NCBI GenBank assembly: GCA_017993835.1
Contig: JAGOLX010000019.1
Span: forward strand, 1-64,000
Source of the DNA: Phycisphaerae bacterium
GTDB lineage: Bacteria > Planctomycetota > Phycisphaerae > Sedimentisphaerales > Anaerobacaceae
Direction of reading: 5' to 3'
DNA: 64,000 bases
The notes under the pieces were generated by a model. That model saw nothing but the letters and a program-made list of their open reading frames with translations, did no database searches and was not told where the DNA came from. Position numbers and translations under genes: made by a program. Positions 1 through 64,000 of the stretch are shown in pieces. Numbering within the stretch: position 1 is the first letter of the stretch; each line of letters starts with the position of its first letter.

Positions 1-908
1 TGGAGGACGCGATGGTCAACTTCGTGCTCGGCGCGACTGACGTGCTCGTCTGCACGACGATCATCGAGTCGGGCCTGGACATCCCGAACGCCAACACGAT
101 CTTCATCAACGACGCGGACCGGTTCGGCCTGGCGGAACTGCACCAGCTTCGCGGTCGGGTCGGGCGGTACAAGCATCGCGCGTATGCCTATATGCTGATG
201 CCCAACTCCCGGCCGGTCTCGCCCATCGCCGCCAAGCGGCTCAAGGCCATCGAGGAGTATTCGCATCTCGGCGCAGGCTTCCGGATCGCGTTGCGGGACC
301 TGGAGATCCGCGGCGCGGGCAACATCCTCGGCGCTGAGCAGTCGGGCCACATCCAGATGGTGGGCTACCAGATGTACTGCGAGATGCTGGCCGACGCGGT
401 CCGCGAGCTCAAGCACGAGAAGGCCGCGCCCGTGTCGACCGCGACGATCGATCTGGGTGTCCCGATCTATATCCCGAAGAACTACATCCCCATCGACCGC
501 CACCGGATGGACGCCTACCGCAAGATCGCGGTGGCTCGTTCGGTGGCCGATCTCAAACAGATCGAAGCGGAACTGGCCGACGTCTACGGCCCGCTGCCCG
601 ACGAGGCTCGACTGCTCCTGGACATCGGCGAACTGCGAATCGCGGCATCGAAGTGGGACATCCGCCAGATCACCGCCCAACTTCCCAAGCCGGGCTATTA
701 CCCCGGGACTTTCAGCGCCACAGGCGATCTGATCTTCACGTTCAAGCAAGACCCAGGCCGGAAGGTCAAGACGCTCTTCGCCAGCGTCCGAGGCGAGTTG
801 CACATCCCCGACCCGAAGACCGCCCGCCTCCGCCTGGCCGCAAGCTACTTCGAGCCGGCGACGCTGATCACTCTTCTACGGAAGATCCTCGCTGGAGGGA
901 ACAAGTGA
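1..908 (+). CDS. mfd: Transcription-repair coupling factor Mfd, C-terminal part (5' end outside window)
   Basis: Only the last ~300 residues are present; the frame is open from base 3 with no start in view. Mfd is a cytoplasmic superfamily 2 translocase that pushes stalled RNA polymerase off damaged DNA and recruits UvrA. The fragment begins in the second RecA-like lobe: TTIIESGLDIPNANT, then DRFGLAELHQLRGRVGR with the motif VI arginines, then the region following it that contains GAGNILGAEQSGH. The remainder (about residues 150-298) matches the C-terminal TRCF autoinhibitory domain, with a typical 'YIPKNYIPIDRHRMDAYRKI' type segment. The TGA stop at 906-908 is followed by ~550 bases without a gene. 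Identification is firm; only the N-terminal UvrB-homology and RNA polymerase-binding parts cannot be assessed. Confidence 0.95.
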   Translation, partial: EDAMVNFVLGATDVLVCTTIIESGLDIPNANTIFINDADRFGLAELHQLRGRVGRYKHRAYAYMLMPNSRPVSPIAAKRLKAIEEYSHLGAGFRIALRDLEIRGAGNILGAEQSGHIQMVGYQMYCEMLADAVRELKHEKAAPVSTATIDLGVPIYIPKNYIPIDRHRMDAYRKIAVARSVADLKQIEAELADVYGPLPDEARLLLDIGELRIAASKWDIRQITAQLPKPGYYPGTFSATGDLIFTFKQDPGRKVKTLFASVRGELHIPDPKTARLRLAASYFEPATLITLLRKILAGGNK

Positions 909-1018
909 TCGATGCTGAGGAAGATACCCGCGGCAGAGAATCATCGACGGACCCGATTGCCGGTTTCCTGAGCGGCTGGCCCGCCTCGACCACTGGCGTC
1001 ATGGTCCCGGCATGATTG

Positions 1019-1040
1019 TGGCAGATGTCCCCATCTGCCA
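1019..1040 (+). terminator. Perfect 9-bp hairpin downstream of mfd
   Basis: TGGCAGATG at 1019-1027 pairs perfectly with CATCTGCCA at 1032-1040 around a 4-base loop. It lies 110 bases after the mfd stop. It has no following T tract, so it is at best a weak or Rho-assisted terminator, or an RNA-stabilising stem. Confidence 0.35.
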
Positions 1041-1221
1041 TGCCCCGCCGGAAGGGGCCCGGAATGGACAGACCTCTGACTGGCTGTCCGCGTGCGTATT
1101 CGGCGGGCAGACTCCCTATAGTCGATTCGGCGACTGGTTCGTCGCGGCCTGCGGCATGTTCCGTCTGGCATACGCCGGTTCCTGTTGCCTTGCCTCTCGT
1201 GCCAGACGCCGGTCGGACAGT

Positions 1222-1303
1222 TCGTAGTGCGCCCGTAAGGGCGTAATCCTTCAAGACGTGGCGGATAATGCCTCACGGCGTCACAACGAACAAGCCTGCG
1301 ACG
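1222..1303 (+). repeat. REP/BIME-like dispersed repeat, copy 1
   Basis: Two arms in inverted orientation, 1227-1249 and 1263-1284, each contain a small hairpin (GCCC-GTAA-GGGC in the first arm, GCC-TCAC-GGC in the second). The first arm is roughly the reverse complement of the second. About four fifths of the bases align, in the same orientation, with the copy at 62706-62789. Both copies are intergenic. Confidence 0.65.
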
Positions 1304-1455
1304 CTGTCCCCGTTCAAGATCAGTCCCGTAGAAGGGAACGTCCCATTGGCCCAAGGCAAAGAATGCTGGGGCCGGCGGCGGAGCCCCCATTGCACAGGAG
1401 GGCATACAGAAGCCGGATGAGGCAGAAGAATCTGCAATTCGAGTGATCTTTATGG

Positions 1456-1484
1456 TTGACATTGCATGGTATGCATAACATACT
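1456..1484 (+). promoter_or_regulatory. Promoter and probable PadR operator
   Basis: A consensus -35 box TTGACA (1456-1461) is followed after 17 bases by CATACT (1479-1484) as -10. The palindrome GTATG-CATAA-CATAC (1469-1483) covers the spacer and -10. PadR-family proteins commonly repress their own promoters through such palindromes, and the second PadR gene of this window has a related site containing ATGCATAG. Autoregulation is inferred. Confidence 0.6.
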
Positions 1485-1530
1485 AGGCGAAACAAGATAC
1501 GATTCAAGTGGCGCAGGCCAGGAGGTTGAC

Positions 1531-1875
1531 ATGAAGTTCGAGAGTCAGTTGCTCAAGGGGGTGGCTCCGGTGGTGGTGTTGCAGATTCTGTCGCGCGGGC
1601 CGATGTACGGCTACGAGCTCAGCCAGGCGATCGAGCAGCGAAGCGGCGACATCCTCACGCTCGGCAAGGGGACGCTGTATCCGCTTCTGTACAACCTGGA
1701 GGCGAAGAAGCTCGTCGCGGCCAAGTGGGAGACGACCGACTCCGGCCGGAACCGACGCTACTACTCGATCACAGGCAAGGGCGAGCAGGAACTCGCCGGT
1801 CAGAAGGCCCAGCTCCAGGGCTTGGCCAAAGGCCTGGACCTGCTCTTCGGCGGGGCGCTGAAGGCAGCCTTGTAG
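1531..1875 (+). CDS. PadR-family transcriptional regulator
   Basis: This 114-residue protein has the PadR winged-helix signature: GPMYGYELSQAIEQRSG, then the recognition-helix/wing part GTLYPLLYNLEAKKLV and the wing NRRYYSITGKG. The ATG at 1531 is preferred over the upstream in-frame ATG at 1456 because AGGAGG (1520-1525) sits five bases before it and because 1456 lies inside the promoter -35 box. It stands just before three HAAS-domain membrane proteins. PadR next to HAAS is a recurring pairing in which the membrane protein is thought to modulate the repressor. It probably controls itself and the three downstream genes. The ligand is unknown. Confidence 0.93.
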   Translation: MKFESQLLKGVAPVVVLQILSRGPMYGYELSQAIEQRSGDILTLGKGTLYPLLYNLEAKKLVAAKWETTDSGRNRRYYSITGKGEQELAGQKAQLQGLAKGLDLLFGGALKAAL

Positions 1876-2062
1876 ACCCGACGGCGGTGCATGTGAGATG
1901 TGGGCTGCGCCGATCCGACACGGGGCGAGGTCTGCGTAGGCTGCGCACCACGCACCGCTCTGCCAGGAGAATGCGATGAAAGAGGATGGTGCGTGATACG
2001 CACCCTACTTGGCGACGGTTGATTCGATTGCGGCCGAGGGCCGCGATAAGGAGGTCCATGCC

Positions 2063-3709
2063 ATGCGAGATGAACCGAACGAAAGCCATGGGAGCGAGTT
2101 GCCTCGCTGTGCCACTGACTTCATCGACGAGGTGACGAAGAACATCCGCTACCGGCGCAAGATCCGCGAGGATGTGGGAGCGGAGCTGACCGCGCACTTC
2201 GAGGACCACTTGCGGGAGTGCAAGGGCCCACAGGAACGAGAGCAAATGTGCCGGCAGTTGATGGGGGAGTTCGGCGATCCGAAGTTGCTGGCAGTCCTGT
2301 GCCGACGGGCGAAGAAACGCTGCCGGCCCCTGTGGTGCAAGGTGCTCGTCCGCAGCGCGCAGTCGCTCAGCATGTTGATTCTCTATTGCGTATTGTGTTC
2401 CCTGCCGCTGTTCGTTGGAAAGCCGACGGTTCGCGTGGACTATGCAAAATGGCTCAGCGAACGATGGCGACCCTCCCAGAAGGGCGTCGAGAACGCCAAA
2501 CAGTATTACGATCAGGCGGCCAAGCTCTACATCCAGCCCCCGAAGGCGCTGGAAGCCAGACGCACATCACCAGGCTGGACGATCCGCGACTGCAACGAAG
2601 CGGACTTCCAGTCGCTCGCCGATTGGCTGGCGCAGAACGAACCGGCATTCGATCTGCTCCGCAAGGGTGCCGCTACGGCCTACTACTGGCCGGTGTATGA
2701 TGTCGCCGAGTGGAACCGATATGACGCGCCCTTCATGTGGATAGAAGCGAACGTCGTTCCGCTGGCGCTGGCGTCGGTCAGCCCATACAAGCCCATGGCA
2801 AAGGGTCTGGCAGACCGAGCCAGCTACCGGGCACGACGCGGCGCCGTCGGCGAGGCGCTCGATGACTGTCTTACGATCCGTCGCTTCGGACTGCATTTGG
2901 AGGGCAAAGGCCTTTCCGTTGAGCAACTGGTGGGTATTGCCATTGAGGCCCTTGGTTACGGCACCCTGTTTGAGGTGTTGCACGGGTCGCAGGTTCCCGC
3001 TGACGTCCTGACGCGGGTTCAGAGCGAGATGGCTGACGCCTTCGACGAGGATCGACGTGTCTTCGACGTCGATGGCGCGAAGGTCTTCTGGTACGATAAC
3101 ATCCAGCGGACTTTCACCGATGACGGCCAGGGCGACGGTCGCGCCCTGCGGCGCGGCCTGCCTTTTGCCGCGGGCGGTCTCACGGATACCTTGGCGCGCA
3201 CGCTGGTGTTCGACTACCCTAGTCGGCGTGAGGCGGTCGTGGAGGTTGACGCATACTTCGGGCAACTTCAGCAGTTGCTGTGCACGTGGCCCGGCAGAGA
3301 GGAACTGTCGCTCGGGGGGATGGAGAAGTTGCGCGCGTCGAAGATGAACTGGCTGCTCGCCGCTTCCGCGCCGGCCGACGAGGGACTGGTGCACCTGGTC
3401 TGGCGAACGAAGACCTACGAAGTCGGCGCGGTCACGACGGTGGCTATTCTCCGCTACAAGGCCGAGAAGGGCACGTACCCAGACCGGCTCGATGATCTTG
3501 TGCAGGCGGGCTTTCTGGTGAGTGTGCCCGACGATCCGTTTGGCAGAGGTCCGCTCACGTATAACAAGGCCGCGACGGGATTCACGCTCTATAGCTGGGG
3601 CCAGAACCGCGTTGACGACGACGGTCGCCAGGGCCTGGGCCGGGAGGGCAAGCGTCTCATATGGGCCGATAACGGCGATGCGGTTTTTTGGCCAGTGTCT
3701 GAGGATTGA
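2063..3709 (+). CDS. HAAS-domain membrane protein, tandem paralogue 1
   Basis: This 548-residue protein starts at the ATG at 2063, eight bases after AAGGAGG (2048-2054); an earlier in-frame ATG at 2009 lacks a site. Residues ~15-90 form the HAAS-type helical domain found beside PadR genes (acidic 'ELTAHFEDHL', then 'GEFGDPKLLAVLCRRAKKRC'). One membrane span follows at ~95-117. A ~400-residue domain, presumably outside the cytoplasm, has no family I recognise. The last ~90 residues resemble the end of type II pseudopilins (YKAEKGTYPDRLDDLVQAGF, DPFGRGPLTYN, FTLYSWGQNRVDDDG). It is the most divergent of the three paralogues and is followed 41 bases later by the next. A role as envelope sensor for PadR is inferred. 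Confidence 0.85.
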   Translation: MRDEPNESHGSELPRCATDFIDEVTKNIRYRRKIREDVGAELTAHFEDHLRECKGPQEREQMCRQLMGEFGDPKLLAVLCRRAKKRCRPLWCKVLVRSAQSLSMLILYCVLCSLPLFVGKPTVRVDYAKWLSERWRPSQKGVENAKQYYDQAAKLYIQPPKALEARRTSPGWTIRDCNEADFQSLADWLAQNEPAFDLLRKGAATAYYWPVYDVAEWNRYDAPFMWIEANVVPLALASVSPYKPMAKGLADRASYRARRGAVGEALDDCLTIRRFGLHLEGKGLSVEQLVGIAIEALGYGTLFEVLHGSQVPADVLTRVQSEMADAFDEDRRVFDVDGAKVFWYDNIQRTFTDDGQGDGRALRRGLPFAAGGLTDTLARTLVFDYPSRREAVVEVDAYFGQLQQLLCTWPGREELSLGGMEKLRASKMNWLLAASAPADEGLVHLVWRTKTYEVGAVTTVAILRYKAEKGTYPDRLDDLVQAGFLVSVPDDPFGRGPLTYNKAATGFTLYSWGQNRVDDDGRQGLGREGKRLIWADNGDAVFWPVSED

Positions 3710-4014
3710 GATCAGGTTGAATGCAGGGTGGCGGCGTGGAGCGGATGAACATGGGAGAAGACGAGCCTTTCAGACTGCCGGCGTGTGCAGAGCAATACAT
3801 CGCGGAAGTCGTGCGACAGATCCGCTATCGCAAGCGCGTCCGCGAGGAGGTGCGGCAGGAACTGGCGGCGCACTTCGAAGACGAACTGCGGGACTGCGCC
3901 GACGCCCGGGAACGACAGAAACGGGCCGGGCGGTTGATCGAGGGCTTCGGCGACGCCAAGCTTCTGGCGGTCCTATGCCGGCGGGCAAAGAAACGTTGCC
4001 GCCCATTGTGGAAG
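3686..4014 (+). repeat. Direct repeat, copy 1 (junction and 5' end of paralogue 2)
   Basis: From the last codons of paralogue 1 through the HAAS domain of paralogue 2, the DNA is nearly identical (about 85-90% by eye) to 5389-5717. The match includes the non-coding junction TGAGATCAG..TTGAATGC and the ribosome binding region. It marks a recent tandem duplication or gene conversion. Confidence 0.8.
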
Positions 4015-5412
4015 AAAGCTCTTGTGCGATGCGTGCAGGTCTTGGGCATTCTGATCCTCTACGTGACCATCTGCATGTCTCCTCTGTATCTTGGCAGGGC
4101 GACCATCAAGATGGACTGTCTGAACTGGCTCAACGAGACCGCACGTGGCGGCAGAGAGGAGTCGGACAACGCGCGACCGTACTACGATAAGGCCACGAAG
4201 CTCTTTGTCGAGATGCCCGAGTGCCTGATCGAGAGCAGGTCCAGACGGCCGGGCGACATGAACGACGTCGAACAAAGGTCCCTGTCGGATTGGCTCGCAC
4301 AGAACGCATCAGCGCTGGACACGGTCAGAGAAGGCTCGCGTCGACCCTACTGCTGGGGCTGCTATCGGAGTCAGCCAATCGCATTGCCTCAAGGTACCCC
4401 GGTGACATCGGAGGCGATGATTGCAGGGGTCATGGGGGATTGCATGCCTGTGCTGGCGACCTACAGACAGCTCGCGTTCGCCGTGCAATGGCAGGTTCGT
4501 TATGAAGCGTTCAAAGGCGAGATGGACGCGGCCGTCGATGATTGCTTCGTTCTGGCCAGATTCGGCGGTCATTTCCTAGGAAATGGCTTGGCAATCGAAC
4601 AACTCGTGGGCATGGCCATTGAGAGGATGGCGAACGATTCGGTTCTGAGCCTTCTGGATTACCCCGGCGTGGACGCGAGTCTCCTTGCTACGGTCCAGAG
4701 GCGGTGGCAGGAGCGTCTCGACCGGCTGGGCACCGGAATCACTTTCGATGCGGAGAAGGGCATCTGGCTGGATCGCATTCAGCGGAGTTTTACCGACGAC
4801 GGCAAGGGCGACGGCCACGCTCTGGTGCGCGGGCCTGGCTATTGGATGTATGCATACCAGGACTTCTGGCGGGTCTTGACGTTGCGCTGTCCCACGAGGA
4901 AGGAGGCGATGGCCGATGTGGACGCGTATTACTCGCACGTGAACGAGCTTGCGACCGAGTACCCGTGGCAGTGGTCTGATCAGGATGCGCATGTAGACGA
5001 CTCGAATGATGCGTTTATGGAACCGCTCATGCCTGTGATGCAGGGCGCACGGAAGTTCAGATTGGCCGATCTCTTCCTGAAGATACAGAGCGCCAGCGAC
5101 CGCACGCTGGCTGACAGGAGCTGGCAATGGCGAACCGAGGGGCTGGCGGTACTGACTGTCCTTGCACTGCATCGATACCAGATGGAACGAGGACAATACC
5201 CGGTTGACTTGAAACAGCTCGTTGACGACGGCTACCTTCGCCAAGTCCCAAGAGACCCCTATTCTCCAGGTTCCTTAAGCTATGCCAGAACGGACAGCGG
5301 CTTCATTCTGTACAGTTGGGGCCGGGACCGGAAGGATGACGGAGGGCGCCGAGCTACAGACGCGGACAACGAGGTCGGTGACACGGTCTTTTGGCCGGTT
5401 TCTGAGGATTGA
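3751..5412 (+). CDS. HAAS-domain membrane protein, tandem paralogue 2
   Basis: This 553-residue protein has the same plan as its neighbours: HAAS helices at ~5-85 (AAHFEDELRDC, GFGDAKLLAVLCRRAKKRC), one membrane span (CVQVLGILILYVTICMSPLY), a large uncharacterised domain, and a pseudopilin-like tail (YQMERGQYPVDLKQLVDDGY, DPYSPGSLSY, FILYSWGRDRKDDGG). In-frame ATGs lie at 3721, 3745 and 3751; 3751 has the best spacing (nine bases) from GGAG at 3738-3741. The shared motif LAIEQLVGMAIE in the middle also occurs in the other two, so the large domain is homologous throughout. It is probably co-transcribed with both flanking paralogues. Function is unknown; sensing at the envelope is a guess from the PadR-HAAS context. 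Confidence 0.85.
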   Translation: MGEDEPFRLPACAEQYIAEVVRQIRYRKRVREEVRQELAAHFEDELRDCADARERQKRAGRLIEGFGDAKLLAVLCRRAKKRCRPLWKKALVRCVQVLGILILYVTICMSPLYLGRATIKMDCLNWLNETARGGREESDNARPYYDKATKLFVEMPECLIESRSRRPGDMNDVEQRSLSDWLAQNASALDTVREGSRRPYCWGCYRSQPIALPQGTPVTSEAMIAGVMGDCMPVLATYRQLAFAVQWQVRYEAFKGEMDAAVDDCFVLARFGGHFLGNGLAIEQLVGMAIERMANDSVLSLLDYPGVDASLLATVQRRWQERLDRLGTGITFDAEKGIWLDRIQRSFTDDGKGDGHALVRGPGYWMYAYQDFWRVLTLRCPTRKEAMADVDAYYSHVNELATEYPWQWSDQDAHVDDSNDAFMEPLMPVMQGARKFRLADLFLKIQSASDRTLADRSWQWRTEGLAVLTVLALHRYQMERGQYPVDLKQLVDDGYLRQVPRDPYSPGSLSYARTDSGFILYSWGRDRKDDGGRRATDADNEVGDTVFWPVSED

Positions 5413-5717
5413 GATCAGATTGAATGCGGAGTTGTGGCGTGGAGCGGATGGACATGGGAGAAAACGAGCCTTTCAAACTGCCGGCGTGTGCAGAGCAGTT
5501 CATTGCGGCGGTCGTGCGTCAGATCCGCTATCGCAAGCGCGTCCGCGAGGACGTGCGTCAGGAGTTGGCGGCGCACTTCGAGGATGAACTGCGCGACTGC
5601 GCCGACGCTCTGGAGCGAGAACAACGCGCCAGGCAGCTCATCGAAGACTTCGGCGACGCCAAGCTTCTGGCAGTCCTGTGCCGCCGGGCCAAGAAGCGTT
5701 GTCGACCCCTGTGGGGC
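5389..5717 (+). repeat. Direct repeat, copy 2 (junction and 5' end of paralogue 3)
   Basis: This is the partner of 3686-4014, offset by 1703 bases. Recombination between the two copies would delete or duplicate exactly one paralogue while keeping an intact reading frame. Confidence 0.8.
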
Positions 5718-7109
5718 AGAGCGTGGGCGCGGATGATGCAGGCCGTGGGCGTGTTCCTGCTGGTGTTCGTCCCCTACACGATCTGGTTCATCAGCGGCAA
5801 GCCCAACCCGACAATCGACTACTTACCTCAACTGAATGCTCTGCATCGTCCAAGTGGACCGGCCAAGGACAATGCCTGGCCGTACTACGAGCGGGCCATG
5901 CGTCTCGTGGTCGAACCGAATGAGACGGTTCAGAATGCCTCCTGGTTCAAATATCTGGCGCCTCCCGAGGAGCTGCTGACGCCACAAGACCGGAAGGTCG
6001 TTGAGGACTGGATCGCCGACAATCCGCTTGCATGGCTGCAATTCGAATTCGGCTCGGTACGCGGGTATTGCCATCGAGCGTATCGACGGGCACGCGGGAC
6101 GTCGAACTTGCTGGATGTTATAGACAACCCTCCGCCGGTCAAACTCAGGAGACTGGCCCAACTTGGTCTGTGGAAATCGCGTCTGGCCGTCGAGCAGGGG
6201 CGGACTGACGATGCGCTCGCCTGCTGCATGACTATCCTGCATGCGGGTGCGCATTGGCAGACGAACGCCTTTCTGATCGAGCAATTGGTGGGCCAGGCGA
6301 TCGGCCGGGAGGCCTGCCGAGAGATCCTGCGAATTGTGGCGGCAGCACCGTTGTCCGTTTCCGAATTGTCCGACTTGGAGACTCGACTGCTCCAGGTGTA
6401 CCCGCAAGGCTATCTTGGTGTGCACTTCGAAGGGGAACGACTGATGACGCTGGACATGGTCCAGTACTGCTTCACCAGTGGAGGGCCTGGAGGGGGACAC
6501 CGCGTCGCGGCTGGCTACGTGGCGGACCTCAAGGCGGCAGTCGGGGACTCGCCGCCGATGCCCGACGGGATCGCAACCTCCATTGGCGTGGGGCTCAGCA
6601 TGTTCCATGCATCGCGAAACAACACCGTCGCCAAGGTGGACCGAGTCAACAAGCGTTTACGCGAAACCACTGGGCTGTCCCCGTACGAGCGCCGTGCCGG
6701 CGGTGTTGAGGATTTGGTGAAGACAGTCGGCGGAATAGAAATGTACAGATATGCTCTGGTCTACACGCTGCTGCCGGCGGAACGGCGCGTCTCAGAATTG
6801 ACGTTTCAGAGGAGGGCGGACTATGAGGCTCTCTTAACGGTCATCGCCGCAAAGCGATACTGCTTGGAGAAGGGGAGCTACCCGCCCGATCTGGAGACCC
6901 TCGTCCGCGATGCATACCTTCGGGAGGTGCCGATGGACCCGTACAGCGGCGCACCCCTGGTCTATCGGCGGACAACCGATGGTTTCATCCTCTACAGCGT
7001 GGGACGCGATTTCATAGACAATGGAGGGGAACCAAGCCGCGACAAGGATGGTTTGGTGAAACCGTGGCGCGACAACGGCGACACGGTCTTCTGGCCGGTT
7101 GGTCCTTGA
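5454..7109 (+). CDS. HAAS-domain membrane protein, tandem paralogue 3
   Basis: This 551-residue protein starts at 5454, nine bases after GGAG (5441-5444), by analogy with paralogue 2; in-frame ATGs at 5424 and 5448 are alternatives. The N-terminal HAAS domain is almost identical to that of paralogue 2. The membrane span (MMQAVGVFLLVFVPYTIWFI) and the large domain have diverged strongly. The pseudopilin-like C-terminus is retained (YCLEKGSYPPDLETLVRDAY, DPYSGAPLVY, FILYSVGRDFIDNGG). The pattern, a conserved cytoplasmic domain with a variable outer domain, is what one expects if three sensors with different inputs talk to one PadR. That reading is inferred. It ends 102 bases before an unrelated carbohydrate locus. 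Confidence 0.85.
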   Translation: MGENEPFKLPACAEQFIAAVVRQIRYRKRVREDVRQELAAHFEDELRDCADALEREQRARQLIEDFGDAKLLAVLCRRAKKRCRPLWGRAWARMMQAVGVFLLVFVPYTIWFISGKPNPTIDYLPQLNALHRPSGPAKDNAWPYYERAMRLVVEPNETVQNASWFKYLAPPEELLTPQDRKVVEDWIADNPLAWLQFEFGSVRGYCHRAYRRARGTSNLLDVIDNPPPVKLRRLAQLGLWKSRLAVEQGRTDDALACCMTILHAGAHWQTNAFLIEQLVGQAIGREACREILRIVAAAPLSVSELSDLETRLLQVYPQGYLGVHFEGERLMTLDMVQYCFTSGGPGGGHRVAAGYVADLKAAVGDSPPMPDGIATSIGVGLSMFHASRNNTVAKVDRVNKRLRETTGLSPYERRAGGVEDLVKTVGGIEMYRYALVYTLLPAERRVSELTFQRRADYEALLTVIAAKRYCLEKGSYPPDLETLVRDAYLREVPMDPYSGAPLVYRRTTDGFILYSVGRDFIDNGGEPSRDKDGLVKPWRDNGDTVFWPVGP

Positions 7110-7211
7110 GTTTTGCAGCGGGCGGGCATAGGATGACCTCCACGACCTGCGTGGGGTGGGTTCGGTGACCCTCGCGGGACTGCTGGTTGTTTCCGGTTGC
7201 GGGAGGTTGCC

Positions 7212-8687
7212 ATGACCGAGAGAAGGTGTCCGCTGCGCTGTCACGAGCAGGGCTGTGTGAGTCGTCGCGAGTTTCTCGTAGGTACGACGGCGCTTCTGGC
7301 GGGTTCGTCCTTGCTGGCCGGGAGTTCCTCGGCGGCCGGTGATCGAGCGGCTACGGAGGCGGTCCGCCAGTGCGGGCCTGCATCGAAGTATCGGCCCACG
7401 ATTTGGGCTGCCTGTGTCCGACGAAAGGAAGACTACGGCATGCTCTGGCCGGGCGCGGTCTACAACGGTCAGACGGCTCGTGAGATATACTCCGCCAAGA
7501 TCGTCGAGACCGCCGGTGCGATCGGGGCCGGACTCAGTCTGCGAGATGAACCCATCTACAGCCTGGCGGAGGCAGACGCCTGGATTGCCCAGGCAAAGGC
7601 CGCCAGTGTCGATGGACTCGTGCTGGTGATGCTGGATCGCCAGCAGCACGCCTGGCCGACCGCGAAGAAGGTGGCCGAGAGCAAGATTCCTTCGATTGTC
7701 TACTCCCCGTTGGGCACGTCCTTCACGACCAACACGGTCAATCTGGCGACGACGCCGGGTTGTGTGGTCTATTCGACCGACGATTTCAGCCAGGCGGCTT
7801 ACGGCATGAAGATGCTCTGTGCCAGGGCCAGAATGCGCCGCACCTGCTGCGTCGTCATCCAGGGCGACAAACGCTACGATGCGACGCTTGCGGACACCGG
7901 CATCACGCTGCGGCACATCCCCGCTTCGTCGTTCATCGAGGAATACCGACAGACGCCGGACAGCGAGGCGATTGTCAAGATGGCCGATCAGTACATCCGC
8001 CGGGCAAAGAAGCGGATCGGGGCTACCCGCCAGGACGTCATCAACGGTCTCAAGAGCTACTACGTCGCCGGGCGGATTCTCGAACGCGAAGGGGGCGACG
8101 CGATCACGATGGACTGCCTGGGGGCTCTCGGCAAGATCGACGTGAGCCTGCCCTGCATCGCGTGGTCGCGAATGAACGACGACGGCATCCCGGCTGCCTG
8201 TGAAGCGGACGTCGGCGCGGTCGCGTCGCATGTGATGGTCCAGTACCTGTTCGACCGGCCGGGCTTCCAGCAGGACCCGGTGGCGGACACCGCCGACGAC
8301 ACGATCATCGGTGCCCACTGCTCGTGTCCGACCCGTTTGAATGGCTTCACCGAGCCGCCCGAGCCCTTCGACATCCAGCACCATCACGGCAATCGCGACG
8401 CGGTCCCGAGGACCATCTGGCGAAAAGGGCAGCGGGTCAGCAGTATCGATCTGCTGCCGGGGGAGGGGGAGACGCCCTCGACCATCCTTGTTTCGGCCGG
8501 CACGGTGGTTGAGAACAAACAGGTGCCTCCCAGCGGCGGGTGTGTCGTCTCGGTCAAGGTGAAGTTCGATGGCGGACAGGAGGTTCTGAGTCTCCCAGGT
8601 TTCCACCAGATCTTCTTCTACGGCGACTACAAGGAGCAGGTCCGCGACTTCTGCCAGCTCTGCGGGTTCAAGGCCCAGGTGGTGTAG
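7212..8687 (+). CDS. Tat-exported L-fucose isomerase-like protein
   Basis: This 491-residue protein starts at the ATG at 7212, shortly after GGGAGG. The N-terminus has a twin-arginine signal (VSRREFLVGTTALLAGSSLLAG), so export in folded form is predicted. The body resembles the L-fucose/L-arabinose isomerase fold: an N-terminal Rossmann-like region with repeated VDGLVLVML and SKIPSIVYSPLG type strands, and a C-terminal region with HCSCPTRLNGF, FDIQHHHGNRD and the late loop FHQIFFYGDY. Classical isomerases are cytoplasmic and metal dependent, so a Tat-exported member may act on sugars outside the cytoplasm or be a binding or ancestral enzyme form. Downstream GH30-like and TRAP genes on the same strand suggest one sugar-utilisation locus. 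Substrate unknown. Confidence 0.75.
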   Translation: MTERRCPLRCHEQGCVSRREFLVGTTALLAGSSLLAGSSSAAGDRAATEAVRQCGPASKYRPTIWAACVRRKEDYGMLWPGAVYNGQTAREIYSAKIVETAGAIGAGLSLRDEPIYSLAEADAWIAQAKAASVDGLVLVMLDRQQHAWPTAKKVAESKIPSIVYSPLGTSFTTNTVNLATTPGCVVYSTDDFSQAAYGMKMLCARARMRRTCCVVIQGDKRYDATLADTGITLRHIPASSFIEEYRQTPDSEAIVKMADQYIRRAKKRIGATRQDVINGLKSYYVAGRILEREGGDAITMDCLGALGKIDVSLPCIAWSRMNDDGIPAACEADVGAVASHVMVQYLFDRPGFQQDPVADTADDTIIGAHCSCPTRLNGFTEPPEPFDIQHHHGNRDAVPRTIWRKGQRVSSIDLLPGEGETPSTILVSAGTVVENKQVPPSGGCVVSVKVKFDGGQEVLSLPGFHQIFFYGDYKEQVRDFCQLCGFKAQVV

Positions 8688-8743
8688 AGAGGAATGGGAC
8701 AAATGGGACGGATGCACCTATTCTGCGAGAGGAGGGGTGCGAC

Positions 8744-10210
8744 ATGAGAAGATGGCCCGGTGTCGTGTGGATGACGGCGGCGCTCGCCGTTTCCGCGAAT
8801 GCGTTTGGGCAGGCGCTGGATTTCACCGCGGTCCGCGCCGGTGTGGATTTCTCCAAGCATGTCCGCGACTGGGACGGGTTCGGCGTCAACTACGTCGAGG
8901 TGGCCCAAGCCATCGACTATGCGAAGGACCCGCAGGAGTACGGCGGCCTGAGCCTGATGACCGAGGAGCAGCGTCAGCAGGTCATCGACATGGTCTTTGG
9001 CGAGGACGGACTCAAGCCGGGACTGGTCAAGATGTTCCTCGATCCGCACCACCAGCGCGAGCCCGACGGGCCCTTCGATCACGAGACCACGACCCGCTGG
9101 ATGCGATACTTCGTACGGGAAGGTCTCAAACGGACCCGCGCCCGCGGCGACGATCTGACGATCATCACGACGCTCTACGGCCCGCCCGCCTGGGCGACAA
9201 AGCAGAAATTCATGCGAGGCAGGGACCTGGACCCGGATCGCAAGCTCGATCTGGCGCGGTACATGATCGACTGGGTGCGGTACCTCCGCGACCAGGAGGG
9301 ATTCCCCGTCCGGTACCTCTCGCTGCACAACGAGGGCGAAGACTGGGCCCGCTGGCCCACCGACGGCGCCAGGGGAAATATCGGCACCGGGCACGACTAC
9401 AATATGTTCTGGCCGCCGGAACAGGTCGTGGAGTTCATCAAGATCCTGCGACCGATGCTGGACGCGGCGGGCCTCCGCGATGTCGGCGTCACGCCGGGCG
9501 AGTGCACGAACTGGTATCGCTTCAGCGCCTGGGGCTACGCGGATATGATCGCCGACGATCCGGGTGCGTTGGCGAGCCTGGGTCTGATCACCTCGCACGG
9601 TTTCTACGGTGGCACGTACGGCCGCTGGTTCGGCGAGCACCGCAGCGTCGGGACCGACATCCTCCGCGAGCAGCGTCCCGACCTGCACGCCTGGGTGACC
9701 TCGACAAGCTGGAGCAAGATGGACGCTGCGAATGTCAAAGAGATGCACGGCAATATCTACACCGCCAAGGTCAACGCGATCATCCCCTGGGCCTGCCTCC
9801 AGCGGCCGGCCAAGTGGGTCGGCGGCGATCCGAACCCCGGCACGGCATTCCGTGTATCGGAGAACGGTTCCTATGAGGTCCAGCGCGGCTATCACTACTA
9901 CAAGCAGGTTACGCGGGCGGGTCAGCCCGGGATGGCGGTGGCCAGGACGTTCGCCATGGATTCCAAGATCGCGCTGATCGGGTTTGCCAGCAACGGCACG
10001 AAGCACCCGGACGCCTTCGTCCTGGTCAATCTCGGCAAGGCGAGGAAGGTGGCTGTGAAGGTGCTCGGAGTCGGCTGCAGGTCGTTCGGACTCTTCCGTA
10101 CGGCCGACGAGCGGGAACGCTACGAGCGAGTGGGCCCGGCGGCGTTGGAGAACGACACGATCGTTTACGACGCTCCCGAGCAGTCGGCGACGACGTTCTT
10201 CGCGCAATAG
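8744..10210 (+). CDS. Secreted GH30-like glycoside hydrolase
   Basis: This 488-residue protein begins at 8744 after a strong GAGGAGGGG site; codons upstream of it in frame are not gene-like. Residues 1-22 form a Sec signal peptide. The rest fits a clan-A (beta/alpha)8 barrel followed by a beta domain, as in family GH30: GFGVNYVE early, the acid/base strand YLSLHNEGEDW (Glu at about 197), and a closing beta domain FVLVNLGKARKVAVKVLG. Where GH30 enzymes usually carry the nucleophile in a W-x-T-E strand, this protein has WVTSTSW, so the expected Glu is not obvious. It may be an inactive or mechanistically different member. Co-oriented with the isomerase-like gene and the TRAP transporter, it probably releases or recognises a sugar taken up by them. 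Confidence 0.7.
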   Translation: MRRWPGVVWMTAALAVSANAFGQALDFTAVRAGVDFSKHVRDWDGFGVNYVEVAQAIDYAKDPQEYGGLSLMTEEQRQQVIDMVFGEDGLKPGLVKMFLDPHHQREPDGPFDHETTTRWMRYFVREGLKRTRARGDDLTIITTLYGPPAWATKQKFMRGRDLDPDRKLDLARYMIDWVRYLRDQEGFPVRYLSLHNEGEDWARWPTDGARGNIGTGHDYNMFWPPEQVVEFIKILRPMLDAAGLRDVGVTPGECTNWYRFSAWGYADMIADDPGALASLGLITSHGFYGGTYGRWFGEHRSVGTDILREQRPDLHAWVTSTSWSKMDAANVKEMHGNIYTAKVNAIIPWACLQRPAKWVGGDPNPGTAFRVSENGSYEVQRGYHYYKQVTRAGQPGMAVARTFAMDSKIALIGFASNGTKHPDAFVLVNLGKARKVAVKVLGVGCRSFGLFRTADERERYERVGPAALENDTIVYDAPEQSATTFFAQ

Positions 10211-10274
10211 CGGATCTTGCGTTCTCTGACACGGCGCTCGTGTGGGGAGAGGTTCATGTGAGGGATCAGATTCT

Positions 10275-10769
10275 ATGATCGCGACCTTGCGACGGGTGAA
10301 CCTGTTCTTCGACCGCCTGCTGTATGTGGGCACGGCCGCCTCGGCGATGGCGTTCTTTGCCGTTGTGATCCTCGCAATGGCGACTCGCTGGGTCGGGCTG
10401 CGGCCGATCCACTCGTCGGTTGAACTGAGCCGGCTGTTCTTCGTGTGGTCGTGCTTCCTCGGCGCGGCCCTGGCGTACCGCCGACGGGCGCACATCGGCT
10501 TCACGTTGCTGTTCGACAGGGTCCCAGCCTCCTGGCAGCGGCGCCTTGCGGGGATCAACTGTCTGCTCGTCCTGGTGTTCGCAGGCATCGTGCTCGTGCA
10601 GTCGATCCGCGTCTGCCGGTTGTTGTGGTCGACGGTCCTGCCCATCCTGGGCATCTCACAGGGGTGGTTCTACGTGCCCGTCCCGGTTCTGTGCCTGTGT
10701 CTGCTCTCGTACACGACCGAGTTCCTCGTGGAACCGCGGACGCGGTCCGCGCCGGAGGGCGCCGTATGA
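10275..10769 (+). CDS. dctQ: TRAP transporter small permease DctQ
   Basis: This 164-residue protein has four predicted membrane segments and the DctQ pattern: FFAVVILAMATRWVGLRP in helix 1-2, SSVELSRLFFVWSCFLGAALAYRRRAHIGF with the conserved E-L-x-R and the RxxxHI turn, then two more helices. DctQ couples with DctM in a sodium-driven importer of small acidic sugars or organic acids. The start at 10275 is chosen for length; an upstream GTG/ATG at 10242 is possible. Its stop overlaps the next start (ATGA), showing translational coupling with the DctM-DctP fusion. Confidence 0.9.
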   Translation: MIATLRRVNLFFDRLLYVGTAASAMAFFAVVILAMATRWVGLRPIHSSVELSRLFFVWSCFLGAALAYRRRAHIGFTLLFDRVPASWQRRLAGINCLLVLVFAGIVLVQSIRVCRLLWSTVLPILGISQGWFYVPVPVLCLCLLSYTTEFLVEPRTRSAPEGAV

Positions 10770-13045
10770 TCCTGACCCTCGTCATCTTCTCCGCAATCCT
10801 GGTGGCGATCAGCACGCCTGTCGCATTGGCCATCGGCATCGGCTGTTGCGTCTCACTGGCGGTGTTCAGCGACATTCCATTGGCCGCGATCCCGCACAAG
10901 ATGGTCAATGGGATCGACCGATTCGTCTTCCTGGCGATCCCGTTGTTTCTGTTGGCCGGTCGGGTAATGAACGCCGGCGGGATCACGGACCGGCTCTTCA
11001 AGTTCGCACGCGTTTGGGTCGGCAGCATCCCCGGCGGGCTGGCCCACGCGAACGTCGTGGCCAGCACGCTGTTCGCGTGGATGAACGGTTCGGCGGTCGC
11101 GACGGCCGGTGGGCTCGGCGAGATCGAGGTCCAGGCGATGCGGGAAAACGGCTACGACGTGCCCTTCGCCGCGTCCGTCGCCGCCGCGGCCTCCGTGCTC
11201 GGGCCGATCATCCCACCGAGCATCCCGCTGGTCATCTACGCCGCGATGACGGAGGAATCGGTCGGCCGGCTGTTCCTGGGCGGGATCGTGCCGGGCGTGC
11301 TCATGGGCCTGGCCTTGATGGTCCTGATCCACTTCATGGCCCGCGCGAGGAACTACCCGCGAGATCGGAGGTCCAGCTTGCGCCAGAAGCTGGTCGCCAC
11401 GCGCCGGGCGATCGTGCCGTTGTTGATGCCCGTCTTCATGTTGGGCGGGATGGTCACCGGGCGGTTCACGCCGACGGAGGCGGCCGCGGTCGCTGCGGCG
11501 TACGCTCTGGCGATCAGTCTGTTCCTCTATCGCACGGTGAAGGTCCGCGACCTGCCGGGGATCTTCGTCGATACGATGATCGCGACGTCCGTGGTGACGT
11601 TCATCATCTCGACCACCTCGGTCTTCTCCTTCCAGCTCTCGGTTGCGGACGTGGGGGAGAAGCTGGGCGCCGCCGTGCTGGCATTCACGCACAACAAGTA
11701 CGTGGTCCTTTTGATGCTCAATCTCCTGCTGCTGCTACTGGGGGCCATCGTGGAAACGGGGGCCGTCCTGATCCTGTTCATCCCGATCCTCTATCCGCTG
11801 GCGACCTCGCCCGAGGTGGGTGTGGACCCGGTTCACCTGGGGGTCGTCATGGCCGTCAATCTCATGATCGGGGTGGTGACGCCGCCGATGGGGATGTGCC
11901 TGTTCATCCTGAGCCATGTCGGCAAGCTCAAGCCGGAAGTCCTGATGCGAGCCATCCTCCCTTTCCTGATTCCCTTGATCGCCACGCTAGCAGCGATTAC
12001 GTATGGGGAACGCCTGGTGCTGTTTGTGCCTGACCTGTTCCTGCCGCGAGCGGCGGTTGCCTCGCCGTCTGAGATGCCGCCAACGTGCGAGCCAGCCGAG
12101 ACGCAAACGCGGAATGAGACGGGCGGCAGGGCGCGCCTCGTCAAGGTCGGTGTGGACCACGCGAGACAGCACTCCTTCACTCAGGCGTTGATGCGATTCG
12201 GGCGCGATCTCGAAACGAGGACCGACGGCCGGTTCCGCGTCATGGTCTACTACGGCGGCCAGCTCGGCAGCGAGAAGGTGCTCCAGGAGATGCTCACGCT
12301 CGGAACGACGGAGATGACCGTCACCGGCCTGCTGAACGCCTATAATCCGCTGTTCACGCTCTTCGAAATGCCCTATCTGTACCGCGACCGGGAACATGCG
12401 ATGGAGGTCCTTGCCGGGCCGGTGATGGCGGAACTGGCGGAGTCGTTGCCGCGACATGGATTGCGGCTGATCGGCGTCTACGAGAATGGATTCCGTCATA
12501 TCACGAATTCTCGACGGCCGATCTATCGGCCCTCGGATCTCGCGGGCCTCAGGATCCGCGCGCCGGAGAACCCTGCCGAGATCGAAACCATCCGAGCCCT
12601 CGGCGCCGAGCCCATCGCCATGCCGTATTCCGACTTGTATGCGGCCCTCCTGCTCGGGACCGTCCAGGGCCAGGAGAACCCGCTCCAGAACATCTGGTCG
12701 GGACGGCTGTTCGAGGCCCAGAAGCACCTCGCGATGACCGCTCACATCTACAACTCGGCCTACGTGCTCATCAGCGAGTCATTCTGGCAAACGTTGTCCG
12801 ACGAGGATCGACAGATCTTCCGCGAGTGCTTCGCGGAATCGAGCCGCTGGCAACTGGACTTCATGAGGCAACGGGACATTGAGCTGGAGGGCCTGCTTCA
12901 GGGCATGGGTATGGAAACCACCCGGCCGGACAGACGCGAGTTTGAGGAGGCCTGTCGGTCGGCATATGACGCGGTCTTCAAGCGGCTCGGGGCACAGGCG
13001 AAGGAGACCGTGGACCAGATCCGAAACACAGGGCTGATGCCCTGA
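10766..13045 (+). CDS. TRAP large permease DctM fused to binding protein DctP
   Basis: This 759-residue protein starts with ATGA overlapping dctQ. Residues ~1-425 are a complete DctM, the membrane transport subunit with about twelve segments (FLAIPLFLLAGRVMNAGGI, GPIIPPSIPLVIYA, GRFTPTEAAAVAAAYAL, VVTPPMGMCLFIL). A hydrophilic linker of ~30 residues (SPSEMPPTCEPAETQTRNE) leads straight into a full DctP solute-binding domain at ~457-759: VYYGGQLGSEKVLQEMLTLGT, the substrate-binding arginine region DLAGLRIRAPENP, and QGQENPLQNIW. DctP is normally a separate periplasmic protein with its own signal peptide, absent here; the preceding membrane helix would have to place it outside. No stop or frame break separates the parts. 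The ligand is probably a sugar acid, judged only from the family and neighbours. Confidence 0.9.
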   Translation: MILTLVIFSAILVAISTPVALAIGIGCCVSLAVFSDIPLAAIPHKMVNGIDRFVFLAIPLFLLAGRVMNAGGITDRLFKFARVWVGSIPGGLAHANVVASTLFAWMNGSAVATAGGLGEIEVQAMRENGYDVPFAASVAAAASVLGPIIPPSIPLVIYAAMTEESVGRLFLGGIVPGVLMGLALMVLIHFMARARNYPRDRRSSLRQKLVATRRAIVPLLMPVFMLGGMVTGRFTPTEAAAVAAAYALAISLFLYRTVKVRDLPGIFVDTMIATSVVTFIISTTSVFSFQLSVADVGEKLGAAVLAFTHNKYVVLLMLNLLLLLLGAIVETGAVLILFIPILYPLATSPEVGVDPVHLGVVMAVNLMIGVVTPPMGMCLFILSHVGKLKPEVLMRAILPFLIPLIATLAAITYGERLVLFVPDLFLPRAAVASPSEMPPTCEPAETQTRNETGGRARLVKVGVDHARQHSFTQALMRFGRDLETRTDGRFRVMVYYGGQLGSEKVLQEMLTLGTTEMTVTGLLNAYNPLFTLFEMPYLYRDREHAMEVLAGPVMAELAESLPRHGLRLIGVYENGFRHITNSRRPIYRPSDLAGLRIRAPENPAEIETIRALGAEPIAMPYSDLYAALLLGTVQGQENPLQNIWSGRLFEAQKHLAMTAHIYNSAYVLISESFWQTLSDEDRQIFRECFAESSRWQLDFMRQRDIELEGLLQGMGMETTRPDRREFEEACRSAYDAVFKRLGAQAKETVDQIRNTGLMP

Positions 13046-13194
13046 CGTCGATGCCGGCAAGGGGTGGGGTCGAAAGCCGCGGGGCAATCTGATGCATGTG
13101 CCTGGTATGTCCGGCGGACGCAGCGCAGAACAACTCCTCACAAGCCCGTCACGGACGGGAGATCGGAAACAGTCTCACAACCCACCGGGAGCGA

Positions 13195-13223
13195 ATGGAC
13201 AAGCGTCACAAGTGCTTGTCCAT
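13195..13223 (-). terminator. Perfect 10-bp hairpin beyond rpsU
   Basis: ATGGACAAGC (13195-13204) and GCTTGTCCAT (13214-13223) pair perfectly around nine bases. The stem lies 38 bases past the rpsU stop and 150 bases after the DctM-DctP stop, so it could end either convergent transcript. There is no T tract on either side, so the function is uncertain. Confidence 0.4.
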
Positions 13224-13260
13224 GAATGATTTGCATCTGATTCGAGGAGAAAGGGACAGC

Positions 13261-13437
13261 TCAGTGGCGAATGATCCGCTGGGCCTTCCGCATCCGACGG
13301 CGCTCCCGCTCCGACGGCTTTTCGTAGTAGGCCGTCCGCTTCATATCGCGAATCAAGCCCTCTTTTTCGCAGAGTTTCTTGAAACGCCGAATCATCTGTT
13401 GCACGGACTCGCCTGATCGCATCTTTACTTTGAGCAT
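13261..13437 (-). CDS. rpsU: 30S ribosomal protein bS21
   Basis: This 58-residue basic protein matches bS21: SGESVQQMIRRFKKLCEKEG, then the conserved YYEKPSERERRRMRKAQR tail. It helps the 30S subunit engage mRNA during initiation. The ATG at 13437 sits five bases after AAGGAG on the minus strand; a GTG two codons upstream is less well spaced. It is shorter than the ~70-residue proteobacterial form, as in other planctomycetes. It is divergent from hflX, with a shared 249-base region carrying its own likely promoter. Confidence 0.95.
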   Translation of the reverse strand: MLKVKMRSGESVQQMIRRFKKLCEKEGLIRDMKRTAYYEKPSERERRRMRKAQRIIRH

Positions 13438-13514
13438 GTGCACTCCTTAAAACCGTGATCGTTCCCAGACCTTGCGACTGCAAGACACCCTGCCGTGCAG
13501 GATGCAAAACGAAT

Positions 13515-13543
13515 ACACTAGCACGCGTCCTCGCGATTTTCAA
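13515..13543 (-). promoter_or_regulatory. Probable rpsU promoter
   Basis: On the minus strand TTGAAA (13543-13538) is followed after 17 bases by TAGTGT (13520-13515). The -35 is good, the -10 weak. It would give a leader of about 70 bases before the rpsU ribosome binding site. Confidence 0.4.
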
Positions 13544-13615
13544 GTCCCAAAAATGCTCCGAGATATTTTTCGTGAAATCCGCTGCCGACGGGGTATGCTC
13601 TCTGATGGCCCGACA

Positions 13616-13666
13616 AGCCCTGTTGGGCTCCCCGGTTCGGGGTTCAACACGCCACAGGAACCTGTG
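13616..13666 (+). other. Three consecutive hairpins in the hflX leader
   Basis: AGCCC-tgtt-GGGCT (13616-13629), CCCCG-gtt-CGGGG (13630-13642) and CACAGG-aa-CCTGTG (13653-13666) follow each other directly. The last ends four bases before the hflX GGGAGG site (13670-13675). Stacked stems just before a ribosome binding site could modulate translation or protect the mRNA. Confidence 0.45.
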
Positions 13667-13686
13667 ATTGGGAGGTTGGATCTTAG

Positions 13687-15003
13687 TTGGAGAAGCTTCG
13701 GGAGACCCTGAGAGTCAGGAAGGAGCGAGCCATCCTGGTGGCCGCTGTATTGCCGCGTTCAGACTACAACGACAACCTGGCGGAATTGACCTCGCTGGCC
13801 GAGAGCGCGGGGGCCATTGTCGTCGATCGTTTTCAGCAGAGGATTCGCACGATCAATCCCGCCACCTACCTCGGCAAGGGCAAGGTTGACCTCCTTGCCG
13901 GACGCGTCAGGCGATTCGAGGCCGATGTCATCATCTTCGACAACGACCTGTCGCCTGCCCAGATTCGCGAGCTGGAGACCGTGACACAGACCAAGGTGGT
14001 GGACCGCAGCGAACTGATTCTGGACATCTTCGCCACGAGGGCGCAGACCAAGCAGGCCAAGCTCCAGGTGGAACTGGCCCAGTTGCAGTACACCTATCCG
14101 CGATTGACGCGGATGTGGTCGCACCTGGACACGGTGACCGGCGCCAGCGGCGGTCCGGCCGCGGGAGCGGTCGGCGCGATCGGCGTCCGCGGGCCCGGCG
14201 AGCAGCAGTTGGAGATCGACCGTCGGCTCGTCAGCAAGCGAATCAACGAGCTCAAACGGGAGCTGGAGGGGATCGACAAGCGCAAGCTCCGCGAGATCCG
14301 CGGCCGCAAGGACTTCTTCCAGGTTTGCATCGTCGGCTATACGAACGCCGGCAAGAGCACGCTGCTGAATGCCCTGACGAATGCCGACGCCTTCGTCGAG
14401 GACCGTCTCTTCGCCACGCTGGACACCAAGACCCGCAAGTGGACGCCCGCTCGGGGCGTCGAGTTGCTCGTCAGCGACACGGTCGGCTTCGTACGGGACC
14501 TCCCGCACCAACTCGTCGCCTCCTTCAAGGCGACGCTCGAAGAGGCGGTGTTCGCCGATCTGCTGCTCCACGTGATCGATGTGTCCAACCCGGACGTTGT
14601 GGTGCAGATCGAGTCCGTCACCGGCGTCCTGTCGGAGATCGGTTGCAGGGACAAGCCCGTGCTCGAGGTGTTCAACAAGGTCGATGCGATCCAGGATATC
14701 GGCCCGCTGGAGATGCTCCAGACGCTGCATCCGGACGCGGTGTCCATCTCCGCCAAGACCGGCCTGGGCCTGGATGATCTGGCCCAGGGCGTCATCCGTC
14801 ACTACAGGGGCCGGGTCCTGCTGCTTCGCGTCACCACCAGCCAGGCCAACGGCAGGATGCAGAGCTTCCTTCGCACCTACGGCCAAATCGTCAACGAGCG
14901 ATACGACGACGGCCAGGCCATCATCGACGTGCGGATGGGCAAGAACCAACTCCCCGAACTCGAACGCCTCCGGCCAGAGAAACTGGAAGTCGTCGAGGTC
15001 TAA
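13687..15003 (+). CDS. hflX: Ribosome-associated GTPase HflX
   Basis: This 438-residue protein is a full-length HflX. The N-terminal ATP/ribosome-binding domain contains INPATYLGKGKV and VVDRSELILDIFATRA; a linker GGPAAGAVGAIGVRGPGE follows; the G domain starts at ~217 with the P-loop GYTNAGKST, then TLDTKTRKW, DTVGFVRDLPHQL (switch II/G3) and FNKVD (G4). HflX splits stalled or stressed ribosomes. The start is a TTG at 13687, eleven bases after GGGAGG; no better ATG aligns with the family N-terminus. A rare start codon plus stacked leader hairpins suggests low or controlled expression. It is divergent from rpsU. Confidence 0.95.
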   Translation: MEKLRETLRVRKERAILVAAVLPRSDYNDNLAELTSLAESAGAIVVDRFQQRIRTINPATYLGKGKVDLLAGRVRRFEADVIIFDNDLSPAQIRELETVTQTKVVDRSELILDIFATRAQTKQAKLQVELAQLQYTYPRLTRMWSHLDTVTGASGGPAAGAVGAIGVRGPGEQQLEIDRRLVSKRINELKRELEGIDKRKLREIRGRKDFFQVCIVGYTNAGKSTLLNALTNADAFVEDRLFATLDTKTRKWTPARGVELLVSDTVGFVRDLPHQLVASFKATLEEAVFADLLLHVIDVSNPDVVVQIESVTGVLSEIGCRDKPVLEVFNKVDAIQDIGPLEMLQTLHPDAVSISAKTGLGLDDLAQGVIRHYRGRVLLLRVTTSQANGRMQSFLRTYGQIVNERYDDGQAIIDVRMGKNQLPELERLRPEKLEVVEV

Positions 15004-15395
15004 CTGAGAGAGAACGCCATGAGACATAGGATATTGGGCCGACGGCCTGGACATACTCACACGGCTTCATCCTGGGATTGTATCCCCCGCGGACGACATC
15101 TGCGATTTCGAGTGGAAACACCGTGAGCCGTGAGGGATAGCGCATCGCCGACAGCCTGCCGCGTGTCACTTGCGTCCCATAATGGGACAACATGCTCCGT
15201 GTGGGTAAGGAATTTCCCTACATGAGACATCGCGAAATTTCTGCGTTTTGCGATTTATTATGTACCCACTGGGCCGCGTTCGCGATATAGTGAATGCTTT
15301 GTAAAAAGGTGTATACTTTCCTCCCTCGGAGTCTACCCCTTCACAAGAATAGAGGGAACGTGTTTGGAGCCCGTGTGGGCTCGGGAGAAGATCCA
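15004..15395. other. Intergenic/leader region before the cold-shock genes
   Basis: No gene is visible. It holds a perfect 7-bp palindrome GTCCCAT-A-ATGGGAC (15174-15188) that could be an operator, an A/T-rich patch (15230-15265), and a -10-like TATACT at 15312-15317 with a poor -35. If TATACT is used, the csp leader would be ~75 bases. A long structured 5' leader is usual for cold-shock mRNAs, but none can be proven by eye. Confidence 0.4.
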
Positions 15396-15599
15396 GTGGC
15401 ACAAGGTACAGTGAAGTGGTTCAACGCGGACAAGGGCTTCGGCTTCATCGCCCCCGACGAGGGCGGCGACGATCTGTTTGTCCATCATTCGGAGATCAGG
15501 ACTCAGGGCTACGCCTCGCTCAACGAAGGGCAGAAGGTGGAGTTCACCGTCGGCCAGGGACGCAAGGGCCCGTGCGCGACGAATGTTGTCCCGAAGTAA
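15396..15599 (+). CDS. Cold-shock domain protein 1
   Basis: This 67-residue single CSD protein starts at a GTG (15396) after CGGGAG. It has both RNA-binding motifs: [12 protein letters not shown] (RNP1, KGFGFI) and DLFVHHSEI (RNP2, LFVHH), and the closing [20 protein letters not shown]. Such proteins bind single-stranded RNA and DNA and act as RNA chaperones in the cytoplasm. A second paralogue lies 63 bases downstream and a strong terminator follows that, so the two are probably one transcript. Confidence 0.95.
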
Positions 15600-15662
15600 C
15601 AAGCAGCAAGCAGGGGAGAGAATAGTACAGGGACCATGCCGAGGTCCCAGGGAGAACTGGTT

Positions 15663-15866
15663 ATGGCACGAGGAACAGTGAAGTGGTTCAACGAGAAGAA
15701 AGGTTTTGGATTCATCACCCCCGATGACGGCAGCGAAGAGCTGTTCATCCATCATTCCAATATCGCCGGCGAGGGATTCAAGACGTTGCACGAAGGCCAG
15801 GCGGTCGAGTACAATAAGGGCCAGGGTCGCAAAGGACCCGAGGCCACCAATGTCACGCCTGCATAA
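15663..15866 (+). CDS. Cold-shock domain protein 2
   Basis: This 67-residue paralogue of the preceding gene has [12 protein letters not shown] (RNP1) and ELFIHHSNI (RNP2). The ATG at 15663 has GGGAG about ten bases upstream and aligns with the start of the first copy. Identity to the neighbour is high in the RNA-binding motifs and lower between them. The transcript ends at the strong terminator 15889-15920. Confidence 0.95.
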
Positions 15867-15888
15867 GGAGTGACGCGGTCTGAACGCG

Positions 15889-15920
15889 AAGGCCCCGCCA
15901 TGTGTCGCGGGGCCTTTTCT
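15889..15920 (+). terminator. Strong intrinsic terminator of the csp pair
   Basis: GGCCCCGC (15891-15898) pairs with GCGGGGCC (15907-15914) around an 8-base loop, preceded by AA and followed by TTTTCT. It separates the csp genes from the convergent mltA gene that ends at 15943. Confidence 0.9.
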
Positions 15921-15942
15921 ATTGGCGGATTTGGCGGATCCG

Positions 15943-17229
15943 TCATGGGGTCGGTGATGGAAGCGTCGTCGCGCCCGTCGGCGGGACGGACTGCCGGTCG
16001 ATGCCGACTTTGGGATCGACGCCGGTCAGAGGCTCGGACGCGAGAGATTCGGGCCTGACAAAGAGGTAGTAGAGCCGGCCTTCCTGATAGGTCTGTCCGG
16101 CCAGTTGTCCGGCCTCGTCGCCCTCGCCCATGTAGATGTCGCAACGGCCGGGGGCGCGGATGGCGCCGCCGGTGTCCTGGTCGAGAGCGAAGCCTCCATA
16201 GGGTTCGATGGACATTTGACCGGCCTGGATCGAAGGCAGGGTCGTCGCGAGGAACGTCAGGCACCCGCGGGGGAAGATGGACTTGTCCGTGGCGATGGTC
16301 CGCCATGGGATCACCGGCTCATTGAGACTGCCTCGCGGCGTGCCTTCGCTGCTCTGGAAGAACACGTAGCGGGGATTCGCTCGCACGTAGGCGTTCACTT
16401 CTTCGGGGTGCTCCTTGAAGTAGTCGATCATGGTCGCCAGACTGATCCGATCCGCGGCGATCTTGCCGTCGGCCACAAGGTGCTCGGCCACGCTGGCGTA
16501 TTCGTGCCCGTTGGTGGCGGCGTAGCCGACCGTGACAATCCGGCCGTCCGGGAGGCGGACTTTGGCGGAACCCTGCACGTGGGCGATGTAGGTCTCGAAC
16601 GGATCGCCCAGCCAGATCAGTTCCTGTCCTTGGAGCATGCCGGATTCGTCGATCTGGGCTCGCGCCGGGTAGGGGGTGATCTGTCCGCTGGGCCCCCGAC
16701 GACCGAGCGTCTCGCCGTCCGGCCCTTTGACCAGGTCCGTCGGCGCCTTGTACAGCGGGTAGCGGAACTGATCGGTCTGCTCGCGCGAGCCCTCAAAGAT
16801 GGGCGTGTAGTAGCCGGTGAACAGGACCGTGCCCTGGTCATCACAGCCGACAGACTCGTACACATCGAAGCCGGCGGCAATCAGGCCGTTGATCTCCTCG
16901 GGCCTTGCCCCGGAGTCGAGGAGCCTGAGAAACTCCTGCAGGCTGCCGACCGCCTGGTCATGGCTGATCTGGTCGTAGGGGTAGAACTGCTTGCTCGACG
17001 GCTTGGCGAAGTAGTTCAGGCTATTGCGAATCGCGGTCCTGAGGCTGTCCAGATCCCGCCAACCGCCTGTGAAATCCGGGTACAGGCTCGGGTCCTCGAC
17101 CTTGCGGAGGGCCAACTGTCCCGGCGGCAAAGGCCTGTCATACTGTGGCTTGGTGACAGCCCGCTTGGTATGGCAACCCGTCAAGACAACCACCGACAAC
17201 AGCAGCCCGGGTACTATCGTTCTTCTCAT
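15943..17229 (-). CDS. mltA: Membrane-bound lytic murein transglycosylase A (MltA)
   Basis: This 428-residue lipoprotein has signal MRRTIVPGLLLSVVVLTGC with lipobox Cys at residue 19. The MltA barrel follows (VLFTGYYTPIFEGS, GSAKVRLPDG, VGYAATNGHEYASV) and ends in the 3D domain (QDTGGAIRAPGRCDIYMGEGDEAG), whose aspartates include the catalytic one. It cleaves the MurNAc-GlcNAc bond with 1,6-anhydro ring formation during wall turnover. The start at 17229 is chosen because it gives a proper lipoprotein signal; an upstream ATG (17304) would add a hydrophilic extension. A peptidoglycan lyase supports the presence of a real murein sacculus. It is convergent with the csp genes. Confidence 0.93.
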   Translation of the reverse strand: MRRTIVPGLLLSVVVLTGCHTKRAVTKPQYDRPLPPGQLALRKVEDPSLYPDFTGGWRDLDSLRTAIRNSLNYFAKPSSKQFYPYDQISHDQAVGSLQEFLRLLDSGARPEEINGLIAAGFDVYESVGCDDQGTVLFTGYYTPIFEGSREQTDQFRYPLYKAPTDLVKGPDGETLGRRGPSGQITPYPARAQIDESGMLQGQELIWLGDPFETYIAHVQGSAKVRLPDGRIVTVGYAATNGHEYASVAEHLVADGKIAADRISLATMIDYFKEHPEEVNAYVRANPRYVFFQSSEGTPRGSLNEPVIPWRTIATDKSIFPRGCLTFLATTLPSIQAGQMSIEPYGGFALDQDTGGAIRAPGRCDIYMGEGDEAGQLAGQTYQEGRLYYLFVRPESLASEPLTGVDPKVGIDRQSVPPTGATTLPSPTP

Positions 17230-17851
17230 CGTCAGCCTTTCGATCGATCCAAACAGGGTCTTTGGCTTCATCGCACGCCCGTGACGCGAATGTCTATTAT
17301 GCAAGGGGCGGATGGATCGTCAAGACGGGGCTTGCATCTGCCTCTCGCGGGGCGGACGGCGGCACACCATGCTGCGAGGCTTTTTTTCAAAAAATCCCGG
17401 CCGGACACTTGACACGGGTTGGTCGCAAGGTGTATCATAATAATTAAGCTTGATGGGTACCTCACCGGAGGAGGAAGAACACCCAACCACTTGGCATTTG
17501 CGATTGAACCCAACAGGGACGACCTATTGTTGCCTTCGGGTCTGCGCCCGCGGGGCGGGCATTTCGTCTGCCTCGGGGCCTGCGTTGGAGGGAAGGAGAT
17601 CTCTAGAGAACCAGGGACACGGAACTGGCGGCACTCTGTCCGCGTTCACAACGATGGAGACCGGTCGTGCGTGCCCCGCCAGCGGGTCTGGCACCGAAGT
17701 CAGGGGCCGGGACTCCGATGACAACCCTGTAGTAGGAGGGTACAAGGCGTAGAAGGCGCGTTCGTGCTGGCGGTTGCCGATGTAGGCGCCGTCCAAAGAG
17801 CCTTCGGGCTTGGTAGAGAAAGGCGGTGTTGAGCATTATGGAGATGAAGAT
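17230..17851. other. Divergent intergenic region, including a ~400-base leader
   Basis: No gene is visible. On the plus strand a good promoter (17409-17438) would start an mRNA near 17445, leaving about 400 bases of untranslated leader before the PEP-CTERM-like gene at 17852. The leader contains a GC-rich hairpin-forming patch (GCGCCCGCGGGGCGGGC around 17544) and several purine-rich ribosome-site look-alikes, but I recognise no riboswitch class. Confidence 0.45.
17409..17438 (+). promoter_or_regulatory. Promoter for the PEP-CTERM-like gene
   Basis: TTGACA (17409-17414), 18-base spacer, TATCAT (17433-17438). Both boxes are close to the sigma-70 consensus. Confidence 0.6.
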
Positions 17852-18520
17852 ATGAAGAAGCTATTTCTGTTGGGCTTGGCTGCGACGATGGTCCTGGGAC
17901 TGACCGCGACGAGCCATGCATCCCAAACTCATTTTTTCAATGTCAGCGCGTCGCTGGGCAAAACCGGCTTCAACGCGGCAAGCTGGACCACGGTGGACTT
18001 GAGCGTTCCCGAACTTCTCAATGTCCTGGACACTGTTGCCGACGGCGTGCCCGAAGCGGACTCCGTGCCCATCAGCCAGTCATGGCGGATTGACTGGTAC
18101 TGCGGGCTCGATTCCTTGTTGTCGACCTACACGCTGGATTTCAGTCTGGACGCCGATCTGATCACGGACATCGTGGATGACTGGGCGTCCGGCAACGTCA
18201 CCGTTACCCTGGCGATTCTGAACGACCAAGGGGCGGTTGTGGACAGCGCCGTTGCGAGCACCGGGCCCCTGTACTTCGAGGATGGTGTGGATCTCGACAC
18301 GACGATCGCGGGCTCCATCTCGGTGACGACGCCTCTGCACAACACCGGCGATAGCAACTGGGGCACTCTGGTATTGTCGGTTACGGCCAATGGCGCGGCT
18401 TTTGCCGCCGAAGAGGTGTCCACGCCGCCGGAACCGACGATTCCCGCTCCGGGTGCCGTGATCCTGGGCAGCCTGGGCGCCGCGCTGGTTGGCTGGCTTC
18501 GCCGGAATCGCGCCGTGTAA
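17852..18520 (+). CDS. Secreted protein with PEP-CTERM-like sorting tail
   Basis: This 222-residue protein starts at the ATG at 17852, eight bases after GGAG. An N-terminal signal peptide (MKKLFLLGLAATMVLGL) precedes a beta-rich body with no known domain. The C-terminus is the planctomycete variant of PEP-CTERM: PAPGAVILGSLGAALVGWL followed by RRNRAV. Proteins with this tail are thought to be processed by an exosortase at the envelope; no exosortase gene is in the window. The long leader and convergent sorting-tail neighbour suggest a small surface-protein cluster. Confidence 0.85.
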   Translation: MKKLFLLGLAATMVLGLTATSHASQTHFFNVSASLGKTGFNAASWTTVDLSVPELLNVLDTVADGVPEADSVPISQSWRIDWYCGLDSLLSTYTLDFSLDADLITDIVDDWASGNVTVTLAILNDQGAVVDSAVASTGPLYFEDGVDLDTTIAGSISVTTPLHNTGDSNWGTLVLSVTANGAAFAAEEVSTPPEPTIPAPGAVILGSLGAALVGWLRRNRAV

Positions 18521-18778
18521 CCGGTTAGTGTCTGTCGAACACGAGGACGGTTTCACCCGTCCTGAGTCCTGATTTCCCCTTCAGGCGTGCCGGCGCAGAA
18601 TACATCCGCACGCCGCGGACACCGGGGCGGTTCGGTAGCATACCGAGCCACCCTGGTGCCCGGGAGCGATTCACAGTCGTTTCCTCGCCGGACGCCGCGA
18701 CCGAAGAGCCGTCTATCCAGTGGGTCGGCGCGTGTTCGGTATGCCCTCCCCGTGCTGTCTCACCCATGCCAGGCTGAC

Positions 18779-19519
18779 TCAGAGCCGGCGTCTGCCCTGA
18801 AGCCATCCGGTAATGGCAACGCCCAAGGCGCCCAGCAGTGCTGCTCCCGGCACGGGTATCCTCCCATCCGAACTGCCCACAGTATCCGGAACGAGGACGT
18901 GACTCCGGATGCTCCCATCGCTCGCAGGATCGTTCGGGTCCATGTCAGTCGAAGTCCATCCGGCGTTGTGCATCGTGTTGTAGCTGCCATCGAACGTGAA
19001 ACTGCGGACGTAGATGTCGCCCCAGACCGGCTCCCGGTCCGAGTCGAAGCAGATGGTCAAGGTCGTCGGATCGACCGCCGTCGTGCAGAACATGATGCCA
19101 TAGACATCGCTCGGCAGGTTCTGGATCTTCGATCGACTGAACGAGTCGATTGTGACGCCGGCAAGCCAATCGGCAGGCGTGGTGCCCACCAAATCCAGAT
19201 TCTCCCACCCGAACGTAGAGGATGTCTCCAGGATCACGCACTGGATGTCCATGGACAGGGTTCCTCCATCTGCGACCGTGATCGTGTACTCGTAGTGCCA
19301 CAAGCCCGGCGCCGTGTTGCCTACTTTCCAACTGATTGCGGCGGCGGATGAACTCCATCTCTCGTCACCTCCGATACTGATGACCGTGATGTTCCCGTTG
19401 CCATCGGTTCCCAAGTAGTTTGTCAGCTTTCCCATGTAGGAAACGGGGGTCGCGTGGAGCAGTCCGGGACAGAGGGCAACAGCCAGCCCGACGACCAGCA
19501 ACGTTGTCTTCATATTCAT
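18779..19519 (-). CDS. Secreted protein with PEP-CTERM-like sorting tail
   Basis: This 246-residue protein has signal peptide MKTTLLVVGLAVALCPGLLHA, a body of short beta-prone segments (DERWSSSAAAISWKVGNTA, LHYEY-type strands) and the C-terminal tail PVPGAALLGALGVAITGWL then QGRRRL. AAGGAGAGGT lies just before the ATG at 19519; a second ATG two codons later is also possible. It is convergent with the preceding sorting-tail gene, with a 258-base gap that holds a 7-bp hairpin (AGGACGG/CCGTCCT near 18542) without a T tract. The function of the body is unknown. Confidence 0.82.
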   Translation of the reverse strand: MNMKTTLLVVGLAVALCPGLLHATPVSYMGKLTNYLGTDGNGNITVISIGGDERWSSSAAAISWKVGNTAPGLWHYEYTITVADGGTLSMDIQCVILETSSTFGWENLDLVGTTPADWLAGVTIDSFSRSKIQNLPSDVYGIMFCTTAVDPTTLTICFDSDREPVWGDIYVRSFTFDGSYNTMHNAGWTSTDMDPNDPASDGSIRSHVLVPDTVGSSDGRIPVPGAALLGALGVAITGWLQGRRRL

Positions 19520-20230
19520 ACCTCTCCTTGTACTCGTGCCGCGGCACGCCAGATCGCGAGCGATTCAAATTCGTCCATCCTCCCCGCGCTTTGCCGGGAT
19601 CTTATGTCTCGCCATGCGGATAAAAGACACCCCCAGCCATCGCGTCGAGGAATCCCCATGACAGATCACAGAGGCGAATCATGGGAATCCAAACCTCGCT
19701 CTCCTACGGCACGCGGCGGATACTACATGTGTGGTTGAGTCCACTCAGACTCGACCGGCATGGAACCTGTTCCGCCTCTACGCAACCATTGCCGTGGTCA
19801 TCTTCCACCTCCTTGCTCCCCGAATTGTTCCCTTCCCTGGGTGTTCGCGGCCTCACGGCCGCTGTGCTCATGTGCGTCGTCAGGATGCAGTGAGACTGTC
19901 TGTCACGAACTCATGCGCGCCGCTGTGTGGACCGTCTCTGTCCCACGCTGCCGTTGGTAGGTTGCTGTTCGCAGACTCCTCCCTGCATTCCTGTCGCTGC
20001 AATCCGTTGCGAGCCGAGGTCCCGACTGTCCCCAACAGCGGGCCGGCCCTTCTCCCACGGCGTACTCCTGCCGCCGTGGCCGACATACGATGCTCTCATA
20101 CACTCATATGCCGGAGTTGTCAAGGAGAATCGTCAAAAAAAAGCGACAAAAGGACGCTGGCATTGATTGGGCCGACGAAGACCACGCTGCATCTTGTCCT
20201 GGACCGAGTGGATGGCCATAATGGACGCCC
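19520..20230. other. Long divergent intergenic region
   Basis: About 700 bases with no credible gene. It includes a perfect 14-base palindrome CGTGCCGCGGCACG (19535-19548) right behind the minus-strand ribosome site and a hairpin GCGGCC-TCAC-GGCCGC near 19850. A possible minus-strand promoter near 20100-20125 (TTGACA, 17 bases, TATGAG) would give the sorting-tail gene a leader of nearly 580 bases. Confidence 0.4.
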
Positions 20231-20998
20231 ATGATGAACCAGAAGGAAACCCTGTGTCAGAAAGACGCTCGCGTTGTGTGCCCGAGGGAAGACCGTTTCG
20301 CGATAAGAATGCATGATTGCCGGCCGGACGGGTTCATCAAGCCCAACGCGCTGATGCAGTACCTGCAAGAGGGCGCCGCCTGCCATGCGGAGCAGTTGGG
20401 CGTTGGGTTCCGCGAACTGGAGGAGCGAAACTGCCTCTGGGTCCTGGTGAATCTGCGAATCGAGGTCGCACGTATGCCCCGATGGCAGAACTGCCTGGTC
20501 GTTCGCACCTGGCCGAGCGGCTGCACGCGCGTGATCGCATCGCGTGAGTTCACCGGTGGTTCCCCCGACGGCGGAGAGTACTTCCGGGCCGCCAGCGACT
20601 GGATGGTCCTGGACAGGCGAAACGGGCGCCCGAAGAACCTGGACCGGCTCGATTTGAAGCTCCCGCCGGATGGTCCCAAGGCGCTGGTTGTCCGCCCGGC
20701 GCGACTGACGCCCGTCGAGGGGTATGCGACGGTCGATGCGCTCCGTGTCCCGTTCAGTGCCCTCGACTTCAACGGACACGTGAACAACACCGAGTACGTC
20801 CGCTGGGCCTTCGACGCAGTGCATCGCAAGCTGGGCAACCTGCCGGAGGTTCACTCGATCCAGCTCACCTACCTGGCGGAGGTTTTCCAGGGCGACGAGA
20901 TCGAGCTGCTGGTTTCCGAGGCGAGCGACAGGAAAATCTGCGTCTGCATCCGCAAGGCTGGCGGGGGGGCGAATGCTTTCCTGATGGAGGTGTCCTGA
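20231..20998 (+). CDS. Acyl-ACP thioesterase (FatA/FatB-like)
   Basis: This 255-residue protein consists of two hot-dog folds. The N-terminal one has PNALMQYLQEGAACHAEQLG and LWVLVNLRIEVARMP; the C-terminal one has the characteristic DFNGHVNNTEYVRWAFD with the Asn and His of the active site. Bacterial members hydrolyse acyl-ACP to free fatty acid and ACP in the cytoplasm. The start has ATG-ATG with no strong ribosome site. It stands alone on its strand, followed 98 bases later by a TPR protein with unrelated domains. Chain-length preference cannot be told. Confidence 0.88.
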   Translation: MMNQKETLCQKDARVVCPREDRFAIRMHDCRPDGFIKPNALMQYLQEGAACHAEQLGVGFRELEERNCLWVLVNLRIEVARMPRWQNCLVVRTWPSGCTRVIASREFTGGSPDGGEYFRAASDWMVLDRRNGRPKNLDRLDLKLPPDGPKALVVRPARLTPVEGYATVDALRVPFSALDFNGHVNNTEYVRWAFDAVHRKLGNLPEVHSIQLTYLAEVFQGDEIELLVSEASDRKICVCIRKAGGGANAFLMEVS

Positions 20999-21096
20999 GC
21001 GGTGGCGCAAAAGACGCGTATCCGTTGCCACGGTGGGGGCAGTTCTGTTACTATCGGGCTGCGTGCACGGTATTTGCACGACGTGTTCAGGTGCCC

Positions 21097-23565
21097 ATGC
21101 GAAGACCCGTCCGTAATCTGCTGATCTCAGCCGTGGCGGTGACAGCTCTGGTCGCCGTGTACTTGGCGACGGTGTCTGTCCATGCACCGGATGTGCGGGA
21201 CGTGCTGGCGGCGCTGGCCGCTGCGCCGCAGGGGGGCGGGCTGACGATCCTGTACCCGCTGGATGAGACTGTTCTTCCCCCTGAGCTTCCTGGTCCGTTG
21301 TTTCGCTGGAAGGAGGACAGTCCGCATTTGAATCGCTGGCTGGTCAGCGTTGAGTTACCGGATGGGGGCGGGCGGATTTCCCTCTTCGTGGATGCGCCCG
21401 AATGGAGGCCGCAGGCGCCGGATTGGGAACAGATCACGAAGCAGTCCGTCGAGAAGTGGGCGACCGTGACGGTTGTCGGGATCGACCGAGGGACGCCGTC
21501 CCACGTGCTTTCCGTCGGGCGTGTTAGGATCCAAACCTCGTCGGATGCGGTGGGGGCCCCCTTGTTCTATCGCGAGGTGAATCTGCCCTTTGCGGATGCC
21601 GTGAGGGATCCGTCGCGCATCCGTTGGCGGTTCGGTGCAATCTCCTCGCTGGAGCCTCCTGCGATCGTGCTGGAGAGACTGCCGGTGTGTGGAAACTGCC
21701 ACTCCTTCTCCGCCGACGGCGCCGTGCTCGGGATGGACGTCGATTACGCCAACGACAAGGGTTCCTATGCCATCGTGCCGGTCGGCAAGGAGATGACGCT
21801 CGACCGCAGCACGGTCATCACCTGGGGCGACTACCGACGAGTCGACGGGGAGGTCACCTACGGATTGCTCTCCCAAGTTTCGCCGGACGGGCGGTTCGTG
21901 GTCAGCACCGTCAAGGATGAGTCCGTCTTCGTCGCGAAACCCAACCTGGATTTCTCGCAACTGTTCTTCCCGGTCAAGGGCATCCTGTGCATCTACGACC
22001 GGCAGACCCGGACCTTCCGGTCGCTGCCGGGCGCGGACGCCCCAAGCCTTGTTCAGAGCAATCCGACATGGAGCCCGGACGGCAAGTACATCGTCTATGC
22101 TGCCACGGAGGCGTACAGGCTCCGCAGTGGCGACGGTCCCCGCGGCGTGCTCCTGAGCCCTGACGAGTGCCGCGAGTTCCTCGTCGAGGGCAAGCCGTTC
22201 AAGTTCAATCTCTATCGAATCCCCTTCAACAACGGCCAAGGCGGCGCACCCGAGCCGCTGGCGGGGGCCTCCTTCAACGGCCAGAGCAACTTCTTCCCCC
22301 GTTACTCGCCTGACGGCAAGTGGATCGTGTTCTGTAAGGCGGCAAACTACATGCTGCTTCAGCCGGATAGCGAGCTGCATATCATTCCCGCCGAGGGGGG
22401 CGAAGCCCGGAGATTGCGGGCCAATACGACCCGAATGAACTCCTGGCACAGCTTCTCCCCGAACGGCAAGTGGCTCGTCTTCTCGGGCAAGCCGGATTCT
22501 GCCTACACCAAGCTCTACCTGACCCACATCGACGAGCAGGGCGAAAGCTCTCCCCCCGTGGTGCTGGACCATCTGACCTCGCCCGACCGCGCCGCCAACA
22601 TCCCGGAGTTCGTCAACGCCTCTCCCGTCGCGATCCGGCAGATCCGCGAGCGATTCGTCGACGATCTCTCGTATGTCCGGGCCGCTTGGGAGTTCCTCAA
22701 GTCGAACGATTATGACGGCGCCGAGCGTCAGGCCCGAAAGGCGCTCGAATTGAATCCAAAGAATGCTGATGCCCTCTACTACCTCGGCCTGGCGATGTTT
22801 GGTCAGGAGCAATACGACGAAGCGATCGATCACATGTCCGAAGCGGCGGAGCTCAAGCCGCGGGAGTCCGAGATACGAACCCAGTTGGGCGTCGCCTGCA
22901 TCGCCAAGGGCCAGCTGGATCGAGCCGAAGGGCACCTGCTGAAGGCGGTTAAGATCGCTCCAGACAACTCGGAGGCGTACTTCAATCTCGGGGTCGCGAT
23001 GTACCGGCGGGGGGACAGACGCCGGGCGATTGAGAACTGGCAGCAAGCGGTGCAGATCAGGCCGAACGACTACGAGGCCCACCACAATCTCGGCCTGGCC
23101 TTCGACGAGGAGGGGAACAAGGATCGGGCCATCGAGCACTACCGGCGTGCCGTGGGGCTCAAGCCCGACCATGGCTTGGCGCAGGCCGCCCTGGGCGTGG
23201 CCCTGTGTGTCAAAGGGATCTTCCCGGAGGGCGTGCAGCACTTGTCTGCTGCGGTGGACCTCGATCCCAATAACACAACGATACGCTTCAATCTCGCGAT
23301 TACGCTCGCTCGTCTCAAGCAGCACGACCAGGCTATCGCCCATCTGTCGCAGATCCTTCAGCGCGACCCGAACAACACCGAGTTTCTTCAATGCCTGGCG
23401 GCGAGCTACGCGGAGACCGGCCAGACGGTCCAGGCCCTCGCGACCCTGGACCGGGCGCTCCAGATTGCCCAAGCAGCCGGCAACCGGCAGCTCATCGCGC
23501 AGATCACAGCACAGATCGAGCGCTGCAAGCGAGCCTTTGCACCGGCTGGCGGAGGAGGACGATGA
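21097..23565 (+). CDS. Membrane-anchored CxxCH / PD40 beta-propeller / TPR protein
   Basis: This 822-residue protein begins MRRPVRNLLISAVAVTALVAVYLA, an N-terminal anchor or signal. Residues ~50-185 form a beta-sandwich-like region. Then comes VCGNCHSFS (C198, C201, H202), a c-type heme attachment motif. Residues ~200-540 hold TolB/PD40-like propeller blades (SPDGRFVVS, SPDGKYIVYA, SPDGKWIVFC, SPNGKWLVFSG). Residues ~550-800 hold about seven TPR units (AEQARKALELNPKNADALYYLG type). Such proteins probably scaffold or bind at the envelope; heme binding is inferred from one motif. The ATG at 21097 gives a sound signal; an upstream ATG at 21025 adds an odd extension. It is followed by a dispersed repeat and a convergent helicase gene. 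Confidence 0.8.
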   Translation: MRRPVRNLLISAVAVTALVAVYLATVSVHAPDVRDVLAALAAAPQGGGLTILYPLDETVLPPELPGPLFRWKEDSPHLNRWLVSVELPDGGGRISLFVDAPEWRPQAPDWEQITKQSVEKWATVTVVGIDRGTPSHVLSVGRVRIQTSSDAVGAPLFYREVNLPFADAVRDPSRIRWRFGAISSLEPPAIVLERLPVCGNCHSFSADGAVLGMDVDYANDKGSYAIVPVGKEMTLDRSTVITWGDYRRVDGEVTYGLLSQVSPDGRFVVSTVKDESVFVAKPNLDFSQLFFPVKGILCIYDRQTRTFRSLPGADAPSLVQSNPTWSPDGKYIVYAATEAYRLRSGDGPRGVLLSPDECREFLVEGKPFKFNLYRIPFNNGQGGAPEPLAGASFNGQSNFFPRYSPDGKWIVFCKAANYMLLQPDSELHIIPAEGGEARRLRANTTRMNSWHSFSPNGKWLVFSGKPDSAYTKLYLTHIDEQGESSPPVVLDHLTSPDRAANIPEFVNASPVAIRQIRERFVDDLSYVRAAWEFLKSNDYDGAERQARKALELNPKNADALYYLGLAMFGQEQYDEAIDHMSEAAELKPRESEIRTQLGVACIAKGQLDRAEGHLLKAVKIAPDNSEAYFNLGVAMYRRGDRRRAIENWQQAVQIRPNDYEAHHNLGLAFDEEGNKDRAIEHYRRAVGLKPDHGLAQAALGVALCVKGIFPEGVQHLSAAVDLDPNNTTIRFNLAITLARLKQHDQAIAHLSQILQRDPNNTEFLQCLAASYAETGQTVQALATLDRALQIAQAAGNRQLIAQITAQIERCKRAFAPAGGGGR

Positions 23566-23585
23566 TGCACACGCCGCGATTCGCG

Positions 23586-23685
23586 ATGTCTTGTGATCCT
23601 GAGCGGTGACGAAGGATCTGGCAAATGGACGGTAGGTATCTCTCGGTCGCAGGCCAGATTCCTCCGGAAGACTCAGGACGACAGA
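23586..23685. repeat. Dispersed palindromic repeat family R1, copy 1 (two inverted units)
   Basis: The left unit 'GATCCTGAGCGGTGACGAAGG' type (23586-23622) and the right unit (23654-23685), ending in ACTCAGGACGACAG, are inverted to each other. The centre reads TCTCTCGGTCGCAGGCCAGAT, which recurs in copy 3 at 47223-47304 with one change. It lies between convergent genes. Confidence 0.7.
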
Positions 23686-23689
23686 GTGG

Positions 23690-25744
23690 CTATTCGTCTG
23701 GCAACATCGCAGGGTCTTGCGGAGCCGGAAGGAGGTCGCGACCTCGGTCGGGACCGGCGATCAGGTGCGGGAGGCTCTCTTCGAGCTCCATGGGCTCCGT
23801 GAGGTCTCGGGACAGCTCCGTCAGGAAGCGGCTGGGCTTCATCATGATCAGGTTGCCGCCGCGATTGCGGTAGACGTGCGGGACGACCAGGTAGATCTCG
23901 TCCCGGGCCCGCGTGACCGCGACGTGGAAGACGCGCCGCTCCTCTTCGAGGTCCTCGTCGTGATTCATGGCCATGTCGGTTGGGAATCGACCGTCGGCCA
24001 GCCAGGGGATGAAGACGACCGGCCATTCCAGGCCCTTGGCCTGGTGGACCGTGCTGAGGATCACGAACTCCTGTTCGACCGGGCCCTCGACGCAGGTCTC
24101 GCCGGAGAATTCGCCCGCCAGGGACACGTCCGCGAGGAAGGCCTCGACGCTCTTGTACTGGCCTGCGAAGTTGGCGAGGGCGCGGATGTCCTCGCGGCGC
24201 ATCGCGGCGTTGTCGTAGTGCGAGACGAGGTAATCGTCATAGAAACGCTTGTTCGCCAGGTCGATGATCTCCGCGGGCGAATCGATTTCGTGCGACTCCT
24301 GGAGCATGTCCACGAATTCCTTGAAGAACGGCTGCGTGCTGGTCGGCAGGAGGCTGGCCGTTTCGATGCCCAGGACCTCGTTGAAGGGGTCCGCTGCGCT
24401 GCTGATGTGCTGCCAGACCCGACGGGAGATGGCGCTGCCGACGCGGGGCATCATCTTGAGCAGTCGCAGCCAGGCCAGCTCGTCGCGCGGGTTCTGCACG
24501 ATGCGGAGGTAGCAGAGGACGTCCTTCATGTGCGCCTGCTCGAAGAACCGCAGGCCGCCGCGGATGTGGAACGGGATGTTGCGGCGTTGGAATTCGAGCT
24601 GGATCTCCAGCGAGTGCCAGTGGCTGCGGTAGAGCACCGCGATGTCGTTCAACGTCCGGCCCTCGTCGAGCAGGTGCAGGACGTATTCCGCGATGAACCG
24701 AGACTGCGTGAAGTGGTCCTGGCAGGGGACGATGGCAGGCTTGAGACCCGAGGATCGGATGGCCTTGAGGTTCTTGGGTAGTCGCCGGCTGTTTTGCGCG
24801 ATGCTGGCGTTGGCCAGCGTCAGGATCTCCGGCACGGAGCGGTAATTCGTTTCCAGCTTGTACTCGCGGGCGTCGGCGTAGCGATCGCGGAACGTGATGA
24901 TGTTCTCGAAGCTGGCGCCGCGGAAGCTGTAGATCGATTGCGAGTCGTCGCCGACGACCGTCAGGTTGTGGTGCTTGGAGGCCAGCAGATCGACGATCGC
25001 GCCCTGGATCGCGTTGGTGTCCTGGTACTCATCGACGAGGATGTGCTGGAACTGGCCCGCGAGCATCTCTCGCACGTCTGCGTGCTCGGTCATCAAGCGG
25101 AGCCAGAAGCTGAGCAGGTCGTCGAAGTCCAGAAGCTGGCGGGCGCGCTTCTTCTCCGTGTAGAGGACGAGCGCCTTCTCGATCCCCTCCAGCTCCTGGA
25201 TGAACATAGAGAATCGCTTCGTGATGACCGCCTGGAGGGGATCGAGCGTGTTCTGGAGGAAGCTCGATATCGCGGCCAGTACGTTCTTCTGGGGGAATCG
25301 CCTCTCGCGGGTATCGACGCCGGCCTCCTCGACGCACGAGGCCAACAGATCCTTCGCGTCTTCGCGATCGAGGATCGTGAAGTCGGACGAAATGCCCAGC
25401 CGATTGCCGTGGATTCGCAGGATGCGGTTGGCGATGTGGTGGAAGGTGCCGCCCCAGAGACCATTGGTCTTCTGCTTGACGAGCAGTTCGACCCGGCTGA
25501 GCATCTCGCGTGCGGCGCGGTTCGTGAAGGTGACGAGCATGATCCGGCCGGGCTCCACGCCGTGATGGACCAGCCAGGCCAGGCGGTAGGTGAGCGCGCG
25601 GGTCTTTCCGCTGCCGGCGCCCGCGACGACGAGCATAGGCCCGCCCGGCGCCGTGGCCACCGCCAACTGCTCGGGGTTCAGGTCCGCTCCAAAGTCGATA
25701 TCTCCCGCCGCAGTCCGCGACTGGAGTGTGAATTTCCGTGCCAT
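23690..25744 (-). CDS. UvrD/PcrA-type superfamily 1 DNA helicase
   Basis: This 684-residue helicase starts at the ATG at 25744; the longer open frame upstream is not gene-like. Motifs in order: Q motif region LNPEQLAVA, Walker A AGAGSGKTRA (42-48), motif Ia VTFTNRAAREM, Walker B HILVDEYQDTN, motif III VVGDDSQSIYSFRGA, motif IV ETNYRS, motif V VILSTVHQAKGLEWPVV and motif VI VAVTRARDEIYLV. It unwinds DNA 3'-5' in repair and replication restart. A C-terminal tail of the UvrD/PcrA Tudor type is not evident; the protein ends soon after motif VI, so it is a short form. It is divergent from a lactonase gene. Confidence 0.93.
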   Translation of the reverse strand: MARKFTLQSRTAAGDIDFGADLNPEQLAVATAPGGPMLVVAGAGSGKTRALTYRLAWLVHHGVEPGRIMLVTFTNRAAREMLSRVELLVKQKTNGLWGGTFHHIANRILRIHGNRLGISSDFTILDREDAKDLLASCVEEAGVDTRERRFPQKNVLAAISSFLQNTLDPLQAVITKRFSMFIQELEGIEKALVLYTEKKRARQLLDFDDLLSFWLRLMTEHADVREMLAGQFQHILVDEYQDTNAIQGAIVDLLASKHHNLTVVGDDSQSIYSFRGASFENIITFRDRYADAREYKLETNYRSVPEILTLANASIAQNSRRLPKNLKAIRSSGLKPAIVPCQDHFTQSRFIAEYVLHLLDEGRTLNDIAVLYRSHWHSLEIQLEFQRRNIPFHIRGGLRFFEQAHMKDVLCYLRIVQNPRDELAWLRLLKMMPRVGSAISRRVWQHISSAADPFNEVLGIETASLLPTSTQPFFKEFVDMLQESHEIDSPAEIIDLANKRFYDDYLVSHYDNAAMRREDIRALANFAGQYKSVEAFLADVSLAGEFSGETCVEGPVEQEFVILSTVHQAKGLEWPVVFIPWLADGRFPTDMAMNHDEDLEEERRVFHVAVTRARDEIYLVVPHVYRNRGGNLIMMKPSRFLTELSRDLTEPMELEESLPHLIAGPDRGRDLLPAPQDPAMLPDE

Positions 25745-25864
25745 AGTCCGATACGCCGTTATTTGCGACTCTGTTGTCTGGCCACCATACCACAACCGCG
25801 TCCGGAAGTCATCCCGCGACCGGCAACTTCTCCGGATCGACGACGTCCGACTGATCCTGCGACC

Positions 25865-25892
25865 TTGCCGCCGGAGAACCGGAAGATATAAT
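25865..25892 (+). promoter_or_regulatory. -10/-35 pair overlapping the lactonase start
   Basis: TTGCCG (25865-25870), 16 bases, then a perfect TATAAT (25887-25892). The box overlaps the first ATG (25891) and would place transcription initiation at about 25899-25900, exactly at the in-frame ATG at 25900. That points to a leaderless mRNA, unless the box is chance. Confidence 0.45.
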
Positions 25893-27165
25893 GACTCCCA
25901 TGACCTGGGTCGTTTCCAGACGCTCGTTTTTGCAGTCCTCCTCCGCAATGGCAGGCGGCGTACTTCTGACGGCGAGTGCGTTGCCAGCGAAATCGGCCGA
26001 AGCCAAGGCACCGCTCGTGGCCTACGTGGGCACGTTCAGTTCGCCGCTCAGGGACGTGTTGCCGACGCAGGTGGATCTGCCGCCCGGAAATGGTCGCGGC
26101 ATCCACCTGTTCGAGGCGGATCGCGTCAGCGGCGCCCTGACGCCGCGAGGCGTCTACGAGATGGGGACAAGTCCAAGCTGTTTGACTCTCAATGCCGCCG
26201 GGACCCGCCTGTATTCCTCCAACGAGACGGACCGGGTGGGCGAAGGCAAGGAAGGTACCGTGAGTGCCTTCGCAGTGGACCGCACTGACGGGCAACTCAG
26301 ACTGCTCAGCACCGTCCCTTCCGGCGGCGCCGGACCGACCTATGTGAGCATGCACCCCTCGGGGGGATTCCTGCTGGTGGCCAACTACTTTGGCGGCTCC
26401 GTCGCCGTATTGCCGATTCTGCCCGACGGCGGCCTGGGTCTCGCGACGGACGTCAAGGTGGATGCCGGAACGGTCGGACCGAGGAAGGCTGCGAATGCCC
26501 CGCTGGGCAGTTTCGCCTTCAGCGGACACGACCGCACCCACGCGCACATGATCCAGGCCGATCCTTCAGGGCGTTTCGTCCTGCACGTCGATCTCGGCCT
26601 GGACCGGATCTTCGTCTGGCAATTCGACGAGCGAGCGGGGGCTCTGACGCCGAACGATCCGCCCGGGATTTCGCTGCCGCCGGGAGACGGGCCGCGCCAT
26701 TTTTGCTTCCATCCGGATGGACGCAGGGTCTATTCCATTCAGGAGGAAGGCTCGAATGTTGTCGCGTACGACTTCGACGCTGAGGAAGGCCGCCTGACGG
26801 CACGGCAGACCATCGCCACGCTGCCGCCGGGGTTCGCGGGCAGCAACTTCTGCTCGGAGATCATGGTGTCCGCCGACGGCCGGTTCCTCTATGCGGGCAA
26901 CCGTCTGCACGACAGTATCGCGATCTTCTCCATTGGGGACACGGGCGCCCTGACCTGCCTCGGGGAGGAGTGGACGCGGGGGAACTATCCTCGCAGCTTC
27001 AGTTTCGATCCCACCGGGCGATTCCTCTACGTCTGCAATCAGCGAGCCGACAACGTGGCCGCGTTCCGTGTGGACCGCGCCACGGGCGGCCTGACCTTCA
27101 CTGGCCATTATGTCCCCGTCGGCAATCCGTCGATTGTCATCTTTCTGGATCTCGCAGATCTGTGA
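25891..27165 (+). CDS. Tat-exported lactonase-family beta-propeller protein
   Basis: This ~424-residue protein carries a twin-arginine signal (VVSRRSFLQSSSAMAGGVLL) and a seven-bladed propeller of the 6-phosphogluconolactonase (Pgl/YbhE, lactonase) family: repeated FAVDRTDGQLRLLST, MHPSGGFLLVANYFGGSVAV, IQADPSGRFVLHVDLGLDRI, FHPDGRRVYSIQEEGSNVVAYDFD-type blades. The cytoplasmic enzyme hydrolyses 6-phosphogluconolactone; an exported copy probably acts on another lactone. The start may be 25891 or 25900: GGAAG precedes the first, while a perfect TATAAT overlaps it and favours the second. Its stop is one base from the convergent MNT gene. Confidence 0.82.
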   Translation: MTPMTWVVSRRSFLQSSSAMAGGVLLTASALPAKSAEAKAPLVAYVGTFSSPLRDVLPTQVDLPPGNGRGIHLFEADRVSGALTPRGVYEMGTSPSCLTLNAAGTRLYSSNETDRVGEGKEGTVSAFAVDRTDGQLRLLSTVPSGGAGPTYVSMHPSGGFLLVANYFGGSVAVLPILPDGGLGLATDVKVDAGTVGPRKAANAPLGSFAFSGHDRTHAHMIQADPSGRFVLHVDLGLDRIFVWQFDERAGALTPNDPPGISLPPGDGPRHFCFHPDGRRVYSIQEEGSNVVAYDFDAEEGRLTARQTIATLPPGFAGSNFCSEIMVSADGRFLYAGNRLHDSIAIFSIGDTGALTCLGEEWTRGNYPRSFSFDPTGRFLYVCNQRADNVAAFRVDRATGGLTFTGHYVPVGNPSIVIFLDLADL

Positions 27166-27166
27166 T

Positions 27167-27466
27167 CTAGACGACGTAGATCGTCTTTCGGCTCTGTTCG
27201 ATGCTCTCCCAGACCTCCGGATTCCGCACCGTCTCCTCGACGGTCACGTCGACCATTCGTCCGAGCAGGCGTTCGAGCCCCTCCTTCAAATCGAAGAACC
27301 GATTGAAGAGTTCGCCTTGATCTCGCTGGAACTCGACCAGGACGTCGATCTCGCCGTCCAGAGCGTCCTCCTCCAGGGCGGCCGGGCCGATGAGGTCCAG
27401 TCGGCGGACCTTGGAGCGACGACACAGTTCCACAATCCTCGGCTTGAACGGCTCGACGTTGAACAT
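27167..27466 (-). CDS. Degenerate minimal nucleotidyltransferase (MNT-like) protein
   Basis: This 99-residue protein starts at the ATG at 27466 after GGGAGG. Its fold pattern matches MNT antitoxin-type nucleotidyltransferases: an N-terminal helix, then RRLDLIGPAALEEDALDGEIDVLVEF, then FFDLKEGLERLLGRMVDVT. Active members have G-S-x-x-R-G and S-D-I-D. Here the first is GPAAL and the second GEID, so the GS and one carboxylate position are altered. MNT proteins usually pair with a HEPN toxin and can AMPylate it; no HEPN gene adjoins. It is probably an inactive or repurposed orphan. Confidence 0.7.
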   Translation of the reverse strand: MFNVEPFKPRIVELCRRSKVRRLDLIGPAALEEDALDGEIDVLVEFQRDQGELFNRFFDLKEGLERLLGRMVDVTVEETVRNPEVWESIEQSRKTIYVV

Positions 27467-27685
27467 CCTGCACCTCCCGTGAACCTCTGGCGTCAGCTCC
27501 CCCGAAGGCCGCCGTGCAAGCCGGCCAAGGCACCTACGCCTGATGATTATCCAAGGAACCGACCACCGAGTCAAGCGGCCCCGTTTCAAATTGCCAGAAG
27601 GAGCGACGTGGCGCGACCGGCTCTTCCTGCCGACAGAGGCCGCGTCGGCAGTATCTATCGTGGAGCCGGTTTTCTGTTAAGATAC

Positions 27686-27714
27686 TTGACGCAAAGTACG
27701 ATGTACTCTATAAA
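27686..27714 (+). promoter_or_regulatory. Strong promoter with spacer palindrome
   Basis: TTGACG (27686-27691), 17 bases, TATAAA (27709-27714). Inside the spacer AGTAC-GAT-GTACT (27695-27707) is a perfect inverted repeat and a possible operator. It drives the export lipoprotein at 27801. Confidence 0.65.
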
Positions 27715-27800
27715 ACCTGTTCAGGGGCTCGCAGGGAGTCTGCCACGGGGAATGTACCGACGAAGCGTCCTATAATGTCCTTGGGATAAGGAGAATTGCG

Positions 27801-28568
27801 GTGGATAGGTCAAAGATACTGGGCTTCATGACGGTGTTGGCCTTGATGAATCTCATCGGCGGCTGCTTTGCTTCGAGGCCGGAGGACATCCAGGCGTTTG
27901 TAAAGCCGTATGAGGTGAATGTGACGGCCGAGAACTACACGGTACAGCCACCCGACGAGATCGAAATCCATTGCGCTCAGGTCAGCGAGGTCCACATGCA
28001 GCGTCAACGGGTCCGGCCCGACGGGAGAGTCAGTTTCGAAGTGCTGGGCGAAGTGGACGTCGCGGGCAAGACCCCGAAGGAGATCTCCGAGGTGATCGGC
28101 CAACGGGTCAAGGAGTTGTACACGCTGGCCGGGGACCACCCGGTGGACGTGCGGCTCGCCGTTTATGCCAGCAAGAGCTACTACGTGGTTGGCCAGGTCG
28201 CAAGACCGGGGCCGAGGGTTTACACCGGACGCGACAGCCTGCTGGCCGCTTTGATTTCCGCCCAGCCCAACACGATGGCTTGGGAGGAGAAGATCCAAGT
28301 AGTTCGTCCGGCGGCTCGCGAGGACGAAGAACCGCGGATCTTCGAAGTCAACTATAACAAAATGGTCTCCCGGGGCGACACGACCAAAGACGTCCTGCTC
28401 GAGGAGGGTGACATTGTCTATGTTCCTCCGACGATTCTAGCGGCAGCCGGCTTGATCCTCGAGGAGTTCATCAGTCCGGTGGCGCGGGCCTTCTACGGGT
28501 ACTATCTGATCCAGAACCCGCCGGGCACGTACGAAGGCGGCTACAGCCCGACCTCCACTCGGTATTGA
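27801..28568 (+). CDS. Polysaccharide export lipoprotein (Wza/SLBB family)
   Basis: This 255-residue protein starts at a GTG (27801) after AAGGAG. The signal ends in the lipobox LIGGC (Cys 22). It contains the poly-export domain (YTVQPPDEIEIHC, RVRPDGRVSFEVLGEVDVAGKTPKEI) and one SLBB-like beta-grasp domain (SYYVVGQVARPGPRVYTGRDSLLAALISA), ending VLLEEGDIVYVPP. Such proteins form outer-membrane channels or their periplasmic collars for capsule or exopolysaccharide. It lacks the usual neighbouring tyrosine kinase/Wzc gene; the next gene, 41 bases on, is a membrane protein of unknown function. It may be an isolated paralogue serving a remote export locus. Confidence 0.88.
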   Translation: MDRSKILGFMTVLALMNLIGGCFASRPEDIQAFVKPYEVNVTAENYTVQPPDEIEIHCAQVSEVHMQRQRVRPDGRVSFEVLGEVDVAGKTPKEISEVIGQRVKELYTLAGDHPVDVRLAVYASKSYYVVGQVARPGPRVYTGRDSLLAALISAQPNTMAWEEKIQVVRPAAREDEEPRIFEVNYNKMVSRGDTTKDVLLEEGDIVYVPPTILAAAGLILEEFISPVARAFYGYYLIQNPPGTYEGGYSPTSTRY

Positions 28569-28609
28569 CGGGATGAGAACGGCGTCGTAAACGGTACGGA
28601 GTCGGACCT

Positions 28610-29431
28610 ATGAGCATGAGTACCCGGCGCACCTTGCGGTTCATCCACATCGTCAGCACGATCTGGTTCATCGCGTGCATCGGCTACATCCTTGTGCTGC
28701 GTCTGCACCAGGCGGGGTTCCACTGGTGGGTCATCTTCTCCTTGTCCGGCCCGTCCTCGCTGCTGGTGCTCATTCTGATCAGTCTGTACCTGTTCGCGCT
28801 TTTTCGCGGTGTTGACAAAGCGCAACGGATCGAGGTCGAGCATCCTCTCACCACGACCAGTTACTACATGATCTTGTATGTGGCTTCGCCCCTGTGGGGC
28901 GGGCTGGCCGGGATGTCTGGCATGGCCTTCGGCGTCGACTGCCTGGCCAATTTCCTCCTCGGCGTCGCGCTGGGGACGTTGTATGTGACGTTTGGGGTTT
29001 GGGTGGTCGTCGATCCGGTCGCAGGACTCGCCGAGATGCTCGCGCCTGCCAGCCGCAAGCACAGACTCGAACGGCTCGCCCACGTGGAGGCAGAACGACG
29101 AACGCGACAGGAGAAACGCGAGCAGCTCCTGGCTGAGGCGTTTGCTCGCGAGGAGCAGGAACGGCAGCGCTGGCAGCAGCGTCTGGGGCCGCAGGCCCAA
29201 AAACTCGCGGGACTGCTCGCACGCGATTCGAGCGACGCCGCACGGGCCGAGCGGGAAGCCGTAGCCATTGGCGCCAACGCCTGGCGTCTCGGAGGGCTCA
29301 GTTGTATGCGTCAGCTTCGCGACATGACTCTGGCCCTCTGCGGCAAAGCTCCCGATCACGACACAGTCTCCGATTGCCTCTCCACGTGGTGGGATGGGAT
29401 TGGGGACTGGAGAAGACCCTCCTTCCGCTGA
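28610..29431 (+). CDS. Multi-span membrane protein with charged coiled-coil tail
   Basis: No family recognised. This 273-residue protein has membrane segments at about 12-31 (IHIVSTIWFIACIGYILVL), 40-65, 82-100 and 107-130. A strongly charged, probably coiled-coil stretch follows at ~140-190 (RLERLAHVEAERRTRQEKR), then a soluble end with a short CMRQL..TLALCG segment. It starts 41 bases after the export lipoprotein on the same strand and is probably co-transcribed, so it may aid export or anchor that system. The long tail would lie in the cytoplasm if the topology is even-numbered. Confidence 0.6.
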   Translation: MSMSTRRTLRFIHIVSTIWFIACIGYILVLRLHQAGFHWWVIFSLSGPSSLLVLILISLYLFALFRGVDKAQRIEVEHPLTTTSYYMILYVASPLWGGLAGMSGMAFGVDCLANFLLGVALGTLYVTFGVWVVVDPVAGLAEMLAPASRKHRLERLAHVEAERRTRQEKREQLLAEAFAREEQERQRWQQRLGPQAQKLAGLLARDSSDAARAEREAVAIGANAWRLGGLSCMRQLRDMTLALCGKAPDHDTVSDCLSTWWDGIGDWRRPSFR

Positions 29432-29632
29432 GGCGGCCGCCCTCGCCGGATCATCGTCTCGCCGCACTTGCTGCCATGGAACCGGTGACGACTCCCCCCC
29501 TGAGCCACCGGGAAATCTCTCGGAAGGCGTGGACGTAGGAAGCGGATCACGTCCGTGCGATCCTGCTTCCTATCATCCAATTCATCAGCACCTTCACCTC
29601 ACGGGCTGCAAATTGCCAGCACGTGCCGCGGC

Positions 29633-30313
29633 CTACATCGTCCTTCGTCTCTTGAGCCAAGCAATCGCAGGCAACCCGATGCCACACAGGAACACAGCGC
29701 CCGGAGCGGGAACCGCCACCAGCGTCAGCAGATCCTGGGCGGGCTCGCCACGGCGCGTCAGATTCAGAACCCTGACATCGCCGATCGTGTTCCAAGCAGC
29801 CACCTGGGCCTCAGCAACATAAGCCTGAGCCTTCGCCGAGAGCAAGCTCAGGTCGGTGTAGCCGTCTTCACATTCGAGGTACCAGATTGCCTCCTGAAGG
29901 CTCTTCGCCGAGGCCTCCCTCAAGGGCCCTGTCGTATAGTCGTAACCATTCAGCAGGGTACCGGTGCGGAACGCGGTATACAGGTAGGCTGTTTGGGGGG
30001 ATATCGGGTCAGCGCCGGCAGTCTCATCCTCATCCGGCCATACACCTCCGCCCGCGACGGCCTGGGTGTTCACCACAGCCTCGTAGGTAGTACCTCCAAA
30101 TGCATATTCGGCGATCTCGAGACAGAACGATTCAAATGGTTGGCTCGAACCGAGCAGCGCCGCGAGTTCGCCGTTCGGCGTGAGGAGGAACTCGCCACCC
30201 AATTTGGGCAGAGGGTACGTACCTGCCACTCGGTCGACTTCTACAGTTGGAACTGCCACTGCGACCCCCGCAGCCAGCAGGCAAATGACAAACACTCCGG
30301 AAAACCGTTTCAT
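29633..30313 (-). CDS. Secreted protein with PEP-CTERM-like sorting tail
   Basis: This 226-residue protein has signal peptide MKRFSGVFVICLLAAGVAVA, a body with FESFCLEIAEYAFGG and LQEAIWYLECE that resembles the 'surface-exposed, Cys-Glu' type secreted proteins of planctomycetes, and the C-terminal tail VPAPGAVFLCGIGLPAIAWL then KRRRTM. Minus-strand 'AGGAGAAAAGG' lies before the start at 30313. It is 52 bases downstream of another minus-strand membrane/secreted gene, so the two may be co-transcribed. Confidence 0.82.
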   Translation of the reverse strand: MKRFSGVFVICLLAAGVAVAVPTVEVDRVAGTYPLPKLGGEFLLTPNGELAALLGSSQPFESFCLEIAEYAFGGTTYEAVVNTQAVAGGGVWPDEDETAGADPISPQTAYLYTAFRTGTLLNGYDYTTGPLREASAKSLQEAIWYLECEDGYTDLSLLSAKAQAYVAEAQVAAWNTIGDVRVLNLTRRGEPAQDLLTLVAVPAPGAVFLCGIGLPAIAWLKRRRTM

Positions 30314-30365
30314 CCTTTTCTCCTATTTCAGTTGTCCCAAGGGGGAATCCGAGGACAAGTCCATT

Positions 30366-31004
30366 CTATCCAAGGTGGTTCCGATCCAGAAAAGGGGGAG
30401 GGCGAGCCAGTTCCACACGTTCGACGAGCAGAGACCGCGGAGTGATCATCCTACGAGGATCCTCCAGTCCGGCCTGTCGCGAATCGCCCAACACCGCGAC
30501 TGCTTGAGGTGCCAGATCCTTCGAATAGGGAATGTCGCGAAGGTCGCTCAAGCAGTAGCGCAGGCATTGAGATTCAAGGACAAGGACCTCCGACCACGGC
30601 ACCAACGCACGAGGTCGGAAAGACTGCCCCAAGGGATTGCACCACAGAAGGTGTTTCGACTCGCCTCCTTCCGCTGGATCAGGATTGACGGGATCAGGAC
30701 TCGCGTCACCGACCCTGGACAGACGGGATATGCTCACCCGGCCACTGCCCAGCACATACAGGCACAGAGTGATCCACGCTCTGCGGTCCTTCACTATGGA
30801 GACGCACACGAAGCCAAGGACGCCCAGACAGACGGCCCCGGGACCATCGGGAATTGCCATGGCCGACACGGCGGAGGCAGGATCGCCCGCGCGGGCGGAT
30901 AGACCGCAAGCGCCCTCTGTCCTGAACGCACCGATTCCACTGCATGGAACTGCGATACAGGACAAGAGGATAAGCGAAGCCTGAACTTCCCTGCCCAAAC
31001 CCAT
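30366..31004 (-). CDS. Probable secreted/membrane protein with PDG-type membrane motif
   Basis: This 212-residue reading frame starts at 31004, eight bases after AAGGAG. An N-terminal signal-like segment (ASLILLSCIAVPCSGIGAF) is followed at ~50-70 by IPDGPGAVCLGVLGFVCVSIV and the basic stop-transfer KDRR, resembling a sorting-type motif placed mid-protein instead of at the end. The remaining 110 residues are soluble and include three cysteines (HLLWCNPLGQ, SQCLRYCLSDL). I recognise no domain. A promoter with palindrome 120-140 bases upstream supports a real gene. Codon use is a little less GC-biased than in the neighbours. Confidence 0.55.
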   Translation of the reverse strand: MGLGREVQASLILLSCIAVPCSGIGAFRTEGACGLSARAGDPASAVSAMAIPDGPGAVCLGVLGFVCVSIVKDRRAWITLCLYVLGSGRVSISRLSRVGDASPDPVNPDPAEGGESKHLLWCNPLGQSFRPRALVPWSEVLVLESQCLRYCLSDLRDIPYSKDLAPQAVAVLGDSRQAGLEDPRRMITPRSLLVERVELARPPPFLDRNHLG

Positions 31005-31117
31005 CTCCCCGTCTCCTTACGGTTTGCCCACATGGGTCCGTTAGCCTGATGGTCTGCCGCCCCGTCACAGCACTTGCCGGGGGCCGACCTCCTCCATCTG
31101 CCACCATACCCATAAGG

Positions 31118-31146
31118 CATCGTAGCACACGATGGTAACTTGTCAA
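31118..31146 (-). promoter_or_regulatory. Minus-strand promoter with operator-like palindrome
   Basis: On the minus strand TTGACA (31146-31141) is followed after 16 bases by TACGAT. The perfect inverted repeat CATCGT-AGCAC-ACGATG (31118-31134) covers the -10. It would serve the gene starting at 31004. Confidence 0.5.
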
Positions 31147-31486
31147 CGCAAAAAACTACGTAAATCCCTGATCGTCGTCTGTGTCACGTCACTTGCCGGA
31201 CATGCCGCTGTCCAAGGCGATCAAGTCATCAGATATGTCTACTCAGAGGAATCTGGGCGGTTCGCGCATTGCCACAATAGATGGCATGGGTATCCCGCGA
31301 AACACAGGCGGCGACCGATTGGACAACGCGTCCCTTGCCGCCGCGATCGATCAGTTGGGCATTGCCGTGAGGGCACAGCATTCATACAATTACAGCCCAG
31401 TTGCGGCAGGATCCGACCATAGCCCTCAAAGGCCGCGGACACGCGGCAGCCAGCCGCTCTTGGATTCTGACCCCTGAGGAGAGAAC
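31147..31486. other. Intergenic region upstream of the Nudix gene
   Basis: A 99-codon open frame at 31181-31477 has no ribosome site and no recognisable similarity, so it is not called. No promoter or repeat stands out. Confidence 0.35.
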
Positions 31487-32068
31487 ATGGGATCCGATGC
31501 ACAAAACCCAGGCGTGTTTCGCTTCTGCCCCAAGTGCGGGGCGGCGGCCATGCGGACGGTGAGTTCGAAACTGCTGCAATGCCAGGCGTGCGGCTTCGAG
31601 CTGTTCCTGAACCCGGCAGCGTCCGTGGCCGGAGTGATCGTGGATGGGCGAGGTCGAATCGTCGTGCTGGTGCGCGGCCGCGAGCCGGCAAGGGGAGGGT
31701 GGGATCTGCCAGGCGGCTTCGTTGACCCGGGCGAGACTGCGGAGCTGGCCCTTCAACGCGAGGTCCGCGAGGAAGTGGGGCTCGATGTCGCAGCCATGCG
31801 GTATCTGGGTTCCTGGCCGAATGTATACGAATATGGGGGTGTGCAATATCGGACGTTGGATTTCGGGTTCCTGTGTGAAGCGCCGGACGCGGCACGCGCC
31901 AGGCCGGCCGACAGCGAAGTGGAACGCGTCCTGCTGGTGCCGCCCGAGGAGGTGGACCTCGGACGATTCGCCTTTGCGTCCGTTGGGCGGATCGTCGCGG
32001 AATACTTGCGTGTCCGGCGGACCCGAATGGCGCCGGAACCGCCGGAGTCAAGGCACGTCCGAGAATAG
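31487..32068 (+). CDS. Nudix hydrolase with N-terminal zinc ribbon
   Basis: This 193-residue protein starts after GAGGAGAGAAC. Cys pairs C14-x2-C17 and C32-x2-C35 form a zinc ribbon as in NudC-type enzymes. The Nudix box at ~76-98 reads GGFVDPGETAELALQREV then REEVGLD, with all catalytic Glu residues present. The family cleaves nucleoside diphosphates linked to another moiety. The domain order (ribbon then Nudix, without the NudC N-terminal domain) suggests an ADP-ribose or NADH pyrophosphatase-like role; the substrate is not determined by the sequence. Downstream lie large secreted proteins with their own promoter. Confidence 0.9.
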   Translation: MGSDAQNPGVFRFCPKCGAAAMRTVSSKLLQCQACGFELFLNPAASVAGVIVDGRGRIVVLVRGREPARGGWDLPGGFVDPGETAELALQREVREEVGLDVAAMRYLGSWPNVYEYGGVQYRTLDFGFLCEAPDAARARPADSEVERVLLVPPEEVDLGRFAFASVGRIVAEYLRVRRTRMAPEPPESRHVRE

Positions 32069-32411
32069 TCTTGTTGTGGATGGGGCCGGCACCTGCTATA
32101 ATAGAGCCGGCGCTCGGATTCGGAGGGGTCGTTCCCCGCGTGGCAGTGTGTCCGAGCCAGGCGGTGGGGCGAATGGGCGTCCCTGACGTGAACGGCCGGG
32201 ATCAGATGCAGTTGCAGAGGAACGGGGTGTTCACCAGAGCAGGCAAAGGGAGGAGTCATCACCATCGGGGGAGTTGACCTGTCGGGAAGGCAGGACCGTC
32301 GTGGAGAGGGGATTTCGTGGCAAGTGTGCCGGAAGGTGTGCCGATGATCCGTTATGTCGGCATGACGCCGGGAATGGTTGGGTTTCTCTGGGCAGAAGAA
32401 GGAGAAGGTTC
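32069..32411 (+). promoter_or_regulatory. Promoter and ~300-base leader of the first large secreted protein
   Basis: TTGTGG (32074-32079), 17 bases, then an extended -10 TGCTATAAT (perfect TATAAT at 32097-32102). Transcription from it leaves about 300 untranslated bases before the ATG at 32412. The leader is G-rich; no riboswitch class was recognised. Confidence 0.6.
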
Positions 32412-35036
32412 ATGCGGAAGTGGTCAACTGGAGTCATCATGGCGTGCGCCATGTTGGTCGGAGTCTCGCAGGCGGCTCGGGACGTCACGAAGGCAACCGA
32501 TGTGGTCGTAGGCGTCCCGGACGACGGGGATTGGCCCGGTGCCGAGTCGCCGAACCTGGCGATTGATGACAAAGCCAACACGAAGTACCTGCATCGCAAA
32601 GGCGATGTGCAGCCGACCGGCTTCCGCGTGACCCTGTCGGTCGGGCCGGTCGCAGTAACCGGGATGACGTTTACCTCGGCCAATGACTGCGCCGGGCGCG
32701 ACCCCATCGAGTTCGAGTTGTCCGGCTCCAACGGCAACATCGACGGCCCGTACACGGTCATCACGACGATGGAGATCGTGGATTTCCACGGGACCTCGGA
32801 CTGGCCCCGAGCGACGAAAACCACCACGCCCATCACCTTCGCCAACGCGGTTGAGTACAAACACTACCAGGTGCTCTTCACGAAGTGCCGCACGACGACC
32901 GCCGGCGTGGCCGACACCTGCTACAACAGCATGCAAATCGCAGAGGTCGAGCTGTTGGGTAACGTGTGCCGGGCGACGTTGCCCAGTCCGGCCGACGGCG
33001 CGATTGGCGTCACGCAGCCGTTGTTCCAGTGGACCAAGGGCGATACCGCCGTGCTCCACAGCGTCTACCTCGGCACCAGCCCGGACCTGACCGAGGCTGA
33101 CCGGATGGTTTCCCGGCAGGCCGCCACGACGGCGCTCTACTACCATTTCGCGACGACGCTGGAGCCGGGCACAACGTACTACTGGCGAGTCGACCAGATC
33201 GACTCCGCCGGAACGGTGTACACCGGGGTGGTCTGGCAGTTCACGATGGCCTCGCTGACTGCGTTCTCCCCAACCCCCAGCGACGGTTCGACCTTCGTGA
33301 CTCCGGATGTGGACCTCGCATGGCTGGCGGGACTCAACGCCGCGCGTCACAACGTCTACTTCGGCACGGACCGCGACGCCGTCGAGGCCGGCGACTCGTC
33401 GACCGTGAAGGCCGCCAGGCAGTTGGCCACCACGTGCTCGGTCAGCGGTCTGGAGCGCGGGACCACATATTACTGGCGTGTGGACGAGGTGCTCTCGGAC
33501 GACAGCGTGGTGACCGGCTCCGTCTGGAGCTTCACCGTGCGTCCGGCCTTCGCCAAGACCGACGCAAACCTGGTCGGCTGGTGGAAGCTGGACGACGAGG
33601 ATTCGGATTATGCAGTGGACCATTCCGGCTACGATAACCACGGCACACGCTATGGCGGCGCCGCTTTTGTGGACGGCGGGCAGGGCGAAGCCCTTTCCTT
33701 CGACGGGGCCGATGACTATGTCCTCTGCGGCAATGATGCGAGCCTGATGAATGTCGAGTCCGTCTCCGTGTCGGCGTGGATTCAACTGGGTGCCTTCGAC
33801 GGCGACCGCAAGATCGTCAGCAACCAGAACAATTCCTCCGGTGGTTACAAGCTCGGCGTCTACACCAACAACAAGGTCGAGTTCGAGGTTCGCGATTCCT
33901 CCAACGCCAGCACCTTGAATCGAGCCGTCGAAGGCGGAACCACGCTCAAGAAGAACACGTGGTACCACGTTGTCGGCGTCTACGAGAAGGGGATGGCCAT
34001 CCGCACGTATGTCAACGGGGCGCTGGATCGGGAACTCGGGAGTGCCAGCGTGGCGGGCACTTCGGCCGCCCAGCTCACGATTGGGCGCGAAGCGTATAAC
34101 AGCACATACTATTGGCTCGGCCTGATCGACGACGTGCGGATCTATAACAAGGCCCTCACTGCCGATGAGGTCGCAGAGGTCATGCGGGGCGACTTGTCCC
34201 TGGCGTCGGGCCCGCAGCCGGCAGTGGGCGCGAGTGTGGACATCCGCAGCGCGGACTCGCTCTCCTGGTCGGCCGGCAGCACCGCGGCCAGGCACGACGT
34301 CTACTTCGGCCAGGACCGGAACGCAGTGAAGACCGCCGACACCGGTTCGACCCTCTATCAGGGCCGTCAGACCGGCGTCAGCTTCTCGCTGGACGGCCTG
34401 GTTGAACTCGGCGGCGGCTCCTACTTCTGGCGGATTGATGAAGTCGAAAGCGATGGCGCCACCGTCTACGAGGGCACCGTCTGGAACTTCGCCGTGCCCG
34501 GGTACCTGATTGTCGACGATTTTGAGAGTTACTCCGACGTCGAAGGCAGCCGGATCTATGAGTTTTGGATCGACGGGTATGGAGACAAGAGCAGTGGTTC
34601 TGTCGTTGGCAACCTGGAGGCCCCGTTCGCCGAGATCAAGGTCGTCCACAGCGGCACGCAGGCCATGCCGCTGGACTACAACAACGTGAACTCCCCGTAC
34701 TACAGCGAAGCGGTGATCACGTTCTCCCCTGTGCAGGACTGGACGGCTCTGGACGCGGCCAACCTGGTCTTGTCCGTCCGGGGGAGCCTGGCCAGCGACG
34801 GTCTGTATATCGAGGTCGAGGACAGCAGCGGCAAGTCGGTCCTGCTGACCCATCCGAATCCGACGTCGCTGGTCTCGACCGCCTACACCGACTGGTCGAT
34901 TCCGCTGAGCAGCCTGAGCGGGGTGGGCAAGACCAAGATCCAGAAGCTGTACCTCGGCGTAGGCAGCCGAACGAGCCCGAAGGCGGGCGGCAGTGGTCGG
35001 ATCTATATTGACGACATCCGCCTGACCCTGCCATAA
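32412..35036 (+). CDS. Large secreted discoidin-like / Fn3-like / LamG protein
   Basis: This 874-residue protein starts after AAGGAGAAGG. Signal peptide at 1-21. Residues ~25-200 look like an F5/8 type C (discoidin) domain (ELSGSNGNIDGPYTVI, YKHYQVLFTKCRTT). Three Fn3-like units follow, each ending TTYYWRVDEV or similar (~200-290, 290-375, 565-690). A LamG/concanavalin domain lies between (LVGWWKLDDEDSDYAVDHSG to LIDDVRIYNKALTADEV, ~385-560). The last ~180 residues (LIVDDFESYSDVEGSRIYEF) form a carbohydrate-binding-like jelly roll. No sorting tail or anchor is seen, so it is probably released. It is paralogous to the next gene at both ends. Glycan binding is inferred. Confidence 0.85.
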   Translation: MRKWSTGVIMACAMLVGVSQAARDVTKATDVVVGVPDDGDWPGAESPNLAIDDKANTKYLHRKGDVQPTGFRVTLSVGPVAVTGMTFTSANDCAGRDPIEFELSGSNGNIDGPYTVITTMEIVDFHGTSDWPRATKTTTPITFANAVEYKHYQVLFTKCRTTTAGVADTCYNSMQIAEVELLGNVCRATLPSPADGAIGVTQPLFQWTKGDTAVLHSVYLGTSPDLTEADRMVSRQAATTALYYHFATTLEPGTTYYWRVDQIDSAGTVYTGVVWQFTMASLTAFSPTPSDGSTFVTPDVDLAWLAGLNAARHNVYFGTDRDAVEAGDSSTVKAARQLATTCSVSGLERGTTYYWRVDEVLSDDSVVTGSVWSFTVRPAFAKTDANLVGWWKLDDEDSDYAVDHSGYDNHGTRYGGAAFVDGGQGEALSFDGADDYVLCGNDASLMNVESVSVSAWIQLGAFDGDRKIVSNQNNSSGGYKLGVYTNNKVEFEVRDSSNASTLNRAVEGGTTLKKNTWYHVVGVYEKGMAIRTYVNGALDRELGSASVAGTSAAQLTIGREAYNSTYYWLGLIDDVRIYNKALTADEVAEVMRGDLSLASGPQPAVGASVDIRSADSLSWSAGSTAARHDVYFGQDRNAVKTADTGSTLYQGRQTGVSFSLDGLVELGGGSYFWRIDEVESDGATVYEGTVWNFAVPGYLIVDDFESYSDVEGSRIYEFWIDGYGDKSSGSVVGNLEAPFAEIKVVHSGTQAMPLDYNNVNSPYYSEAVITFSPVQDWTALDAANLVLSVRGSLASDGLYIEVEDSSGKSVLLTHPNPTSLVSTAYTDWSIPLSSLSGVGKTKIQKLYLGVGSRTSPKAGGSGRIYIDDIRLTLP

Positions 35037-35127
35037 GGGTGCGCCGTCTCCGGGGGGCGAGCCGTGGTTCCCCGCGAGGCGGCGGGCGCCGGACGCCTCA
35101 CAGGGCAGGTGTTGCAGATGTGAGTCT

Positions 35128-35168
35128 GGGGCCTGTATCCGAGGAGGTACAGGCTCCGGCTCCTTTTC
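35128..35168 (+). terminator. Probable terminator of the first secreted protein
   Basis: GGGGCCTGTA (35128-35137) pairs with TACAGGCTCC (35148-35157), one G-U pair, followed by GGCTCC then TTTT at 35164-35167. Confidence 0.6.
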
Positions 35169-35215
35169 CGTCGAATGCGGCGGAAGACTGGGGTCAGAGT
35201 CCGGGAATTGTTCTA

Positions 35216-35244
35216 TTGCGGGCCTGGAGAAGCTCTGGTATAAT
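35216..35244 (+). promoter_or_regulatory. Extended -10 promoter of the second secreted protein
   Basis: TTGCGG (35216-35221), 17 bases, TGGTATAAT with perfect TATAAT (35239-35244). It has the same architecture as the promoter at 32074-32102. Confidence 0.6.
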
Positions 35245-35659
35245 GCAGGCGTGTGTGTGTGGTGCGGGCCACCGGTGTCTGGGTGCTGTCGCAAAGCGGA
35301 CGCGGCGGCGGGTGGCAAGTCAAAGGAAACGAGTCGAAAGGGAGCCTGGCATGCGTGGCTGTCAGGTACAGGGTGATTACGGGGCGATGGGTGCACCGAA
35401 ATATGCAGGGTGCAGTCTCTCTGTCGGCACACCGAGGAGCCGGCTTCCACAGGAAAGGAGGTGAGCAGCAGGTCTGTCGTCGCACAGCAACGGTAAGGAG
35501 ATGCACACCGACAAGTATTGCGAGGCGTATCGGTAGCGGCATGGGCCGGACGCAAGGCGAAGGGATGGGCTCCCGTGCGAGGGGTTTCTCGTCCGGGGTC
35601 GATGAACCCTGGTGTGTGGCCGGGGTCGAACACTGGTTCTTCCAAGAAGGAGAAGTACT

Positions 35660-38059
35660 ATGTGGAAATGGCTTACTGTGGGCATGATCGCATTTGTTAT
35701 GTTGACGTCGGCAGCCCAGGCGGCCAAAGACGTCACCGCTCCAGGGGACGTCATACAAGGCGTCCCGAACGATGGCGTCAGCCAGAACGACGACCACGGG
35801 TGGCCGGGCAACGAACCGCCGCTTCAGGCAATCGACAACCAGATCACGACGAAGTTCCTGCACTTCAAGGGAGAAGACGTTCCGACGGGCATCCGCGTCA
35901 CACCCGCCATGGGCGAATCCGTTGTGACGGCCGTGACGTTCACCACGGCCAACGACGCCGAAGAGCGAGATCCGGTCAAGTATGAACTGTCGGGCTCCAA
36001 CGTGAGCATCGACGGCCCCTACACACTGATCGCCAGCGGCGACATCAAGGATTTCGCGGGATCGACCGCCTGGCCGCGGCGCACCAAGACGACGACCCCC
36101 ATGAGGTTCGCCAACACGGTCGCCTACAAGCACTACCAGGTGATGTTCCCGACCGTCCGTACGCCGGCATCGGCGAACAGCATGCAGGTCGCGGAAATCG
36201 AGTTGGTGATGGATGTCTTCAAGGCGACGGCCCCGGATCCGGCCGACGGCGCCATCACACTGATGCCCCTGTTCCGTTGGACGAAGGGCGATACGGCTGC
36301 AGCACACAATTTCTATCTCGGCACCAGCCCGGAGCTGACCGAGGCCAATCTGGTGGCTCCGGGACTCACCAACACGATCTGGTATCACACCAAGTTCCCC
36401 CTCGAGCCGGGCATGACCTATTACTGGAGAGTGGATGAGGTGGATGCTTCCGGCAAAGTCTACACAGGCGACGTCTGGAGCGTGCTGGCGGCCCCGCAGA
36501 AGGCCTACAGCCCGGTCCCGCAGGACGGCGACAAGTGGATCTCCGTGGGCACGGACCTGACCTGGAGCGAAGGGGTCGGCGCCACGTCGCACACGGTGTA
36601 CTTCGGCACGGATGAGGCCGCCGTGGCCGCACGAGACGCCTCGGTGCTCAAGGGCGCTGTGGATGTCCCCGTCTTCTCGCCGGGCGCCCTGGTCGAGCAG
36701 ACCACGTACTTCTGGGCGGTCGATGAGAAGATCGGCGCCGCGACCTACGCGGGCCCGGTCTGGAGCTTCACCACGGAAGGCGGCGCCGGCGGCGTTCGAG
36801 GCGACTATTTTGTCGGAACGGCCCCGCAGGGAACGCCCGTGTTGAGCCGCATCGATGCGGAGATCAACGTGAATCTGACCGGCGCCACCAGTCCGGGCGA
36901 CCCGGTCCCCGGCGACGGGTGGTCGGCCCGCTGGACCGCGGATCTCGAGATCGCCCTGACGGGCACGTACACGTTCAGCATCGATTGCCAGGACGGGACC
37001 AGAATGTGGGTGGACGGAAAGCTGATTATCGATCAGTGGATCACCCCCACGGTTACCAGCTCGTACTACGCTCTGCCGATGAAGATGGAGAAGGGCTTCC
37101 ATTCGCTGCAGGTGGAGTACTTTGACAGCGGCGGCGACGCCGTCGAGCAGTTGTACTGGGCGATGGGAGCCGCGGACCGCGTGATCCTGCCGGCCGGTCC
37201 GCTCCAACCCCCGGTCCGTGCCCAGGTGGTCTATCCCGCCACCGGCGCGAAGAACGTCGACCAGAACGTGGTCCTGAAGTGGACCGCCGGCGAGAAGGCC
37301 GCGGAGCATGATGTCTACTTCGGCGAGGACAAGGATGCGGTCGCCAGTGCGACACCCGACTCGGCCGATGTGTACATGGGTCGGCAGGACCTCGCTGAGA
37401 TCTCCTTCGATCCGGGTGGCCTGGAGTGGAGCAAGACGTATTACTGGCGTGTCGACGAGGTCAACGAGGCCGAGACCGACAGTCCGTGGAAAGCCAGTGT
37501 CTGGAGCTTCACTACGGCGGACTTCATCGTGGTCGATGACATGGAAATCTACACGGACATCGAAGGCAACCGCATCTTCGAAACGTGGGTCGACGGCTGG
37601 ACCAATGGGACCAAGTCGCAGGTCGGACACGATCCGAGTCCGTTCGCGGAGTCCGTGATCATCCATGGCGGGCGGCAGTCCATGCCGTTCTACTTCAGGA
37701 ACCTGGAGTCGCCGTTCTACAGCGAGGCATCTCGCGAGTACGCGAAGGCTCAGGACTGGACAGCCAACGGGATGGCCGATCTGGTGCTGAACTTCGTCGG
37801 CGTGGCGGCCAACACCGCGGACACGCTGTACATCGCGATCGAGGACAGCGCCGCCAAGATAGCCGTGAAGACTTATTCGGACAGCGCGGCCCTGCTGTCG
37901 ACCATCTGGACCGAATGGAGGATCCCGCTGAGCGACTTCGCCGGCGTCGATCCGACCAAGGTCAAGAAGGTGTACATTGGTGTAGGCAATCGGACGACGC
38001 CCGCGGCGGGCGGCACCGGCGTGATCTACATCGACGACATCCGCGTGGTCAAGCCGTAA
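35660..38059 (+). CDS. Large secreted discoidin-like / Fn3-like / PA14 protein
   Basis: This 799-residue protein starts after AAGAAGGAGAAG. Signal peptide at 1-22. It has the same discoidin-like N-terminus as the preceding gene (KYELSGSNVSIDGPYTLI, AYKHYQVMF), then Fn3-like units (GMTYYWRVDEVD, TYFWAVDEK). In place of LamG it has a PA14 domain (~375-505: VRGDYFVGTAPQGTPV, GTYTFSIDCQDGTRMWVDGK, SLQVEYFDSGGDAVEQLYW). A further Fn3-like unit and the shared C-terminal jelly roll follow (VVDDMEIYTDIEGNRIFETW). The pair shows domain swapping on a shared frame. It is probably a carbohydrate-binding exoprotein; no catalytic domain is recognised. The gene ends at a strong terminator. Confidence 0.85.
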   Translation: MWKWLTVGMIAFVMLTSAAQAAKDVTAPGDVIQGVPNDGVSQNDDHGWPGNEPPLQAIDNQITTKFLHFKGEDVPTGIRVTPAMGESVVTAVTFTTANDAEERDPVKYELSGSNVSIDGPYTLIASGDIKDFAGSTAWPRRTKTTTPMRFANTVAYKHYQVMFPTVRTPASANSMQVAEIELVMDVFKATAPDPADGAITLMPLFRWTKGDTAAAHNFYLGTSPELTEANLVAPGLTNTIWYHTKFPLEPGMTYYWRVDEVDASGKVYTGDVWSVLAAPQKAYSPVPQDGDKWISVGTDLTWSEGVGATSHTVYFGTDEAAVAARDASVLKGAVDVPVFSPGALVEQTTYFWAVDEKIGAATYAGPVWSFTTEGGAGGVRGDYFVGTAPQGTPVLSRIDAEINVNLTGATSPGDPVPGDGWSARWTADLEIALTGTYTFSIDCQDGTRMWVDGKLIIDQWITPTVTSSYYALPMKMEKGFHSLQVEYFDSGGDAVEQLYWAMGAADRVILPAGPLQPPVRAQVVYPATGAKNVDQNVVLKWTAGEKAAEHDVYFGEDKDAVASATPDSADVYMGRQDLAEISFDPGGLEWSKTYYWRVDEVNEAETDSPWKASVWSFTTADFIVVDDMEIYTDIEGNRIFETWVDGWTNGTKSQVGHDPSPFAESVIIHGGRQSMPFYFRNLESPFYSEASREYAKAQDWTANGMADLVLNFVGVAANTADTLYIAIEDSAAKIAVKTYSDSAALLSTIWTEWRIPLSDFAGVDPTKVKKVYIGVGNRTTPAAGGTGVIYIDDIRVVKP

Positions 38060-38120
38060 GGCGGAAGTCACAACCCGTTGCGGCCCGTGTCTCTCTCACG
38101 TGCCGCAAAGCAGCACAAAC

Positions 38121-38162
38121 CCGAGGCCCGTGTCCCCCAGACATGGGCCTCGGCGTTTCTTC
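38121..38162 (+). terminator. Strong intrinsic terminator
   Basis: CCGAGGCCC (38121-38129) pairs with GGGCCTCGG (38145-38153); the loop can extend the stem with GTGTC/GACAT. It is followed by CGTTTCTT. It ends the secreted-protein transcript. Confidence 0.85.
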
Positions 38163-38328
38163 ACTCCCACGCCGGGCTGTCCCGAGCCCGCATCCTGTCC
38201 CTCTGTCTTCTCTTGGGATTTCTCGCTTGGGGGTTCACGACGGGTCTGGTAGAATGCCCACCGGTCGCACCGCGGTGCATCCGCCGCGGGCAGGGCGTTC
38301 GATGACACGGGAATAGGAGTGACGAAGC

Positions 38329-39861
38329 GTGCTGAGCGGAATCGACTATTTCGTGGTGATCGCCTATCTGGCGGGCATCACCGTCCTGGGCCTGTACTTC
38401 GCGAGGTTCGTACGTTCCGCGGACGATTTCTTCCTGTGCGGCAAATCGCTGCCGTTCTGGGCGGTCGGCATGTCCATCGTGGCGACCGACATCAGCGCGA
38501 TGGATTTTGTGGGCGTCTCGGGCCAGTCGTATCGCTTCGGGGTCGCTGCGGGCAACTTCGACTGGCTGGGCTCGATCCCGGCCATGCTGTTGGCAGCCTT
38601 CATCTTCATTCCTTACTTTTGGAAAGCGGGCGTCTATACGATCCCTGAATACCTAGGTCGGCGGTACAACGACTACGTTCGCGGCGTGGCATCGCTGACT
38701 TGGGTCATCTTCTTCGCCTTGGATTTGGGCGTCCTGTTCTGGGCTGCCGCGGTCATGTTCCAGCCGCTCATGGGTTGGCCGCACTGGCTCTCCATTATTG
38801 TCACGGCCCTTGTCGTTGGTCTCTACACGTTCTTTGGCGGACTGACCGCAGTGGTGATGACCGATGTGGTTCAGATGATCATCATGTTTGTGGGCGGCGC
38901 GACCGTCGTAGTCGTCGGACTCTACAACGCCGGGGGTTGGGACGGCCTGGTGGACAAGATCACCGCCCTGGGCGATGCCTACCAGCACCATTTTGAGGTG
39001 GTTCAGCCCATGGACAGACAAACACCCTACCCTTGGACGGGCATCTTCTTCGGATTGACGCTCGTCATGTCCAACGCCTACATGATCGGCAACCAGGCCA
39101 TCGTGCAGCGGTGTCTGGCGACAAAGAGCATCTGGCACGCCAAGGCGAGCATGCTCATCGGCGCGTTCTTTAAGATGTTCATCCCGATGCTCGTAATGTT
39201 TCCAGGACTGATCGCCCTGGCTACGCTGCCGGCCATGGAGGACGGCGACCAGGCGTTTCCCACGCTTGTGAAGACCCTCTTGCCCCCGGGCCTGCGTGGG
39301 CTTCTGTTCGCCGGGTTTCTGGCCGGCCTGATGTCCACGATCGATTCGATCCTGAATTCGACTGCGACTCTATGGACCAAAGACGTCTACGAGAAATTCC
39401 TCAAGAAAGGAGCGAGTGACCGACATTACATGGTCGTGGGACAACTGACGACGATCGTCTTGTTGGCGCTTGGCGTGCTGACATCGCCCCTGAGCAAGTA
39501 CTTCGAGAGCGGCATGTACGTGGCCATCCAGACGTTCCTTTCCTTCTTGCAGGGGCCAGCCTTCTCCGTCATCTTGCTGGGCATGTTCTGGCCCCGTGCC
39601 ACGCAGTGGGGCGGCTTGGTGGGCTTGGTGGGGGGAATCAGTGTCTCGCTCCTGCTCAATGTGCTCGTTCTCGTTGACGCCAGCCCCTTCACCATCCAAG
39701 ATCCGTTCCTGTACATCTCCTGGTGGTCGTTTGTCGTGGGCGTGGTCCTCAATGTGACGGTGAGCCTGATGACGAAACGGCACTCAGAGGAGCGACTGGC
39801 GGGACTTGTGTGCCGATTGCCCAGAGATCTCAAAGGAACTTGCGAGGCCACGACATGCTGA
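38329..39861 (+). CDS. Sodium:solute symporter (SSS/SLC5 family)
   Basis: This 510-residue protein starts at a GTG (38329), nine bases after AGGAG. It has about thirteen membrane segments with SSS hallmarks: DFFLCGKSLPFWAVGMSIVATDISAMDFVGVSG in the first broken helix, YTIPEYLGRRYN, GGLTAVVMTDVVQM, GNQAIVQRCLATKS, and GLLFAGFLAGLMSTIDSILNS with the sodium-site serines near helix 8. It is close to the sugar/inositol-type planctomycete SSS proteins. It overlaps the next tiny membrane gene by seven bases, and a second follows 12 bases later; the three probably form one unit. The substrate is likely a sugar or sugar acid, by context. Confidence 0.92.
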   Translation: MLSGIDYFVVIAYLAGITVLGLYFARFVRSADDFFLCGKSLPFWAVGMSIVATDISAMDFVGVSGQSYRFGVAAGNFDWLGSIPAMLLAAFIFIPYFWKAGVYTIPEYLGRRYNDYVRGVASLTWVIFFALDLGVLFWAAAVMFQPLMGWPHWLSIIVTALVVGLYTFFGGLTAVVMTDVVQMIIMFVGGATVVVVGLYNAGGWDGLVDKITALGDAYQHHFEVVQPMDRQTPYPWTGIFFGLTLVMSNAYMIGNQAIVQRCLATKSIWHAKASMLIGAFFKMFIPMLVMFPGLIALATLPAMEDGDQAFPTLVKTLLPPGLRGLLFAGFLAGLMSTIDSILNSTATLWTKDVYEKFLKKGASDRHYMVVGQLTTIVLLALGVLTSPLSKYFESGMYVAIQTFLSFLQGPAFSVILLGMFWPRATQWGGLVGLVGGISVSLLLNVLVLVDASPFTIQDPFLYISWWSFVVGVVLNVTVSLMTKRHSEERLAGLVCRLPRDLKGTCEATTC

Positions 39862-40082
39862 AACTACAGTGGCTATTGAACTTCGACTGGCTCAAAGATG
39901 TCTCGCCGGCGGCGGCCAGGTGGGTGTTCCTGGGTCTGTTCATCTTCTCGGGACTGCTCGTGATGCTGATCCCGAGGGCGTACGTCTATGAGGGGGTCGA
40001 GCACCCTCGCTGGTGGCACAACCTCAAGCTCTGGGCGATAGGTGTCCTGGCCATTATCTTCACCATCTACTCCATCTTCTGA
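39855..40082 (+). CDS. Small two-span membrane protein, symporter partner
   Basis: This 75-residue protein's ATG at 39855 lies inside the end of the symporter gene (ACATGCTGA overlap). Two hydrophobic segments, AARWVFLGLFIFSGLLVMLI and LWAIGVLAIIFTIYSIF, flank a short aromatic loop (YEGVEHPRWWHNLKL). No family recognised. The overlap implies translational coupling, so it is probably a small accessory subunit of the symporter. Confidence 0.75.
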   Translation: MLKLQWLLNFDWLKDVSPAAARWVFLGLFIFSGLLVMLIPRAYVYEGVEHPRWWHNLKLWAIGVLAIIFTIYSIF

Positions 40083-40094
40083 GAGGAACGCCCG

Positions 40095-40322
40095 ATGGCG
40101 GCGATTGACAATCAGGATGAAGCCCGAACGCTTCACGACTCACGAATCTACGTGGCCCTCGGCGCATTCCTGCTGTTCTTCGCACTCGTGGTGCTCGCGT
40201 CCATCCTTTTCACCGACACAAGGATCGGCAGGCTGACGAACTTCGGCGCTGGCTCCGTCATCGGCGCAATCGGCGGCACGATGGTGTACAAGGGAATCAG
40301 GGCGGGCTCAAAGTGCTCGTAG
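40095..40322 (+). CDS. Small two-span membrane protein, symporter partner
   Basis: This 75-residue protein follows the previous gene by 12 bases with GAGAGGAA before its ATG. A charged N-terminus (DNQDEARTLHDS) precedes segments YVALGAFLLFFALVVLASILF and a glycine-rich GAGSVIGAIGGTMVYKG. No family recognised. The TAG stop (40320-40322) lies in the left arm of the palindromic element 40315-40395, so the last residues may derive from that insertion. Confidence 0.7.
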   Translation: MAAIDNQDEARTLHDSRIYVALGAFLLFFALVVLASILFTDTRIGRLTNFGAGSVIGAIGGTMVYKGIRAGSKCS

Positions 40323-40395
40323 GGTGGGCTGTGCCCACCAATCCCTCTGTTTCGAGGGTCGCCAGGACGGTGGGCACAGCCTGCCCTACACGAGC
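40315..40395. repeat. Palindromic element P1, copy 1, at a convergent gene junction
   Basis: GCTCGTAGGGTGGGCTGTG-type left arm (40315-40339) is an almost perfect inverted repeat of 40369-40395, around a 29-base centre with its own small hairpin. It supplies the TAG stop of the small membrane gene on the plus strand and the TAG stop (40386-40388) of the aminotransferase on the minus strand. The core GTAGGGTGGG is shared with the element inside the GH2 gene at 43896-43969. Confidence 0.8.
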
Positions 40396-41660
40396 GTCTC
40401 CGCGTGGTCGTAGATCTTCCGGATCGCTTCCACGATCAAGTCCATGTCCGTCTTCGGGCCCATGAGGACCTTGTGGTGGAAGCAGACGGATTCCCGCTCG
40501 AACACCCGCTGACAGACGGGCAGCTTGAACCGCTTGGGATCGATTCGTTTCCAGTGCCTCTCCGTGAGCTTGTACCGCCAGGGTTTCGTGTGGGGCGCGT
40601 ACAAGGAACAGGCGTTCAGCGGCTTGTAGCTGGAATCCACCGCGCAGCCCAACTCCGCGGCCAGCGCCTCGCGGAATCGCGTCACCGGCAAATTCCTGAA
40701 TTGCTCGCGGTTGTATCGGAAGGCGAAGTTGAAGTACGCCTCCGCGGTTTCTCGCTTGTCCCGTCGCATTGGCGTGATGCCCGGCAACTGCGCGAGCTGA
40801 GAATTCAGGTAGATGGCATTTCGGTCCCGCACCTTGTTCTGCGCGGGCAGCCGCCTGAGCGATTCGAACAGCAGAGCCGCCTGGAAGTCCGTCAGGCGGT
40901 AGTTGCCCGACTGGAGGAAGTTGCCTTCGTCGGCGTAGACGCCCTCACCCTTGTCCGCGTCCGATTCCGGCTCGGGTCGTCGGCCGCAGTTGCGAAGGGC
41001 GTCCAGACGCTCGTACAGCGTGGAATCGCTGGTGGTCAGGGCGCCGCCCTCGCCGGCGGTCATCAGCTTCGAGAGCTGGAAGCTGAAGCTGCCGATGTCG
41101 CCGAGACTGCCCGCCTTTCGGCCCTTCCATTCGCCGCCATGCTTGTGGGCACAGTCCTCGATCACCTTGAGACGGTGCCGGCGCGCGATCTTCCCGAGGG
41201 CGTCCATGTCGGCGAACGAGCCGTAGAGGTGTACCGGGATGATGGCTTTCGTTTGAGGTGTGATCGCCGCCTCGACCTGGGCCGGGTCCATGCACCACGT
41301 GTCCTCCGTGACGTCCACGAGGATGGGAACCGCGTTGATATCCAGCGCTGCGGCCGCGGTCGCCTGCCAGGTTAGGCCGGGGACAATGACCTCATCTCCG
41401 TATCCGACCCCGCAGGCCTCCAGGGCCAACTGGAGCGTGACCGTCCCATTCGCAAAGGACAAGGCGTACTTCGTCCCGGTGAATCGGGCGAAGGCCTGGT
41501 TGAACTGCCTTTCTCGCGGCCCATTGTAGGACCAGACGCCGCTGTGCAGCACCTCCCGCAGGGCCTTCTCCTCGTGTTCGTCCCAGACGGGCCACTTGGG
41601 CCAGGGATTGCTCTTGACGTTCCGTATCGGCTTGCCACCCTTGAGGGCCAATCGGCTCAT
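40386..41660 (-). CDS. DegT/DnrJ/EryC1/StrS-family PLP aminotransferase
   Basis: This 424-residue protein starts after AAGGAG. It has the sugar aminotransferase pattern: GVWSYNGPRERQFNQAFARF, SFANGTVTLQLALEACGVG, VIVPGLTWQATAAAAL, VIEDCAHKHGG and the PLP lysine in SFSFQLSKLMTAGEGG (K198). Family members aminate keto-sugars bound to nucleotides or act as dehydratases; lysine presence favours the aminotransferase. It is long for the family and includes a C-terminal SSYKPLNACSLYAPHTKPWRY type segment seen in scyllo-inosamine/AHBA-related members. It is divergent from the GH2 gene. The final residues overlap palindrome P1. Confidence 0.9.
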   Translation of the reverse strand: MSRLALKGGKPIRNVKSNPWPKWPVWDEHEEKALREVLHSGVWSYNGPRERQFNQAFARFTGTKYALSFANGTVTLQLALEACGVGYGDEVIVPGLTWQATAAAALDINAVPILVDVTEDTWCMDPAQVEAAITPQTKAIIPVHLYGSFADMDALGKIARRHRLKVIEDCAHKHGGEWKGRKAGSLGDIGSFSFQLSKLMTAGEGGALTTSDSTLYERLDALRNCGRRPEPESDADKGEGVYADEGNFLQSGNYRLTDFQAALLFESLRRLPAQNKVRDRNAIYLNSQLAQLPGITPMRRDKRETAEAYFNFAFRYNREQFRNLPVTRFREALAAELGCAVDSSYKPLNACSLYAPHTKPWRYKLTERHWKRIDPKRFKLPVCQRVFERESVCFHHKVLMGPKTDMDLIVEAIRKIYDHAETLV

Positions 41661-41770
41661 CGTCGTACTCCTTCATCCGTGGAAATCCTGTGTGACGACA
41701 GCTTACTGTGGATGCCACCGCACTGCAATGGTCGAGATGCGAACGGACTCTCTGGCGTCTACGGCGAGAT

Positions 41771-41801
41771 TGTCATGCTGAACGAAGTGAAGCATCTGGG
41801 C
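41771..41801 (+). repeat. Dispersed repeat family R1, copy 2 (single unit)
   Basis: TGTCATGCTGAACGAAGTG-type unit ending CATCTGGGC. It is one half of the inverted pair seen at 23586-23685 and lies ~95 bases before the GH2 start. Confidence 0.6.
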
Positions 41802-41894
41802 AATGAATGCAAATGTGGTTTGTTTCCCTGCCTGCTCATATCCCGTGGTTGGGCGATTGTTGTTGAAGATAGTTCCCAGGTTCTATACCATCGG

Positions 41895-44561
41895 ATGGTG
41901 ATGCCTCGACAAGAGACAATCCTGTCCGACGGGTGGCTGATCCGCAGTTCGGCCGACACACAGGCCCACGGCGAGGAGATCTCGCGGCCTGCGTTTGTTG
42001 TGCGCGACTGGAGACCTGCGTCCGTGCCATCGACCGTCCTGGGGACGCTGGCCGGCGAGGGCGTCTATGACGACCCCTACGTCGGCATGAACCTGGCGAA
42101 GATCCCGCAGGAGACCTTTCGCGTGCCTTGGTGGTACCGCGGCGCGTTCGCTCTGTCCGACGACCAGGCCGGCGGGACGGTCCTCCTGGAGTTCGATGGG
42201 ATCAATTACGCCGCGGACATCTGGCTCAATGGCCGCTGTATCGCCCGAGCCGACCAGGCGAAGGGGGCGTTTCGCCGATTCCAGTACGATGTGTCCGGTC
42301 AGGTCACGGCGGGCGAGAATGTCCTGGCGGTGGCGGTCACGCCGCCGAAACCGGGTGACTTCTCGACCGGCTTCGTGGACTGGAATCCTCCGCCGCCGGA
42401 TCGGAACATGGGTCTATTTCGTCCCGTGCGACTTCGCTTCTGTGCCGAGGTGTCCATCGAGAATCCCTTTGTCCAGTCGCGACTCGATCTGACCACGTCT
42501 GCCGAAGCGAGCCTGACGATTCGTGCTGATCTTGTGAACCGCAGCGACGAGGTCGTATCGGGAGTCCTCGACGGGGTCATCGAAGGAATCCAGTTCCGCC
42601 GGGACGTGCAATTGCAGCCTCGCGAGTCGCGGACGATCACGGTGACGGCCGAGGACTGCCCGTTGCTTCGCATCGCGAACGCGCGCATCTGGTGGCCGCA
42701 CGATCTGGGCAAGCCTGAACTGTACGAAATGGAGCTTCGATTCCTCGTCGGTTCGGAGCCTTCCGACGCCAGTTCCGTCCGGTTCGGCATTCGTGAGGTG
42801 GCGGACTACCGCACGCCGGAAGGGCACCGTGGATTCAAGGTCAACGGCAGGGAGGTACTCATCCGCGGCGCGGGCTGGACGGACGATCTGCTGCTGGCCG
42901 ATACGCCGCAGACGATCGAAGCCGAGCTGCAATACGTCCGGCATATGAACCTCAACTGCATCCGCTGCGAAGGCGTCTGGGGCAAGGACCAGACGTTCTA
43001 CGACCTCTGCGACGAGTACGGCATCCTCGCGATGGTCGGCTGGAGTTGTCACTGGGAGCATGAACAGTATCTCGGCAAGCCAGCCGACGACCTCTACGGC
43101 GGCGTGACCTCGCCCGAGGATATCGAGCTGGTCAGCCAATCCTGGCGGGATCAGCTCCTGTGGCTGCGGAACCACCCGAGCATCTTCGTCTGGGCGGTTG
43201 CCAGCGACAAGCTGCCCGCGCCCGAACTGGAACGAAGGTACATCGACATCTTCCGCCAGTGCGATCCGACGCGGCCCTCCCTGGCCTCCACGGGAGGCAT
43301 GGGCAGCGAGCAGCGGATTGTCTGTCCGAAAGAACTGGTCAGCGAGGTCAGCGGCAACTCCGGCATGAAGATGCTCGGACCCTACGAGTACACGCCGCCG
43401 GTCTATTGGTACACGGACTCGCGACGCGGTGGCGCGTATGGCTTTAACACGGAGACCTCGCCCGGCGCCGTCGTTCCGACGCTCGAAAGCCTGCGGAAGA
43501 TGCTCCCCGCGGAGCATCTTTGGCCGGTCGATGACTGGTGGCATTTCCATTGTGGTCTGAACGAGTTCACGACGCTGGACTGTTTCCGAGAGGCGATCCG
43601 CCGGCGCTACGGCGAGGCGCACAGCGTGGAGGAGTTCGCCCTCAAGGCCCAGACGCTCAACTATGAGCTGGCTCGACCGATGTTCGAGGCGTTTCGCGTC
43701 AATCGCGGCCGGGCTACCGGCGTCATCCAGTGGATGCTCAATGCGACCTGGCCCAAGATGTACTGGCAGCTCTACGACTGGTTCCTGATGCCCACCGGCG
43801 CGTTCTACGGCGCGAAGAAGGCCTGCGAGCCCACGCAACTCGTCTACAACTATGGGGACCAGGGCGTCTATCTCGTGAATGAGCCGCATGAGATCGTAGG
43901 GTGGGTTCTCAACCCACGCGTCAGGGACGCATCGGATGATTCAACGCGTGGGTTGAGAACCCACCCTACAAGCCTCACGGCCGATATCCGTATCTACGAC
44001 ATGGCGTCGAAGCTCGTCCTGGCCGCGCACGTGCCGGTCGAGCCTCGCGCGGATGCGTCGAGCGGGGTCTTCAGGCTCCCGCGATTGGAGAACGTCACGA
44101 CGACGCACTTCCTGAATCTTCGATTGCTGGACGCGGCGGGCACACTGATCTCGAACAACTTCTACTGGTTGTCCACGCGACCCGATGTCCTCGACTACCA
44201 GGCCAAGGTCAAGCCGTGGGAATACTACACGCCCAGCAGCCAGTACGCGGACCTGACCGGCCTCAATTCGCTGGCCCCGGCCCAGGTGGACGTGAGCTGC
44301 CATATCGACGAGAACGGCCAAATCGCGGTCGATCTAGCGAACCGCAGCGACCGAATCGCGTTCTTCCTCGAGCTGCTCCTGATGGATGAGGGCGCCGGCG
44401 AGCCGGTCGTGCCCGTCTTCTGGCGGGACAACTACGTCAGTCTCCTGCCGGGCCAAACAAGAACGGTCACGGCTGGGGTGGGGAAACCTGCACAGCAGAC
44501 GGCTTTGGTCGTCCGCGGCTGGAACGTCGAGACGCAGCGGCGCCTCGTCCCGCTACAGTAA
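41895..44561 (+). CDS. GH2 exo-beta-glycosidase (exo-glucosaminidase/mannosidase type)
   Basis: This 888-residue protein starts at the MVM codons (41895); longer upstream frames carry a repeat and are not gene-like. Galactose-binding domain (~1-160: VPWWYRGAFALS, YAADIWLNGRCIARADQAKGAFRRF), immunoglobulin-like domain, then a TIM barrel (~280-620). The catalytic pair resembles exo-beta-glucosaminidase CsxA: acid/base Asp in VASDKLPAPELE (D438) and nucleophile Glu in GFNTETSPGAVVP (E520). C-terminal beta domains follow. No signal peptide is seen, so it may act in the cytoplasm or periplasm after uptake. A perfect palindrome at 43896-43969 adds ~25 in-frame codons (VGWVLNPRVRDASDDS...). The substrate is inferred from the active-site motif only. 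Confidence 0.85.
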   Translation: MVMPRQETILSDGWLIRSSADTQAHGEEISRPAFVVRDWRPASVPSTVLGTLAGEGVYDDPYVGMNLAKIPQETFRVPWWYRGAFALSDDQAGGTVLLEFDGINYAADIWLNGRCIARADQAKGAFRRFQYDVSGQVTAGENVLAVAVTPPKPGDFSTGFVDWNPPPPDRNMGLFRPVRLRFCAEVSIENPFVQSRLDLTTSAEASLTIRADLVNRSDEVVSGVLDGVIEGIQFRRDVQLQPRESRTITVTAEDCPLLRIANARIWWPHDLGKPELYEMELRFLVGSEPSDASSVRFGIREVADYRTPEGHRGFKVNGREVLIRGAGWTDDLLLADTPQTIEAELQYVRHMNLNCIRCEGVWGKDQTFYDLCDEYGILAMVGWSCHWEHEQYLGKPADDLYGGVTSPEDIELVSQSWRDQLLWLRNHPSIFVWAVASDKLPAPELERRYIDIFRQCDPTRPSLASTGGMGSEQRIVCPKELVSEVSGNSGMKMLGPYEYTPPVYWYTDSRRGGAYGFNTETSPGAVVPTLESLRKMLPAEHLWPVDDWWHFHCGLNEFTTLDCFREAIRRRYGEAHSVEEFALKAQTLNYELARPMFEAFRVNRGRATGVIQWMLNATWPKMYWQLYDWFLMPTGAFYGAKKACEPTQLVYNYGDQGVYLVNEPHEIVGWVLNPRVRDASDDSTRGLRTHPTSLTADIRIYDMASKLVLAAHVPVEPRADASSGVFRLPRLENVTTTHFLNLRLLDAAGTLISNNFYWLSTRPDVLDYQAKVKPWEYYTPSSQYADLTGLNSLAPAQVDVSCHIDENGQIAVDLANRSDRIAFFLELLLMDEGAGEPVVPVFWRDNYVSLLPGQTRTVTAGVGKPAQQTALVVRGWNVETQRRLVPLQ
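43896..43969. repeat. Palindromic element P1, copy 2, inserted in frame in the GH2 gene
   Basis: A 26-base arm beginning GTAGGGTGGGTTCTCAACCC (43896-43921) is exactly inverted at 43944-43969, with 22 bases between. No stop or frame change results. The encoded peptide (GWVLNPRV..RGLRTHPTS) has no counterpart expected in GH2 beta domains. Confidence 0.9.
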
Positions 44562-44648
44562 TCGGCGTGGCCGCAGAGCATGCACGCCCGACGGACTCTC
44601 TGGGCGTGTGAAAGGCGGCTGTCACGCCTATCTATTGTGGACTCGCTT

Positions 44649-45885
44649 CTACAGAATACGTCTCCTCATCAAGAAGACAACCGAACCCACGAGGATCACT
44701 CCGCCTGTCAGACCATAGATGCCCCAAGAACTGCCTGTCGCTTGGAGCTCAGATGGCTGCGGTGATGGTGTTGTGACTGCCGAATCTGCGCGAGGATTGC
44801 ACACTAGAAGGAACAAGACTTCCCCCTGCATCTGCGGCGGAGATGGTATTGGAGGCCGTCCTCGCCTTTGTGATCATCGCCAGCGATGCCTTGTTCTCAA
44901 GCCACTTCTCGAACGGCTCCTCCGTAGACTTCACCACATAGCGTACTCGCGTGACCTCATCTTTCACGTGGGTCCCCGGAGGGAATTCCACATGAAAGTC
45001 CTCATCGCTTAACCCTTGATTGACAACAATCCTGGTCGCCTGATATCGATTCTTCAGATTGTCCCCCGCCAGGGTCAGACAACCAGCCGAGGGGAACCAC
45101 AATCCAGGCGAAACCTGCTCCAGTGACGTCACATCGACTGAGGCAGTCACTTGAGGCCCGTTGGCCGTTGGGGACACGTACTCATATCGCACCGGCGTGC
45201 AAGAATGTGCTGTGGAGAAATAGACACGTGTGTAGGGTAGTTTGCAAGCTGCTGAGGAAGACGGCGCCTCTATGAGAAGATCGGCTCGTGCTGTGGGGAA
45301 TCCATTCATTTCGCCTTGATTCTCTTCAAAATAAACGAAGCCCTCTTTGCGTAGCGCAGTGGACAACCGTATCGTCTTGTCCTGACCGTGAATCGCCAGT
45401 ATACAGAAGACCATGGGGGGCTGACCCTCTGGAACGGTGAAACGGCGAACCTCGGTTATAACACCTCGAGACAGCGTTCCTTTTGTGCCATCCGGCAATC
45501 CTGAACTCACACTGGCGTACTTGGCGACCCTGCCGTTGAATGACTCCATAACCACACTATCCGATGGATCCGCAGACTGATTCAGGTTGGTCTGTCGCTG
45601 TATCATAAGGGATCGCTCAGCAAAGGGACGTTTTGTGAACCACGTGCATTTCTGCGGCCCCTTCACTATGGTGCGGCTGGTCCCTGCGATGTCTTCAATC
45701 GTGGGAGCTGGATCCACGATCCACTCATACTCTACAGCTACATCAACAATGGCCGACTCCATTGCCTCACACATATCGGCAAGGTCGTCAAGTGTGACGG
45801 CATACGCCGCTGGCGATCTGATCAACAGAAATCCAACGGCAGAAATCAGGAGACATGACAGATGCGCTGTCGTGCGATGATTCAT
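44649..45885 (-). pseudogene. Secreted protein with sorting/anchor tail separated by a frameshift
   Basis: The main frame (44749-45885, 378 residues) starts with signal peptide NHRTTAHLSCLLISAVGFLL and continues as a secreted beta-rich protein (FTKRPFAERSLMIQRQT, VYFSTAHSCTPVRYEYVSP, HVKDEVTRVRYVVKSTEEPFEKWL). It then runs into SSRRFGSHNTITAAI and stops. An overlapping minus-strand frame (44649-44831) encodes TTPSPQPSELQATGSSWGIY then GLTGGVILVGSVVFLMRRRIL, a membrane anchor plus Arg tail that this kind of protein should end with. A single-base shift, for example at the G5 run near 44820, would join them. It is a true mutation, an assembly error or a switchable tail. The main frame may still be expressed as a shorter, unanchored protein. 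Confidence 0.65.
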
Positions 45886-46021
45886 CGTAGGCCCCCTTCT
45901 CAAACTCACAGAACGACTCCATTGCTTGACTGTGAAACGCGACCATTGCCACGGCGCACCTTTCCGCACCATCCCGCAGACTGGTCCACCATCGTTCAAT
46001 CCGCTGTTGTACGTCTGACAG
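45788..46021 (-). pseudogene. Possible HAAS-domain fragment
   Basis: No ATG start. The frame from 46021 begins SDVQQRIERWWTSLRDGAER, which mirrors the first residues of the neighbouring HAAS protein (DVEEQIEQWRNALQASE). It then loses similarity and overlaps the start of the secreted-protein gene. It could be a decayed duplicate or an unrecognised short gene using CTG or another rare start. Low certainty. Confidence 0.3.
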
Positions 46022-46053
46022 GGTTTTTTCTCCCGTCGGCGTCCTGTTCTGTT

Positions 46054-46776
46054 TCAATGCAGGGTGGCCCGGCAACGCTTCTCGCCATTGCGCAGCAGAA
46101 TCAGGAAGGTCGCGGCAAGGACAGGAACCACAATGGCACAACCGAGACCGGCGTAGCGGCACGCGAGCATCATCTGGTCAAACCCGTGCTGACCGACGTG
46201 CATCGCTACGGCCGTGCGGAACAGGAGTCCCAAGCCGATCAGGACGCAGATTAGAGCGGCCAGGGTTACCAGCAGCCCGGCCTTGCGACACTGAGACCGT
46301 GGCCGCAGTCTGACGCCCAGGCGAGCCCAGAAGCCACCCAGCAGGACCACCCATCCGATCAGCAACAAGGCGACCGGCGGCGCGACCTCCGATACGATCC
46401 CGATCAGGGCGTGCAGGGTGCCCCACACGGACCCGGCGAGCAGTTGGAAGACCAGCGTCTTTCCGCCACGGAATACCGCGCCTGCGATATAGCCTCCAGC
46501 GAAGTACACGAGCACGCCAAACAGCATCCAGGACAGATGACGCAGGGGACGGCGTCTCGCGTTGACCTTCTGGTACTCCCTTTCGAGAGAACGAGTCTCG
46601 CCGAGCCGGTGGGAGGCGATCAGAAACGACTCCGTTGGCGAGAGCCCCAGCGGCCGGAGGCGTTCCATCTCCTCTCGCAGATGGCCTTCCAGTTCGTCGA
46701 TGTCGGACATGCCGAACGCTTCGGATGCCTGCAACGCATTTCGCCATTGCTCGATCTGCTCTTCTACGTCGTGCAT
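46054..46776 (-). CDS. HAAS-domain multi-span membrane protein, PadR partner
   Basis: This 240-residue protein starts at the ATG at 46776, inside the end of the padR gene (13-base overlap). The N-terminal helical HAAS-type domain (~1-75: VEEQIEQWRNALQASEAFG, DELEGHLREEMERL, SFLIASHRLGE) is followed by about five membrane segments (LSWMLFGVLVYFAGGYIAGA, VAPPVALLLIGWVVLLGGF, AGLLVTLAALICVLIGLGL, YAGLGCAIVVPVLAATFLILL). The HAAS part is thought to signal with the PadR repressor. This second pair is independent of the 1531-7109 cluster and has a multi-span body in place of one span plus a large outer domain. Confidence 0.85.
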   Translation of the reverse strand: MHDVEEQIEQWRNALQASEAFGMSDIDELEGHLREEMERLRPLGLSPTESFLIASHRLGETRSLEREYQKVNARRRPLRHLSWMLFGVLVYFAGGYIAGAVFRGGKTLVFQLLAGSVWGTLHALIGIVSEVAPPVALLLIGWVVLLGGFWARLGVRLRPRSQCRKAGLLVTLAALICVLIGLGLLFRTAVAMHVGQHGFDQMMLACRYAGLGCAIVVPVLAATFLILLRNGEKRCRATLH

Positions 46777-47105
46777 GGTCGCTTCTCCCAAAGTTGTTGA
46801 AGGGTGCTGTGTACGAGCATCCACTGGATTCGGTGCTCGGCCAGCGCCCTGGTTCCACTTCTCTTCACGTGATAATACTTCCTCTGGCGACCGGCCTCGG
46901 CCGTGCTCATATAGGACTCGATGAGTTTCTGCTTCTCCAGTCGGTGCAGGACGGGATAGAGCATGCCGTCGGTCCACTGCATCTGCCCGCCGGAAAGCTC
47001 GCGAACCCGCTGGATGATCGCGTATCCGTAGCTGTCGCCCTCCGAGAGGATCGACAGGATCAGCGGAGTCGCCGACGCCGCAACCAAATCTTTTGCCACT
47101 GCCAC
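46764..47105 (-). CDS. PadR-family transcriptional regulator
   Basis: This 113-residue protein starts at a GTG (47105), seven bases after GGAGGT (47113-47118); an earlier GTG at 47120 lies in front of that site. PadR signature: ATPLILSILSEGDSYGYAIIQRVREL, DGMLYPVLHRLEKQKLIESY, QRKYYHVKRSGTRAL. It overlaps the HAAS membrane protein gene. A 25-bp palindrome covers its promoter, strongly suggesting autoregulation. Confidence 0.93.
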   Translation of the reverse strand: MAVAKDLVAASATPLILSILSEGDSYGYAIIQRVRELSGGQMQWTDGMLYPVLHRLEKQKLIESYMSTAEAGRQRKYYHVKRSGTRALAEHRIQWMLVHSTLQQLWEKRPCTT

Positions 47106-47140
47106 AGTTCGTACCTCCACAATGCGAGTACCTAATACTG

Positions 47141-47174
47141 TAATGCATAGTACATCTATGCATTAGGAAGTCAA
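47141..47174 (-). promoter_or_regulatory. PadR promoter with perfect 10-bp-arm operator
   Basis: Minus-strand -35 TTGACT (47174-47169), 16 bases, -10 TACTAT (47152-47147). TAATGCATAG (47141-47150), TACAT, CTATGCATTA (47156-47165) is a perfect inverted repeat covering the spacer and -10. It shares ATGCATA with the operator candidate at 1469-1483. Confidence 0.75.
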
Positions 47175-47222
47175 GTGCTTTCTTGCAGAAGTGCGTTTTT
47201 TTCTCCGAAGCACATGGCGGCG

Positions 47223-47304
47223 GAGGATCTGGGCTTCGGACGAGAGCTGTCTCCCGGTCGCAGGCCAGATCCTTCACTCCGCTACGCTCCGTTCAGGATG
47301 AGAA
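47223..47304. repeat. Dispersed repeat family R1, copy 3
   Basis: The centre TCTCCCGGTCGCAGGCCAGAT is shared with copy 1, followed by the unit CCTTCACTCCGCTACGCTCC ending CAGGATGAGAA. It lies in the 290-base gap between padR and the next gene, which otherwise shows nothing. Confidence 0.65.
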
Positions 47305-47398
47305 ACGCAGCGGATGTATCTTCCCGAATCTCCACGATATGGATTCGGTAGTCGCAATATCGCCTGCACCCGCCCAGTTCTCAGCGGCCGATTACGCG

Positions 47399-49270
47399 TC
47401 ACTTGTCGTCCGGCCTGATGACGCCCAGATACCGGCCCAGCCAGTAGGGGAGCAGGTAGATGTCGCCGCTGTATTCCTCGCGGCCGCCGTCGCCCCCGTC
47501 GAGACGAAAGGCGTTGCCGTTGAACTTGCTCATGGGCCGCTCGTCAGGGGGCTGCACGATCTTGGTGGTCTGCTCGCGGAAGTTGGCCGGCAGCGAGTCC
47601 AGGTCCTCCCGAGAGCTGTTCTGGATGGTCCAACTGATCGTGTCCAGAGGGAACTGCTGGAGGGTCCAGATGGATTCCGCGAGGTCGAAATCCTCGGCGC
47701 CGGTCGCGGCGTAGAAGAAGTCCCAGAGCGGGTTCTTCTCGGGCCGCTCGATTTGCCAGTGGTCGCGAATGGCCTGGCGGTACCTCTCCCGCAGTTCCGG
47801 CGTGAACGCGTACCGATGCAGGTTCCAGTAGCTCAGGAACGCCAGCTCGTCATCGGAGTGATTCCACTCCGTCGTGAGATCGATGCCCGAGACCTGGCCC
47901 AGCTCGCCGACCGGGATCATGATGTTGTCGAGATAGCCGTGCTGCTCGATCAGCTCGAATGCCTTTTGCCGATAGACCTCCTTGCCTGTGAAGTGATACG
48001 CGGTCTGGAGGAAGGCGATGATCTCGACGGAGTTCAATCGCCGGTCGCCCACCTGGCGGGGAAACTGGTTCACGTACTCGGGGTTCCAGCGGCCCCATAG
48101 GGTGGGCTTGCCGTCGTAATCGACCAGATACCAGTCGTGCCGGACGATGTGGTCCATGATCGCGTCGATGAGCGCGACCGCTCGCTTCTTCCAGGCATCA
48201 TCGGGTACAATCTCCGCGAAAATCGCGTAGACGAAGAAGTGCCCGACGATCTCGTCGCTGCTGGTGGTTCCCTTCCAGGACCACTGCCCGTCCGGCGTAT
48301 TGTGCCAGTGCTGCCTGTCCGCCACTTGGTACCCGGCCCGCTCGAAGGACCTCGCAGGAAAGCCCTCGATGCCCGTGATTTCGCTGAGCCGCTCCATTGC
48401 TTCGAAGGATTCGCAGCAGTTGAGCAGGGCCTCGTCGGACTTGGTCACGGCGTATCGGAACAGCTCGCCGGCCAGGTACATCGCGGTCCAAAGCCCGTCG
48501 TTGTCCTGATCGACGAGCGTCCCGGTCGAGAGGTCGCCCGGCGCGGCCATCTCGAAGGCGCTGTTGAAGCCGAATCGGATGTGCCGCTGGCGGGTCAACC
48601 GGTCGAAATGCTCGGCCTTCTGTGCCAGCGTCATCTTGCGGAAATGGATGATGTTCAAGCCATGCTGCGAGAGGATCAGGACCGAGCCCGCCTCGCCCGG
48701 CCAGATGTCAACGACTGTGTCGTCGAGGAGCCACCGCCTCGACGCATAGTAGTCGATCCGACCGTTGGGCTGCCGCGAGAATGCCCCGATGGGTGTTCCG
48801 AACCAGACGACGTCGCCGATGGTCTGCCGGCATGTCGTGTCAGAGCAGGGCACCCTCTTGAGATCGATACCCTGCGACCCGGCCGTGCTCGGATCTGTCG
48901 GGAGGCGTTCCCCCGAAGTCGCGGTCAAGAGTCGTCCACCCGAGGCGTTGCTCAGGATGTACTTGTCCGTCAGGTACACGAATTGGCCGTTCCGGATTTC
49001 CATGTCCTTGATCTGCATATCGATCAGGGGACGATACTGTCGCTCCGGGCGGAGCGTGCCGGCGTGGACCTGCAAGAGCCCCCTGTCCGAGAGGACAAGG
49101 ACCCGGCCATTGCGGTCCATGCGGACCTTCAGCAGCTTTGCCTCTGCCACTTCCGGGGCGAGCGGAATCTGCTCGCTGGAGTCCTGCAGGAAGGGGCGGT
49201 CCACATGGAATCGGGTTGTGTCGGGTGAAGGGACAGCCGTCGCGAGGATGAGCAGGATTCCGACAACCAT
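47399..49270 (-). CDS. Secreted propeller / alpha-toroid protein of unknown function
   Basis: This 623-residue protein starts after GGAGGT. A short signal (VVGILLILATAVPS) precedes ~200 residues with sensor-propeller-type repeats (VRMDRNGRVLVLSDRGLLQVHAG, TIGDVVWFGTPIGAFSRQPNG). Residues ~235-600 are helical with repeated GLWTAMYLAGELFRYAVTKS and FLQTAYHFTGKEVYRQKAFEL units that fit an (alpha/alpha)6 toroid as in glycoside hydrolases, lyases or epimerases. No definite catalytic motif can be named. Neighbouring GH2, GH78 and SGNH genes make a polysaccharide-related role likely. The sequence NHSDDELAFLSYW could hold acidic active-site residues. Confidence 0.65.
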   Translation of the reverse strand: MVVGILLILATAVPSPDTTRFHVDRPFLQDSSEQIPLAPEVAEAKLLKVRMDRNGRVLVLSDRGLLQVHAGTLRPERQYRPLIDMQIKDMEIRNGQFVYLTDKYILSNASGGRLLTATSGERLPTDPSTAGSQGIDLKRVPCSDTTCRQTIGDVVWFGTPIGAFSRQPNGRIDYYASRRWLLDDTVVDIWPGEAGSVLILSQHGLNIIHFRKMTLAQKAEHFDRLTRQRHIRFGFNSAFEMAAPGDLSTGTLVDQDNDGLWTAMYLAGELFRYAVTKSDEALLNCCESFEAMERLSEITGIEGFPARSFERAGYQVADRQHWHNTPDGQWSWKGTTSSDEIVGHFFVYAIFAEIVPDDAWKKRAVALIDAIMDHIVRHDWYLVDYDGKPTLWGRWNPEYVNQFPRQVGDRRLNSVEIIAFLQTAYHFTGKEVYRQKAFELIEQHGYLDNIMIPVGELGQVSGIDLTTEWNHSDDELAFLSYWNLHRYAFTPELRERYRQAIRDHWQIERPEKNPLWDFFYAATGAEDFDLAESIWTLQQFPLDTISWTIQNSSREDLDSLPANFREQTTKIVQPPDERPMSKFNGNAFRLDGGDGGREEYSGDIYLLPYWLGRYLGVIRPDDK

Positions 49271-49314
49271 CGCAAACCTCCTTACATGGATTCGCCTAAT
49301 TTTGCATGGGATCG

Positions 49315-49362
49315 CGGATCTGTCGTCCTTCGCTCTGCTTCGCTCCGTTCAGGATGACAATC
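49315..49362. repeat. Dispersed repeat family R1, copy 4 (single unit)
   Basis: GATCTGTCGTCCTTCGCTC..TTCGCTCCGTTCAGGATGACA, in the same orientation as the right unit of copy 3. It fills the space between the start of the alpha-toroid gene and the end of the C-S lyase gene. Confidence 0.65.
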
Positions 49363-49385
49363 GCGGAGATCCATCGTAGTCTGTA

Positions 49386-50543
49386 TCATGCCGGTCTCCA
49401 GTTGCCCACGGCATGTTTCATACGCTCCAAGCCCGCCAGCAGAGTGGCTTGCGGGCAGCCGAAATTCAGCCTGACGAAGCCCTCCCCCAGGAAGCTGCTC
49501 CCATTGGAGACCCCAACTCCGGCCAGCTCGAAGAAGTGTTCGGGATCGGGCAGGCCCAGCGGACGGGTGTCGATCCAGGCCAGGTAGGTCGCCTGAACGT
49601 GGTCCATGGACAGGCCGGCGATCTGCTCATTGACGAACCGATAGACAAGGTCCTCGTTGCCGCGCAGGTAGTCGATGAGAGCCAGTCTCCAGGGTTCGCA
49701 GTCCCGGTAGGCAGCCAGGCATGCGGCGTAGCCCATCGCATTCACGCCGGGAACAATGCCGTGGTGGGCACGGTTGAACTTCGCCCGCAGCCCGGCGTCC
49801 TCAATGATGGCGAACGAGCAGCTCAACCCAGGGATGTTGAAGGTCTTGCTTGGAGCCATCAGCGTGATGGTTCTCGCGGAGATCCCCGGACCCAGCGTTG
49901 CCGTGGGCGTGTGCAGCCCGCCGTCGAGGGCGAGGTCGCAGTGGATCTCGTCTGAGCACAGGACGATGTCGTGCTTCAGGCAGACCTCCGCAATCCGCTC
50001 GAGCTCCCATCGTTCGAACCGCCTCCCGACCGGGTTGTGCGGATTGCACAGCAGCAGGACGCGAGATCGCGGGGTGATTTCCCGCTCGAATCGGTCCGGG
50101 TCCATGACGTACAGGCCGTCTTGCCGTGCGAGCGGAACAGTCTTGATGTTCCTGCCTGATCCCGGCGGCGCGGACAGGAACGGCGGGTAGATCGGGCTGA
50201 AGGCCAGCACGTCGTCGCCCTCCTCGGCGAGGGCCCGACACACGACATTCAGCGCGGAGACGACGCCGGGCATCCAGACGATCCACGAAGGCTCGATTTC
50301 CCATCGGTACTTCTGTGCCATCCGCTGCACGACGACCTGCGTGAGTTCTTCCGGCGGGATGGCGTATCCGAAGACCCCGTGCTCGACCCGGCGGCGCAAC
50401 GCGTCCAGAACCGGCTCGGGCGCCTGGAAATCCATGTCCGCCACCCACATCGGGATGACGTCCCGGCCCTTGTACTTCGCCCATTTGAGACTGTCGCTGC
50501 CACGTCGTTCGACCACGCGGTCGAAGTCAAAACTATTCTTCAT
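49386..50543 (-). CDS. PatB/MalY-type PLP C-S lyase / aminotransferase
   Basis: This ~385-residue fold-type I PLP protein has NSFDFDRVVERRGSDSLKW and IPMWVADMDFQAPEPV at the start, typical of the MalY/PatB cystathionine beta-lyase group; then FSPIYPPFLSA, LLLCNPHNPVGR, LCSDEIHCDL and the PLP lysine in MAPSKTFNIPGL (K233), and the C-terminal arginine in GFVRLNFGCP. It probably cleaves C-S bonds of cystathionine or related compounds. The ATG at 50543 fits family alignments; a second at 50559-50561 lies in the arm of a palindromic element. It is divergent from a nitroreductase gene. Confidence 0.9.
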   Translation of the reverse strand: MKNSFDFDRVVERRGSDSLKWAKYKGRDVIPMWVADMDFQAPEPVLDALRRRVEHGVFGYAIPPEELTQVVVQRMAQKYRWEIEPSWIVWMPGVVSALNVVCRALAEEGDDVLAFSPIYPPFLSAPPGSGRNIKTVPLARQDGLYVMDPDRFEREITPRSRVLLLCNPHNPVGRRFERWELERIAEVCLKHDIVLCSDEIHCDLALDGGLHTPTATLGPGISARTITLMAPSKTFNIPGLSCSFAIIEDAGLRAKFNRAHHGIVPGVNAMGYAACLAAYRDCEPWRLALIDYLRGNEDLVYRFVNEQIAGLSMDHVQATYLAWIDTRPLGLPDPEHFFELAGVGVSNGSSFLGEGFVRLNFGCPQATLLAGLERMKHAVGNWRPA

Positions 50544-50558
50544 GCCCACAAGGCCCTT

Positions 50559-50660
50559 CATTTACTGTTTGCGATGAACGGTTTACAATCGGTTGCCGGC
50601 GCCGCTGCCTTTGGGGCGGCGCGAGCCCAATAGTAAATCGTAAATCGCAAATAGTAAATG
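50559..50660. repeat. Hairpin element with 34-base imperfect arms between divergent genes
   Basis: Left arm 50559-50592 (CATTTACTGTTTGCGAT...) and right arm 50627-50660 match in inverted orientation at about 27 of 34 positions; the centre is GC-rich (GCCGGCGCCGCTGCC). The right arm contains 7-base direct steps TAAATCG, TAAATCG, CAAATAG, TAAATGA. It resembles miniature inverted-repeat elements. It occupies the whole promoter region of both flanking genes. Confidence 0.75.
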
Positions 50661-50674
50661 ACTTGGGGATCAAC

Positions 50675-51208
50675 ATGATCGAGCTGCTCAGAGCCCGCCG
50701 GAGTATTCGCGAGTACGAAGACCGAGCCATCGAGCCCGAGAAGGTGGAACTGCTGAAGGAAGCGGCGCTGCGCTCGCCTTCATCGAGGAACATTGACCCA
50801 TGGGAGTTCGTCCTCGTGGACGACCGCGCGCTGCTGAAGAAGCTGTCTCACTGCAAGCCGCACGGCGTGGACTTCCTTGCCCGGGCGCCGCTGGGCATCG
50901 TCATCTGCGCCGACAGTCGGGCCAGCGATGTCTGGATCGAAGACTGCTCCATCGCCGCGATCCTCGTGCAAATGACCGCCCAGTCGATCGGCCTGGGCAG
51001 TTGCTGGATCCAGGTGCGGAACCGGATGTACGACGGCGTGATGAGTTCCGAGCAGTACGTCCAGACACTGCTGGCGGTCCCCGAACACATGAAGGTCGAG
51101 TGCATCATCGCCGTGGGCTATCCGGGCGAGCAACGCGAGCCGCTCCCGGCGGGAAGCCTCAAGGTCGCGAAGATCCGGACGAATGTCGTTGCCCAAGGTG
51201 AACCATGA
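50675..51208 (+). CDS. Nitroreductase-family flavoprotein
   Basis: This 177-residue protein starts at the ATG at 50675 after GGGG; a TTG at 50663 is less likely. Nitroreductase marks: ELLRARRSIREYEDRAI with the FMN-phosphate arginines, LRSPSSRNIDPWEFVLV, APLGIVICAD, WIEDCSIAAILVQMTAQSIGLGSCWIQVR and IIAVGYPGEQREP. Family members use FMN and NAD(P)H to reduce nitro or quinone compounds or other small molecules; the specific substrate is open. It overlaps the SGNH hydrolase start by ATGA, implying coupled translation. Confidence 0.9.
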   Translation: MIELLRARRSIREYEDRAIEPEKVELLKEAALRSPSSRNIDPWEFVLVDDRALLKKLSHCKPHGVDFLARAPLGIVICADSRASDVWIEDCSIAAILVQMTAQSIGLGSCWIQVRNRMYDGVMSSEQYVQTLLAVPEHMKVECIIAVGYPGEQREPLPAGSLKVAKIRTNVVAQGEP

Positions 51209-51924
51209 ACCAGGTTGTTCTTCTGCTCCAGATGGCGTTGTGGACCTTTCCCCAAGCCGCCGATGCGTCTGTGTTTCCGACGGCGACGCCAGAGCAGTAC
51301 CTGGCGACTGTCACGGCGGAGCTGACGCGTCAGTGGCCGCAGAACCGCACGGTCCATATCGTCTGCCACGGTCACAGCGTGCCCGCGGGGTATTTCAAAA
51401 CGCCGGTCGTGGAAACCTTCAACGCCTATCCGCACCTGCTGCACGTGGGGGTGAAGGAGCGATTCCCGTACGCGGTGGTGAACGTGATCGTCACGGCCAT
51501 CGGGGGAGAGAACGCGGAGTCCGGGGCGAAACGCTTCGAACGCGACGTGTTGGCGCTGCGACCGGACGTCGTCACTATCGACTACGGGCTCAATGACCGC
51601 GGCATCGGTCTGTCGCGAGCGGAAGCCGCGTGGAAATCGATGATCTCGCAAGCCAACGCCGCGGGGGTCAAGGTGGTCCTTCTGACGCCTACGCCGGACA
51701 TGGCGGCGAAGCTCGACGATCCGGCTGATCCTCTCAATCAACACGCGGAACAGATCCGCCGCCTGGCGCGGGAGAACGACGTTGCCCTCGTCGATAGTCT
51801 GGCCCGGTTCCAGGACCGCCTTCATGCAGGCGAGCCCCTGGACTCCTTCATGTCGCAGGGCAACCACCCGAACCGCAAAGGACACGAGGTCGTTGCGGCC
51901 GAGCTACTCAAGTGGTTTCACTGA
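51205..51924 (+). CDS. SGNH/GDSL-family hydrolase
   Basis: This 239-residue protein's ATG overlaps the nitroreductase stop. The N-terminus (MNQVVLLLQMALWTFPQAADA) looks like a signal peptide. SGNH blocks: VCHGHSVPAGY (block I, nucleophile Ser), TAIGGENAESG (block II Gly), TIDYGLNDRG (block III, G-x-N-D) and QGNHPNRKGHE (block V, catalytic His). It probably removes acetyl or other acyl esters from glycans, fitting the neighbouring rhamnosidase. Its 3' end overlaps that convergent gene by seven bases. Confidence 0.88.
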   Translation: MNQVVLLLQMALWTFPQAADASVFPTATPEQYLATVTAELTRQWPQNRTVHIVCHGHSVPAGYFKTPVVETFNAYPHLLHVGVKERFPYAVVNVIVTAIGGENAESGAKRFERDVLALRPDVVTIDYGLNDRGIGLSRAEAAWKSMISQANAAGVKVVLLTPTPDMAAKLDDPADPLNQHAEQIRRLARENDVALVDSLARFQDRLHAGEPLDSFMSQGNHPNRKGHEVVAAELLKWFH

Positions 51925-54347
51925 ATCGCGATGTCGGACGGGCTGTCGTTCTGCAGAACGTATCCGGCGGGGACCTCGACATGGCAGAGGGTTTTCCCCG
52001 CGTCCTTCCACCAGCGAACGACGACCGGTCCCTGCGGCGTCATGAGCTTGCCCTCGCACCAGTCCAGGCCGACGTCCGCAATCTTCAGGTGAACGGTCTT
52101 CCTCTGAGTGTCCACTCCGCGGATGCCCACGAGATCGCGATAGAAGGTGTGGGCGACGTGCGAGGCGAATCCGTGATTGCAGCTTGCTTCGGCGCCGTTG
52201 TTCTCCCATAGCGTGCCCGTCCGGTCGGCCATGTAGAGGTAGTAGTCGGCGAGTTCCTTCTTGATCTGGGCGGGCCGGTTATAGCGACTCAAGAGCTCGA
52301 ATCGCAGGTAGTTGCCGACGAAGGCGTTGGCGGGATGGACCTCGGGGAAGGCGCCGGTAGCTTTCCGCTCAGGGCCGAACTGGTTGACCAGGCGGTCCCA
52401 GAGCTGGGCGTGGGTCTGCGGCGTGGCCACGTCGAAGAAGAACGCGAAGTACTGGCACACCTCGCTGCGGTTGCGCGTGACCTCCAGCCGGCCGTCCTTG
52501 CGGACCGCGTTGTCCACGAAGAACTCGCCGTCGAATGATTGCCGACGGATCGTTTCGCGGATCTGCTCGGCCTCCTCGCTGAGGCTCGGTTCGTCGTACA
52601 TCCGCCCGGCGGCATCCAGTGCCGCGGCGTACAGCATGTTGCTCGGATAGCTCACGTCCTGCACGAAGCTGTTGGCCTTGGACCACTCGACGAAGACCCA
52701 GCTCTGGAGTTTCTCGAGCAGGCCGTCGCGGTTCTTGAACTGCTGGAAGTAGTCGTTGAGGGCCTGGAGTCTCGGTTGCAGGTCGGCCACCAGCTTGTGG
52801 TCGCCGCTGCGGGCCTGGTATTCCTCGAGTTCGACGACGAACCAGATCGCCCAGTTGGGGATGAAGATGCCGTCGTAGTGGTCGGCCGGGTAGCACATGG
52901 GCAGCATGCCCTCGGGCAGGTGGGCGAAACTGGGCGGGAGGAGAAAGTTCTCCAGGAAGTTCGTCTCGATCTTCGTATTGCCGCACAGGTCGAAGGCGAC
53001 GCGGGAGGTGAAGAAGCTGTCGCAGAGCCAGCCGGCTCGCTCCCGCGAGGGACAATCCATGAAGATATCAACCGCATTCTGGCGGAACGTCTGCCTCGCG
53101 GCGTCGAAGATCCGGTTCAATCGCGGGTCGCTGCACGAGAAGGTCGCCTCATCCACCTCGGGATTGGCGTATTCCCGCAGATAGAGGCCCTTGACCTCGC
53201 AGTCGCCCGCCAGGACGTTCAGCTTGAGATATCGCAGCGTATAGGGTTCGAAGGACTCCAGACGATACGTGCCGGGTTGCAGCTCGTAGCAGACCGCATT
53301 GGCGCAGCCGAGCCGTTTGGAGTCCACGTCGTCCTGGGTGAGAACTTCGTCGAATGTGACATAGAGCGTCGTCGGCTTGGAGCATCGGACCCGTGCTCCG
53401 AGGAATCCGGTGAGATTTGTCCCCAGGTCGGCGATGGCAAAGGCGTTCTCGCCCAATGCGATGGCCTCATCGGGCTGGTGGAGTCTCTCTGTCTTGCTCG
53501 TGAAGACGGAGCGGATCTTCTGTAGTTCGGTCGTCTGCACGATTTCCAGTTCGGCCTCCGGATAGCCCTTCAATTGCGGCCCGACGTTCGTCAGCGAGCG
53601 GTCCTTCCACACGTTGGTCACAGGGACATTGCGCTGGAGCGTCCCCGTGGACAGGAGCCGAACGGGCTGGCGGGTCAGGAACTGCGGATATGCCACGCGC
53701 CGGACGAGGAGTCCTCGCGCGGGGGTCGCCGAGCAGGGGGCCTTGTCGGCCTGTGCGATGGGCCGATCCCACCACCGATCGTCTCCCTCGCGCAGGCGGT
53801 AGTACTCGGTGAAGGGACGCTGGAAGCTGAATCGCTGCACCTTCTGCACGCGGTGCGGGAGGACCTTCGCGTCGAAAGGGACCCCCTCGCCGGCGGTCGA
53901 GGCCAGGACGGTCCCATCGCAGACCACCTCCGCCTGGAGGAAGGCGGGCTCGTCGAGCAGGTAGTAGCTGTTGGCGTTGTAGCCCGCCGCTTCGATGGCG
54001 ATGACGTTGTTCCTCTCGCGAAGGAGGCTCTGGAGGGGCCACTCATCGACGCGGGACCAGCCGTGAGGGCCTCGGGCGGGTCCGTGTCCCACGAAGGTCC
54101 CGTTCACGTACAGGCGGTAGAGGGTCGATGCTGTGAGGCGAATGATGGATCGGTCCGGGGCGGGACAATCGAAGGCGGCGCGGAATCCCACGAACAGGTT
54201 CATTTCTGTCTGTCGGTCCGTGACCCAGATGGGCTTGGCAGAGGCGAACGATGCTTTCTCTGCCTGGGCATATCCTCCCGGCGCCAGCAGCGACGTTGTC
54301 AGGATGGCGACAAGCGTGGCATTGCGAACGAATCTGGTATCTGTCAT
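51918..54347 (-). CDS. Secreted GH78-type alpha-L-rhamnosidase
   Basis: This 809-residue protein starts after AAGGGGCAAGATC. Signal peptide at 1-28 (LVAILTTSLLAPGGYAQA). N-terminal beta-sandwich modules (YRLYVNGTFVGHGPARG, LLRERNNVIAIEAAGYNANS) are followed by the (alpha/alpha)6 barrel, whose start shows the family motif DCPSRERAGWLCDSFF with the catalytic-site acidic residues, then MLPMCYPADHYDGIFIPNWAIWFV and LWENNGAEASCNHGFASHV. A C-terminal beta domain closes it (IGVDWCEGKLMTPQGPVVV type). It releases terminal L-rhamnose from glycans outside the cytoplasm. The usual motif has Gly where Leu-Cys occurs (GWLCD in place of GWxGD), so activity deserves confirmation. Confidence 0.85.
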   Translation of the reverse strand: MTDTRFVRNATLVAILTTSLLAPGGYAQAEKASFASAKPIWVTDRQTEMNLFVGFRAAFDCPAPDRSIIRLTASTLYRLYVNGTFVGHGPARGPHGWSRVDEWPLQSLLRERNNVIAIEAAGYNANSYYLLDEPAFLQAEVVCDGTVLASTAGEGVPFDAKVLPHRVQKVQRFSFQRPFTEYYRLREGDDRWWDRPIAQADKAPCSATPARGLLVRRVAYPQFLTRQPVRLLSTGTLQRNVPVTNVWKDRSLTNVGPQLKGYPEAELEIVQTTELQKIRSVFTSKTERLHQPDEAIALGENAFAIADLGTNLTGFLGARVRCSKPTTLYVTFDEVLTQDDVDSKRLGCANAVCYELQPGTYRLESFEPYTLRYLKLNVLAGDCEVKGLYLREYANPEVDEATFSCSDPRLNRIFDAARQTFRQNAVDIFMDCPSRERAGWLCDSFFTSRVAFDLCGNTKIETNFLENFLLPPSFAHLPEGMLPMCYPADHYDGIFIPNWAIWFVVELEEYQARSGDHKLVADLQPRLQALNDYFQQFKNRDGLLEKLQSWVFVEWSKANSFVQDVSYPSNMLYAAALDAAGRMYDEPSLSEEAEQIRETIRRQSFDGEFFVDNAVRKDGRLEVTRNRSEVCQYFAFFFDVATPQTHAQLWDRLVNQFGPERKATGAFPEVHPANAFVGNYLRFELLSRYNRPAQIKKELADYYLYMADRTGTLWENNGAEASCNHGFASHVAHTFYRDLVGIRGVDTQRKTVHLKIADVGLDWCEGKLMTPQGPVVVRWWKDAGKTLCHVEVPAGYVLQNDSPSDIAIQ

Positions 54348-54636
54348 GATCTTGCCCCTTCAAATCGATTTTCGCGTATGAAAACGCGATTCGGACCTTT
54401 GTGCAAGGCGGCGTGCGTTTTTTTTGATTTTCTTTTTGCGTGGCGCGTCTATCCCAGAGAAGGAGATGCGGCACGGGCCGGTGGTCCGTGCCCTCTGCCC
54501 GGCTTCGCCATGCCATGTGGGTTCCCGCTTGACAGGGCGCCGAGCGGGCGGTACAGATGCCGACATCCTGCTTCAAGCGGCCTCGTGCCTCCTGTGGAGG
54601 GAGGAACGCCGCGAGACCCGATGAAAGGGCACGACA
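54348..54636. promoter_or_regulatory. Divergent region upstream of the flotillin operon
   Basis: It contains a T-rich run (54418-54440), a hairpin GGCACGG/CCGTGCC (about 54469-54491), and a candidate promoter TTGACA (54529-54534), 17 bases, TACAGA (54552-54557). The -10 is weak, the -35 perfect. The ATG at 54637 lies ~75 bases further on. Confidence 0.4.
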
Positions 54637-55308
54637 ATGATCGAGTTTGTCACAGCCGCCTTTGCACTGCCGAATGTGGTGTTCACGTCGCTGCTGCTGG
54701 TCTGTGGGCTCTACTGGATCATGGTGATCCTCGGAGTGCTCGACGTCGACGTGTTCCATGTCGATCTCGGAGATGGCGGCTTCGACGCCGATGCGGACGT
54801 GGACGTGGATTCCGGGGTGGATGCAGGCGGGTTAGAGCCCGGCGTCCTCCACTCGATCCTGCACTTCTTCTACCTGGGCGAGGTCCCGACGATGCTCCTG
54901 GTGAGCGTCATGGTCCTGAGCCTGTGGACCTTCTCCATGCTCGGCAACCACTACCTGAATCCCCAGGGTTCAGTGGCGATGATGGTTGCGGTCTTCTTCG
55001 GCGATCTGGCGATCAGCACGCTCGTGCTGCGATTCGTCGCTTTTCCACTGCGGAAACTGTACATTCTGCTCAACAAGGACTACAATGCCCCGAGTGACGT
55101 GGTGGGACAGGCGTGTCGTGTGGTCACGACCCAGGTGACAAACGAGAAGATGGGGCAGGTGGAGGTGCCCACGAAGGGAGCCCCCATCTTACTGAACGCG
55201 ATGGCTCGCGACGCGCATGTGTTCCAAAGAGGCGAATCGGCGGTCGTCGTAAAAAAGGATGGCGATAAGGGAATTTATCTAATAGCCCCCATGAAGTTGG
55301 AGAGATGA
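54637..55308 (+). CDS. YqiJ-like (DUF1449) membrane protein with OB-type domain
   Basis: This 223-residue protein has membrane spans at ~10-33 (NVVFTSLLLVCGLYWIMVILG), ~85-105 (TMLLVSVMVLSLWTFSML) and ~113-135 (VAMMVAVFFGDLAISTLVL), and an aspartate-rich loop DLGDGGFDADADVDVD between the first two. The C-terminal ~70 residues form an NfeD/OB-like beta-barrel (GQACRVVTTQVTNEKMGQVEV, ESAVVVKKDGDKGIYLI). In E. coli, yqiJ precedes the flotillin gene yqiK; the same order here (one-base gap to the flotillin) supports the call. It probably assembles with the flotillin in membrane microdomains. Confidence 0.85.
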   Translation: MIEFVTAAFALPNVVFTSLLLVCGLYWIMVILGVLDVDVFHVDLGDGGFDADADVDVDSGVDAGGLEPGVLHSILHFFYLGEVPTMLLVSVMVLSLWTFSMLGNHYLNPQGSVAMMVAVFFGDLAISTLVLRFVAFPLRKLYILLNKDYNAPSDVVGQACRVVTTQVTNEKMGQVEVPTKGAPILLNAMARDAHVFQRGESAVVVKKDGDKGIYLIAPMKLER

Positions 55309-55309
55309 C

Positions 55310-57307
55310 ATGTTAGCGTTTGCAGATGAGATGGTGGCGACATTGGTTGTGTTCATCGTCCTGTTTGGCGTGGGTTTCCTCGCGCTGCTGATCAAGTGCT
55401 ACTGCAAGGTCCGCCAGGGCCAGGCGCTGATTCGCAACGGCGTCGGTGGGACGCGCGTCAGCTTCTCCGGCATGTTCGTCATTCCGGTCCTGCACCGCGC
55501 GGAGTACATGGACATCTCGGTCAAGCGGATCGAGATCGACCGTCGTGCCGAGCAGGGTCTGATCTGCAAGGACAACCTGCGGGCGGACATCGTGGTCGCT
55601 TTCTTCGTGCGGGTCAACAACACGATGCAGGACGTGATCAAGGTGGCCCAGTCCCTCGGCTGTGTCCGCGCCTCGGATCGGCAGGCCCTCGTGGAACTGT
55701 TCGACGCCAAGTTCTCCGAGGCCCTCAAGACGGTCGGCAAGCAGTTCGATTTCTCTGAGCTGTATACGAATCGGATGCGATTCCGCGAGCAGATCCTGGA
55801 TATTATCGGGACCGACCTGAGCGGGTACATTCTCGAAGACGCCGCCATCGACTATCTCGAACAGACGGATAAGGCGCTCTTGAAGCCGGACAACATCCTC
55901 GATGCGGAGGGCATCAAGAAGATCACCCTGCTGACTGCGGAGCAGTTCGAGCTGGCCAACGCCCGCGAGCGGGAAAAGGACAAGACCATCACCCGCCAGA
56001 ACGTCGAGGCGCAAGAGGCCATTCTGGAACTCAACAGGCAGTTGGCGGAGGCGCAGGCCAAGCAGAAGCGTGAGATTGAGTCCGTCCAGGCGAGAGAGGA
56101 TGCCGAGGCCAAGAAGGTCCAACAGGCCGAGCGGGAGAAGGCAGAAAAGGCGCGGATCGCAGCCGACGAAGAGATCGCAGTCGCCGATGAGAACAAGCAG
56201 CGTCAGATCATCGTCGCCCGACGCAGCAAAGAGCGGACGGACGCGGTCGAGGCGCAGCGGGTTGAGCGGGACCGGGATCTGGAGGCTACGGAGCGTCTGC
56301 GGGTCGTGTCCATCGCCCAGGTCGGCAAGGACAAGGCGGTCGAAGGCGAGAAGAAGCAGCTCCAGGGGGTCATCCGCGAGCGCGTGATCGTCGAGAAATC
56401 CGTCGCGGAAGAGGAAGAGCGGATCAAGGACGTCCGCGAGTTCTGTGGTGCCGACCGTCACAAGAAGGTCCAAATCACCCAGGCGGAGGAAGAGGCCGAG
56501 CAGGCTCTGGTCAAGAACATCAAGGAAGCGGAAGCTTCGAAGAAGGCCGCGGAGTTCTACGCCCAGCAGCAGCTCATCGAGGCCGAAGCCAATGTCAAGG
56601 CCGCCGAGAAGAACGCCGACGCCAAGAAGACCCTGGCCGCCGCATCGGTCAAGGAGTATGCGGTGGAGGGCACCGCGCAAGCGGAGGTCATGCAGATCAA
56701 GGCGGTCGCCATCGAGAAGCAGGGGACGGCAGAGGCCAAGGTCCTGGAACTCAAGTACCACGCGGAAGCCGACGGCATCCGCGACAAGGCCGATGCGATG
56801 AAGCTCTTCGACGCGGTGGGCAAAGACCACGAGGAGTTCAAGCTCCGGCTCAACAAGGACCGCGACATCGAGCTGGCGGAGATCAACGTCCGCAAGGACA
56901 TCGCCCAGGAGCAGGCGAAGATCGTCTCCGAGGGCCTCAAGAGCGCCAAGATCGAAATCGTGGGCGGCGAGAACCGCTTCTTCGAGCGGCTGGTCAACTC
57001 CATCACGACCGGCAAGAGCGTCGACGGCATGGTCTCGCACAGCAAGGTCCTGGGCGAGGTCCGCGGCGCCCTGCTGGGACCGGATGCCGAGGGGGCGAAG
57101 GACCGCATCCGCGAGTGTATCTCGCAGTTCGGACTGGGCACGGAAGACATCAAGAACCTGACGATCTCCGCGCTCGTGGTGAAGCTGATCGCGAAGGCAG
57201 ACACGGAACAGAAGGGCATTCTGAAGGGCATCCTCGATACGATCAAGGAGCTGGGGATCGGGGACACGCCGGCGCGCGAGTGGGTGGCCGGTCCCGTCGT
57301 CAAGTAA
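55310..57307 (+). CDS. Flotillin/YqiK-family membrane protein
   Basis: This 665-residue protein has one N-terminal membrane segment (ATLVVFIVLFGVGFLALLI, ~10-28), an SPFH/band-7 domain at ~35-190 (LIRNGVGGTRVSFSGMFVIP, VKRIEIDRRAEQGLICKDNL, DIVVAFFVRVN, GYILEDAAIDYLEQTDKALL), then a long coiled coil to ~530 rich in AE/KA repeats (AEAQAKQKREIESVQ, EAEANVKAAEKNADAKKTLA). The C-terminal ~120 residues carry a glycine/valine-rich oligomerisation segment (LGVGDTP-type GIGDTPAREWVAG). Flotillins scaffold membrane microdomains. It is longer than E. coli YqiK (~550). The downstream giant ATPase begins 27 bases later, so the three genes form an operon. Confidence 0.92.
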   Translation: MLAFADEMVATLVVFIVLFGVGFLALLIKCYCKVRQGQALIRNGVGGTRVSFSGMFVIPVLHRAEYMDISVKRIEIDRRAEQGLICKDNLRADIVVAFFVRVNNTMQDVIKVAQSLGCVRASDRQALVELFDAKFSEALKTVGKQFDFSELYTNRMRFREQILDIIGTDLSGYILEDAAIDYLEQTDKALLKPDNILDAEGIKKITLLTAEQFELANAREREKDKTITRQNVEAQEAILELNRQLAEAQAKQKREIESVQAREDAEAKKVQQAEREKAEKARIAADEEIAVADENKQRQIIVARRSKERTDAVEAQRVERDRDLEATERLRVVSIAQVGKDKAVEGEKKQLQGVIRERVIVEKSVAEEEERIKDVREFCGADRHKKVQITQAEEEAEQALVKNIKEAEASKKAAEFYAQQQLIEAEANVKAAEKNADAKKTLAAASVKEYAVEGTAQAEVMQIKAVAIEKQGTAEAKVLELKYHAEADGIRDKADAMKLFDAVGKDHEEFKLRLNKDRDIELAEINVRKDIAQEQAKIVSEGLKSAKIEIVGGENRFFERLVNSITTGKSVDGMVSHSKVLGEVRGALLGPDAEGAKDRIRECISQFGLGTEDIKNLTISALVVKLIAKADTEQKGILKGILDTIKELGIGDTPAREWVAGPVVK

Positions 57308-57334
57308 CCCGGTGACGTTGCAGAGGACGTGAGC

Positions 57335-60300
57335 ATGGAAACCAACGGCACGGGCGAGAAGGCCGCCGAGGCGCAGGACCAGGGTCCGATTCGCAACGGG
57401 ACCTACGAGATCCTCCGCAATCGCCTCGCGAGTCACGGCAAGGAGCTGCGCGTCCGGCTCGACAAGCTGAACCAGGCCCGCAAGGCGGTCTTCGGCGGCG
57501 TCGATACCCGCCTGCTCTCCAGCCAGCGGATCTCGACGGCGAACAACTGTGTGCCGCGCGACATGGTCCCGGTCGGCGACCGGTTCATCTTTGGGTACAA
57601 CGTCTTCGTCGGCTTGCGGGCGGAGACGAAGCTGGAAGACGTGTTCGCGATCTATCAGTGGAAGGGCGGCGCGTTCGTGTCCTGCCCGCTCGATGCGATC
57701 CGCGATCCGCAGTTCGAGACCGATTTCAAGAACCTCTACCGCTACTACCGCAAGACCGTCTTCGCCAAGTTCTCGGTGATCGGCCACCATCTGTACATGA
57801 TCTTCCGCGTGGGGCGCGAGGTCGTGGACATCAAGGCGTTCAAATGGCTCATTGAGGGCAACACGCTGCAATACGTGGACGCCCGCAGTGAGCACGAGTG
57901 CGGCTTCCCCGCGCAGCACCAATTCGAGTGGCGACGGACGACGCAGGACATGATCCGCCAGGGGAAGAACCCGCACATCTCGATCGAGGACCGCGTCTTC
58001 GTCGAGACCATCGGCGGCGACCTGACCATCAAGATCGAGAACAACACGGAAACCGGCAAGGGCATCTACTCCGAGCCGGTAGACAACGCAGACCAGACGC
58101 TCAACGATGCGGAGATTTACTATGCCGTCATCGGCAACGTGATCGTGCTGAAGGTGCGTCCCTACGAGGAGAAGAGGTTCCGCTATTTCCTCTACAATGA
58201 GAAGGTCCGCAAGGCGATTCGTCTGGACGCCATCGAGCAGGCGTGCCTGCTGCTGCCCGAGGACCATGGGCTGATCTTCGCCAAGGGGTACTATCTCCAG
58301 ACCGGCGAGATCAAGCAGTTCGAGCTCCAGACGGACGACATGGTCTTCGAGAAACGCCTGGATTCACCCAATGGCGAAGACTACCTGTACGTCTTTCACA
58401 ACCGCCACGTCGGCGTCTACATCCTGCTCTCGTACAACCTCATCGAGCAGAAGGTCGGCACGCCTGTCGTCTGCAACGGCTACTCGCTCTTCGAAGACGG
58501 CATGCTCGTCCACTTCCGCGCGGACAGCGAGGCCAAGAGACACCACGTCCTGCAGCTCTGGCAGACTCCCTACTACGGCCCGGACTTCCACGTGCCCGTC
58601 AAGCAGGAGACCGAGCTGTACAAGATCGGCAACCGGGACATCGTCCGCTGCATGGCCGAGTGTACGGAGATTCTGGCTCTGGCCGGACGGGAAGAGACGT
58701 ACTTGAATCTCTATCTCGACATCGCCCGCAAGGCCGAGGAGATTCAGGACGCCTACTTCTGGATCGCGTCGCCCGAGACGTTTCATCTCGACGAGCCGCT
58801 GGCGGGGATCCGGCAGGCGGCGCAGGCCGCGGTCGATGAGTACGAGAAGGTCGTCCGGACGAAGGCCAACACGAAGGCGGAGATCGACAAGGTCGTCGGG
58901 ACCGTTCGGGAGATCATCGCGGCGCTCGACTACGACCACATCGATGAGATCGGCGAGTACGTCGAGCACCTGACGAGACTCCGCGCGATTCGCGGCACCA
59001 TCATTTCGCTGCGGGACCTCCGCTACGCAGATGTCGAGACGATCACTTCTTTGGAGAAGGAGGTCGCCGAGCACACGGAGAAGCTCTCGCGTTTGTGCGT
59101 GGAGTTCCTGCTCAAGCCCGAGTCGCTGGATCCCTATCGCAAGACCGCCGAGGAGCAGAAACAGCGAGTGCCCGATCTGGCCAAGGTCGCCGACGCCAAA
59201 CAGTTGCAGCAGCAGGTGGCCGAGACTGCTGCGGGTCTGGAGATGCTCACCGACGTGGTCAGCAACCTCAAGATCGAAGACGCCACCCAGACGATCGCGG
59301 TCATCGATCACATTTCGCTGGTCTACTCGCAGGTCAACCAGGTCAAGTCGGCTCTGACGAATCGGCTCAAGGAGCTGGGACGGGTCGAGGGTCGGGCGGA
59401 GTTCACGTCACAACTCAAGCTCATCGATCAATCCGTCATCAGTTACCTCGATGTCTGCGACACGCCGGAGAAGTGCCAGGAGTATCTCACCAAAGCGATG
59501 GTCCAGCTCGAGACGCTGGAGGGCAAGTTCGCGGACTTCGACGAATTCATCGTCCAGCTCACGGAGAAGCGTGAGGAGGTCTGCGACGCGTTCGAGTCCC
59601 GCAAGGTCCGTCTCCTTGCGGAGCGCAACCAGCGGGCCTCCGCGCTGATGGCCTCCGCGGAGCGGATTCTCAAGGGCGTCACGAACCGTGTTCGGACCCT
59701 GACCGAGATCGACCAGATCAACGGGTACTTCGCTTCGGACCTGATGATCGACCGCGTTCGTGAGACCATCGAGCAATTGAAGGCCCTGGGTGACGCGGTC
59801 AAAGCCGAGGACATCGCCAACCGGCTCAAGACCATCCACCAGGACACGATCCGCCAACTGAAGGACAAACAGGCCCTTTACGAAGACGATGACCGGATCA
59901 TTCGCCTGGGCAACCACCGATTCGCGGTCAATCGCCAGCCGCTCGAAGGGACCGTCGTCCAGAAGGACGGACGCCTGTGTTTCCACCTGACCGGCACCGG
60001 GTTCTTCGAGCCGATGGAAGACCAGACGCTGGAGCAGACGAGGGACGTCTGGGACCTGACCCTGGTCTCCGAGACGCCCGAGGTGTACCGGGCCGAGTAC
60101 CTGGCGTTCAAGATGTTCCAGAGCCTGCTGGCCGGTCCGGCGGCCGACATGGAAGCCGTCCGCGCGCTGCCGCCGGCAGAAGTTCTCACGCGGGTGCAGA
60201 GCTTCATGGGACCGCGCTACGATGAGGGCTACATCAAGGGCGTTCACGATCACGACGCCGCGATGATTCTGTGGGCGCTGCTCGACATCCGCTCGACGGC

Positions 60301-62674
60301 CGGCCTGCTTCGCTACGACACGCGAGCTCGGGCCGTGGCGACCCTTTTCTGGCACGCCGGCCGCATCCCCGCGGAGGAGAAGGCGATCCTTCGGGCTCGA
60401 ATCACAGGCATGGGATACGTCCAGGCTCTGTTCGGCTCCGGCGATGCCCAAGCCGGCTACATCGCGGAGATCAAGGCGCAGCTCGACCTGTTCGCCCAGG
60501 CTACACGGCTCCTTGAGCCCTCGCTTGTCCAGGAAGCCGCGGAATACCTTTTCTATGAACTGGCGGGCGAGGATGAGTTCGTCCTGAGCCAGACCGCTCG
60601 CGACCTCAAGGACGAGTTGGAGAGATGCCTGACCAAGCGGGGGTTTGCCGACAGCCTCAAGAAATCCACGCAGGCGCTGAGCCAGGATCCAGTGAATAGT
60701 TTCCGCCTGGTTGCCGACTGGGCCCGGTCGTACCTTGTCGACGTGGGCCAGGGACACCGGCGTGAGTATGCCGAGGAAGTCGCGGCGCTACTGATGCCGG
60801 GATTGGGCGTGAAATGGACGGTGATTCCGGCGGGCGTCGAACGGGACCTCGCCGGTATGGCGGGCTCGCACCCGCGAATCGAGCAGGGGGGATGCCGCAT
60901 CAACTACTGCCACTTCATGGCGCGTCTCCAGCGTCATGAGCAGCACGTCGCGCCGCGGTTCGCCCAGTATGTCAAGTGCCGCAACGCGGTTGTCGAGCGA
61001 TACAGCAGGGACCTGCATCTCGACGAGTTCCAGCCGCACGTGCTCACGACCTTCGTGCGGAACACGCTCATCGACAAGATCTACCTGCCTCTGATCGGAG
61101 CCAATCTCGCCAAGCAGATCGGCGCCGCAGGCCAGGAGAAACGGACCGATCGGCAGGGCCTGCTCCTGCTCATCTCCCCGCCCGGCTACGGCAAGACCAC
61201 GCTCCTGGAGTACGTCGCCAACCGCCTGGGCCTGACGTTCGTCAAGATCAACGGTCCCGCAGTGGGCAGCCGGGTGGTCTCCCTCGATCCGGCGGAAGCG
61301 CCGAACGCCGCCGCACGCGAGGAGCTGATGAAGCTCAATCTCGCCCTGGAGATGGGCGACAACATCATGATCTACGTGGACGACATCCAGCACACGAATC
61401 CCGAGTTCCTCCAGAAGTTCATCTCGCTGTGCGACGCGCAGAGACGGATCGAGGGCGTCTATCGCGGCCGGGCGCGGACCTACGACCTGCGTGGCAAACG
61501 CGCCTGTGTCGTCATGGCGGGCAACCCCTACACCGAGAGCGGCAAGCGATTCCGCATCCCCGATATGCTCGCCAACCGCGCCGACACGTACAACATCGGC
61601 GACATCGTGGGCGACAACTACGACCAGTTCGTCCTGAGCTACGTCGAGAACTGCCTGACCTCCAATCCCGTTCTGGAGAAGCTGACCCGACGGAGCCATC
61701 GGGACGCCTGCACGATCCTCCAGATCGCCGAGACCGGCCAACGCGAGGGACTCGATTTCGAGGGCAACTACACCGCGGAGGAGGTCCAGGAGTACGTTGC
61801 GGTGATGAAGAAGCTCCTGGTCGTCCGCGACGTGGTGCTCAAGGTCAATCGCGAGTACATCCGCTCGGCAGGGCAGGCGGACGAGTACCGAACGGAGCCG
61901 CCGTTCCTGCTCCAAGGGTCGTACCGCAATATGAACCGCATCGCGGAGAGGGTCCTGGCGGTCATGAACGATGAGGAACTCTGGACGCTCATCCACTCGA
62001 CGTACGAGCAGGACGCCCAGATGCTCACCAGCGGCGCCGAGTCGAACCTCCTGAAGTTCCGCGAGCTGACCGGGCGGCTCAACGCAGAACAGGCGCATCG
62101 CTGGGCCGAGATCAAGAAGACGTTTGGCCGCAATCTTCTCCTGGGCGGCGACAGCGACGACAAGATCGGCAAGATCGTCCGGCAGTTGAACGCCTTCACG
62201 GCCGGTCTGGACTCGATCAAGGAGGTCCTCGCCGACGGCGTCACCGCCATGCGGCAGCCTGCGGCGGGCGATGGTTCCAAGGCGGCGGCGGAAGACGTCC
62301 TCGCCAGGATGGACCAGCTCATCGCGGGACTCAAACGTCAGCAGACCGAACAGGCCGCATCGGAGAAGGCCAAGGACGCGGAAGAGACCGCCCGCGATGC
62401 CCGTACGCTGGTTGCCGTGCTGGAGGAGCAGTTCCGCGCCATGGAGACCTGGCTGCTTCCGATGACGCACGGGGACAAGGCCCAGAAGGATCAGGTCATC
62501 GGCCAGTTGATGGAGCGATTCGAGATCATGGTCCGCGGGTACAACCGCCTGATTGACGTCCTGCGAAGCCATCGACAGGATTCAACCGAGAAGCCTGTGC
62601 CGCAGCAGCCCCAGGTCTTCAAGGGCCCGCCCAAGACGAAACGCAAGACGCCGCCCTCCGACCGGAACGCATGA
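57335..62674 (+). CDS. Giant DUF3686/AAA-type ATPase ('DNA repair ATPase' family)
   Basis: This 1779-residue protein starts at the ATG at 57335, eight bases after GAGG; a GTG two codons earlier is possible. Residues ~1-440 form a beta-rich N-terminal region (ISTANNCVPRDMVPVGDRF, MIFRVGREVVDIKAFKWL, DDMVFEKRLDSPNGEDYLYV). A long coiled-coil zone follows (~490-850: DEYEKVVRTKANTKAEIDKV, LSRLCVEFLLKPESLDPYRK), then a mixed region, and an AAA ATPase at ~1270-1500 with Walker A SPPGYGKTT (K1287) and Walker B IMIYVDDIQH (D1349, D1350), and a sensor-like MAGNPYTESGKRF. The C-terminus is again coiled coil. The name 'DNA repair' is historical; the partnership with YqiJ/flotillin suggests a membrane-linked stress or remodelling function. 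Confidence 0.85.
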   Translation: METNGTGEKAAEAQDQGPIRNGTYEILRNRLASHGKELRVRLDKLNQARKAVFGGVDTRLLSSQRISTANNCVPRDMVPVGDRFIFGYNVFVGLRAETKLEDVFAIYQWKGGAFVSCPLDAIRDPQFETDFKNLYRYYRKTVFAKFSVIGHHLYMIFRVGREVVDIKAFKWLIEGNTLQYVDARSEHECGFPAQHQFEWRRTTQDMIRQGKNPHISIEDRVFVETIGGDLTIKIENNTETGKGIYSEPVDNADQTLNDAEIYYAVIGNVIVLKVRPYEEKRFRYFLYNEKVRKAIRLDAIEQACLLLPEDHGLIFAKGYYLQTGEIKQFELQTDDMVFEKRLDSPNGEDYLYVFHNRHVGVYILLSYNLIEQKVGTPVVCNGYSLFEDGMLVHFRADSEAKRHHVLQLWQTPYYGPDFHVPVKQETELYKIGNRDIVRCMAECTEILALAGREETYLNLYLDIARKAEEIQDAYFWIASPETFHLDEPLAGIRQAAQAAVDEYEKVVRTKANTKAEIDKVVGTVREIIAALDYDHIDEIGEYVEHLTRLRAIRGTIISLRDLRYADVETITSLEKEVAEHTEKLSRLCVEFLLKPESLDPYRKTAEEQKQRVPDLAKVADAKQLQQQVAETAAGLEMLTDVVSNLKIEDATQTIAVIDHISLVYSQVNQVKSALTNRLKELGRVEGRAEFTSQLKLIDQSVISYLDVCDTPEKCQEYLTKAMVQLETLEGKFADFDEFIVQLTEKREEVCDAFESRKVRLLAERNQRASALMASAERILKGVTNRVRTLTEIDQINGYFASDLMIDRVRETIEQLKALGDAVKAEDIANRLKTIHQDTIRQLKDKQALYEDDDRIIRLGNHRFAVNRQPLEGTVVQKDGRLCFHLTGTGFFEPMEDQTLEQTRDVWDLTLVSETPEVYRAEYLAFKMFQSLLAGPAADMEAVRALPPAEVLTRVQSFMGPRYDEGYIKGVHDHDAAMILWALLDIRSTAGLLRYDTRARAVATLFWHAGRIPAEEKAILRARITGMGYVQALFGSGDAQAGYIAEIKAQLDLFAQATRLLEPSLVQEAAEYLFYELAGEDEFVLSQTARDLKDELERCLTKRGFADSLKKSTQALSQDPVNSFRLVADWARSYLVDVGQGHRREYAEEVAALLMPGLGVKWTVIPAGVERDLAGMAGSHPRIEQGGCRINYCHFMARLQRHEQHVAPRFAQYVKCRNAVVERYSRDLHLDEFQPHVLTTFVRNTLIDKIYLPLIGANLAKQIGAAGQEKRTDRQGLLLLISPPGYGKTTLLEYVANRLGLTFVKINGPAVGSRVVSLDPAEAPNAAAREELMKLNLALEMGDNIMIYVDDIQHTNPEFLQKFISLCDAQRRIEGVYRGRARTYDLRGKRACVVMAGNPYTESGKRFRIPDMLANRADTYNIGDIVGDNYDQFVLSYVENCLTSNPVLEKLTRRSHRDACTILQIAETGQREGLDFEGNYTAEEVQEYVAVMKKLLVVRDVVLKVNREYIRSAGQADEYRTEPPFLLQGSYRNMNRIAERVLAVMNDEELWTLIHSTYEQDAQMLTSGAESNLLKFRELTGRLNAEQAHRWAEIKKTFGRNLLLGGDSDDKIGKIVRQLNAFTAGLDSIKEVLADGVTAMRQPAAGDGSKAAAEDVLARMDQLIAGLKRQQTEQAASEKAKDAEETARDARTLVAVLEEQFRAMETWLLPMTHGDKAQKDQVIGQLMERFEIMVRGYNRLIDVLRSHRQDSTEKPVPQQPQVFKGPPKTKRKTPPSDRNA

Positions 62675-62705
62675 TGGGGAGTTGGCGTCGAGACGACGGC
62701 GAGGC

Positions 62706-62789
62706 TCGCAGTGTGCCCGTAAGGGCATATCTTCGTGCATGAGGAGAATAGCGCCTTACGGCGTCACTATGAGCAGGCTGGCGGCGAGC
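62706..62789 (+). repeat. REP/BIME-like dispersed repeat, copy 2
   Basis: This is the partner of 1222-1303 in the same orientation: arms 62711-62734 (GTGTGCCCGTAAGGGCATAT) and 62743-62767 (ending CGCC-TTAC-GGCG-TCAC), inverted to each other. It lies 31 bases after the stop of the giant ATPase gene and may shape the end of that transcript. Confidence 0.65.
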
Positions 62790-62862
62790 AGCATGTGTGT
62801 CGTGCAGGCTGCATGAACGCTCTTGTCGCCTCCCGTGGAGTGACGGGGCGTTGTCCGCGCTC

Positions 62863-62948
62863 TGTCATTCCTGCGTCAAGCAGGAATCCAGGAACCTTGG
62901 GACCAGGCGCGACCTGGGGAGTGGATTCCCGCTTGCGCGGGAATGACA
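62863..62948. repeat. dRS3-like palindromic repeat (ATTCC...GGAAT units)
   Basis: Left unit TGTCATTCCTGCGTCAAGCA (62863 on, closing GGAATCCA at 62890) and right unit TGGATTCCCGCTTGCGCGGG (62922 on, closing AATGACA at 62948) are inverted to each other and each is a hairpin. Similar 'GTCATTCCCG..CGGGAAT' repeats are common in many bacterial genomes and are used by some phages and recombination systems. Confidence 0.75.
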
Positions 62949-63112
62949 ATCCACGGCCACCATGAACCTCCATCGTGTGCACGCAAATACGGACATGCAG
63001 GCTGTCGCGCACCATCTTCATCTCCCACGTTGACTTCGTCTGTCCGGGCGATTACCCTGGACGCATGTGGAGAACCATACCGACAATGCATTTCTATAGC
63101 GGAGATCGTGCC

Positions 63113-64000
63113 ATGAAGGCTCGAAGGACGACGGCATTTGCTCTTGTCACGACGGTGTGTCTGTGGAATATCGCTGCGACAGGCGCCGCGGAGGACTATT
63201 CCCAGGGGATTCTTGACCGAAGAGCGGTTATGGAGTCGGCCGCCGGCGCGACGCTGGAAGCCCATCCCAACGCCGACCTGGTCCATGTCGATGATTATAC
63301 CCGAACCGTGTACGAGCCGGACGGCACAGGCGTTTCCTGGTCCGACAGCTACACAAAGGTCCTCACCGAGAAAGGGCGGCGAGAGCAACAGAACATGGCG
63401 TTTCAGTTCACCTTGCCCTACGGCCGGACCACGGTGAGACTGCTCGAACTGATCCGGCCCGACGGGTCGGTCGTTCCCATCGACATCGACAAGCAGAGCA
63501 AGGTGATGATCGATCGCTCCCAGATGGGCTCGAACATCTACGATCCCAACAGCAAAGTCCTCCAGGTCGGCGTCCCCGGCGTTCAGATCGGCGACGTGGT
63601 CCATGTCGTTGTGTGCGACGAGACGCTCCGGCGGTACATGCCAGGGACATGGGATGATTATCAGGTCTTCGAGTCCACCTCGCCGATCCTGCACGCGGTG
63701 TACGAGGTGCATGCGCCCAAGGGGCGCCCTCTGGCGAGCATCGCCCTGCGAGACGAGGTCAAAGGCACGGTCACACACAGCAAGACCGAACACGATGGGC
63801 GGATCGTCTACCGCTGGGAGGTATCGAACGTGCCGCGATTCTACGCCGAGCCGGACATGCCGCCGGCGTATACGGTCGTCCAGCGTCTGCTGGTCAGTAC
63901 GCTGCCGGACTGGAAGGCGATCTCGAGCTGGTACTGGCGATTGTGTCAGTCCCACCTCGACGCCACGACGCCGGCGATGCAGGAGATGGTGGACAAGCTG
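63113..64000 (+). CDS. DUF3857/transglutaminase-like secreted protein (3' end outside window)
   Basis: The frame runs from the ATG at 63113 (after GCGGAGA) to the window end, 296 residues so far. Signal peptide TAFALVTTVCLWNIAATGAA. Residues ~45-230 match the DUF3857 domain that precedes transglutaminase-like domains: VHVDDYTRTVYEPDGTGVSW, YTKVLTEKGRREQQNMAFQF, LLELIRPDGSVVPIDI, GVQIGDVVHVVVCDETLRRY, FESTSPILHAVYEVHAPKGR. The last visible part, LPDWKAISSWYWRLCQSHLD, is the usual lead into the transglutaminase domain, not yet reached. Function is unknown; such proteins are exported and may cross-link or cleave proteins. Codon use matches the neighbours. Confidence 0.85.
   Translation, partial: MKARRTTAFALVTTVCLWNIAATGAAEDYSQGILDRRAVMESAAGATLEAHPNADLVHVDDYTRTVYEPDGTGVSWSDSYTKVLTEKGRREQQNMAFQFTLPYGRTTVRLLELIRPDGSVVPIDIDKQSKVMIDRSQMGSNIYDPNSKVLQVGVPGVQIGDVVHVVVCDETLRRYMPGTWDDYQVFESTSPILHAVYEVHAPKGRPLASIALRDEVKGTVTHSKTEHDGRIVYRWEVSNVPRFYAEPDMPPAYTVVQRLLVSTLPDWKAISSWYWRLCQSHLDATTPAMQEMVDKL

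Follow-up and report, generated by a model that had tools for sequence, protein, structure and literature searches.

A planctomycete TRAP transporter locus in which the permease DctM and the receptor DctP share one open reading frame

In TRAP transporters the solute receptor, DctP, is normally a free-floating protein, a state that permits the receptor to be present in excess. Here, we describe a locus from a Phycisphaerae bacterium in which DctM, a linker and DctP are encoded within a single open frame directly downstream of dctQ. Judged from its sequence, this locus probably specifies a DctP-type TRAP importer with just two protein chains, one being DctQ and the other a DctM-DctP fusion, so that the receptor is covalently tethered to the permease. 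A DctM-family permease, an adjoining DctQ and a DctP-family receptor possessing the ligand-clamping arginine are all present. The features of the locus are listed in Table 1, in which positions refer to the window, the whole 64,000-nucleotide stretch of DNA that was analysed (contig C67 of the draft genome).

Table 1. Coordinates of the dctQ gene and of the parts of the fusion frame in the window
Feature	Position	Strand	Basis
DctQ small permease subunit, separate gene	10242..10769	+	Pfam DctQ PF04290, 81 bits
DctM-linker-DctP fusion, 759 aa, single open frame	10766..13045	+	translation, Pfam, NCBIfam, UBA2218 orthologue
DctM domain, residues 1-427	10766..12046	+	Pfam, SiaM alignment, end of unfused Saprospiraceae DctM
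Linker, about residues 428-457	12047..12136	+	comparison with UBA2218 (G005), pLDDT
DctP receptor domain (residues about 458-759), lacking a signal peptide	12137..13042	+	Pfam, structure match, Arg598

The translated fusion frame is free of stops, and the two other frames of the same DNA contain 29 and 7. In hmmscan searches the Pfam model for DctM (PF06808) matched residues 9-413 of the fusion with 350 bits, spanning model positions 4-409 of 413, and that for DctP (PF03480) matched residues 466-739 with 249 bits (model positions 6-284 of 286). The NCBIfam models for dctM (residues 17-422) and dctP (residues 464-704) both scored above their cut-offs, the DctM part reaching 388 bits against a TIGR00786 cut-off of 268. 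Translation, Pfam and NCBIfam thus confirm the proposal of a first-pass annotation that one 759-residue frame holds a complete DctM and a complete DctP. Comparison with unfused relatives bears out its linker of about 30 residues and shifts the bounds slightly, the end of DctM from about residue 425 to about 427 and the start of mature DctP from about 457 to about 456-459. The start codon of the fusion and the stop codon of the upstream dctQ share the sequence ATGA. The dctQ frame begins with a GTG at 10242, has a further in-frame ATG at 10275, and its product matches the NCBIfam YiaM-like model with a score below the cut-off of that model.

Because the window belongs to a multi-contig draft genome (6.37 Mb, 115 contigs, 2.96% contamination), an artefactual join of two separate genes by a missed stop or a frameshift has to be weighed. 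The first-pass annotation had called for a search for the same architecture in related genomes and for a check, at the level of reads, for a stop or frameshift in the linker. The architecture was found in a second species of the same genus, Phycisphaerales bacterium UBA2218 (G005, contig DCUI01000092.1), which encodes the same full-length fusion (C13:16757-19015), 78-79% identical to that of the window and without a stop. This second record is a metagenome assembly, and both organisms are apparently known only as MAGs; nevertheless, no stop interrupts the frame in either of the two species, whose assemblies are separate and whose fusions are 79% identical, and the linker, which is 35% identical between them, shows only two gaps, each of a single codon. 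The agreement of two separate assemblies stands in for the read-level check. Between the two species, changes at codon positions 1/2/3 number 59/32/137 in DctM (dN 0.096, dS 0.61, dN/dS about 0.16) and 51/38/112 in DctP (dN 0.145, dS 0.88, dN/dS about 0.16-0.17), a pattern indicating that purifying selection is acting on both domains of the fusion in the two species. Furthermore, a signal peptide is absent ahead of DctP in both, though one would have survived had two genes been joined by an artefact. With the same fusion in a second species and a coding pattern that runs through both domains, an assembly or sequencing error is highly improbable, and we reject that reading.

The absence of a signal peptide from the DctP part, as proposed in the first-pass annotation, was borne out by inspection of the junction for a hidden start: none of the in-frame codons 418, 421, 437 and 463 begins a signal peptide. 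Additionally, no segment after residue 430 is hydrophobic enough to be a membrane segment (maximum KD19 0.98). An AlphaFold2 model of the fusion, built from a 38-row alignment with DctQ left out, has a mean pLDDT of 87, and the sole stretch below 50, residues 430-453 of the linker, is predicted to be disordered. Residues 1-430 of the fusion align to the whole of Photobacterium profundum SiaM (7qha_B, residues 1-427; Z 47.5, 40% identity), and residues from about 456 to 758 match TRAP receptors (4xeq_B), with Z up to 39.0 over 300 residues. SiaM has 12 transmembrane segments and an N-out/C-out topology (PMC9971032). Since DctM aligns with SiaM from end to end and the C-terminus of SiaM lies outside, the linker should start on the outer side and the fused DctP should, by this homology, face the periplasm, as the earlier reading of the locus had required.

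In the mechanism that we propose, the linker would emerge from the last DctM helix at the outer face of the membrane, as expected from the solved homologue, and this helix, not a signal peptide of its own, would carry DctP across. The receptor would then fold in the periplasm, next to its docking surface, and transport would proceed as in other TRAP systems through binding of an acidic solute, docking on DctQM, handing over of the solute and an Na+-driven elevator step. With one receptor per permease, the apparent receptor concentration would be about 0.7 mM by the half-sphere estimate applied to OpuA (PMC11065425), in which a 24-residue linker at 0.35 nm per residue and a receptor radius of 2 nm give a radius of about 10.4 nm. 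The earlier suggestion that receptor concentration near the permease would rise with a flexible tether is supported as an expectation; the cost of the tether would be the loss of both the free-receptor excess and the sharing of receptors.

The main rival to a tethered receptor is a polyprotein in which the last DctM helix would act as an export signal and a signal-peptidase-type protease would cut after it, freeing soluble DctP. Candidate cut sites exist in the window, where AVA is followed by SPSE (residues 430-432), and in G005, where ASA is followed by APAE. In each species, then, an Ala-X-Ala motif comes immediately after the last DctM helix despite only 35% identity in the linker, and this helix is N-in/C-out by homology (PMC9971032), the orientation that such proteases require. 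However, both linkers contain several alanines, so that the motif could easily occur by chance, and the helix before it has the full length of a membrane helix, with Asp423 and Arg428 after it, and is not the short core of a signal peptide. Moreover, the relatives of the fusion needed a separate signal peptide, the loss of which is better explained by tethering. Release by a protease is therefore unlikely in our judgement, and we prefer a receptor that stays covalently attached.

Functional residues were compared in the reference numbering of published TRAP sites (R145, E170, D181, E237 and D50/K232/R292). Arg598 corresponds to the ligand-clamping R145 of PpSiaP, which is kept in all receptor sequences compared (62/62), and E238 corresponds to the M-subunit residue E237, likewise conserved (70/70 sequences). 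The counterpart of E170 is Asp623 in the window and Glu in G005. The published D50/K232/R292 docking residues are partly kept, with D51 for D50 and V293 for R292, a position that varies among unfused relatives too. The conserved docking residue D181 has Gln634 as its counterpart in both fusions, and some relatives join DctP domains to other binding-protein domains. These last two observations could be taken to mean that the fusion is degenerate or repurposed, with the tethered DctP acting as a sensor or decaying, and no longer serving as the receptor of this permease. Yet unfused receptors also carry Gln, Glu, His or Asn at the D181 position, the residues that typify a receptor are retained, and dN/dS is about 0.17 across DctP. 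We consider decay or repurposing very improbable; both fused domains look functional.

The whole genome encodes four DctM and four DctP proteins, each pair at its own locus. At three of these loci (C95, C17 and C48) a separate DctP gene lies upstream of DctM, unlike the window locus, where DctP forms the C-terminal part of the DctM chain. As the four receptors are all placed, locus by locus, the genome holds no second, free DctP belonging to the fusion locus, and the fused receptor is thus without a free alternative here.

Among the TRAP loci compared, gene order placed P before M for 61 DctM copies and M before P for 9, and 7 copies were fused (overlapping loci counted). The nearest relatives of the fusion belong to the M-before-P (Q-M-P) minority. 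One of these, from a Saprospiraceae MAG (L043), is 60% identical in DctM and 50% in DctP; its DctM ends in FLPNMLMP, at the residue equivalent to about 427 of the fusion, with a stop that overlaps the DctP start (ATGA), and its DctP bears a lipoprotein-like signal ending in LGSC. In L084 and L085, which belong to genus g221 in the phylum of the fusion, DctM ends at a stop of its own and DctP starts with a classical signal peptide (MKRFSLITFAAFCLAATIGVATA-AEFTLKVG); in L084 the separate DctP even lies in the same frame as DctM. In phylogenetic trees the two fusions group together (support 99/97 for DctM and 100/99 for DctP), the next branch comprises the Q-M-P genes of Saprospiraceae (100/99 and 99/97), and the Q-M-P genes of G347/G253 follow (97/96 and 98/95). 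This nesting is identical in the independent DctM and DctP trees and, together with the stop and signal peptide of the unfused relatives, points to a single fusion event. Most simply, the fusion arose once, in the ancestor of the two species, from a Q-M-P operon in which the stop of DctM and the signal peptide of DctP would have disappeared.

The fusion is present in 2 of 89 genomes of the family, both within one genus of nine genomes. Across 392 genomes of the phylum, no other M-P fusion appeared among the matches listed for DctP open frames and for the fusion protein as query; every listed DctP frame of at least 602 aa and several between 527 and 600 were checked, the weakest DctP matches fall outside this set, so that a fusion of great divergence might have escaped notice. 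Fusion-length DctM matches were likewise absent from 199 genomes of the family of the Saprospiraceae relative (E limit 1e-60) and from 395 genomes of its phylum (E limit 1e-97), and the best 60 plasmid matches included no M-P fusion, to the extent that gene annotation is given for them. A tblastn match on a Rhizobium etli plasmid that looked as if it covered both domains proved to be two same-frame genes with two stops between them.

Receptor genes of other architectures were also seen. The unfused DctP relative in L043 (2046-3956; JANQRV010000100.1) itself carries an ABC_sub_bind domain (PF04392, 42.6 bits) at its C-terminus, so that two unrelated binding-protein domains lie within one lipoprotein-like protein, and a second kind of double receptor occurs in a planctomycete (L045:3175-5349; G096:C552), where the frame continues from DctP into a Peripla_BP_6 domain (91 bits). 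An 884-aa frame (L040:3875-6529; G003:C60) runs from a weak pectate-lyase-like domain through a low-complexity, repeat-like stretch to DctP and is possibly a read-through of two genes. Genomes of genus g221 in family f43 (G340, G253, G347, G382 and G315; 2.7-4.3 Mb) yielded 67-130 first-look candidates for the DctM-DctP query, which suggests a TRAP-rich lineage. Upstream of dctQ, positions 7197-10210 of the window encode a protein with a signal-like N-terminus and no Pfam or NCBIfam match, and a weakly GH59-like hydrolase; the second species has this pair, identically ordered, ahead of dctQ and the fusion (L039:4328-8088), and a link of both proteins to the transported solute is possible. The frames at 3721-5412 and 5424-7109 are tandem paralogues that have a HAAS-like N-terminal region in common and then diverge.

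On balance, we lean towards the view that these fusions represent a TRAP lineage that evolved independently, with an obligate 1:1 tether of the receptor and with unfused Q-M-P precursors still extant. If so, the lineage would offer a natural experiment on the reason for the usual free state of TRAP receptors, and receptor export would have moved from the receptor's own signal peptide to the last helix of the permease. The fusion and its unfused kin, with a lipoprotein-like receptor in Saprospiraceae and a Sec-secreted one in a planctomycete genus, would form a matched set for relating tethering to the rate, affinity and direction of transport. Finally, a single-chain M-P unit may make the docked TRAP complex easier to study structurally.

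The M-P architecture itself is not new. Peter et al. (2022) reported natural M-P fusions in rare cases, with Acidaminococcus intestini (UniProt G4Q5D7) as the example, and reused the linker of that fusion to model HiSiaPQM as one chain, which models as a docked complex (PMC9352664); we found no further natural M-P fusions in the literature beyond that report. P-Q fusions (PMC8276074) and TAXI-GltS fusions of Lachnospiraceae (PMC12344293) are also on record, as are lipid-anchored TAXI receptors (Roden et al. 2023), in connection with which PMC11574862 discusses membrane tethering as a means to a higher local receptor concentration. Thus the freely diffusing receptor, which the first-pass annotation took as a standing rule broken by this locus, had already been qualified. 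With DctM, linker and DctP in one frame, the planctomycete fusion is a further example of a rare known kind. As described, the A. intestini protein is likewise a natural M-P fusion with a linker and differs in the organism. HiSiaPQM and PpSiaPQM (7QE5, 7QHA, 8B01) resemble the fusion in the fold and length of M and in the receptor fold, and PpSiaPQM also in its separate Q, but their receptor is free and secreted. TAXI-GltS unites a TRAP-type receptor domain and a secondary transporter of the elevator type by a covalent join, although the receptor is TAXI rather than DctP, N-terminal rather than C-terminal, and the transporter GltS rather than DctM. The lipid-anchored TAXI receptors are similarly kept at the membrane at a higher local concentration, but by an N-terminal lipid and without a covalent join to the permease, a case that the DctP of the Saprospiraceae relative looks like. 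The ABC importers OpuA and GlnPQ (PMC11065425, PMC8025302) also carry substrate-binding domains covalently on a membrane domain, but they belong to an unrelated, ATP-driven family and have two or more receptors per complex.
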